Assembly (NCBI GenBank): GCA_029209985.1 | Contig: JARGNZ010000026.1 | Span: 1-35,441, forward strand | Direction: 5' to 3' | From: Parvibaculaceae bacterium | GTDB lineage: Bacteria; Pseudomonadota; Alphaproteobacteria; Parvibaculales; Parvibaculaceae | DNA length: 35,441 nucleotides | In this document: piece by piece, positions 1 through 35,441 of the stretch | How the letters are laid out: the number at the start of each line of letters is the position of its first letter | Position numbering within the stretch: the stretch's first letter is position 1 | Notes under the pieces: generated by a model | Database searches by the model: none | Told to the model about the DNA's origin: nothing | Seen by the model: the letters and a program-made list of their open reading frames with translations, nothing else | Program-made: the position numbers and the translations under genes

Positions 1-1145
1 GCTGTATTACGGTCCCGGCCAAACTGATCCTGTTTCGCACGCGCTTTGCCCAAAACCACTGGATCAACAATTTCCAAGTGAGACGGGTTCGCGGTGAGCG
101 ACAAGTGAACTTTGTTATTATCAAATTCACGGTCAGAAGACGCACCCAGATGATATTTTACATCTCCAGACCCTTCAACGTCTTCAGGGTTGACAGAGCC
201 ACCCCGGAATTCGTGGAAGATCGCTTGGAACGGCTTGGCCATCACATTGGCGAGCACATTCAGGCGCCCCCGGTGCGGCATCCCCATGACAATTTCTTTG
301 GTGCCCAACGCGCCACCACGTTTGATGATTTGTTCAAGCGCCGGAATCATAGATTCCGCACCGTCCAAACCAAACCGCTTGGTGCCGGTATATTTCACAC
401 CCAAAAACTTCTCAAAGCCTTCAGCTTGGATCAACTTATCAAGGATCGCCAAACGGCCTTCTTGGGTAAAACTAATTTCCTTATTGCGGCCCTCAATACG
501 TTCCTGCAACCACCCCTTTTCTTCAGGGTCAGAAATATGCATGAACTCAATCGCGAAGGTCCCACAATAGGTCCGGTGCAGAATATCGAGCATTTCGCGC
601 ACAGTGGCGTGCTCTAGTCCCAACACATTATCGATGAAAATCGGACGGTCCATATCCTCAGGACCAAAGCCATATGATCCCGGCTGCAATTCAGGGTGAT
701 GACTTTCCCCGCGCATATCGAGCGGATCAATATCAGCATCCAAATGGCCCCGAATACGATAAGCGCGGATCATCATCAGCGCCCGAATGGAATCCAAGGT
801 CGCCGCCCGCACATCTGTCTCTGATGCCTCAGGCAAAGCTGCCGCAATTTTTGATTGAATTTTGGGCTGATCAATTTCAGCCGTGTTCCAATTGCTGTCC
901 AGCGCAGAAACCAATTCGCCATTTGCAGGCTGAGGCCAGTCTTTGCGCGCCCAGGAAGCACCTTGCGCACTTTTCAGCACGGCATCTGGCGCATCTCCCA
1001 AACTGGCAAAGAAAGTCTGCCAATCCGCATCTACTGATTCCGGGTTTTCTTGATACTGAGCATATAGCTCTTCCACATAGGCCGCATTTGTGCCGGAGAG
1101 GAACGAGGTTTGCTCGAAGTTTTCGTTTTCGCTAGACTTGCTCAT
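1..1145 (-). CDS. sucA: 2-oxoglutarate dehydrogenase E1 component, N-terminal part (cut by window edge)
   Basis: Thiamine-diphosphate E1 subunit of the 2-oxoglutarate dehydrogenase complex, which decarboxylates 2-oxoglutarate and passes the succinyl group to the E2 lipoyl domain. About 381 codons are visible; the 3' part lies outside the window. The N-terminus (MSKSSENENF...) carries the E1o-type segment FLSGTNAAYVEELYAQY at about residues 15-31. The conserved MGMPHRGRLNVLANV block at about 287-301 contains the active-site His, and TANPSHLEIVDPV follows at about 351-363. No strong ribosome binding site precedes the ATG at 1145; instead a GC-rich hairpin lies 14 bases upstream. It is the last visible gene of the minus-strand mdh-sucC-sucD-sucA series, 171 bases after sucD. 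The reading frame is clean. Identification is secure; only the C-terminal half is unseen. Confidence 0.96.
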   Translation of the reverse strand, partial: MSKSSENENFEQTSFLSGTNAAYVEELYAQYQENPESVDADWQTFFASLGDAPDAVLKSAQGASWARKDWPQPANGELVSALDSNWNTAEIDQPKIQSKIAAALPEASETDVRAATLDSIRALMMIRAYRIRGHLDADIDPLDMRGESHHPELQPGSYGFGPEDMDRPIFIDNVLGLEHATVREMLDILHRTYCGTFAIEFMHISDPEEKGWLQERIEGRNKEISFTQEGRLAILDKLIQAEGFEKFLGVKYTGTKRFGLDGAESMIPALEQIIKRGGALGTKEIVMGMPHRGRLNVLANVMAKPFQAIFHEFRGGSVNPEDVEGSGDVKYHLGASSDREFDNNKVHLSLTANPSHLEIVDPVVLGKARAKQDQFGRDRNT

Positions 1146-1158
1146 GCTGGTCGATGCG

Positions 1159-1232
1159 GAAGGGGCCCGCACCCCCCTTCTAAATTTCTTGGGATGCCAC
1201 ACTCAAATTAACCATATGAGTGTGGCATACCC
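1159..1232 (-). promoter_or_regulatory. Two adjacent hairpins in the sucD-sucA intercistronic gap
   Basis: Two inverted repeats fill the gap. The first pairs 1159-1165 with 1174-1180 (7 bp, GAAGGGG/CCCCTTC). The second is a perfect 12-bp stem, 1194-1205 with 1217-1228 (ATGCCACACTCA, 11-base loop), extendable by three G-C pairs across a one-base bulge. Read on the minus strand, no T-run follows the long stem, so it does not look like an intrinsic terminator. An mRNA-stability, processing or translation-control element, or a protein-binding palindrome, is inferred. Confidence 0.7.
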
Positions 1233-1316
1233 AATATTAATGTCCTCTTTAATTTGCCGCCATCATCGCAAATTAAACAGTAAATATTTCACACATCCTG
1301 TTGAAGGATTTGTGAT

Positions 1317-2192
1317 TTAGCCTTTCAGTACGTCCACGAGGGTCGTACCCAATGCAGCAGGGGAATCCGCCATCGAAATACCGGCAGATTTCATTGCTTC
1401 AATTTTGTCACCAGCGCCACCTTTACCACCAGATACAATCGCGCCCGCGTGGCCCATTGTACGTCCTGGAGGTGCTGTCACACCGGCAATAAAGCCAGCC
1501 ATTGGCTTCTTGACCTTATTGGACTTGAGGAATTCAGCCGCATCTTCTTCAGCCGCCCCCCCGATTTCACCAATCATGATGATGGATTCTGTTTCATCAT
1601 CGCCAAGGAACATTTCCAGCGCGTCAATGAATTCAGTCCCTTTAACAGGGTCCCCACCAATACCGATACACGTTGATTGACCCAAGCCAGCAGCCGTTGT
1701 TTGGCCCACAGCTTCATAAGTCAACGTCCCGGAACGAGAAACGATGCCGACAGATCCACGCTTGTGAATGTGACCCGGCATGATGCCGATCTTACATTCA
1801 CCCGGTGTAATCACGCCCGGACAGTTAGGGCCGATCAACCGAGATTTTGACGCAGACAACGCCCGCTTAACGCGCACCATGTCGAGCACAGGAATGCCTT
1901 CCGTGATACAAACGATCAGTTCGATCTCTGCATCGATGGCTTCCAAAATAGCGTCCGCTGCAAACGGAGGCGGCACGTAGATCGCAGACGCATTCGCGCC
2001 CGTGCGTTCAACAGCTTCGCCCACAGTGTTAAAAACAGGCAGACCCAAGTGGTCTTTGCCGCCTTTACCTGGGCTAACACCACCAACCATTTTTGTGCCA
2101 TAAGCAATCGCTTGCTCTGAGTGGAACGTCCCTTGACTACCAGTGAAGCCCTGGCAGATGACTTTGGTATCTGAATTGACCAATACAGCCAT
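1317..2192 (-). CDS. sucD: Succinyl-CoA synthetase alpha subunit (ADP-forming)
   Basis: Converts succinyl-CoA plus phosphate and ADP to succinate, CoA and ATP as the catalytic subunit paired with SucC. The 291-residue length matches the family. The N-terminal CoA-binding Rossmann domain shows [10 protein letters not shown] (16-24). The phosphohistidine is His248 in [34 protein letters not shown] (121-137) is the usual SucD signature. Its ATG shares one base with the sucC stop codon (TAATG), so the two subunits are translationally coupled in equal dose, as is common for this pair. sucA follows after a structured 171-base gap. Confidence 0.98.
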
Positions 2193-3361
2193 TATTTTGC
2201 CTCCTTCACAGCTTTAGTAATCTTATCGGCAGCATCGCCAAGATCATCGGCAGAAATAATAGGCAGACCAGAGTCAGCCATAATTTGTTTGCCAAGCTCA
2301 ACATTTGTGCCTTCAAGACGCACAACCAATGGCACAGAGAGCTTTGTCTCTTTCGCCGCAGCCACAACGCCTTCAGCAATAACGTCACAGCGCATAATGC
2401 CGCCAAAGATGTTGACCAAAACGCCTTCTACAGCCGGGTCAGACAAAATCAGCTTAAACGCAGCCGTAACTTTTTCTTTTGTGGCCCCACCGCCAACATC
2501 AAGGAAGTTTGCAGGCTCTTCGCCGTACAACTTGATGATGTCCATGGTCGCCATCGCCAAACCAGCACCGTTCACCATGCAGCCGATGGTGCCATCGAGC
2601 TTCACATAGTTAAGGTCATATTTGGAGGCTTCAACCTCATGAGGGTCTTCCTCATCAAGATCGCGCAATTCCATAATGTCAGGATGACGATAAAGCGCAT
2701 TGCCATCAAAGTTCACTTTCGCGTCCAAGCAAAGCAAGTTGCCTTCGCCGTTCACGATCAGTGGGTTGATTTCAAGGAGCGCAATGTCTTCCGTCATCAC
2801 AGCGTTGTAGAGGTTGGCAATCAACTTCGTACACTGCTTGACTTGGTCACCCGAGAGGCCAAGAGCAAAGGCAACTTTACGCCCATGGAACCCTTGAATG
2901 CCTGACGCCGGATCCACATCAAATGTGAGGATTTTTTCTGGCGTGTCTTCAGCAACCTGCTCAATGTCCATGCCACCTTCCGTCGAAACGATGAAGGAAA
3001 CCCGGCTTGTGCCGCGATCGACAAGAGCGGAAAGATAAAGTTCTGTTTGAATAGCAGACCCATCTTCAATGTAGAGACGGCGCACTTCTTTGCCCTCAGG
3101 GCCTGTTTGGTGCGTCACCAACGTCAATCCGAGCATACGCTCAGCTTCCGTTTTGACCTCTTCGATGGATTTGACCACTTTAACGCCGCCCGCTTTACCG
3201 CGACCGCCTGCGTGGATTTGTGCTTTGACAACCCAAACTGGGCCTCCAAGCTCTTCTGCTGCTTTTACGGCTTCGTCGGCACTAAAGGCCGGGATCCCGC
3301 GCGCTACTGGCACGCCATATTTGGCGAGCACAGCCTTCGCTTGATATTCGTGAATGTTCAT
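2192..3361 (-). CDS. sucC: Succinyl-CoA synthetase beta subunit (ADP-forming)
   Basis: Nucleotide-binding beta subunit of succinyl-CoA synthetase. The 389-residue protein begins [19 protein letters not shown], the family N-terminus. It has an ATP-grasp domain with the loop [17 protein letters not shown] (about 47-63) and a C-terminal CoA-ligase domain with [16 protein letters not shown] and [15 protein letters not shown]. It is first of the sucC-sucD-sucA group on the minus strand. A terminator separates it from mdh, so it probably has its own promoter in the 265-base gap upstream, where an 8-bp hairpin also lies. The frame is intact and nothing is unusual. Confidence 0.98.
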
Positions 3362-3478
3362 TCGCTTTGACCGGCTTCCGGCGCCATTTCTAAGTCAGCA
3401 CCTGTTAATATCCCTAATCGTCATCGAGATATAACACCACTGAGGATTCTGACAACAGCAAATATGGGCACCTTTCTG

Positions 3479-3503
3479 CGGTTTTCCGCGTGGGGACGCG
3501 GAA
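3479..3503 (-). promoter_or_regulatory. Interlocked hairpins in the sucC leader
   Basis: A perfect 8-bp inverted repeat (TTCCGCGT, four-base G loop, ACGCGGAA; 3484-3491 with 3496-3503) overlaps a second short hairpin (GCGG, TTTT, CCGC). They share bases, so only one can form at a time. They lie about 120-140 bases upstream of the sucC start and after the mdh terminator. No T-run follows on the minus strand. A regulatory role is inferred from position only. Confidence 0.4.
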
Positions 3504-3561
3504 TGCGTCGGGGAAAGCTTGTCAGAGCGGGATGAACTGCCCTTCACGAAAAATACGCCGA

Positions 3562-3594
3562 ATGAAAAAGGCGGCCCCCAAAAAGGACCGCCTT
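3562..3594 (-). terminator. Intrinsic terminator after mdh
   Basis: The stem AAGGCGG (3568-3574) pairs with CCGCCTT (3588-3594), with more pairing after one mismatch. On the minus strand the stem is followed by a short T-run. It sits 33 bases after the mdh stop, as expected for mdh termination ahead of sucC. Confidence 0.75.
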
Positions 3595-3626
3595 CCACAT
3601 ACAATTCTGTCAGCAGAGCGTGAGAA

Positions 3627-5093
<1,467 letters not shown>

Positions 5094-5852
5094 ATGAGTT
5101 CGATGGGGATGGCGAAAATGCAGAACGCATTTGTAAAGGTTTCAACCACGATTTTGAGCACACAGATCAGCACGAAACAACACACCGCGACAAAGAAGCT
5201 GCGCACAACCGCACTGCTTATCGCCACAGCCGTGGGCCTATCAGGCTGCGCCGGACCCATTGCAGGCGCTTTGTCTCTTGCTGAACTTGCAAGCATCGCA
5301 GGGATTGCTTCCACATTCATGACCGGCAAAGATCTGCCAGAACACGCGCTCTCAGCAGCAACGGGCAAAGACTGCCGCGTGCTTGAAAGCATTTTAAGCG
5401 CAGAACGTGAGCTGTGCGAAGAAGAAGGCTCGCGCGCAACAGATAAAGATTTCCAAGGCGTCCTTGCCTTGATGGAAAGTGACCCAGCCGTGATGGCAAC
5501 CGCTTTGGCCGACCTCGAAACCCAACGCATGACCAATCCGATCATTCACGGCTTTACACCTGTTGACCGCAGCCGCTTAGCGTCAAGCTTTCGCGTAGAT
5601 GCCGCACCGACCAAATCGGCCCGCGCACCCAAGCGCAAACCAGCGCCTCTCAGCTTCGGATTTTTACAGTCTTCATATGGTCAGAACTGGTCTTACGAAA
5701 TGACAACGCAGCGCAAAGACGCCCCAGCAGAAGCAACGGTCGCAGAGGTTGAAGACACAGACCAGCCCATCGCAGTTATGGCCTATGCAGGCCCCACGCC
5801 GCTGCCAGCGTTTCGCTCCGACGGAAAAATCATAACCCCCGATCCAAGATAG
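5094..5852 (+). CDS. Predicted lipoprotein of unknown function
   Basis: 252 residues from the first ATG. A Lys/Arg patch (TKKLRTTA, about 33-40) leads into a hydrophobic stretch ending in the lipobox LSGC with Cys52, so the mature protein should be lipid-anchored outside the inner membrane. After the anchor comes an Ala-rich hydrophobic segment (53-75). A conserved-looking part follows with Cys94 (TGKDCRVLE) and Cys108 (RELCEEE), then a Pro/Ala-rich, probably disordered C-terminus. The pre-lipobox region is long (about 35 residues); ATGs at 5103, 5109 or 5118 are alternative starts, and the one at 5118 has a purine-rich GGGGAT upstream. It is divergent from mdh. I do not recognise a named family. 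Confidence 0.75.
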   Translation: MSSMGMAKMQNAFVKVSTTILSTQISTKQHTATKKLRTTALLIATAVGLSGCAGPIAGALSLAELASIAGIASTFMTGKDLPEHALSAATGKDCRVLESILSAERELCEEEGSRATDKDFQGVLALMESDPAVMATALADLETQRMTNPIIHGFTPVDRSRLASSFRVDAAPTKSARAPKRKPAPLSFGFLQSSYGQNWSYEMTTQRKDAPAEATVAEVEDTDQPIAVMAYAGPTPLPAFRSDGKIITPDPR

Positions 5853-5888
5853 GGCAGCCCCAAACGCAAGGGCGACACATGAAACGCG

Positions 5889-5929
5889 ACCAAAACGCCA
5901 GTCCAAAATTCTTGGGCTGGCGTTTTGGT
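5889..5929. terminator. Bidirectional terminator between lipoprotein gene and zapE
   Basis: A perfect 13-bp stem, ACCAAAACGCCAG (5889-5901) with CTGGCGTTTTGGT (5917-5929). The A-rich left arm and T-rich right arm let it work on both strands. It lies 37 bases after the lipoprotein stop and 31 bases from the zapE stop, between convergent genes. A nine-G run follows at 5941-5949. Confidence 0.85.
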
Positions 5930-5960
5930 TTCATATGAGAGGGGGGGGGATCAAAAAGAG

Positions 5961-7085
5961 CTAGACGACCTCTGGATCAACTCCAAGATATTCTGCGCTT
6001 TGCATTTCCATCAACCGCGATACCGTGCGTTCAAATTCAAACGCTCCATCACCGCTGGGATAAAGATCGATCGCTAAGGCTTCGGCAGAGGCGATCAAGC
6101 GCACCTTGCGTTCGTAAAGCGCATCAATCAAATTCACAAACCGCTTGGCTTCGTTGCGCTTTTCTTTGCTCATGGCCGGCACATTATCAATCAAGATGGT
6201 GTCAAACGTATCGGCGATCTCAAGATAGTCTGAGGCCCCCAAAGGTTTGGCGCACAAATCTTCAAAGTTAAACCGCGCCACACCGCCAGCCGCTTGCGGC
6301 ACCTCCACATCATGCCCTTTAACATTCAAGACACGCGGCTCCCCTTGCGCCCGGTCCGTCAATTGAAAGAAGGCCGCATCCATCGCCTCCGTCGCTTCAC
6401 GCCCGATAGGCGTGTGATAGACACGCATCCCCATCATCCGATCAAGGCGGTAGTCCCGGTCACTATCCAGCGTCAGAACTTCCAGCTTCTCTGTCACCAA
6501 ATCGATGAACGGCAAAAACCGCTGCCGATTAAGCCCATTCTCATAAAGCCCATCCGGCGCGCGGTTGGACGTGGCCACCACAACAACGCCCAACTTAAAC
6601 AAGGCCGTAAACAAACGCCCCAATATTGAAGCGTCGGTAATGTCGTGTACTTGAAATTCATCAAAACAAATGAGGTGGGCCTCTTTGGCAATTTCAGCCG
6701 CGACCGGGGGAATGGGGTCATGCCCCTTGGTTTTGCCCTCCTGCTCACGCTGACGCCACGCATGAATGCGCCCATGTGTCTCTGCCATAAATTCGTGAAA
6801 GTGCACGCGGATCTTTTTCTCTATCGGCACAACATCAAAGAACATGTCCATGAGCATAGATTTGCCCCGGCCCACATCCCCCCACAGGTAAATGCCGCGC
6901 GGCACAGGCGCCATGCGCCCAACCCCTAGAAACCCAAGAGGGCCTATCTTTTTACCCGGCGTCCAATGACACAACTCATCATAAAGCCTGCCTAAGTGTT
7001 GTGCAGCACGCTCTTGCTCAAGGTCGCTCGACAGCGCACCCTCGGCTACCAACTTGCGATACGCCTGCAATGGCCCCGTCGTCAT
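5961..7085 (-). CDS. zapE: Cell division protein ZapE (AFG1-like AAA+ ATPase)
   Basis: 374-residue AFG1/ZapE-family P-loop ATPase, a cytoplasmic or peripheral membrane protein; in E. coli ZapE associates with the Z-ring during constriction. Visible features: N-terminal MTTGPLQAYRKLVAEG, Walker A GDVGRGKS (69-76), Walker B LICFDEFQVHDITDA (138-152), sensor segment VVVATSNRAPDGLYENGLNR, and the family C-terminus with FEFERTVSRLMEMQS. Length is normal. The gene is often found near mdh or sdh in alphaproteobacteria, as here. No strong ribosome binding site was noted. It ends against a bidirectional terminator. Confidence 0.95.
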   Translation of the reverse strand: MTTGPLQAYRKLVAEGALSSDLEQERAAQHLGRLYDELCHWTPGKKIGPLGFLGVGRMAPVPRGIYLWGDVGRGKSMLMDMFFDVVPIEKKIRVHFHEFMAETHGRIHAWRQREQEGKTKGHDPIPPVAAEIAKEAHLICFDEFQVHDITDASILGRLFTALFKLGVVVVATSNRAPDGLYENGLNRQRFLPFIDLVTEKLEVLTLDSDRDYRLDRMMGMRVYHTPIGREATEAMDAAFFQLTDRAQGEPRVLNVKGHDVEVPQAAGGVARFNFEDLCAKPLGASDYLEIADTFDTILIDNVPAMSKEKRNEAKRFVNLIDALYERKVRLIASAEALAIDLYPSGDGAFEFERTVSRLMEMQSAEYLGVDPEVV

Positions 7086-7237
7086 AGATCACTCCAGTAC
7101 TGAACAATGCTGAGCGGCAATTCTACCGGAACCCACATAGAGAAAGCAACGCAGCCGCTTCACAATTTGAAGAATTACTGAACCCAGCCTCACTCGGCCC
7201 ACACCGGGCGAAAACCTATCTCATCTATCTATCCAAA

Positions 7238-7264
7238 CGAAAAAGAGGAGCACTGCTCCCCTTT
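7238..7264 (-). terminator. Intrinsic terminator after mmsA
   Basis: AAAGAGGAG (7242-7250) and CTCCCCTTT (7256-7264) form a 9-bp stem with one G-T wobble and a five-base loop. On the minus strand a T-rich stretch follows. It lies 44 bases downstream of the mmsA stop. Confidence 0.7.
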
Positions 7265-7307
7265 CACCGTCGCTCTTATTTATAATCTGCGTACTTAAAT
7301 CTGGCGC

Positions 7308-8807
7308 TTACTTCATTGTGGGAATAACAAAGCTCGCCCCATCTTTAACGCCCGTTGGCCAACGCGCCGTGACAGTTTTGATTTTGGTGTAAAACCGCAC
7401 ACCGTCCGTCCCGTGTTGATTGGTGTCCCCAAAGGCAGATCGCTTCCACCCCCCAAAGGAGTGATACGCCAACGGCACAGGCAAAGGCACATTGATACCC
7501 ACCATGCCCACATTTACCTGTGAGGCAAAACTACGGGCGGCATCTCCATCACGTGTAAAGATGGCCACGCCATTGCCGTATTGATGATCTGACGGCAAAG
7601 AAACCGCTTCTTCAAATGTTTTAGCGCGCACAATTTGAAGCACAGGCCCAAAGATTTCATCTTTATAGGCGTCCATGTCTGGTGTGACATGGTCAAACAA
7701 AGACCCGCCTAAGAAGAAACCATTTTCATAGCCCTGCATTTCAAACCCGCGCCCATCAACCAGCAGCTTAGCGCCTTCTTCAACCCCGCGATCAATCCAG
7801 CTCGACACTTTATCGCGGTGTACGCCAGTGACCAAAGGACCATAATCCGCATCCGGATCAGTTGACAGACCCACTTTAAGAGACTCAACGCGCGGCACCA
7901 ACTTCTCAACCAACCGATCAGCGGTTTCTTCGCCCACGGGAACCGCAACGGAAATCGCCATACAGCGCTCCCCCGCAGACCCATAGCCCGCACCGATCAA
8001 ATCATCGACCACTCGGTCAAGGTCGGCGTCCGGCATAATGATCGCATGGTTCTTAGCCCCGCCCATGGCCTGCACCCGCTTACCATTGGCCGCACCCGTC
8101 GCATAAATATATTGCGCAATGTCCGAAGACCCTACAAAACTGATGGCCTCAACAATCGGGTCCGTCAAAAGCGTATCAACCGCTTCCTTATCTCCATTAA
8201 CAACATTGAGCACCCCTGCAGGTGCACCCGCTTCCAGCATCAACTCAGCCAAGCGCAATGGCACAGATGGGTCTTTTTCAGAAGGTTTGCAAACAAATGT
8301 ATTGCCGCACGCAATCGCCACCCCAAACATCCACATGGGGATCATCGCAGGGAAGTTAAACGGCGTGATACCAGCCACCACACCCAAAGGCTGGCGCATG
8401 GAATACATATCAATGTCTGGGCCGGCCCCTTCTGTAAATTCCCCTTTTTGCAAATGCGGAATACCACAAGCAAATTCAATCACTTCCAACCCACGCTGCA
8501 CATCGCCTTTACTGTCCGCGATCACCTTGCCGTGCTGCATCGAGAGCATCTCAGCTAACTCATCCATATTGTCTTCAATCAACCGCTTGAAGTTGAACAT
8601 GACCCGCGCCCGGCGCTGTGGGTTTGTAGCAGCCCATGCAGGAAAGGCAGCAGAAGAAGAGGCAATCGCCGCGCGGACTTCATCCGCAGTGGCCAAGGGA
8701 GTTTGCGCACTCACCTCACCCGTATTGGGGTTATATACATCCAGAAAACGACCGCTTGTGCCCGCAACCTTTTCGCCACCAATAAAGTGATGCAATTGAT
8801 TTGTCAT
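7308..8807 (-). CDS. mmsA: Methylmalonate-semialdehyde dehydrogenase (CoA-acylating)
   Basis: Oxidises methylmalonate semialdehyde (and malonate semialdehyde) to propionyl-CoA (acetyl-CoA) with NAD+ and CoA, in valine and related catabolism. The 499-residue protein is full length for the MmsA/IolA branch of aldehyde dehydrogenases. The oxyanion Asn is in ITPFNFPAMIPMWM (Asn151), and the nucleophile is Cys282 in GERCMAISV. That CMA context is the mark of the CoA-acylating subfamily, as opposed to the usual GQxC of other aldehyde dehydrogenases. AGGAGAG precedes the ATG at 8807. It appears monocistronic, with its own terminator. The propionyl-CoA produced fits the ethylmalonyl-CoA-linked genes nearby. 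Confidence 0.95.
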   Translation of the reverse strand: MTNQLHHFIGGEKVAGTSGRFLDVYNPNTGEVSAQTPLATADEVRAAIASSSAAFPAWAATNPQRRARVMFNFKRLIEDNMDELAEMLSMQHGKVIADSKGDVQRGLEVIEFACGIPHLQKGEFTEGAGPDIDMYSMRQPLGVVAGITPFNFPAMIPMWMFGVAIACGNTFVCKPSEKDPSVPLRLAELMLEAGAPAGVLNVVNGDKEAVDTLLTDPIVEAISFVGSSDIAQYIYATGAANGKRVQAMGGAKNHAIIMPDADLDRVVDDLIGAGYGSAGERCMAISVAVPVGEETADRLVEKLVPRVESLKVGLSTDPDADYGPLVTGVHRDKVSSWIDRGVEEGAKLLVDGRGFEMQGYENGFFLGGSLFDHVTPDMDAYKDEIFGPVLQIVRAKTFEEAVSLPSDHQYGNGVAIFTRDGDAARSFASQVNVGMVGINVPLPVPLAYHSFGGWKRSAFGDTNQHGTDGVRFYTKIKTVTARWPTGVKDGASFVIPTMK

Positions 8808-9039
8808 AGCTCTCTCCTGCCTAAACCGAAAACATCTCTTTGATTAACGGCTCCGCCCCCCAAGGGCAAGAGGAAGCATCCAAGCGCCCGCCTGCCCGTC
8901 TAGGATGTTGAACACTGGCCATCCCTTGCATGAAATTAAGGGAAAAAGTCCGCGAAAAGCAAAAGGGCTAAAACCTCTTGTCTCAGCCCGCCTGCCCATG
9001 CTCCACTCAAGAATAAGCGAACATATAGGGTGAGATAAA

Positions 9040-9960
9040 ATGAAAAAAATGATGATCAACATCACAGCTATTATCGGCGTCCTTGGTGGCTTGGCGCTGA
9101 TCAATTGGATTTTAACAGATGGCCCGCGCGACATGGTCGGGACCCTCAAAACCACACAACGCGATCACATCACCCTCACCTATAGCGTCGTGCCCCCCGC
9201 AGCAACGACCCCCACCCACCGACAAACCGTCGTCATGCTGCCAAGCCTTGGGCGCTCCGCCAGCGACTTCAATGAACTTGCCCTTCAACTCTCTCAAGCA
9301 GGCTATGCCAGCCTCCTGATCGAACCACGCGGCATGCATGACAACACCGGGTTAGATGCAAGAGAGATGACTTTGTTTGAGCTGGCAAAGGACGTGAAAC
9401 ACATCATCGACGTCGAACAACCCAGTGCAGGTCCGGCGGATCCCAACATCATTGTACTGGGCCATGCGTTTGGCAACCGGGTTGCCCGCGCCTTCGCCAC
9501 AGCCTATCCAGAACGTACCGCCCACACCATCTTGATTGCCGCAGGCGGGAAAATCCCCATCGCCAAACGGGCACGCGACGCCTTGCAACATAGCTTTTGG
9601 AGTTTCGCCCCAGAATTTTGGCGGAAAGACGAAATTCGATATGCCTTCTTTGCTGGCGACAACATCATTCCAGACTATTGGGTCGGGGGCTGGAACATCG
9701 CCACAGCAGGCGTGCAGGTGAAGGCGACAACCTCGACCGCTTCTGAGCTATGGTGGGAAGGCGGGAGCGCCCCCATATTGGTGATCCAAGCCCTAGAAGA
9801 CAAAATCGCGCCTGCGGCACACACCAGCGATATTTTAGAGAAAGAACTGGGATCACGGGTACAGGTTGTGCGGCTGGAAAATGCAGGCCATGCACTTTTA
9901 CCTGAGCGGCCAAAAGCCATTGCCCAAGCCATCCTCGACACGCTCACCCTGTCACATTGA
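9040..9960 (+). CDS. Alpha/beta-hydrolase-fold protein lacking the nucleophile serine
   Basis: 306 residues. An N-terminal hydrophobic helix (about 6-25) with a Lys start is a signal anchor or uncleaved signal. The alpha/beta-hydrolase fold follows: LPSLGRSASDF (68-78, oxyanion strand), LLIEPRGMHDNTG (92-104), the elbow VLGHAFGNRVAR (139-150), then acid Asp254 (ALEDKIAP) and His284 (NAGHALLPE). The elbow normally reads G-x-S-x-G; here Ala143 (codon GCG) occupies the nucleophile position while the Asp and His remain. The protein is therefore either non-hydrolytic or uses another nucleophile. It is divergent from mmsA. No substrate can be proposed. Confidence 0.85.
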   Translation: MKKMMINITAIIGVLGGLALINWILTDGPRDMVGTLKTTQRDHITLTYSVVPPAATTPTHRQTVVMLPSLGRSASDFNELALQLSQAGYASLLIEPRGMHDNTGLDAREMTLFELAKDVKHIIDVEQPSAGPADPNIIVLGHAFGNRVARAFATAYPERTAHTILIAAGGKIPIAKRARDALQHSFWSFAPEFWRKDEIRYAFFAGDNIIPDYWVGGWNIATAGVQVKATTSTASELWWEGGSAPILVIQALEDKIAPAAHTSDILEKELGSRVQVVRLENAGHALLPERPKAIAQAILDTLTLSH

Positions 9961-10012
9961 TGAAAAAGCTTAGCGCACGGAACAGCTAACATTCCAACAC
10001 CGCAGGCATCGT

Positions 10013-10264
10013 CTATCTGAGGTAATATGCACGAAAGCCGATCAACACGCTGAAAGCTCCGACACCAACAAGCATCTGTTGAGAAATCAGTGCTTGGGAC
10101 GCTGTGATCCCCAACCAATAATCCAAGACGCCCACGCATGTCGCGACAGGAATGCTGATGAGCAGCATGGCTTCAATACCAATTTCATCCGCACGGCGCA
10201 GCAACACCCGAGCGATCACGGCAGCCACCACACCGGCCAAGGCCCAACCTGCGAAAATACTCAT
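10013..10264 (-). CDS. Small three-helix membrane protein, unknown
   Basis: 83 residues from the ATG at 10264 (MSIFAGWALAGVVAAVIARV...). That start has GGAG six bases upstream; an in-frame TTG further upstream would add four residues but overlaps this site. Three hydrophobic segments are visible at about 3-19, 32-50 and 60-78, separated by short polar turns (LLRRADEIG, YWLGITASQ). It is convergent with the alpha/beta-hydrolase gene, 52 bases away. I do not recognise a family. Confidence 0.6.
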   Translation of the reverse strand: MSIFAGWALAGVVAAVIARVLLRRADEIGIEAMLLISIPVATCVGVLDYWLGITASQALISQQMLVGVGAFSVLIGFRAYYLR

Positions 10265-10542
10265 CACACACTCCAACTATGTACCCGATGAACAGTAGGG
10301 TCTAAATGCAAATAAATCGGCACTAAACACAGTTAATTCTTCGTACAGATTTACAAAATTGATCCGTATCGGTCACTTTGGCCTATACAGAAAGCTTAAC
10401 TTTGTAGAAAAAGCCTCCGCATTCGAAAAAGACAGCGAATACTGTTGTATTTGGGAAGACAAACCTAAAAAGCAGGCTTACAATATATTCAGTAAGAAAA
10501 GGGGAAAAGGCTGGGTACGGAAGAAACGCTTAGGGGTCCGAC

Positions 10543-10740
10543 ATGAAGAACGACAGATCTGCCTTCTTTGTCTTTTGCGACGGGGATACAATCCGCTTGC
10601 AATCTACAATTCCAGGCTCCGATGCCACCATAAAACGGCATTTTGTTTTGACACAACAAGACAGCGACATCGCGCTAGCACGGTTTGAAAAACTCTTAGA
10701 TGAGCTTTCCGGCGATGGATTAATCGCCACCTCACACTAG
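10543..10740 (+). CDS. Small hypothetical protein
   Basis: 65 residues beginning MKNDRSAFFVFCDGDTIRLQ, with an AGGGG six to seven bases before the ATG. The sequence looks like a compact soluble alpha/beta protein: a strand-rich half (about 7-37) and a helix-rich half (40-58). It lies between the small membrane gene and the sdhB terminator, in a stretch that is AT-richer than its surroundings. No family was recognised. The overlapping longer frame at 10359-10688 is less gene-like. Confidence 0.4.
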   Translation: MKNDRSAFFVFCDGDTIRLQSTIPGSDATIKRHFVLTQQDSDIALARFEKLLDELSGDGLIATSH

Positions 10741-10840
10741 AATTTGAGGCGTCAGAGAAGCACAGAAAATCGCACGACCAAGACCAACTTTTGGGATATG
10801 AAAGCAAGGCCATAGGTTTACAATGCTACGCTTTACCCAA

Positions 10841-10879
10841 AAAAAAGCCCCCACGGAAAATCCGCAGGGGCTTTTTGTT
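10841..10879 (-). terminator. Intrinsic terminator after sdhB
   Basis: AAAAAGCCCC and GGGGCTTTTT form the outer stem, with an inner CGGA/TCCG pairing. On the minus strand it ends in a T-run. It lies 14 bases after the sdhB stop, at the end of sdhCDAB. Confidence 0.88.
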
Positions 10880-10892
10880 TTGAGGGATGCGC

Positions 10893-11672
10893 TTAAACGC
10901 TGCGCTCAACCATCATCATTTTAATTTCTGCAATCGCTTTAGCCGGTGACAATCCTTTCGGACAGGCTTTTGCACAATTCATAATGGTATGACACCGGTA
11001 CAAACGGAATGGATCTTCCAGATCGTCCAACCGCTCGCCCGCACTTTCATCACGGCTATCGATCAACCACCGATAGGCTTGCAACAAAATAGCAGGCCCT
11101 AAGTAGCGATCGCCATTCCACCAATAACTCGGGCAAGAGGTGGAGCAACAAGCGCACAAAATACACTCATAAAGTCCGTCCAGCTTGTCGCGGTCTTCAA
11201 CAGATTGTTTCCACTCTGTCTGCGGCTCAGGAGACGTGGTTTTCAACCAAGGCTCGATGGATCGGTGCTGGGCGTAGAAATTATTCAAGTCCGGCACAAG
11301 GTCTTTAATCACCGGCATATGCGGCAATGGATAAACCTTAGCTTTACCCCGAATGTCCCCAATCGCTTTGGTACACGCCAGCGTATTCGTGCCGTCAATA
11401 TTCATGGCGCAAGAACCACAGATACCTTCGCGGCAAGAACGGCGGAATGTCACCGTAGGATCAATCTCATCTTTAATCTTGATCAGCGCGTCCAACACCA
11501 TCGGGCCGCATTCATCCATGTCCACTTCATAAGTATCCAAGGACGGGTTGCCCCCATCATCCGGGTTCCAGCGATAAATCTGAAACGCCTTGATGTTCTT
11601 GGTGCCTTTTGGCGCCTTAAAGGTTTTACCTTTTTTAGGTGCCGACCCTTTTGGAAGAGCAAGTTCTACCAT
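10893..11672 (-). CDS. sdhB: Succinate dehydrogenase iron-sulfur subunit
   Basis: Electron-transfer subunit of complex II, carrying electrons from SdhA flavin to quinone. 259 residues. The 2Fe-2S ferredoxin domain has Cys80, Cys85, Cys88 and Cys100 (CREGICGSC...C). The C-terminal domain has 4Fe-4S and 3Fe-4S ligands from [12 protein letters not shown] (170-181) and [14 protein letters not shown] (227-240). AGGGG lies seven bases before the ATG. The basic N-terminal extension (residues 1-27, [18 protein letters not shown]) is common in alphaproteobacteria. Last gene of sdhC-sdhD-sdhA-sdhB, 18 bases after sdhA, followed by a good terminator. Confidence 0.98.
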
Positions 11673-11690
11673 TGTTTGACCCCTTCAATC

Positions 11691-13496
11691 CTAGTACACG
11701 CGAGCCTTCGGCGCGATCTTGGCAAGATCGATACCGTCGGTCAGTGTATCTGTATGTACCGGACGATAGTCCAGCGTGACATTACCGTTCTCATCAAGAC
11801 GAGAAACAGTGTGCTTACGCCAATTGGCATCATCCCGGTCTGAGAAGTCTTCACGGGCATGTGCGCCCCGGCTCTCTTTACGGGCTTCAGCGGAGTAAAC
11901 CGTAGTGATGGCATTTGCCATCAGGTTATCAAGCTCCAATGTTTCCATCAGATCAGAATTCCAAACCAAAGAACTATCAGCAACATTCACGTCGCCTTTT
12001 TCATTCCAGATTTCAGAAATACGCTTACAGCCATTTTCCAAACTCTCTTGGGTTCGGAACACCGCCGCATCATCCTGCATCGCTTTTTGCATTTTGCCGC
12101 GCAGCTTAGCTGTTGGGATCGCTCCCTTGGCATGACGCAGGCCGTCAAAGCGGTCCATGATTTTCTCAAATGAGGCTTCATTGACAGACGGCACTTCAGA
12201 TTTAGCGTCCACGACTTCCGCCGCTTTAATCGCCGCCGCCCGGCCAAACACAACCAAGTCAATCAGCGAGTTAGACCCCAACCGGTTTGCCCCGTGCACA
12301 GACGCACACCCAGCTTCACCCACAGCCATAAGGCCCGGTGTCACACGGTCTGGATTGTCTGGCGTTGGATCAAGCACTTCGCCCCAATAATTGGTTGGAA
12401 TGCCGCCCATGTTGTAGTGAACCGTCGGCAGAACCGGGATCGGCGCTTTGGTTACATCCACACCCGCAAAGATTTTTGCAGACTCAGAAATACCCGGCAG
12501 ACGTTTATTCAACAGCGCCGGATCAAGATGATCCAAGTGCAAGAAAATGTGGTCGCCGTTTTTACCAACGCCGCGTCCTTCGCGAATTTCCATCGTCATA
12601 GACCGCGACACAACATCACGTGAGGCCAAGTCTTTTGCAGACGGCGCATACCGCTCCATAAAGCGTTCGCCTGAGGAGTTGACCAAATAGCCCCCCTCAC
12701 CGCGTGCGCCCTCTGTAATCAAACAGCCCGCACCGTAAATGCCCGTCGGGTGGAATTGAACAAATTCCATGTCTTGCAAAGGCAAGCCTGCCCGCGCAAC
12801 CATACCGCCCCCATCACCTGTGCAGGTGTGAGCAGAGGTTGCGGAGAAATAAGCCCGGCCATATCCACCGGTTGCCAGCACAACCATTTTGGCTGAGAAG
12901 CGGTGCATGGTGCCATCGTCCAAGTTCCACGCCACAACCCCTTCGCAAACGCCGTCTTCAGACATCAGCAGGTCAAGCGCAAAATACTCAATGTAAAATT
13001 CAGCGTTGTGACGCAAAGATTGGCCATACAATGTGTGCAAGATCGCATGACCGGTACGGTCAGCCGCAGCACAGGTCCGTTGTACCGGAGGCCCATCGCC
13101 ATAATTCTGCATGTGGCCGCCGAATGGACGCTGATAGATCAGCCCCTCATCGGTCCGGCTGAAGGGCACACCGTAGTGCTCCAATTCATACACAGCCTTA
13201 GGAGCCTCACGCGCGAGATATTCCATCGCATCGTTATCGCCCAACCAGTCAGACCCTTTAACCGTGTCATACATATGCCACTGCCAGCTGTCAGGGCCCA
13301 TGTTAGACAGCGACGCGGCGATACCGCCCTGCGCTGCAACCGTATGAGAACGGGTTGGGAAAACTTTGGAAATGCACGCAGTGCGCAGGCCTTGCTCAGC
13401 CATGCCCAATGTTGCACGCAAGCCAGCGCCACCAGCGCCAACAACAACCACATCAAAGTCGTGATCTACAATTTCGTAAGATGCCGAGGCACTCAT
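11691..13496 (-). CDS. sdhA: Succinate dehydrogenase flavoprotein subunit
   Basis: Catalytic FAD subunit of complex II, oxidising succinate to fumarate. 601 residues, normal length. The FAD dinucleotide fold [16 protein letters not shown] is at about 16-31. The covalent-FAD histidine is His51 in [11 protein letters not shown]. The C-terminal part carries [18 protein letters not shown] and the helical-domain motif [19 protein letters not shown]. It begins 16 bases after the sdhD stop and ends 18 bases before sdhB, consistent with a single transcript. Confidence 0.98.
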
Positions 13497-13512
13497 TTAG
13501 TATTCCCCGCGA

Positions 13513-13896
13513 TCAAGAACCAAGGCCAAGCTTCAACACTGCAAAAACACAGGCGAGGCCAACCGAGATTGAAAAGAATTTGTTGAGCAAAAGCGTGAAC
13601 AGCTTATTGCCTTCCGAATGAACATAGTCTTCGATGATCACCTGCATCCCAAGATACATGTGATAAACGCCAGACAAGATCATCAACAGCAAAACAACTG
13701 AGACGATCGGATTGCTCAGATAAGCCATCACCGTCGCGTAGTCCGCGCCGGCCAAGCTTACGATGGACGCCAGCAGAAAAACGAACAATGGCACGTTGGC
13801 AATTGCTGTAACCCGCTGGATCCAAAAATGCTCGGTGCCGCTTTTAGCAGACCCAAGCCCACGTACTTTACCCAAAGGGGTGCGCATATCAGTCAT
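13513..13896 (-). CDS. sdhD: Succinate dehydrogenase membrane anchor subunit
   Basis: 127-residue small membrane subunit of complex II with three transmembrane helices (about 31-50, 62-80, 105-124). The family motif [16 protein letters not shown] is present: His79 corresponds to the heme b ligand and Tyr91 to the quinone-site tyrosine of the E. coli enzyme. Its ATG overlaps the sdhC stop by one base (TAATG), so the anchors are coupled. A basic N-terminus ([17 protein letters not shown]) is typical of the alphaproteobacterial form. Confidence 0.95.
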
Positions 13897-14306
13897 TAGA
13901 AAGCCCCCGCCATGTAATATCCAAGAACCCAGACCACGCCGGTAAGTGAGAAAGACAGCACAACCGACAGGCGGGCTACCAATTCAACCGTCGACAAGCC
14001 AAAGGCTGTGCCCGTGTCCCACATGAAGTGGCGCAAGCCGCCCATGAGGTGATGCAGCAATGCCCAAGTGTACCCAACCAGAACCAGCGTGCCGATCCAG
14101 CTTGTAACAAACCATTGGAAATGTGCGTAAGCTTCTGGACCCGTTGCCGCAGCGATAAGCCACCACGCGAGCAAGAGTGTCCCAAAGTAAAGAGCGCCAC
14201 CAGTAATCCGGTGCACGATCGACAGCAGCATCGTGAGGCCACCGCGATAAATAGAAATATGCGGCGATAAAGGCCGCTGAACTTTTAGTGTTTCTGTCTC
14301 AGCCAT
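13896..14306 (-). CDS. sdhC: Succinate dehydrogenase cytochrome b556 subunit
   Basis: 136 residues from the ATG at 14306, which gives the usual start [23 protein letters not shown]. The longer open frame (to 14396) adds 30 residues with no family resemblance. AGGA lies nine bases before the chosen ATG. The motif SPHISIYR (14-21) and the heme motif H-x3-G-x-R-H (His86 to His93) mark the family. Three membrane helices are visible (about 26-54, 66-88, 108-132). First gene of the sdh operon; an imperfect palindrome sits about 95 bases upstream. Confidence 0.95.
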
Positions 14307-14399
14307 CAGGGATCGTCCTATGGAAGGAAATGTGAATGCCCCTGTGTTTAGCGGACCCAAAGCCTCAAGGCAAATACGGATATGTATTTGTTGCAAAAG

Positions 14400-14428
14400 A
14401 ACTATTCCCGTTAGGAATGAGAATAGTT
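14400..14428. promoter_or_regulatory. Palindrome upstream of sdhC, candidate operator
   Basis: AACTATTC (14400-14407) pairs with GAATAGTT (14421-14428). A nested ATTCC-CGTTA-GGAAT lies inside it. TTGCAAA flanks both arms, so the two half-sites read alike apart from a four-base insertion on the left. It lies 94 bases before the sdhC ATG, in the expected promoter zone. A binding site for a dimeric regulator is inferred; I cannot assign it to Fur, Irr, RirA or another family. Confidence 0.45.
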
Positions 14429-14756
14429 TGCAAAAAACAACAGCTTAGGATGAAGCAACATTCACCGGCAAAACAGTCCCGCTGCCCCGACGATAGCTAT
14501 GTTTAGCCCGTCAATTTGGGCACTTTCCAAGCTGATTGGAGCAGAATAGACCGGAAGAATAGGACCGTCATTATAAGAGGAAAAGAGGAAAAGAGGTGGG
14601 GGAGATTCGCACATCAGGCCCTGAAGGCACCACAAGATGGATTACCGGAACAAGTCCGGTAATGACGGGAGATAAATGATAACGCGGGATGGATGATGCG
14701 AGAGATGGATGATGACAGGTATAAATAATAACAGGGGACAAAGGCATCACCCCAAC
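14429..14756. other. Intergenic region between sdhC and the mesaconyl-CoA hydratase gene
   Basis: No gene seen. It holds one palindromic repeat singlet (14637-14669) and a low-complexity, purine-rich patch (about 14570-14600 and 14680-14740). Within this the 11-mer GATGGATGATG occurs twice, at 14688-14698 and 14704-14714. The sdh promoter probably lies near the palindrome at the left edge. Confidence 0.5.
14637..14669 (-). repeat. REP-like palindromic repeat, singlet
   Basis: A perfect 9-bp stem, ATTACCGGA (14641-14649) and TCCGGTAAT (14655-14663), around ACAAG, flanked by ATGG and GACGG. It is the same unit that forms the doublets elsewhere in the window, in minus orientation and without a partner nearby. 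Confidence 0.85.
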
Positions 14757-15806
14757 CTAACGCGGCATTAAAACCCAATAATCCAAATCGAGCACAACAC
14801 CGTCCGCGTATCCCGCGTCCAGAGGCCCGGGATGGTCCGCGCATGGCAAATCTTTCGTCGCAAAACTGCGCACCCGCAAAGCGCCCAAGTCAGAGCGTCC
14901 GGGAAGTTCTGCTTTATCAAGGATTTCTGACCACGCAAACACCGTGTCGCCACCAAAACAAGGGGCCACATGACGCCCCCCATTGATCGCCGCCACAAGC
15001 AACGCATTGCCTAAGCCATTAAACGAAAGAGCGCGCGCCATTGAAATTACATGACCGCCATACATCAAGCGCCGCCCAAAGCGACCCTTTCCCTCAGCAT
15101 ACTGATTGAAATGCACCTTAGCTGTGTTTTGATACAAGCGCGTTGCCATCATGTGCTCAGACTCTTCAATCGTCACACCGTCAATATGATCAATCTTTTC
15201 ACCTACGTTATAATCACCCCACATATGGGTGCTGCCGGTCACTTTCGGATCAAGGTCAGAAAAATCCAACCCCTCTGGCACATGCAATTGTTCAGCAGGC
15301 ACAACTTTCGGCAAAGTCGGCACATCAGCTTCAGGAGCCGGCGCATTGACATCGCCCTTACGCACCATCACCCAGCGCACATACTCAAGCACAACCGTTC
15401 CATGCTGATTGACGCCCGTAGAGCGCACATAAACGACGCCCGTTTTACCATTAGAGTTTTCTTTAAGGCCAATCACCTTAGAAGAAGTGGAGAGCGTATC
15501 ACCGGGGAAAACCGGCTTGAGGAATTTGCAATCTGCATAGCCGAGATTGGCAACCGCATTGAGCGAAATATCCGGCACGGTTTTGCCGAACACAATATGA
15601 AACGCCAACATGTCGTCTATCGGAGCGCGCTCGTAACCAATTTCGCGCGCCATTTCATCAGAAGAATGCAGCGCAAATCGTGTGGGAAAGAGAGACGTAT
15701 ATACGGCGACATCGCCTACAGAAACAGTACGCGGCGTCGCGTGTGGCAGCACTTGGCCAACTTCAAAATCTTCAAAGAAATTTCCCGCATTGGTTTTTGC
15801 AGTCAT
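14757..15806 (-). CDS. Mesaconyl-CoA hydratase-like MaoC protein
   Basis: 349 residues with two hot-dog (MaoC-like) domains, about 8-160 and 190-345. Such double-hot-dog proteins include mesaconyl-CoA hydratase (beta-methylmalyl-CoA dehydratase, Mch/Mcd) of the ethylmalonyl-CoA pathway, which interconverts mesaconyl-C1-CoA and beta-methylmalyl-CoA. Supporting segments are NFFEDFEVGQVLPHATPRTV at the N-terminus, FLKPVFPGDTL, and the C-terminal domain with GGHVISMARALSFNG and GRHVAPCFGGDTVFAWSEI. AAGGAG is placed seven bases before the ATG at 15806; the GTG two codons upstream is too close to it. The neighbouring malyl-CoA gene and sdh operon support the pathway role. Family membership is firm, exact substrate inferred. 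Confidence 0.87.
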   Translation of the reverse strand: MTAKTNAGNFFEDFEVGQVLPHATPRTVSVGDVAVYTSLFPTRFALHSSDEMAREIGYERAPIDDMLAFHIVFGKTVPDISLNAVANLGYADCKFLKPVFPGDTLSTSSKVIGLKENSNGKTGVVYVRSTGVNQHGTVVLEYVRWVMVRKGDVNAPAPEADVPTLPKVVPAEQLHVPEGLDFSDLDPKVTGSTHMWGDYNVGEKIDHIDGVTIEESEHMMATRLYQNTAKVHFNQYAEGKGRFGRRLMYGGHVISMARALSFNGLGNALLVAAINGGRHVAPCFGGDTVFAWSEILDKAELPGRSDLGALRVRSFATKDLPCADHPGPLDAGYADGVVLDLDYWVLMPR

Positions 15807-15926
15807 ATCCACGCTCCTTACGATCTAGATAGGCCCTCATAGCAGCCCCGCCCCGCCTCGACAAGTGACAGTCTTTTAGCCACACTCTCCTGAGCCATAA
15901 CCCCAGAGGCACACTGCAGAGGCCCA

Positions 15927-16304
15927 ATGTCAGACGAATATATAGATTATCTTCAAGACATTCTAAGCCCCCTTGGGCCGATCAGCAAAGGGCGGTTGTT
16001 TGGGCTGCGCACGTTAAAATATAACGCCCTCCAATTTGCCATGTTCAACGGCGACACCCTGTATTTTGCCGTCAACGCCCAAACCCGCGACGCCTTCTTA
16101 GAGGCCGGTAGCCCGCCGTTTTCCTATGCAACCAAACGAGGGCGCACGGAAGTCCACAAATATTATGAGGTGCCCGGCGAGATCCTTGATGACGAAGACA
16201 CCCTGCAAGAATGGGCACGGCTTTCAATAGACGCCGCCCGCACACCCGACAAAAAATCCACCGACGCCGCCGTAAAGGCCCGCAAACGGCTAGGGTTAGA
16301 TTAA
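15927..16304 (+). CDS. TfoX/Sxy N-terminal domain protein
   Basis: 125 residues with the TfoX-N fold: DYLQDILSPLGPISKGRLFGLRTLKYNALQFAMFNGDTLYFAVNAQTRDAF, then the YATKRGRTEVHKYYEVPGEILDD strand-turn-strand part. Only the N-terminal domain is present; the C-terminal helix-hairpin domain of the enterobacterial competence activator Sxy is missing, as in most free-standing alphaproteobacterial members. The function of these short proteins is not established. It is divergent from the hydratase gene (120 bases apart) and followed directly by repeat doublets. Confidence 0.88.
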   Translation: MSDEYIDYLQDILSPLGPISKGRLFGLRTLKYNALQFAMFNGDTLYFAVNAQTRDAFLEAGSPPFSYATKRGRTEVHKYYEVPGEILDDEDTLQEWARLSIDAARTPDKKSTDAAVKARKRLGLD

Positions 16305-16315
16305 AGCCGCCCTTA

Positions 16316-16462
16316 CGTCATTGCCGGACTCGTTCCGGCAATCCATATCTCCGCAGTCTCAGAGCAAAAGAGAGAACGCGCCCTCACCACCCCAAACACC
16401 CTCAATCCATGAGGAAAAATGGATCCCCGGGACAAGCCCGAGGATGACGCATCAGGGTGTGG
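16316..16462 (+). repeat. REPIN-like doublet, copy A of a near-identical pair
   Basis: 147-base unit. The left arm is the hairpin CATTGCCGGA-CTCGT-TCCGGCAATC; the right arm (about 16429-16449) is the same element inverted, with CCCCGGG-ACAAG-CCCGAGG. About 80 bases separate the arms. The copy at 16529 differs at only three positions by my reading. The unit starts 12 bases after the TfoX-N stop. Confidence 0.9.
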
Positions 16463-16528
16463 CCAAGGTAGGGTATTGCAAACAAGTGCCTTGGAATGTG
16501 AGGCTCCTAAGCAAAGACAGAGCCAGCG

Positions 16529-16675
16529 CGTCATTGCCGGACTCGTTCCGGCAATCCATATCTCCGCAGTCTCAGAGCAAAAGAGAGAACGCACCCTCAC
16601 CACCCCAAACACCCTCAATCCATGAGGCAAAATGGACCCCCGGGACAAGCCCGAGGATGACGCATCAGGGTGTGG
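16529..16675 (+). repeat. REPIN-like doublet, copy B of a near-identical pair
   Basis: 147 bases, same orientation and structure as 16316-16462, separated from it by 66 bases. The near identity includes the non-palindromic middle, so this is a recent duplication or gene-conversion product rather than independent insertion. It ends 30 bases before the stop of the malyl-CoA gene. Confidence 0.9.
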
Positions 16676-16704
16676 GGAGGTAAGCCTTCGAGGCACACAG
16701 TGCT

Positions 16705-17637
16705 TTAAGCGCTGGCTTCCAGCTCCGCGATGGCTTCGGCAATGGCGACCGTGCGCTTGGCAATCTCTGCGTGCAACAGCTCGACCATCCGGCCTTCCAC
16801 TTTCAACACGCCCTTGCCTGCATTTTCTGGCAGCTCGAAGGCTTCAATCGTCTGACGGGCAAAAGCGACGTCCGCCGGGTCGGGAGAGAACACCTCATTG
16901 CACGGGGCGAGTTGCGAGGGATGGATCAGCGTTTTGCCGTCCATGCCCAAATCGCGGCCCTGCTCACAGACCGCCTGAAAACCGTCCGCATCTTTGATGT
17001 CATTATAAACACCGTCCAAAACAACCAAGCCATACGCCCGCGCGGCCAACAAGCACAACCCAATCGATGTCATCATCGGCTGGCGATCTGGGGTATGCGC
17101 AGACCGCATATCTTTGGCAATGTCATTCGTCCCCATCACCCATGCAGTCATGTGCGAGCCGGGCTCTTGAGACTTTGCCGCAATCTGTTGGGCCTGCAAC
17201 ATCGCCAAGGGCGTTTCCATCATCGCCCACATTTGCAAGTCAGTCGGTGCACCAGCCGCACTCAATGCCGCCTCAATCTGGTCCACATCTTCTGGCCCGC
17301 TCACTTTGGGCACCAAAATACCGTCTGGACCTGCTGCCACAGCCGCCTCAATATCCGCAGCACCCCACTCTGTATCCAGACCGTTCACCCGAATAATAAT
17401 TTCGCGTTTGCCGTAGCCGCCAGCTTTCACAGCCGCACATACTTGGGCACGCGCGTCCGCCTTCGCGTCTGGTGCCACCGCGTCCTCAAGGTCCAAAATC
17501 AACGTATCCGCAGACAAGGTTTTTGCCTTCTCCAGCGCCCGTGCATTGGACCCCGGCATATAAAGAACAGAACGGCGGGGACGGGCAGCACATTTTGCTT
17601 TGAGGTCTGAAACGGCTTGAGACGTGACTTGAGACAT
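16705..17637 (-). CDS. CitE-family malyl-CoA thioesterase/lyase (Mcl2-like)
   Basis: 311 residues from the ATG at 17637, which has AAAGGA about eight bases upstream; the longer frame adds 27 unrelated residues. It is an HpcH/HpaI/CitE TIM-barrel protein with RRSVLYMPGSNARALEKA (21-38), LDLEDAV (48-54), RVNGLDTEWG (83-92), MWAMMETP (136-143), GTNDIAKD (169-176) and DGKTLIHPSQL. The LYMPGSNARALEKA and CEQGRDLGMDGKTLIHP wording resembles the Rhodobacter (3S)-malyl-CoA thioesterase (Mcl2) more than the malyl-CoA lyase Mcl1. Mcl2 hydrolyses malyl-CoA to malate and CoA. The nearby mesaconyl-CoA hydratase-like gene supports an ethylmalonyl-CoA pathway role. The thioesterase versus lyase choice is inferred. 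Confidence 0.83.
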   Translation of the reverse strand: MSQVTSQAVSDLKAKCAARPRRSVLYMPGSNARALEKAKTLSADTLILDLEDAVAPDAKADARAQVCAAVKAGGYGKREIIIRVNGLDTEWGAADIEAAVAAGPDGILVPKVSGPEDVDQIEAALSAAGAPTDLQMWAMMETPLAMLQAQQIAAKSQEPGSHMTAWVMGTNDIAKDMRSAHTPDRQPMMTSIGLCLLAARAYGLVVLDGVYNDIKDADGFQAVCEQGRDLGMDGKTLIHPSQLAPCNEVFSPDPADVAFARQTIEAFELPENAGKGVLKVEGRMVELLHAEIAKRTVAIAEAIAELEASA

Positions 17638-17727
17638 GGAAAATCCTTTCACTTGCTTTGGCGCGCAGACTATAAATCTTATGCAGCTCTGCCAAGTAGA
17701 TTTAACGTGTTCACGCAAGGAGGCCTC

Positions 17728-18567
17728 ATGGCCACCATTCTGTGCCTATCCAGCCAAGTCCTACGCGGCACCATCGGCAACTCAGCCATGGCCCCCGCGC
17801 TGTGGGCGCTGGGCCATGATGTCTGGACCCTTCCCACACTCATTTTAAGTCACCACCCCGGATATGGCACGCCGCACCGGACCATAACGCCCGTAAGAGA
17901 GATTGAGCAGCATGGTGCTGAATGGACGCAGACCGGCGCCCTCGCCCAAATCGATGCCGTCATCACCGGCTATTTAGCCAGCCCAGAGCAAGGCCCCGCT
18001 CTTCTGCGCTTGGTACAACAGATTAAACACGCCAACCCTGAAGCGCTCCACGTGGCCGACCCCGTGATGGGCGATTGGCCCGGGGGAGCCTATGTTGCCG
18101 CCCCCATTATCGAGGCACAGAAAAACCTAGCCGCCGCGGCCGACCTCATCACCCCCAATCATTTCGAGGCGATGCAACTTTTAGGCAGCGCCAACCCATC
18201 TGCACACGAAGACGAAGACTTTTTAGGGAAAGGCGCATGGATTTCCCCAGAGCCTCTGCTCGCGGTGACATCTTACCCAACCTTCACCCCAGACCTCACC
18301 TCAATCTGCTTTGCAGGCACAGAGGGCCTATGGCAAGTCGCAACGCCGAAATTCAACAACGTTCCCAACGGCACCGGCGACATATTCACCGCCCTCATGA
18401 CCGGCCATTTGATGCACGGCCTCGATCCCCTGTCCGCACTCCAAAAAGCAGCCGGCAGCCTCACCGCCATCGCTCAGCTTAGTATCGGCAAGCGCGATCT
18501 CGCCTTAGGCCAAGGCCGAGATGAATTGGCCTCCCCCTCTGTATTGCCAGAGTTGGTGCAACTGTAA
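17728..18567 (+). CDS. pdxY: Pyridoxal kinase (PdxY/PdxK family)
   Basis: Phosphorylates pyridoxal to pyridoxal 5'-phosphate in B6 salvage. 279 residues from the ATG at 17728, preceded by AGGAGG at five bases; the frame open upstream lacks family resemblance. Ribokinase-fold landmarks: SSQVLRGTIGNSA (8-20), LSHHPGYG (40-47, substrate loop), VADPVMGD (109-116), LITPNHFEAMQLL (140-152) and the anion-hole motif NGTGDIFTALM with the catalytic Asp218. Length matches PdxY. It is divergent from the malyl-CoA gene with 90 bases between starts. A related pyridoxine kinase cannot be wholly excluded. Confidence 0.9.
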   Translation: MATILCLSSQVLRGTIGNSAMAPALWALGHDVWTLPTLILSHHPGYGTPHRTITPVREIEQHGAEWTQTGALAQIDAVITGYLASPEQGPALLRLVQQIKHANPEALHVADPVMGDWPGGAYVAAPIIEAQKNLAAAADLITPNHFEAMQLLGSANPSAHEDEDFLGKGAWISPEPLLAVTSYPTFTPDLTSICFAGTEGLWQVATPKFNNVPNGTGDIFTALMTGHLMHGLDPLSALQKAAGSLTAIAQLSIGKRDLALGQGRDELASPSVLPELVQL

Positions 18568-18603
18568 ACCCGTCGATACCCCAGCCCCACATCACCATCC
18601 TTA

Positions 18604-18735
18604 CGTCATTGCCGGACGTGTTCCGGTAATCCATATCTCCGCTGGCGTAAACGGCAAAGTGCGCTCAGCCTCGCCGGGAACCAAAAGGCTCGTGCTGTCG
18701 ATAGATGGATCCCCGGGACAAGCCCGAGGATGACG
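18604..18735 (+). repeat. REPIN-like doublet
   Basis: 132-base unit. The left arm is GTCATTGCCGGA-CGTGT-TCCGGTAATCC and the inverted right arm is ATGGATCCCCGGGACAAG followed by CCCGAGGATGACG. The middle is shorter than, and mostly unlike, the 16.3 kb pair. It lies between the pdxY stop and the asd terminator, where the two genes converge. Confidence 0.88.
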
Positions 18736-18767
18736 AAAGTAGAGGAACAAAGGTGGGGTGAGAAACG

Positions 18768-18803
18768 AAAAAAGCCGGGGGGACAGTTGGTCCTCCCGGC
18801 TCT
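18768..18803 (-). terminator. Intrinsic terminator after asd
   Basis: AGCCGGG (18773-18779) pairs with CCCGGCT (18795-18801), and GGA/TCC adds inner pairing. An A-run on the left gives a T-run on the minus strand. It lies 26 bases downstream of the asd stop. Confidence 0.8.
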
Positions 18804-18828
18804 TAAAATCATTACACACCAAAACGGC

Positions 18829-19851
18829 TTAGTGTTTATCCGTCAAATACCGGATGCAGAGCAACTCAGCAATTTGGATGGCATTCAACGCCGCCCCTTT
18901 GCGCAAGTTGTCAGACACACACCACAAGTTCAGGCCATTTTCAACGGTCGGGTCAACCCGCACCCGCGAAATGAACGTTGAAAAATCCCCAACACATTCA
19001 ACAGGAGTGACATAGCCACCATCTTCGCGCTTATCAACCAACATTAGGCCGGGAGCCTCCCGCAAAATATCTTGCGCCTGCACATCATCAATTTCATTTT
19101 CAAATTCGATATTGATGCTTTCCGCATGGCCAACAAAAACAGGCACCCGCACACAAGTCGCCGTGAGTTTAATTTTGGGATCGACGATTTTTTTCGTCTC
19201 CACCATCATTTTCCACTCTTCTTTCGTGTCCCCATCTTCCATGAACTCGTCAATGTGAGGGATCACGTTGAAGGCGATCTGCTTGGTCAGATGCTCTTTA
19301 TTGATCGGATCATTCACATAGATCGCGCGTGTTTGAGTAAACAACTCATCCATCGCTTCTTTGCCCGCACCCGAAACAGACTGATACGTCGCCACAACAA
19401 CCCGTTTGATGGTCGCGGCATCATGCAAAGGCTTTAACGCCAGAACCATCTGCGCGGTCGAGCAATTTGGATTGGCAATGATGTTTTTCTTAGTGTAGCC
19501 CTCAAGAGCATCCGCATTTACTTCCGGCACGATCAACGGCACATCCGGGTCCATGCGGAAGTGTGATGAGTTGTCGATGACCACACACCCTTTAGCCGCA
19601 ATTTTAGGCGCCCATTCCTTGGCAACCGACCCACCAGCAGACATCAACACAATATCGGTGCCCGTGAAGTCAAAATTTTCAAGCGCTTGGCACGTCAGGG
19701 TTTTATCGCCGAAAGACACTTCTTTGCCTTGGCTACGGCGAGAAGCAAGAGCCACCACCTCATCAGCGGGAAACTGACGTTCCGCCAAAATGTTGAGCAT
19801 TTCGTGACCCACATTACCTGTGGCACCAACAACTGCAATTTTATAACCCAC
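18829..19851 (-). CDS. asd: Aspartate-semialdehyde dehydrogenase
   Basis: Reduces aspartyl phosphate to aspartate semialdehyde with NADPH, the branch point to lysine/diaminopimelate, threonine and methionine. 340 residues. The NADP fold is VVGATGNVGHEMLNILAER (7-25). The nucleophile is Cys130 in NPNCSTAQMV, and the loop YQSVSGAGKEAMDEL follows. The base-histidine region reads RVPVFVGHAESINIEF. It lies last in the minus-strand leuC-leuD-leuB-asd run, 120 bases after leuB, with its own terminator. The product feeds the pathway in which dapF, 9 kb away, acts. Confidence 0.97.
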   Translation of the reverse strand: MGYKIAVVGATGNVGHEMLNILAERQFPADEVVALASRRSQGKEVSFGDKTLTCQALENFDFTGTDIVLMSAGGSVAKEWAPKIAAKGCVVIDNSSHFRMDPDVPLIVPEVNADALEGYTKKNIIANPNCSTAQMVLALKPLHDAATIKRVVVATYQSVSGAGKEAMDELFTQTRAIYVNDPINKEHLTKQIAFNVIPHIDEFMEDGDTKEEWKMMVETKKIVDPKIKLTATCVRVPVFVGHAESINIEFENEIDDVQAQDILREAPGLMLVDKREDGGYVTPVECVGDFSTFISRVRVDPTVENGLNLWCVSDNLRKGAALNAIQIAELLCIRYLTDKH

Positions 19852-19881
19852 GTGACCAACTCCTTGAGGTCTCTAAAAGGG

Positions 19882-19908
19882 GAAAGACCCCCTGTGATTG
19901 GGGGCCTT
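19882..19908 (-). terminator. Weak terminator-like hairpin after leuB
   Basis: CCCCC (19888-19892) and GGGGG (19900-19904) around TGTGATT, followed on the minus strand by CTTTCCCCTTTT. It lies in the 120-base gap between the leuB stop and the asd start. The short stem and broken T-run suggest partial termination at most. Confidence 0.4.
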
Positions 19909-19971
19909 CACCTGATCCAGCCCCTCGCAAACACCGCCAACCGGCGACGATGCAAGCAGGCGGTAAAATAT

Positions 19972-21078
19972 TTAAGCAGACAACGTTTTGAGCGCGGTCA
20001 AAATCGCGTCGCCCATTTCAACAGTGCCCACTTGTTTCATGCCGTCTTGCATGATGTCGCCTGTACGCAAGCCATCAGCCAAAACGGTTTCAACAGCTTT
20101 TTCCAACAGATCCGCATCGCCACCCAAATCAAAGGAGTAGCGCAGCGTCATCGCGAAAGACAAAATCGTTGCGATTGGGTTGGCCAAGCCTTGACCCGCA
20201 ATGTCGGGGGCAGAACCGTGTACGGGTTCGTACATAGCCCGCACTTTACCGTTCGCATCTGGCGCGCCCAAAGAAGCAGAAGGTAACATGCCCAATGAAC
20301 CGGTCAACATGGCGGCAATATCAGACAGGATGTCGCCAAACAGATTGTCCGTCACAATCACGTCAAACTGCTTAGGGTTTTTCACCAATTGCATCGCACA
20401 GTTATCAGCCAACATGTGCTCAAGCGTCACATCGTCGTTGCCTTCGCCGTGCAATTTGATGACTTCCTCTTTCCACAACAGGCCAGATTCCATCACATTG
20501 CATTTTTCAACAGACATCAAACGGCCACCACGCTTGCGCGCCATGTCAAAGCCCACTGTCGCCACCCGACGAATCTCATGAGTGTCGTAAACTTGTGTAT
20601 TCACACCGCGACGCTCACCGTTCGGCAAATCTTCAATGCCGCGCGGCTCACCAAAGTAAACCCCACCAGTCAATTCGCGCACGATCATAATGTCGAGGCC
20701 TTCAACCAGCTCGCGTTTCAAAGAAGACGCATCCGCCAGCGCAGGGAAGCACATGGCTGGGCGCAAGTTGGCAAACAATTCCAAATCTTTGCGCAACCGC
20801 AGAAGACCTGCTTCCGGGCGCACCGCAAAATCCACACCGTCCCACTGAGGACCACCAACAGCACCAAGCAACACCGCATCAGCGTCGAGGGCTTTTTGGA
20901 TGGTTTCGTCGGTTACCGCAACGCCGTGCGCTTCATAGCAGCACCCGCCAACAAGTTCGTTTTCAACAACCGCATCAAGGCCGCGATTGGTGTTATACCA
21001 GTCGATAATACGCTCTACTTGGCCCATAACTTCAGGACCAATGCCGTCACCGGCGACGATCAAAATTTGTTTGCTCAT
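19972..21078 (-). CDS. leuB: 3-isopropylmalate dehydrogenase
   Basis: NAD-dependent oxidative decarboxylation of 3-isopropylmalate in leucine synthesis. 368 residues from the ATG at 21078 ([19 protein letters not shown]); an upstream in-frame GTG would add five residues. Marks of the family: GDGIGPEV (10-17), the substrate loop [61 protein letters not shown], and [30 protein letters not shown] is typical of isopropylmalate rather than isocitrate dehydrogenase. Separated from leuD by 95 bases containing an imperfect hairpin. Confidence 0.97.
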
Positions 21079-21112
21079 TACTCTCGCCTTCACGCTGAAA
21101 GATTAAACAGAA

Positions 21113-21146
21113 ATGGCCGGAAGTCCCTAAAGGACATCCCAGCCAT
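21113..21146 (-). promoter_or_regulatory. Imperfect hairpin between leuD and leuB
   Basis: ATGGCCGG (21113-21120) and CCCAGCCAT (to 21146) form the base, with GTCC/GGAC at the tip and short mismatched stretches between. Read on the minus strand it is followed by TTTCTGTTT, so it may attenuate between leuD and leuB or protect an mRNA end. It lies just upstream of the leuB start. Confidence 0.45.
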
Positions 21147-21173
21147 CTCATAACTATTGGGATTGAGAGGGTT

Positions 21174-21779
21174 TTACGCCCAAGGCTGGCTAACCGCAAG
21201 CTTCTCTTCAAAAGCATTGATGCTGGCTTCTTTTTGCAGGGTCAAACCCACATCATCCAAACCTTCCAACAAGCAGTGCTTGCGGAACGCATCAACCTCA
21301 AATTTGATCACACCGCCATCTGGGCCGTGAATTTCTTGAGAAACAAGGTCAACCGACACCGTCGCATTCGCGCCGCGTTCAGCATCTTCCATCAATTTAT
21401 CAACATCAGCTTGGGGCAATGCAATCGGCAAAATCCCGTTTTTGAAGCAGTTATTATAAAAAATATCTGCAAAGCTGGTGGAGATGATGACTTTGATCCC
21501 AAAGTCAGCCAACGCCCACGGCGCATGTTCCCGAGAAGAGCCACAGCCGAAGTTATCGCCCGCCACCAAAATCTGTGCATTCCGGTAAGCCGGTTGATTA
21601 AGCACAAACTCAGGGATCTCAGCACCGTCTTTGGTGTAGCGCATTTCATCAAAGAGGTTCACCCCAAGCCCGGTCCGCTTAATGGTTTTAAGGAACTGCT
21701 TTGGAATGATCATATCTGTATCGATATTGAGGATCGGCAATGGGGCAGCAACCCCGTCAACTTTTTCAAACTTATCCAT
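21174..21779 (-). CDS. leuD: 3-isopropylmalate dehydratase small subunit
   Basis: Swivelling small subunit of isopropylmalate isomerase, partner of LeuC. 201 residues. It starts [31 protein letters not shown], the family N-terminus with the NIDTDMIIP motif (18-26), and contains [20 protein letters not shown]. The C-terminal helical tail is normal. It begins 21 bases after the leuC stop, so the subunits are cotranscribed. Nothing is unusual. Confidence 0.97.
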
Positions 21780-21800
21780 TATGTCAGCTTTCCTAATCGC

Positions 21801-23207
21801 TCAATCAAAATCACGAACATCAACGAAATGACCCGCGATAGCCGCCGCAGCCGCCATTTCAGGGCTCACCAAGTGCGTACGTCCGCCCCGGCCTTGACGA
21901 CCTTCAAAGTTCCGGTTGGAGGTAGACGCGCAGCGCTCCCCGTCCTTCAATTTATCATCGTTCATCGCCAAACACATGGAACAGCCCGGCTCGCGCCAGT
22001 CAAAGCCTGCCTCGATCAAAATTTTGTCCAGACCTTCTTCCTCAGCCTGCGCTTTAACCAAGCCAGAGCCTGGCACAACCATCGCACTCACGTGGTCTGA
22101 AACCTTCCGGCCCTTCACCAGCTTGGCAACTTCGCGAATGTCTTCGATCCGGCCATTGGTGCAAGAGCCGATGAACGCACGGTCAATCTTAATCTCAGTC
22201 ATCGGCGTATTGGCTTCCAGACCCATGTAGGCCAAGGAACGCTCAACAGCGGCTTTTTTAGCCGCATCGGTAATGTCTTTAGGATCGGGCACATTGCCTT
22301 CAATAGAGATCACATTCTCAGGGCTTGTGCCCCATGTAACCAATGGTGGCAAATCGCTCGCATCCAACTTGATGATCTTGTCGTAGTGAGCGCCTTCATC
22401 ACTTGGCAGCGTACGCCAATAAGCAACCGCCTTATCCCAATCAGCCCCTTTCGGAGACCGGGGACGACCTTTGAAATATTCAAATGTCTTTTCGTCCGGC
22501 GCGATCAAACCCGCACGCGCACCGCCTTCGATAGACATATTACAAACAGTCATGCGTCCTTCGATCGACAAAGAACGAATGGCTTCACCCGCATATTCCA
22601 TCACATAACCTGTACCGCCTGCAGTACCGATTTTGCCGATGATCGCCAAGATGATGTCTTTGGCTGTCACATGGTCTGGCAATTCGCCATCCACTTGGAT
22701 CAGCATGTTTTTAGCTTTGGACTGGATCAACGTCTGGGTGGAGAGCACATGCTCAACTTCAGATGTCCCAATCCCGTGTGCCAACGAACCAAAAGCACCG
22801 TGTGTTGACGTATGGCTATCTCCACACACAATCGTTGTGCCCGGCAAGGTAAAGCCCTGCTCAGGACCCACGATGTGCACAACGCCTTGGCGAATGTCGA
22901 GCATTTCTAAATACTCAACACCGAACTCTTTGGCATTGGCTTCAAGCGTTTCCACTTGCAACCGTGACTCTGGGTTTTCAATACCGCGTGCCCGGCCTTC
23001 GGTTGGCACGTTATGGTCTGCCACACAAAGTGTCCTTTTGGGCGCGCGAACAGTCCGACCGGACATGCGCAAACCTTCAAAAGCTTGAGGGCTGGTTACT
23101 TCGTGAACGAGATGACGGTCAATATAGAGCAAGCATGTGCCATCCTCCTGTTGATCAACAACATGAGCATCCCAGATCTTGTCATATATAGTGCGCGGCG
23201 CAGTCAT
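21801..23207 (-). CDS. leuC: 3-isopropylmalate dehydratase large subunit
   Basis: Catalytic aconitase-family subunit of isopropylmalate isomerase. 468 residues from the ATG at 23207, which has AGGAG nine bases upstream; an ATG three codons earlier touches that site and is unlikely. 4Fe-4S ligands lie in IGSCTNGR (about 346) and GCSMCLAMN (about 407-410). [12 protein letters not shown] and [20 protein letters not shown] are family signatures. First gene of leuC-leuD-leuB, downstream of the rplS terminator. Confidence 0.97.
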
Positions 23208-23362
23208 TCCACACATCTCCTAGTTTGTCGGTTTGTTAAGCCCCGAGGTGACCGAGGCGCATAGTCTGTAATTCGCGGAACAGTCCGGTTTTCAACCTCT
23301 ACGGCAAGCGCATACGCACCCCACATGGTCTAAAACCCAAAAGTCGAAAATCCAAAAATAGA

Positions 23363-23397
23363 AAAGCGGGCCAAAGGCCTTTCGGCCTGCCCGCTTT
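23363..23397 (-). terminator. Intrinsic terminator after rplS
   Basis: The outer stem AAAGCGGG/CCCGCTTT (23363-23370 with 23390-23397) and inner stem AGGCC/GGCCT around TTTC, with a T-run on the minus strand. It closes the ffh-rpsP-rimM-trmD-rplS series before leuC. Confidence 0.88.
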
Positions 23398-23422
23398 AAA
23401 ATTCTATAGTGGCATGCCGATT

Positions 23423-23806
23423 TTACTTGGCTGCAACCTTGCGGACTTTTTCTTTACGCTCAGTAATCCGAGCCGCTTTACCACGCAATTCACGAAGGTA
23501 GTAAAGTTTCGAGCGACGCACACGGCCGCGACGAATGAGGTCAATTGAGTCAACCATAGGGCTGTAAGTCGGGAAAACCCGCTCAACACCTTCACCGTAA
23601 GAAATTTTACGCACTGTGAAAGCTTCGTTCAAGCCACCGCCTGTACGGGCAATGCAGACACCTTCGTAAGCCTGAATACGCTCACGGGCACCCTCTTTAA
23701 CTTTCACGTTTACGCGGACAGTGTCGCCAGCCGCAAAATCAGGAACATTTTTGGTCGCAGCTAGAGCGTCCATCTGTTCTTTTTCGAGTTCTTGAATAAT
23801 GTTCAT
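23423..23806 (-). CDS. rplS: 50S ribosomal protein L19
   Basis: 127 residues from the ATG at 23806 ([24 protein letters not shown]), with GAGGG ten bases upstream; the longer open frame is not L19-like. Core motifs [49 protein letters not shown] and the C-terminal [23 protein letters not shown] are all present. L19 sits at the 30S-50S interface. The 71-base gap after trmD is part of the standard rpsP-rimM-trmD-rplS order, and a terminator follows. Confidence 0.98.
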
Positions 23807-23877
23807 CGGCTTAAGCCCTCGTCTCTCGGATACGGCATTTGGGGACAGTCCCCTGAAGCGCGCTTCCATATCACAGT

Positions 23878-24633
23878 TCAATCGGTCTGGCGACTCTCTT
23901 TGCAGAATTTTTCCCAAAGATCGGGCCGCCGAGCCCGCGTTAATTCTTCTGACTGCGCTCGGCGCCACTCAGCAACCTTCTTATGGTTGCCTGAAGTCAG
24001 TACCGCAGGAATTTCCTGCTCTTCCCAGATCGCTGGCCGCGTATAGTGCGGATACTCCAACAATCCGGTTTCAAAACTCTCATCTTCGCCCGACGCTTGT
24101 TTGCCCATCACTCCGGGTAAAACCCGAACCACGGCATCTAGCAACGTCAAAGCTGCTGGCTCCCCTCCAGAGAGGATGTAGTCGCCCAAGCTGATTTCCT
24201 CAACTTGTCGCGCCTCCAGCACCCGCTCATCAACGCCCTCAAAGCGACCACAGAGCAAAACCACTCCAGGTCCCTCAGACAGCGCGCGTACCCGAGCCTG
24301 CGTCAGAGGTTTCCCCCTAGGGCTCAAATAGATCAGCGGTCGCCTATCCATCTTATCTGGGTCGTCGTTAGAAACATCGGCATCGTAAACATGATCAATG
24401 GCCTGACCCACTACATCCGCCCGCATAACCATGCCAGCGCCCCCTCCTGCGGGGGTATCGTCTACGTTGCGGTGTTTATCGCGCGCAAAGTCACGAATGT
24501 CCACCGTTTCTAACGCCCAAATCTTATCATGAAGCGCTTTTCCAGCCAAGGACTGTCCAAGCGATCCCGGAAACATATCAGGATAAAGAGTGAGCACCGT
24601 GGCTGCCCAGCTTTTAGAGCCGGTATCAGCCAT
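23878..24633 (-). CDS. trmD: tRNA (guanine37-N1)-methyltransferase
   Basis: Methylates G37 of tRNAs reading CNN codons, preventing +1 frameshifting. 251 residues from the ATG at 24633, which overlaps the rimM stop by eight bases; the frame stays open to 24660. The SPOUT trefoil-knot motifs are [28 protein letters not shown] and [17 protein letters not shown]. The N-terminal start [15 protein letters not shown] and the C-terminal [21 protein letters not shown] are typical. Translational coupling to rimM is likely. Confidence 0.97.
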
Positions 24634-25387
24634 TTTTCTCACCGTTTTCCCCTGAAACACGGTCCGTTTCAGATGGCGTATCGTCTTCCGGGGCCGTCAC
24701 CGGTCCCGATGTCTCTTGCGTTGTCACCGAATCGCCCACCTCAGTTTTGGAGGGCGTTTTAGACAGCTCTTCCGACAAAGCCGCTTTACGTGCCTTTTCA
24801 TCTGCCTTTTGGGCCATTTTCTCCGCAGACTTCGGACTACGCCGACGTTTGGGATTCTTGGATTTAGGGGCATCAAAAAGACCCGCAGGCGGATCAATGA
24901 TCATGTCTCTGGCATCAAACCGGATTTCAGGCACATTATCTTTTGTGAACGGCATCAGCTCGAGGCGCCCGTCAACAAGCTTGATTTCCAGCAGATCACC
25001 TGCCCCAAAATCATGCACGCCAACGACTTCGCCCACAAACTCACCAGACGCCAACATCGCGCGTAGTCCAACAAGGTCGGCATGGAAGAAGCTATCTTCT
25101 TCCTCGTCTTCCCCTAATGCCTCACGAGAGACAAACAGACTAACACCGCGCATGGCATCCGATTGGGTCCGATCCCGCACGCCCTCTAAGGCAGCGATCA
25201 CAACACCCTTACTCACACCGGTCACTTTGATCGGAAAGCTTCCCTGCGCTGTTTCTACCGGCCCGTAAGCCCCCACACTTTTGGGGTCTTGCGTATAGGC
25301 TTTAATTTTGACGCGACCATGCACACCGTGGCTTCCCACGATTACACCCAAACAAATCTTTTTGTTGGTGTCAGCTTCCTGCGTCAT
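24626..25387 (-). CDS. rimM: Ribosome maturation factor RimM with long C-terminal tail
   Basis: RimM binds S19 and helps 16S rRNA 3'-domain processing and 30S assembly. The RimM fold covers about residues 1-172: N-terminal [21 protein letters not shown], then the PRC-barrel part [17 protein letters not shown] and ending [10 protein letters not shown]. Residues 173-253 form an extra 81-residue tail: first strongly basic ([18 protein letters not shown]), then Lys/Ala/Glu helix-like, then acidic Ser/Thr-rich. Typical RimM is about 170 residues. The reading frame runs unbroken to the trmD overlap, so the tail looks genuine and not a frameshift artefact. Confidence 0.95.
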
Positions 25388-25437
25388 TCAGCACTATCTT
25401 TCTAACCGGTAAAACCAAACCAACTCTTACGAGTTGA

Positions 25438-25836
25438 TTATTCAGCAGGTGCTTCTTCAGCAGGAGCCGCAGCAGCTTCAGCAGCGGCAGCCGCAGCGTC
25501 TTCAGCTTTTTGCTTCTCAACTTCGATGCGCTCAAGCGCTTTAGCACCTGGCTTACCTTTGTTCGGATTGTTGCTCGCTTTACGCTTCATCAAGCCAGCC
25601 GCATCAAGAAAACGTGCCACACGGTCTGTTGGTGTTGCACCAGTGCCGAGCCAGTAAGTAGCGCGCTCTGTATCCAACTGCACCCGCTCTCCGCTATCTT
25701 TTGGAAGCATTGGGTTATAGATACCAATTTTTTCGATGAAACGACCATCACGCGGTGAACGCACGTCAGCGACTACGATACGGTAGTAAGGACGCTTTTT
25801 AGAACCACCACGGGCCAAACGGATCTTCGTTGCCAT
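25438..25836 (-). CDS. rpsP: 30S ribosomal protein S16
   Basis: 132 residues. The S16 core occupies about 1-85 ([42 protein letters not shown]). After it comes a low-complexity Ala/Glu/Pro tail ([21 protein letters not shown]), a common alphaproteobacterial feature. It begins 108 bases after ffh and ends 50 bases before rimM, in the conserved cluster order. Confidence 0.98.
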
Positions 25837-25944
25837 TTTCGTATTTCCTTCAGTTAAACTCTGGGTGCAACGACATCAAAGTCATCACACCAATCAATAA
25901 TCACTCAAACTTACAGACCGGCCTCAAACCAAGGCCCGTCAAAT

Positions 25945-27495
25945 TCATCGCTTCTTTTTACCGCCCGGCAAACCGGGCAGACCACCTGGTCCCCCAAGTC
26001 CGGGGAGACCGCCACCGGCGATCGAATTACCACCTAAGCCCATGCCGGGAGGAAGCTGTCCCTCAACCTGCTTGAGCATGGCCTCAGCTTCAGCCGGATC
26101 AGACGGCATACCGCCGCCGCCCATCGCAGGCATACCGCCACCGCCCAAACCCATGGCACCCGTTAGGCCACCCATCAAGCCGCCAAGACCTTTGCCGCCT
26201 TTGCCAAGCTTCTTCATCATATCCGCCATCTGACGGTGCATTTTGAGAAGCTTGTTAATCTCAGGAACCGTCGTACCAGACCCCGCCGCCACACGCTTTT
26301 TACGGCTTGCATTCAACAGCTTCGGGTTGCGACGTTCTTTTTTAGTCATCGACGAAATGATGGCCCCTTGGCGCAAAAAGATTTTGTCATCGAGGTTTGC
26401 CCCATCGATGGCTTTCTTCATTTTGCCCATGCCCGGCATCATGCCCAACACCCCCTGCATACCGCCCATTTTGGACATCTGCGCAAGCTGCATGGCCATG
26501 TCATCAAGGTCAAATTGACCCTTCTTCATCTTCGCAGCCATCTTCTCGGCTTCCGCCGCATCGATGGTTTCAGCTGCTTTTTCGACGAGCGACACAACAT
26601 CGCCCATGCCCAAAATACGGCCCGCGACACGCTCAGGATCGAAATCCTCTAGCTCATCAATCTTCTCGCCGGTCCCCAGTAATTTAATCGGAACACCGGT
26701 CACCGAGCGCATGGAAAGAGCCGCACCACCGCGCCCGTCCCCATCAACCCGTGTCAGCATAATGCCCGTCAGGCCAATGCGATTTTGGAAATGCTCAGCC
26801 ACATTGACCGCATCTTGACCGGTCAAACTATCAGCCACGAGCAAGGTCTCGAACGGATTAGCCACATCGCGGATTTCCGCCATCTCGCTCATCAATGCTT
26901 CGTCTACGTGCAAACGGCCCGCCGTATCGAGCATGACAACATCAAAACCGCCCAAGCGCGCAGCTTCCATCGCCCGCTTCGCAATCGCCACAGGCTGTTG
27001 GCCCGCAACAATCGGCAAGGTTTTCACCTCAACCTGCTCACCCAACACCCGCAATTGCTCTTGCGCCGCTGGGCGTTGCACGTCCAAAGACGCCATCATT
27101 ACTTTTTGCTTGTCGCGCTGCATCAAACGTCGCGCAATCTTTGCGGTCGAGGTCGTCTTACCAGAACCTTGCAAACCCACCATCATAATGACAACAGGCG
27201 CGGAGGTCGCCAAAGAGATCGGCGCGGCTTCACGCCCCAAGGTGTCCACCAACGTGTCATGCACGATCTTGACGACCTGCTGACCTGGGGTCACAGATTT
27301 TAGAACTTCATGACCCACCGCACGTTCGCGCACAGCTTCGATGAACTTCTTGGCAACCGGCAAGGCCACATCGGCTTCAAGCAAGGCCCGGCGTACTTCA
27401 CGCAGCGCTTCGTCAACATCTTTGGGCCCAAGAGCGCCTTTGCCCCTCAGCTTGTCAAAAACGCTTCCGAGGCGATCTGATAAAGTATCAAACAT
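25945..27495 (-). CDS. ffh: Signal recognition particle protein Ffh
   Basis: SRP54 GTPase that binds 4.5S RNA and signal sequences and docks to FtsY. 516 residues from the ATG at 27495 (MFDTLSDRLGSVFDKLRGKGAL, the standard Ffh start); five upstream residues remain open. N domain 1-85, G domain with GLQGSGKTT (107-115), MLDTAGRLHVDEAL and TRVDGDGRGGAAL. The M domain has SSMTKKERRNP and RKKRVAAGSGTTVPEINKLLKMHRQM. A Gly/Met/Pro-rich, basic tail follows (GGGGMPAMGGGGMP to PGGKKKR), flexible and probably RNA-proximal. First of the translation cluster. Confidence 0.98.
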   Translation of the reverse strand: MFDTLSDRLGSVFDKLRGKGALGPKDVDEALREVRRALLEADVALPVAKKFIEAVRERAVGHEVLKSVTPGQQVVKIVHDTLVDTLGREAAPISLATSAPVVIMMVGLQGSGKTTSTAKIARRLMQRDKQKVMMASLDVQRPAAQEQLRVLGEQVEVKTLPIVAGQQPVAIAKRAMEAARLGGFDVVMLDTAGRLHVDEALMSEMAEIRDVANPFETLLVADSLTGQDAVNVAEHFQNRIGLTGIMLTRVDGDGRGGAALSMRSVTGVPIKLLGTGEKIDELEDFDPERVAGRILGMGDVVSLVEKAAETIDAAEAEKMAAKMKKGQFDLDDMAMQLAQMSKMGGMQGVLGMMPGMGKMKKAIDGANLDDKIFLRQGAIISSMTKKERRNPKLLNASRKKRVAAGSGTTVPEINKLLKMHRQMADMMKKLGKGGKGLGGLMGGLTGAMGLGGGGMPAMGGGGMPSDPAEAEAMLKQVEGQLPPGMGLGGNSIAGGGLPGLGGPGGLPGLPGGKKKR

Positions 27496-27705
27496 ACTGT
27501 TCCGTTCCATAGCCCCAAAGGGCGCCTAAAGCCGAGACACATGCCAAAGGAAAAAACACCCGTGAGCGAAACTCGCCGACGGATGGAGATCTGGGCCTTT
27601 GGGCCTCGTGCAGACCTTGCGGGTGATAAATTGTCCCGAAAGTTGACGGAACCTAGGCTTAGGTGAGGACAGAGTCAAGGGAGAAGCCATTCTAACACCT
27701 AAAGG

Positions 27706-27849
27706 CGTCATTGCCGGACTTGTTCCGGCAATCCATGTCTCGTCAGGCTCCTAGGTAGATGGAGTATGCATTCCCAACCACCGAGCACTTATCGCGCGCG
27801 CCCCGCCAAAAGGAGAGATGGATCCCCGGGACAAGCCCGAGGATGACGG
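27706..27849 (+). repeat. REPIN-like doublet
   Basis: 144-base unit. Left arm CGTCATTGCCGGA-CTTGT-TCCGGCAATCC; inverted right arm GGATCCCCGGGACAAGCCCG plus AGGATGACGGG. It is followed by ATTAG, exactly as the next doublet is. The middle shares GCAGGCTC-like wording with the two units downstream. Confidence 0.88.
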
Positions 27850-27946
27850 GATTAGGACGTTCCTATTCTACTCGGACTTCTAGCGTTAGGCTGGACCTTA
27901 GTCGTAATTTTATGCCCTCACTTTGACGACGTCCACTTAACCCTCG

Positions 27947-28087
27947 CGTCATTACCGGACTTGTTCCGGTAATCCATGTCTCAGCAGGTTCGGAAATAAA
28001 GAACGCGCACATTCTCCACCACAGCGCACCCACCTTAACCACACCCCAAGAGGAGACATGCCCCCCGGGACGAGCCCGAGGATGACG
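27947..28087 (+). repeat. REPIN-like doublet, left neighbour of the GIY-YIG gene
   Basis: 141-base unit. Left arm CGTCATTACCGGA-CTTGT-TCCGGTAATCC; right arm CCCCCCGGGACGAGCCCG plus AGGATGACG. The middle has CACATTCTCCACCAC, near-identical to the doublet at 28450. The GIY-YIG stop codon begins in the GGATTAG that follows this doublet and the previous one. Confidence 0.88.
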
Positions 28088-28090
28088 GGA

Positions 28091-28381
28091 TTAGCAAATG
28101 CTTTCATACAAGTCTTCCCAATGGGGGTTTTGGGCTTCGATCAGGTTGACCTTCCATGATCTTGGATATTTTTTGAGGGTTTTCTCGCGCTGAATGGCTG
28201 CCGCGCTGCTGGGCGTCGTCTCATACCAAACAAGCGTATGAGTTTGATATGTCTTGGAAAAGCCCTGCACCACATCATTTTTATGCTCCCACACACGGCG
28301 AACCAGATCATTCGTAACGCCAATATAAAGGGTCCCATTGGGTTTGCTCGCGAGCAGATAAATGTAGAAAAGGAGCTCCAT
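28091..28381 (-). CDS. GIY-YIG nuclease domain protein
   Basis: 96 residues, one GIY-YIG endonuclease domain and little else. YIYLLASKPNGTLYIGVTND gives the two-strand signature (Tyr6-Tyr8 and Tyr19-Gly21), with Arg29 in LVRRVWEHK and the metal-binding Glu66 in QREKTLKKY. This is the stand-alone UvrC-N-like (YhbQ/UPF0213-related) group, whose cellular role is unsettled. No strong ribosome binding site was seen. It lies between two related repeat doublets about 360 bases apart, and its stop codon lies in the sequence that follows the repeat core. A relationship with the repeats is inferred, not shown. Confidence 0.88.
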   Translation of the reverse strand: MELLFYIYLLASKPNGTLYIGVTNDLVRRVWEHKNDVVQGFSKTYQTHTLVWYETTPSSAAAIQREKTLKKYPRSWKVNLIEAQNPHWEDLYESIC

Positions 28382-28449
28382 AGACCGACTATGCAGACCA
28401 GCAGAACCTCAGACAACTAAGTAAAACTATAATATCACTATGCATTTCG

Positions 28450-28589
28450 CGTCATTACCGGTCTTGTTCCGGCAATCCATGTCTCGGCAGGCTCGGAAGT
28501 GGAGGGTGTGCACATTCTTCACCACGAAACATATACCGCGACCATGAACCAAGAAGCGGCATGGATCCCGGAACAAGTCCGAGGACGAC
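28450..28589 (+). repeat. REPIN-like doublet, right neighbour of the GIY-YIG gene
   Basis: 140-base unit, more worn on the right: left arm CGTCATTACCGGT-CTTGT-TCCGGCAATCC, right arm ATGGATCCCGGAACAAGTCC plus GAGGACGAC. The middle carries GCAGGCTCGGAAGTGGAG and CACATTCTTCACCAC, related to the doublet on the other side of the GIY-YIG gene and in the same orientation. Confidence 0.85.
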
Positions 28590-28619
28590 AAGTTCAGAGG
28601 AAAAACCACAAAATCGTAA

Positions 28620-28647
28620 TTAGGAACAATTTGATGTTTTTTCCTAA
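28620..28647. promoter_or_regulatory. Short inverted repeat upstream of the mini rod-like gene
   Basis: TTAGGAA (28620-28626) and TTCCTAA (28641-28647) with a 14-base AT-rich spacer, about 35 bases before the ATG at 28682. It could be an operator or chance; no matching terminator T-run position. Confidence 0.3.
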
Positions 28648-28681
28648 ATACCATTTAAGGCCTAATCCGTAATGTCTCCTC

Positions 28682-29023
28682 ATGAAAACGGTGATGAACA
28701 CAGCCTTAGAAGGACTAAGTCGCGCTGCGGAACACGCAGAACGGGCAGCTTCAAGGATCACCAACACGTTTCAGGGGGCGGGCCACGCAGGCTCTGGGGG
28801 TCAAGATAGCACACCACCAAATTCCGCATTGCCCGCCCCCGCAATACCGTTCTCATCAAAACCCACAGGCATAAGCCATTTAGATGCTTTGATGCTGGAG
28901 CAAGACAGCCTGCCCGGTGCCATTGTGGAGCTGAAACAGGCCGAAACCGCCTATAAAGCCAGCGCAAAACTGATCCACGTCGCAGACGAAATGCAAGACG
29001 AGCTGCTCAAGGCGCTGGATTAA
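28682..29023 (+). CDS. Small flagellar rod-like protein (N- and C-terminal helix halves only)
   Basis: 113 residues. The start MKTVMNTALEGLSRAAEHAERAASRITNTF resembles the N-terminal helix of flagellar rod/hook proteins (ALSGL...AASNNIAN type). The end LPGAIVELKQAETAYKASAKLIHVADEMQDELLKALD resembles their C-terminal helix (SYEANVKVIKTADEMLGTLL type). Between them is only a Gly/Ser/Pro/Ala linker (about 31-65) where rod proteins carry globular domains. It would thus be a D0-only mini rod protein, or a protein that borrows the coiled-coil ends. No other flagellar gene is in the window, and no strong ribosome binding site is seen. Resemblance is from memory of family motifs, not a search. Confidence 0.6.
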   Translation: MKTVMNTALEGLSRAAEHAERAASRITNTFQGAGHAGSGGQDSTPPNSALPAPAIPFSSKPTGISHLDALMLEQDSLPGAIVELKQAETAYKASAKLIHVADEMQDELLKALD

Positions 29024-29047
29024 GGTTGCCTCAGGACAGGGCAAAAG

Positions 29048-29077
29048 ATGGATTACCGGAACAAGTCCGGTAATGAC
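29048..29077 (-). repeat. REP-like palindromic repeat, singlet
   Basis: ATTACCGGA-ACAAG-TCCGGTAAT flanked by ATGG and GAC, the same singlet form and orientation as 14637-14669. It lies between the mini rod-like gene and dapF, about 60 bases before the dapF start. Confidence 0.85.
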
Positions 29078-29139
29078 AGTTTTGGGCTCTCGTCGATCTC
29101 TTCTCTAGCAATTTCACCCAAAATGCGCATATAACGCCC

Positions 29140-30072
29140 ATGATGACTGATAATGCACACATATCGCGAAGTGACGCTGATGCGGACACGTACCCACAAA
29201 GCATCCCCTTTCTGAAAATGAACGGATTGGGCAATGATTTTGTGGTGATCGACGCACGCCATCTCACGCATAAGGGTGCCCCGTTCAAAATGACCCCCAC
29301 CCTTGCGGCCGCCATTGGCAACCGCGAGCACGGCATTGGCTGCGACCAATTGATCGTCATCTTGCCCGCCACCCATGGCGGCGCGGCCTTTATGGGCATT
29401 TGGAATACAGATGGGTCACGCGCAGAAGCTTGCGGCAATGCAACCCGCTGTGTGGGTGACTTACTGCTGCAAGAAACCCAAGATGACGCCGTGATGATCG
29501 AAACCATCGCCGGAGATTTAATCGCCGCAGCCGCCCCCGGCGCGATGATTACCGTCGACATGGGCGAACCACGATTAGAGTGGGATCAAATTCCACTGGC
29601 AGAAGAAATTCACGATACACGCGGCATCGAACTGCAAATTGGGCCGATCGACGCGCCAATTTTGCACACCCCCGCCGTGGTCAATGTCGGCAACCCCCAT
29701 GCGATCTTTTTTGTCGATGACATTGAAGGCTACAATTTGGAACAAGTTGGCCCGCTGCTCGAAAACCATCCGATGTTTCCCGAACGCGCCAACATTTCCC
29801 TTGCCCAAATTTTAGCGCCCGATCACATTCGCCTCAAAGTATGGGAGCGCGGCGTGGGCCTGACCCTTGCCTGTGGCACCGCAGCTTGCGCGACGATTGT
29901 TGCCGCCGTGCGTAAAAACCTAAGCGATCGCCAAGCTCGTGTTTCCTTGCCCGGCGGCGACCTCTATATGGCGTGGAATGAGGATGACAATCACATCTAT
30001 ATGACCGGCCCGACATCATTGGATTACGAAGGAAGCATCAGCCCGCAAGAGCTGCTTGCGCGAAACCAATGA
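29140..30072 (+). CDS. dapF: Diaminopimelate epimerase
   Basis: Interconverts LL- and meso-diaminopimelate for peptidoglycan and lysine. 310 residues from the first ATG. The family core starts FLKMNGLGNDFVVID (24-38), so the first 23 residues are an unusual polar extension (DNAHISRSDADADTYPQ). ATGs at 29143 and 29218 are alternatives, and no strong ribosome binding site decides. The two catalytic cysteines are Cys98 in ACGNATRCVGD and Cys245 in ACGTAACATIV. VNVGNPHAIFFVDD and ERGVGLTLACG are family motifs. The stop overlaps the mtaB start (ATGA), starting a dapF-mtaB-ftsY operon. Confidence 0.96.
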   Translation: MMTDNAHISRSDADADTYPQSIPFLKMNGLGNDFVVIDARHLTHKGAPFKMTPTLAAAIGNREHGIGCDQLIVILPATHGGAAFMGIWNTDGSRAEACGNATRCVGDLLLQETQDDAVMIETIAGDLIAAAAPGAMITVDMGEPRLEWDQIPLAEEIHDTRGIELQIGPIDAPILHTPAVVNVGNPHAIFFVDDIEGYNLEQVGPLLENHPMFPERANISLAQILAPDHIRLKVWERGVGLTLACGTAACATIVAAVRKNLSDRQARVSLPGGDLYMAWNEDDNHIYMTGPTSLDYEGSISPQELLARNQ

Positions 30073-31370
30073 GCACGCCCAGCGAGACGCCAACCCCTCT
30101 GGAAATAAAAGAGGATCAAGACGGTCCAAAGTTTCTAACCTTTGGCTGCCGCCTCAACACCTACGAATCTGAAGTGATGCGCGACCACACCAAAGGCGTT
30201 GGCTTAGACAATGCGGTGATCGTCAACACCTGCGCCGTCACCAATGAAGCTGTGCGCCAAGCCCGCCAAGCAATCCGGCGCGCCCGGCGCGAAACTCCAA
30301 ACGCCCGCATCATTGTTACAGGCTGCGCCGCCCAAATTGATCCTGATAGCTTTGCCAAAATGGACGAAGTGGACGCTGTGCTGGGCAATGAAGAAAAGCT
30401 GCAAGCCAACAGCTTTCTTAAACTTGCCAACGGCCAAAACGAAAAAGTACGCGTCAACGACATCATGTCCGTGACCGAAACTGCCGGTCACTTGGTGCAA
30501 GGCATGGAAGGCCGCGCCCGCGCCTTTGTGCAAATTCAAAATGGCTGCGACCACCGCTGCACCTTCTGTATCATTCCTTATGGCCGGGGCAATTCACGCT
30601 CAGTGCCAGCAGGCGAAGTGGTGACACAAATTCGCGCCCTTGTAGAAAATGGCTACAATGAAGTGGTCCTAACAGGAGTTGATATTACCTCCTACGGCGC
30701 AGACCTACCGGGCACCCCCTCCTTGGGCAATCTATGCACACGGGTGTTAAAACTGATCCCAGAGCTCACACGCCTGCGCCTCTCCTCCATCGATTCCATT
30801 GAAGCCGATCCGGCCTTGATGCGCTTGATCGCTGAAGAAGAAAGACTGATGCCGCATTTGCATTTGTCGCTACAGGCCGGTGACAATATGATTTTGAAAC
30901 GCATGAAACGCCGCCACACCCGCGAGGACGCGATTGCCTTCTGCCAAGAAGCCCGCGCCTTACGCCCGGACATGGTGTTTGGTGCTGACATCATTGCAGG
31001 CTTCCCAACCGAAACAGAAGAGATGTTTGAAAACTCTCTGCGGCTGGTGGAAGAATGCGACCTCACATGGCTGCACGTCTTCCCCTATTCAGCCCGCCCC
31101 GGCACCCCCGCCGCCCGGATGCCCCAAGTGGATGGCCGCGCCATCAAAGAGCGCGCCACCCGCCTGCGCACCAAAGGGGCTCAAGCGCTCAGCGCCCACC
31201 TAGACCTCATTCAAAACACCACCCAATCTGTCTTGGTTGAAAAACCCGGCATTGGCCGCACCCGCCACTTCACCCCAGTGCATTTCACAGGGGCAGGCGA
31301 GGCAGGCAAATTGATCACTGTGGCCATTTCCGACAAAACCGACACTGTTCTAAAGGGAGCCGCCGTCTAA
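30069..31370 (+). CDS. mtaB: tRNA t6A37 methylthiotransferase MtaB
   Basis: Radical-SAM enzyme that adds a methylthio group to t6A37 of tRNAs to give ms2t6A. 433 residues. The UPF0004 domain has cluster Cys27 (FGCRLNTYES), Cys55 (VNTCAVT) and Cys86 (VTGCAAQ); the radical SAM cluster is C160-x3-C164-x2-C167 (CDHRCTFC). Further motifs are LSSIDS, HLHLSLQAG and IAGFPTETEEMFENS. The C-terminal TRAM-like part ends HFTPVHFTG. FGCRLN and the short loops favour MtaB over MiaB. It overlaps dapF by four bases and abuts ftsY with no spacer. Confidence 0.95.
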   Translation: MSTPSETPTPLEIKEDQDGPKFLTFGCRLNTYESEVMRDHTKGVGLDNAVIVNTCAVTNEAVRQARQAIRRARRETPNARIIVTGCAAQIDPDSFAKMDEVDAVLGNEEKLQANSFLKLANGQNEKVRVNDIMSVTETAGHLVQGMEGRARAFVQIQNGCDHRCTFCIIPYGRGNSRSVPAGEVVTQIRALVENGYNEVVLTGVDITSYGADLPGTPSLGNLCTRVLKLIPELTRLRLSSIDSIEADPALMRLIAEEERLMPHLHLSLQAGDNMILKRMKRRHTREDAIAFCQEARALRPDMVFGADIIAGFPTETEEMFENSLRLVEECDLTWLHVFPYSARPGTPAARMPQVDGRAIKERATRLRTKGAQALSAHLDLIQNTTQSVLVEKPGIGRTRHFTPVHFTGAGEAGKLITVAISDKTDTVLKGAAV

Positions 31371-32375
31371 ATGAGCGACCCAAACACACCAAATGATCCC
31401 GCCGTGTCCGCCGAAGAGGCACCAAAGAAACGATCTTTTTTCAAACGGATGAAAGAAGGCTTTAGCCGTTCTACCAAAGCACTTGGGGACGGCATTACCG
31501 GCATTTTCACCAAACGCAAATTAGACGCCGACACCCTGCAAGAACTTGAAGACTTGTTGATCCAATCGGACATGGGCGTCGATATGGCGGTGAACATAAC
31601 CGAAGCCTTGGCCAAAGACCGCTTTGATAAAGAAGTCTCCCCTGACGAAATTCGTACATTTTTGGCAAACGAAATCACCAAGGTGATGACCCCGATCGCC
31701 AAACCACTGGACGTTGCAACCGGCCCCACCCCCTTTATTTTATTAATGGTGGGCGTAAATGGCGCAGGGAAGACCACAACCATCGGCAAAATTGCCGCCA
31801 AACTACGCACAGAAGGCAAGTCGGTGATGTTGGCCGCAGGCGATACATTTCGCGCGGCTGCCATAGACCAACTCAAAGTATGGGGCGAGCGCGTTGGGGC
31901 ATCGGTTGTCACAACTCAGGTGGGGGCAGATGCCGCCAGCCTTGCTTATCAGGCGATTGAACGCGCACGCGCCGAAAACATCGACGTTTTGATGATTGAT
32001 ACCGCTGGCCGCTTGCAAAACAAGTCTGAGTTGATGGACGAATTACGCAAAGTTGTGCGGGTGATTAAAAAGCTTGAACCTGATGCACCCCACGCCTGCT
32101 TACTTGTGCTCGACGCCACAACAGGCCAGAACGCAATCAATCAGGTTGAAGTTTTCAAAGACACCGCAGGCGTAACCGGACTGGTGATGACCAAGCTAGA
32201 TGGCACCGCCCGGGGCGGCATTTTGGTCGCCCTCGCCCGCCGTTTTGGCCTGCCAGTGCATATGATCGGCGTGGGAGAAGGGGCAGATGACCTGCAAACC
32301 TTCAACGCCCACGAGTATGCCATGGCCCTAACCGGCAGCGTAACCGAGCAAACACCCGCATCAGAAAATTCTTGA
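31371..32375 (+). CDS. ftsY: Signal recognition particle receptor FtsY
   Basis: SRP receptor GTPase, membrane-associated, that pairs with Ffh. 334 residues. A short acidic/basic N-terminal segment (1-45, including KKRSFFKRMKEGFSRSTKAL, an amphipathic membrane-binding helix) replaces the long A domain of E. coli FtsY. The NG domain has GVNGAGKTT (128-136), DTFRAAAIDQL (158-168), MIDTAGRLQNKSEL (208-221) and TKLDGTARGG (274-283). The ATG follows the mtaB TAA directly. The ribosome binding site must lie inside mtaB, so coupling is likely. Confidence 0.98.
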   Translation: MSDPNTPNDPAVSAEEAPKKRSFFKRMKEGFSRSTKALGDGITGIFTKRKLDADTLQELEDLLIQSDMGVDMAVNITEALAKDRFDKEVSPDEIRTFLANEITKVMTPIAKPLDVATGPTPFILLMVGVNGAGKTTTIGKIAAKLRTEGKSVMLAAGDTFRAAAIDQLKVWGERVGASVVTTQVGADAASLAYQAIERARAENIDVLMIDTAGRLQNKSELMDELRKVVRVIKKLEPDAPHACLLVLDATTGQNAINQVEVFKDTAGVTGLVMTKLDGTARGGILVALARRFGLPVHMIGVGEGADDLQTFNAHEYAMALTGSVTEQTPASENS

Positions 32376-32431
32376 GTAGATATTAAGTACCACGACATAA
32401 CCGATCACCCCTAGCCGACGTAGGAAAACAG

Positions 32432-33088
32432 ATGAGTAACGCGCAAGACGATACCACCAAGCAAAAGTCTGGCATGTCCTCTAGTCAATGGCTAAAAATG
32501 GCCCTTGAAGTAGGACCCCTTGCCGTCTTCTTTTTGCTCAATGCCTACGCCGGTGACATTGTCGGCGCGCCTAAAGATCAAAACATCTTTTACGCAACAG
32601 GGGGCTTTATGATTGCCATCGCCCTCTCCCTCTCCGTGTCATACGCGCTCCACAAAACGCTCCCCATTATGCCAATCGTGACGGCCGTCTTCGTCTTTGT
32701 CTTTGGGGGCCTCACGCTCTATTTGCAAGACGAACAATTCATCAAACTCAAACCCACCATTGCCAACCTGTTTTTTGCCTCTGCCTTATTGGGTGGCTTG
32801 GCAGCAGGCAAGCCCACGATGAAGGTGTTATTTGACGGGGCCTTTCGACTAACCGACCAGGGATGGCGCATTCTAACCTTCCGCTGGGGGCTGTTCTTTT
32901 TGCTTCTTGCCCTTCTCAACGAAATTGTGTGGCGTAATTTCACGACCGATCAATGGGTAGATTTCAAAGTCTTTGGCCTGATGCCGCTGACAATGGTGTT
33001 TGCGATGGCCCAATTAGGCGTCATATCCAAACATGCGTTAGAAGACGACACCGCTTCCAAACACCCCACCCAAAAAAGTGACGACTGA
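32432..33088 (+). CDS. yciB: Inner membrane septation-type protein YciB
   Basis: 218-residue membrane protein of the YciB/IspZ family, linked to septation and envelope synthesis. The N-terminal cytoplasmic stretch (1-20) is followed by ALEVGPLAVFFLLNAYAG and about five hydrophobic segments. Diagnostic motifs are LYLQDEQFIKLKPTIANLFFA, GWRILTFRWGLFFLLLALLNEIVWR and WVDFKVFGLMPLT. It follows ftsY by 56 bases, on the same strand, a frequent alphaproteobacterial order. It converges on the Nudix gene with a single base between stops. Confidence 0.93.
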   Translation: MSNAQDDTTKQKSGMSSSQWLKMALEVGPLAVFFLLNAYAGDIVGAPKDQNIFYATGGFMIAIALSLSVSYALHKTLPIMPIVTAVFVFVFGGLTLYLQDEQFIKLKPTIANLFFASALLGGLAAGKPTMKVLFDGAFRLTDQGWRILTFRWGLFFLLLALLNEIVWRNFTTDQWVDFKVFGLMPLTMVFAMAQLGVISKHALEDDTASKHPTQKSDD

Positions 33089-33089
33089 C

Positions 33090-33674
33090 TTATACTTTTT
33101 TGAGACCGCGTAGAATATCCATCGCATCATCTTCACTCGGATGTGGATTGGTGAAGGGGGTGAAATGCGACTGATGTATGACACTTTTATATTGATTGAG
33201 CGCCCAGATCACACTTGGAAAGGCTAAGTCCTGCCAAGGGATATCTTCCCACGCAAATAAGCCTACCTCTAAACTTTCCATACCCGGAGAAAATTCAGGC
33301 GTCACCAATTCCGCACGATACATGATGTGAACTTGAGAAATATGCGTAACGTTATAAAGCGCTAGCATATCGCCAATGCGGATGTCGGCATTAGCCTCTT
33401 CAAAAGCCTCTCGTTTGGCCCCTTCCTGTGTCGTTTCATTCTGCTCCATGAACCCAGCCGGCAATGTCCAATACCCCCGACGTGGCTCAATCGCCCGTCT
33501 GCACAAGAGAATTTTGCCACCATGCGCCACAACAGAACCCACAATAATTTTTGGATTCACGTAATGAACAAACTCACAATGATCGCACACAGCCCGAGAC
33601 ATCTCGTCGCCCTCAGGCACCTTATCTGAAAAAGATACACCTAAAGTTTCAGTACCTTTTGGTTCATCAGACAT
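33090..33674 (-). CDS. Nudix hydrolase
   Basis: 194 residues. The Nudix box GX5EX7REUXEEXGU is present at 74-96 (GFMEQNETTQEGAKREAFEEANA) with Asn in place of the final Gly, a variant seen in this subgroup. Before it, CDHCEFVHYVNPKIIVGSVV (30-49) looks like a zinc-ribbon remnant with two cysteines as in NADH-pyrophosphatase-like Nudix proteins. GGGAGGG six bases before the ATG at 33674 supports this start. The substrate (NADH, ADP-ribose or another nucleoside diphosphate) cannot be told from sequence. Confidence 0.92.
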   Translation of the reverse strand: MSDEPKGTETLGVSFSDKVPEGDEMSRAVCDHCEFVHYVNPKIIVGSVVAHGGKILLCRRAIEPRRGYWTLPAGFMEQNETTQEGAKREAFEEANADIRIGDMLALYNVTHISQVHIMYRAELVTPEFSPGMESLEVGLFAWEDIPWQDLAFPSVIWALNQYKSVIHQSHFTPFTNPHPSEDDAMDILRGLKKV

Positions 33675-34033
33675 ATATTCCCTCCCTTTACGCAGCTACG
33701 CACGCCTTACAATCTACCCACACCGCCCCAACGTGGCCATCAACACTACAGCAGTCATCCGAACACGGAACGTCACCAATCCATGCCTGTTTTTGTGCGA
33801 AGTGCCTATAAATTACCCATCTAGGGAAATCTTCCGGCCACAGAGCGTGATCCCAAGTTTATACTTGGCTTATCGCCTTCAAATCTATAAGAGTTTCGCA
33901 TACATGAATTTTATTGAACCGTTACGTTCATAAATTCGATCTGGGAGTAAGGCTGCTCTTCGATCTTTTAACAATCGTACCAGGCGCAGCATGTGTCCTC
34001 TGCAATGTCGCGTCGATTGGAGGACTATAAGAA
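33675..34033. other. Intergenic region between Nudix and MarR-type genes
   Basis: 359 bases, AT-richer than the coding parts, divergent promoters expected for both genes. The short frame 33733-33933 has no ribosome binding site and no recognisable product. A small GAAC/GTTC inverted repeat lies near 33917. No other structure seen. Confidence 0.45.
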
Positions 34034-34720
34034 ATGGCTCGTACCGCCAATAGTTTTGATCTTGATAAATCCCTAAGTCACCTTCTACGCCGCACTCAGC
34101 AATACGCGTATGACCTCTTTACCCAAAACCTCAGCAAGACAGACCTGACCCCACGCCAGTTCGTGGTTCTATTGGCCGTCTCTGAAGAAGAAGGCTTGAG
34201 CCAGACCGATTTGGTAAACCGTACAGGTATCGATCGCTCCACACTCGCCGACATGATCAGCCGTATGATTAAGCGCGGCCTTTTGGCGCGCCAACGTACC
34301 GCACAAGATGCCCGTGCAAATTCAGTGCGCCTAACCGCTGCAGGCCGTAAAGCCCTCAACAGCGCACAGCCAAAAGCCGGTGCTGCTGAAGAAACACTTT
34401 TGGCCCTGATCCCAAAAACAGTGCAAAAAGACCTGATCCGCACCTTAAGCCAGCTTTCAAACGCTGTGCAAGCGGCAAAACAAGAAGCTGACATTGCCCC
34501 GGCCCGCAAAACAGCGGCCAAAAAGGCTCCAGCGAAAAAAGCACCTGCCAAGAAAGCCGCGCCAAAAAAGACTGTCGCCAAAAAAGCCGCAGTGAAAAAG
34601 AAAGTCGCTGCGAAAAAAGCACCTGCCAAGAAAGCGGCCCCAAAAAAGGCAGCCGCTAAAAAGCCTGCAGCAAAAAAGACAGCGGCCAAAAAAGCCCCTG
34701 CAAGAAAAGCTAAGCGCTAA
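34034..34720 (+). CDS. MarR-family regulator with histone-H1-like Lys/Ala-rich tail
   Basis: 228 residues. Residues 1-150 form a MarR winged-helix protein: [20 protein letters not shown] (dimer helix), [67 protein letters not shown] (wing with DxR). Residues 157-228 are an unbroken Lys/Ala/Pro tail of repeated AKKAPAKKA-type units, like eukaryotic and chlamydial/Bordetella histone-H1-like proteins. A 72-residue tail of this kind should give strong non-specific DNA binding. GGAGGA lies about eight bases before the ATG. No neighbour suggests a target. A strong terminator follows. Confidence 0.9.
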
Positions 34721-34742
34721 GCACTCCACGACATAAACGACC

Positions 34743-34771
34743 AAACGCCGCCTGTACATCAGGCGGCGTTT
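34743..34771. terminator. Bidirectional terminator between MarR-type gene and unknown gene
   Basis: A perfect 12-bp stem AAACGCCGCCTG (34743-34754) and CAGGCGGCGTTT (34760-34771), loop TACAT, T-run on the plus side and A-run on the left. It is 22 bases after the MarR stop and 34 bases from the convergent gene. Confidence 0.88.
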
Positions 34772-34805
34772 TGGTAAGTGCTTAAAAAACGACGAGGGGC
34801 TGACC

Positions 34806-35252
34806 CTAAACAGAAATATCCAAAATACTGCCGGGACGCTGAAGCGGGGCTTCACTCTCTTGCCCAGCACGCACATGAGCGAAGGGCGCTTCACGGCGCA
34901 AAGAAGCCACCGGCTCTGATCCCGGCGCAGTTTTGGCAAGCGCCTCAGCCGCATCGGCCTCAGCAACCAAAGAAACAAATTCAACCGAGCTTGGGGCTTG
35001 CGCGTTCGACACCGATTGCGACGGCGTCACCTCATGCGCGGACCGTGTTGCATGAGCCTCCTCAAGCTCACGCGCCATGCGCTGGGCTTCCGCACTGATC
35101 TCAATTTTGACAGCCGCATCTTGCGCCCGCACATCGCGCGACGGACGCGGCACATCTCTCTGCTCAGCGCTCTTTTGATAAGCCTGAGTGGTCTGCGTGC
35201 GCATTGATTGGAGCTGCGCCAACAATTGAGGGGAAATAGTGTCGGTGTTCAT
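34806..35252 (-). CDS. Hypothetical protein with conserved-looking C-terminus
   Basis: 148 residues, polar and Ala/Glu/Ser-rich, with no membrane segment or signal peptide. The N-terminus (LLAQLQSMRTQTTQAYQ) and the stretch VKIEISAEAQRMARELEEAH are helical; the middle (about 75-125) is probably disordered; the end PGSILDISV is compact and hydrophobic. Two-ended architecture with a short C-terminal tag suggests an adaptor or export-type protein, but no family is recognised. No strong ribosome binding site seen. It converges on the MarR-type gene. Confidence 0.5.
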   Translation of the reverse strand: MNTDTISPQLLAQLQSMRTQTTQAYQKSAEQRDVPRPSRDVRAQDAAVKIEISAEAQRMARELEEAHATRSAHEVTPSQSVSNAQAPSSVEFVSLVAEADAAEALAKTAPGSEPVASLRREAPFAHVRAGQESEAPLQRPGSILDISV

Positions 35253-35441
35253 TGCGAAAAACCATCAGAGCCATTGACGCCAAGCGAAAGGCATCTGGTA
35301 ACCTTTCAGAAACCATAATGAAAGCCTATGGCTAACAGACCCTTAACAAAGGCCATAGACTGGGCACATTTTTCCTAGTGCTCGCTCTGTGAACGCTCAA
35401 AATCCAAAATCAAGAGCCAGAAGCTGTAGGAGCAGAAGCTG

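Follow-up and report, generated by a model that had tools for sequence, protein, structure and literature searches.

A conserved alphaproteobacterial MarR-family regulator with a disordered polycationic tail: a candidate for prolonged residence on DNA

The window, i.e., the whole stretch of Parvibaculaceae DNA that was analyzed (35,441 nucleotides), encodes a MarR-family protein of 228 amino acid residues, the bounds of which are exact from the open reading frame (ORF) listing and the translation (Table 1). The gene order is ftsY, yciB, a reverse-strand NUDIX gene, the MarR gene, a small ORF, and dsbE-ccmC-ccmB-ccmA. The terminator-like stem-loop that follows the stop codon suggests that the MarR gene is a single-gene transcript. 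The small ORF between MarR and dsbE (34806–35252, minus strand) encodes 148 residues with 67% identity in the sister species, was not detected at the other syntenic loci, and is a genus-level insertion.

The NUDIX/MarR intergenic segment contains a TGAAC-N6-GTTCA dyad, below the reach of a repeat search with a minimum length of 8, which did not report it. The dyad is a candidate operator, albeit a speculative one. Another sequence, GTGCATATGATGATA, was tried as a shared operator in the upstream motif search and rejected: it is found in Parvibaculum relatives, is weak or absent in the window, and forms no clear dyad. In Parvibaculum loci, an element CGGGTGCATATGATGATA is conserved between the NUDIX and MarR genes, e.g., at about −155 in L050; it, too, is weak or absent in the window. 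A sigma-70 promoter scan found nothing.

Table 1. Features of the MarR locus, in window coordinates.
Feature	Position	Strand	Basis
NUDIX hydrolase, divergent, conserved neighbor of the MarR gene	33090..33674	-	Synteny
TGAAC-N6-GTTCA dyad, NUDIX/MarR intergenic (speculative operator)	33915..33930	+	Arms kept, spacer changed in sister species
Shine-Dalgarno-like GAGGA, 9 nt 5′ of ATG	34020..34024	+	Sequence
MarR-family regulator with lysine/alanine/proline tail, 228 aa	34034..34720	+	ORF, Pfam, orthologs in 38/40 genomes of the order (one per genome)
Folded MarR part, residues 1–154	34034..34495	+	AlphaFold2, Foldseek, sister-species dN/dS
Predicted secondary structure of residues 1–154: helices 10–33, 40–51, 57–64, 68–81; wing 84–100; helices 102–125, 128–153			
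Disordered basic tail, residues 155–228	34496..34717	+	Composition, pLDDT <50
12-bp GC-rich stem-loop 3′ of the stop codon, terminator-like	34743..34771	.	

Residues 37–95 match both MarR_2 (PF12802; E-value 9.2e-15, 55 bits against a Pfam cut-off of 27) and MarR (PF01047; 2.1e-12, 47.1 bits against 24.6). In the AlphaFold2 model, the MarR part has pLDDT values of mostly 70–87, and residues 154–227 fall below 50. At the level of the monomer, the predicted model and Foldseek agree on a winged-helix fold with a helical dimerization domain. MarR structures are found all through the Foldseek match list, the top match being CouR with DNA (6c2s). PcaV (4fht), CouR, BpsR (6pco), and HosA (8aga) have the same winged-helix dimeric fold, at about 26–32% identity over the structural matches. 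Judging by the titles of the structures, the ligands of the closest solved relatives are aromatic acids or their CoA esters. The Saro_0803 regulator model (NF053777) gives 73.8 bits, below its 200-bit equivalog cut-off. Neither the profile search nor Foldseek returned an HU match for the protein; its fold is that of MarR. Arg19 aligns with Arg15 of PcaV, which we take to be a ligand residue. This alignment and the ligands of the solved relatives suggest, as a lead only, an aromatic carboxylate as a candidate ligand.

The folded part is followed by a tail, predicted to be disordered, with a composition far beyond chance: residues 155–228 include A29 K28 P8 R3 T3 V3 and no D or E. The sequence-only reading had described a winged-helix domain followed by 72 Lys/Ala/Pro-rich residues, which is right to within 2 residues, and Pfam, composition, and AlphaFold2 confirm that a sequence-specific winged helix and an H1-like tail are joined in one protein. 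That reading also called the tail-coding DNA repetitive, and so it is. Tandem Repeats Finder locates a 78-bp imperfect tandem duplication on the plus strand at 34532–34707 (2.3 copies, 83% match), and a 73-nt block recurs 78 nt downstream at 84% identity. As for the tail being "fused", the H1-like tail is there, but a homologous H1 domain is not. The HC2 histone H1-like model (PF07382), applied to the tail alone, scores 34.5 bits, under the cut-off of 40, and the NCBIfam HC2 model (NF038052) scores 35.1 bits against a cut-off of 135. Because the HC2 scores stay under cut-off, "H1-like" is a label for composition, not family membership. Fusion to a real H1/HC2 gene is rejected on these scores and because no folded domain is predicted in the tail, which is better seen as a low-complexity polycation grown onto the end of the protein.

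Comparison with the sister species separates the two parts of the protein. The sister ortholog has 232 residues, and every gap is in frame. Over residues 1–148, the MarR part, dN/dS is about 0.018. The tail differs by 16 gap codons, all in frame, and by 11 non-synonymous changes, with synonymous change saturated, although these numbers for the tail are rough, as the alignment of repeats is uncertain. The tail carries a net charge of +30 in the window protein and of +31 in its sister-species counterpart. Changes in tail length arise by in-frame duplication, and net charge persists. A chance or frame artifact is rejected, since the folded part is 98% conserved and the frame of the tail is kept.

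The nearest named relative of the source genome is "Rhodobiaceae bacterium NORP139" (L039), and the named matches at 64–73% are mostly Parvibaculum, Tepidicaulis, and other Rhodobiaceae/Parvibaculaceae. Every ortholog examined from the order with its 3′ end on the contig has a K/R/A/P tail. Further relatives came from a class-level search, in which true orthologs were told from other MarR proteins by gene order. The window protein belongs to a syntenic alphaproteobacterial MarR group, located between NUDIX/yciB/ftsY and the dsbE/ccm genes, and several of these neighbors flank the gene in 12 families. The regulator is one conserved alphaproteobacterial MarR, not a random paralog. Matches in f8, f62, f63, f74, f117, and f122, along with a second match in G125, were set aside because they lie outside the conserved block; those in the six families have no comparable tail. 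Nor do seven further MarR proteins encoded by the source genome have a basic tail, so that a general MarR habit is rejected.

Ten of the 12 syntenic families sampled have a basic tail. In eight, the tail is K-rich and C-terminal, with a length of 29–857 aa from the residue that aligns with position 146: f1 (29–87 aa), f4 (47, at least 388 at a contig end, and 857 aa), f61 (54–59 aa), f86 (45–50 aa), f111 (49–136 aa), f116 (73–78 aa), f118 (47–51 aa), and f140 (106 aa). In f5, genus g9 has short arginine-rich C-tails of 20–23 aa, and genus g273 has no tail. The tenth family, f121, has a K/A/P-rich tail at the N-terminus. The syntenic orthologs of f88 and f161 are without a basic tail. The variation in tail length among relatives that had been predicted from the sequence is therefore found, between the sister species as well as across the orthologs (20–857 aa); the opposite prospect, that homologs would generally lack the tail, did not materialize, for nearly all syntenic orthologs keep it. 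The longest tail seen, in L104 (G172:C111:15000-19800), is K/R/A/T-rich, with 526 K+R among its 857 residues; in the congener L105, the contig ends after at least 388 tail residues.

The f121 proteins deserve a closer description. In G160 and G422 (L178 and L179), about 90 K/A/P-rich residues, starting MAKATKVTKKARKPVAKN or similar, precede the MarR domain, and the protein stops right after the domain. G406, from a sister genus in f121 (L180), is basic at both ends, with a short N-terminal stretch, MAKPAKAKKPAPRSGVKSVRK, and a short C-terminal one, KAPAKAPAKRRK. Two gene fragments in G334 look like this two-tailed form. From these sequences, it looks as if the f121 tail was relocated to the N-terminus via a two-tailed state. 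Of all the evidence, this end swap speaks most strongly for selection on a flexible polycation as such. The tree of syntenic orthologs, which includes four tail-less rows, requires three switches between the states "any basic tail" and "none"; the basic terminus thus seems to be an old trait of this gene, with occasional loss, on a tree with several long branches and a root that is not established. Taken together, the keeping of charge while length changes, the wide retention of the tail, and the end swap argue for selection on a position-independent polycation, with charge, and not exact sequence, seemingly what is selected.

Lysine-rich tails are known on other bacterial proteins. Mycobacterial HupB and Streptomyces HupS resemble the window protein in having a folded domain that binds DNA and, after it, a disordered, H1-like lysine tail (PAKK/KAAK). 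They differ in being abundant, architectural proteins of the HU fold, whereas the window protein is a MarR winged helix, presumably operator-specific. HupB without its PAKK/KAAK tail loses nucleoid association and ChIP-seq enrichment and no longer binds DNA stably in vivo (PMC5676037). Actinobacterial topoisomerase I (TopA), an enzyme and not a regulator, has a lysine-rich C-terminal tract whose repeats stabilize it on DNA, according to work cited in PMC5676037 and to PMC7398561. The KPAA-type C-terminal tails of AlgP (AlgR3) and PhaF of Pseudomonas are comparable as well, but where the window protein has a transcription-factor domain, the N-terminal part of these proteins is helical or binds granules. 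KPAA peptides from AlgP have been shown to bind DNA in vitro, and the AlgP tail varies in length with repeat number (PMC9239181). More broadly, bacterial DNA-binding proteins are enriched in lysine-rich low-complexity regions (PMC6821194). All of these are cases other than a regulator of single genes; here, such a tail is carried by a presumed gene-specific MarR transcription factor. To our knowledge, PcaV, CouR, BpsR, and HosA have no lysine-rich tail. A literature search for a MarR protein with such a tail turned up nothing relevant, which is weak evidence of novelty, as subscription journals were thinly covered.

We propose, with a probability of roughly 0.6, that the protein is a conserved MarR regulator whose polycationic tail would raise non-specific affinity for DNA, speed the search for the target, and lengthen residence at the operator. 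The winged helixes of the dimer would read the operator. Each protomer would contribute a tail of about +30 net charge leaving the dimerization end, so that the dimer would carry about +60 on flexible arms able to slide along or hop between nearby DNA. The geometry is that expected from the MarR fold, in which the N- and C-terminal helixes both lie within the dimerization domain. Either terminus could serve, since tails at both ends would leave the same region and could reach DNA beside or beyond the operator. Charge and flexibility would be selected, and not sequence, length, or the terminus used. We infer that in the cell the tail makes contact with DNA and affects regulation. Of the two roles raised in the sequence-only reading, a nucleoid-level regulator or longer target residence, the second is, by the precedent of HupB and TopA, the most economical and most likely reading. 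As a counterpoint, the absence of the tail from two families and from one genus of a third indicates that the core regulator can work without it, and ortholog tails of 29 and 857 residues are hard to square with one finely tuned role.

Three other explanations were considered. The tail may be neutral low-complexity growth, arising by slippage at a repetitive, A-rich coding stretch and merely tolerated since the protein already binds DNA. The tandem duplications in the tail DNA, the range of lengths without apparent constraint, and similar tracts on unrelated proteins of the same genome speak for neutral growth. It accounts poorly for a tail that is kept in most syntenic families and is never net acidic, nearly lacks acidic residues in the repeat tract, was rebuilt at the opposite terminus in f121, is missing from seven other MarR proteins of the genome, and turns over in sequence while its charge is conserved; we consider neutral growth rather unlikely. 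Still less probable is a tail whose main partner is not DNA but, for instance, polyphosphate, RNA, or a storage granule, and which would thereby place or sequester the regulator. Basic tails do bind RNA, polyphosphate, or ribosomes too, polyphosphate or granule binding is possible as for AlgP, and a WS/DGAT-like lipid enzyme of the same genome has a similar tail. However, even in the granule and polyphosphate cases, nucleoid binding is ascribed to the tail, and the rest of the window protein is, by Pfam, a DNA-binding domain with no granule-binding domain.

The remaining alternative is a nucleoid-associated protein proper: a highly abundant dimer that would coat or bridge DNA across the genome, its MarR domain adding modest specificity. 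Eukaryotic linker histone H1, a monomeric, nucleosome-binding protein, has a winged-helix domain and, after it, a disordered tail rich in K, A, and P. The layout of the window protein is like that of H1, but there is no homology; the bacterial protein is convergent. This layout favors a nucleoid role, as does the 857-residue tail, whose basic residues seem far beyond the need of a gene-specific repressor, and such a role is possible most of all for that form. Against it, there is no sign of high abundance; the gene is an ordinary single one with a terminator-like end; tails in the home order are mostly only 29–52 aa; and tail-less orthologs exist. For the window protein, we regard a nucleoid role as improbable. 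A wider, and rather doubtful, reading is that a MarR dimer has become the bacterial equivalent, in function, of linker histone, in which the operator would nucleate binding and tens to hundreds of basic residues per protomer would bridge or spread along DNA. If that were so, tail length (20–857 residues, at either terminus) would be a freely evolving dial between a local repressor and a chromatin-like silencer.

The orthologs at this fixed genomic place form a natural series, with tail steps of none, 20, 40, 80, 136, at least 388, and 857 residues and a natural end swap. The series makes testable how a disordered polycation alters the search, residence, and regulatory reach of a transcription factor with a similar folded domain.

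Basic tracts also occur in the same genome on an aconitase, a WS/DGAT-like enzyme, and probably a CarD protein, assigned by reading the sequences and, for aconitase, by use as a search query. The aconitase gene (L118:6809-10342, contig C43 ~39808-43341) lies about 4 kb past the end of the window and about 6 kb downstream of the MarR gene, and its product has a lysine/alanine-rich, H1-like N-terminal extension of about 269 residues. The order's aconitases with an intact 5′ end have in-frame K/A/P extensions of about 156–269 residues. Most of these extensions begin with MAKK, and most of the genes have no start codon where extension and enzyme meet. Among 25 aconitases of other families, there is no extension, apart from short K/P stretches in f116, and no paper on an H1-like aconitase extension was found. 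This extension may be a stranger find than the MarR tail. In front of a CarD-like regulator (L119:1145-2405, minus strand) lies a lysine/alanine-rich reading frame that a run of Ns interrupts; the two probably make up a single CarD whose N-terminal extension is long and basic. The WS/DGAT-like acyltransferase (L079:85-1842) has a lysine-rich C-terminal tract of about 70 residues, reminiscent of PhaF-type granule-to-nucleoid tethers. Within the window, a ribosomal protein S16-like ORF (25438–25836, minus strand) has an alanine/glutamate-rich C-terminal extension, with a repeat at 25451–25506.
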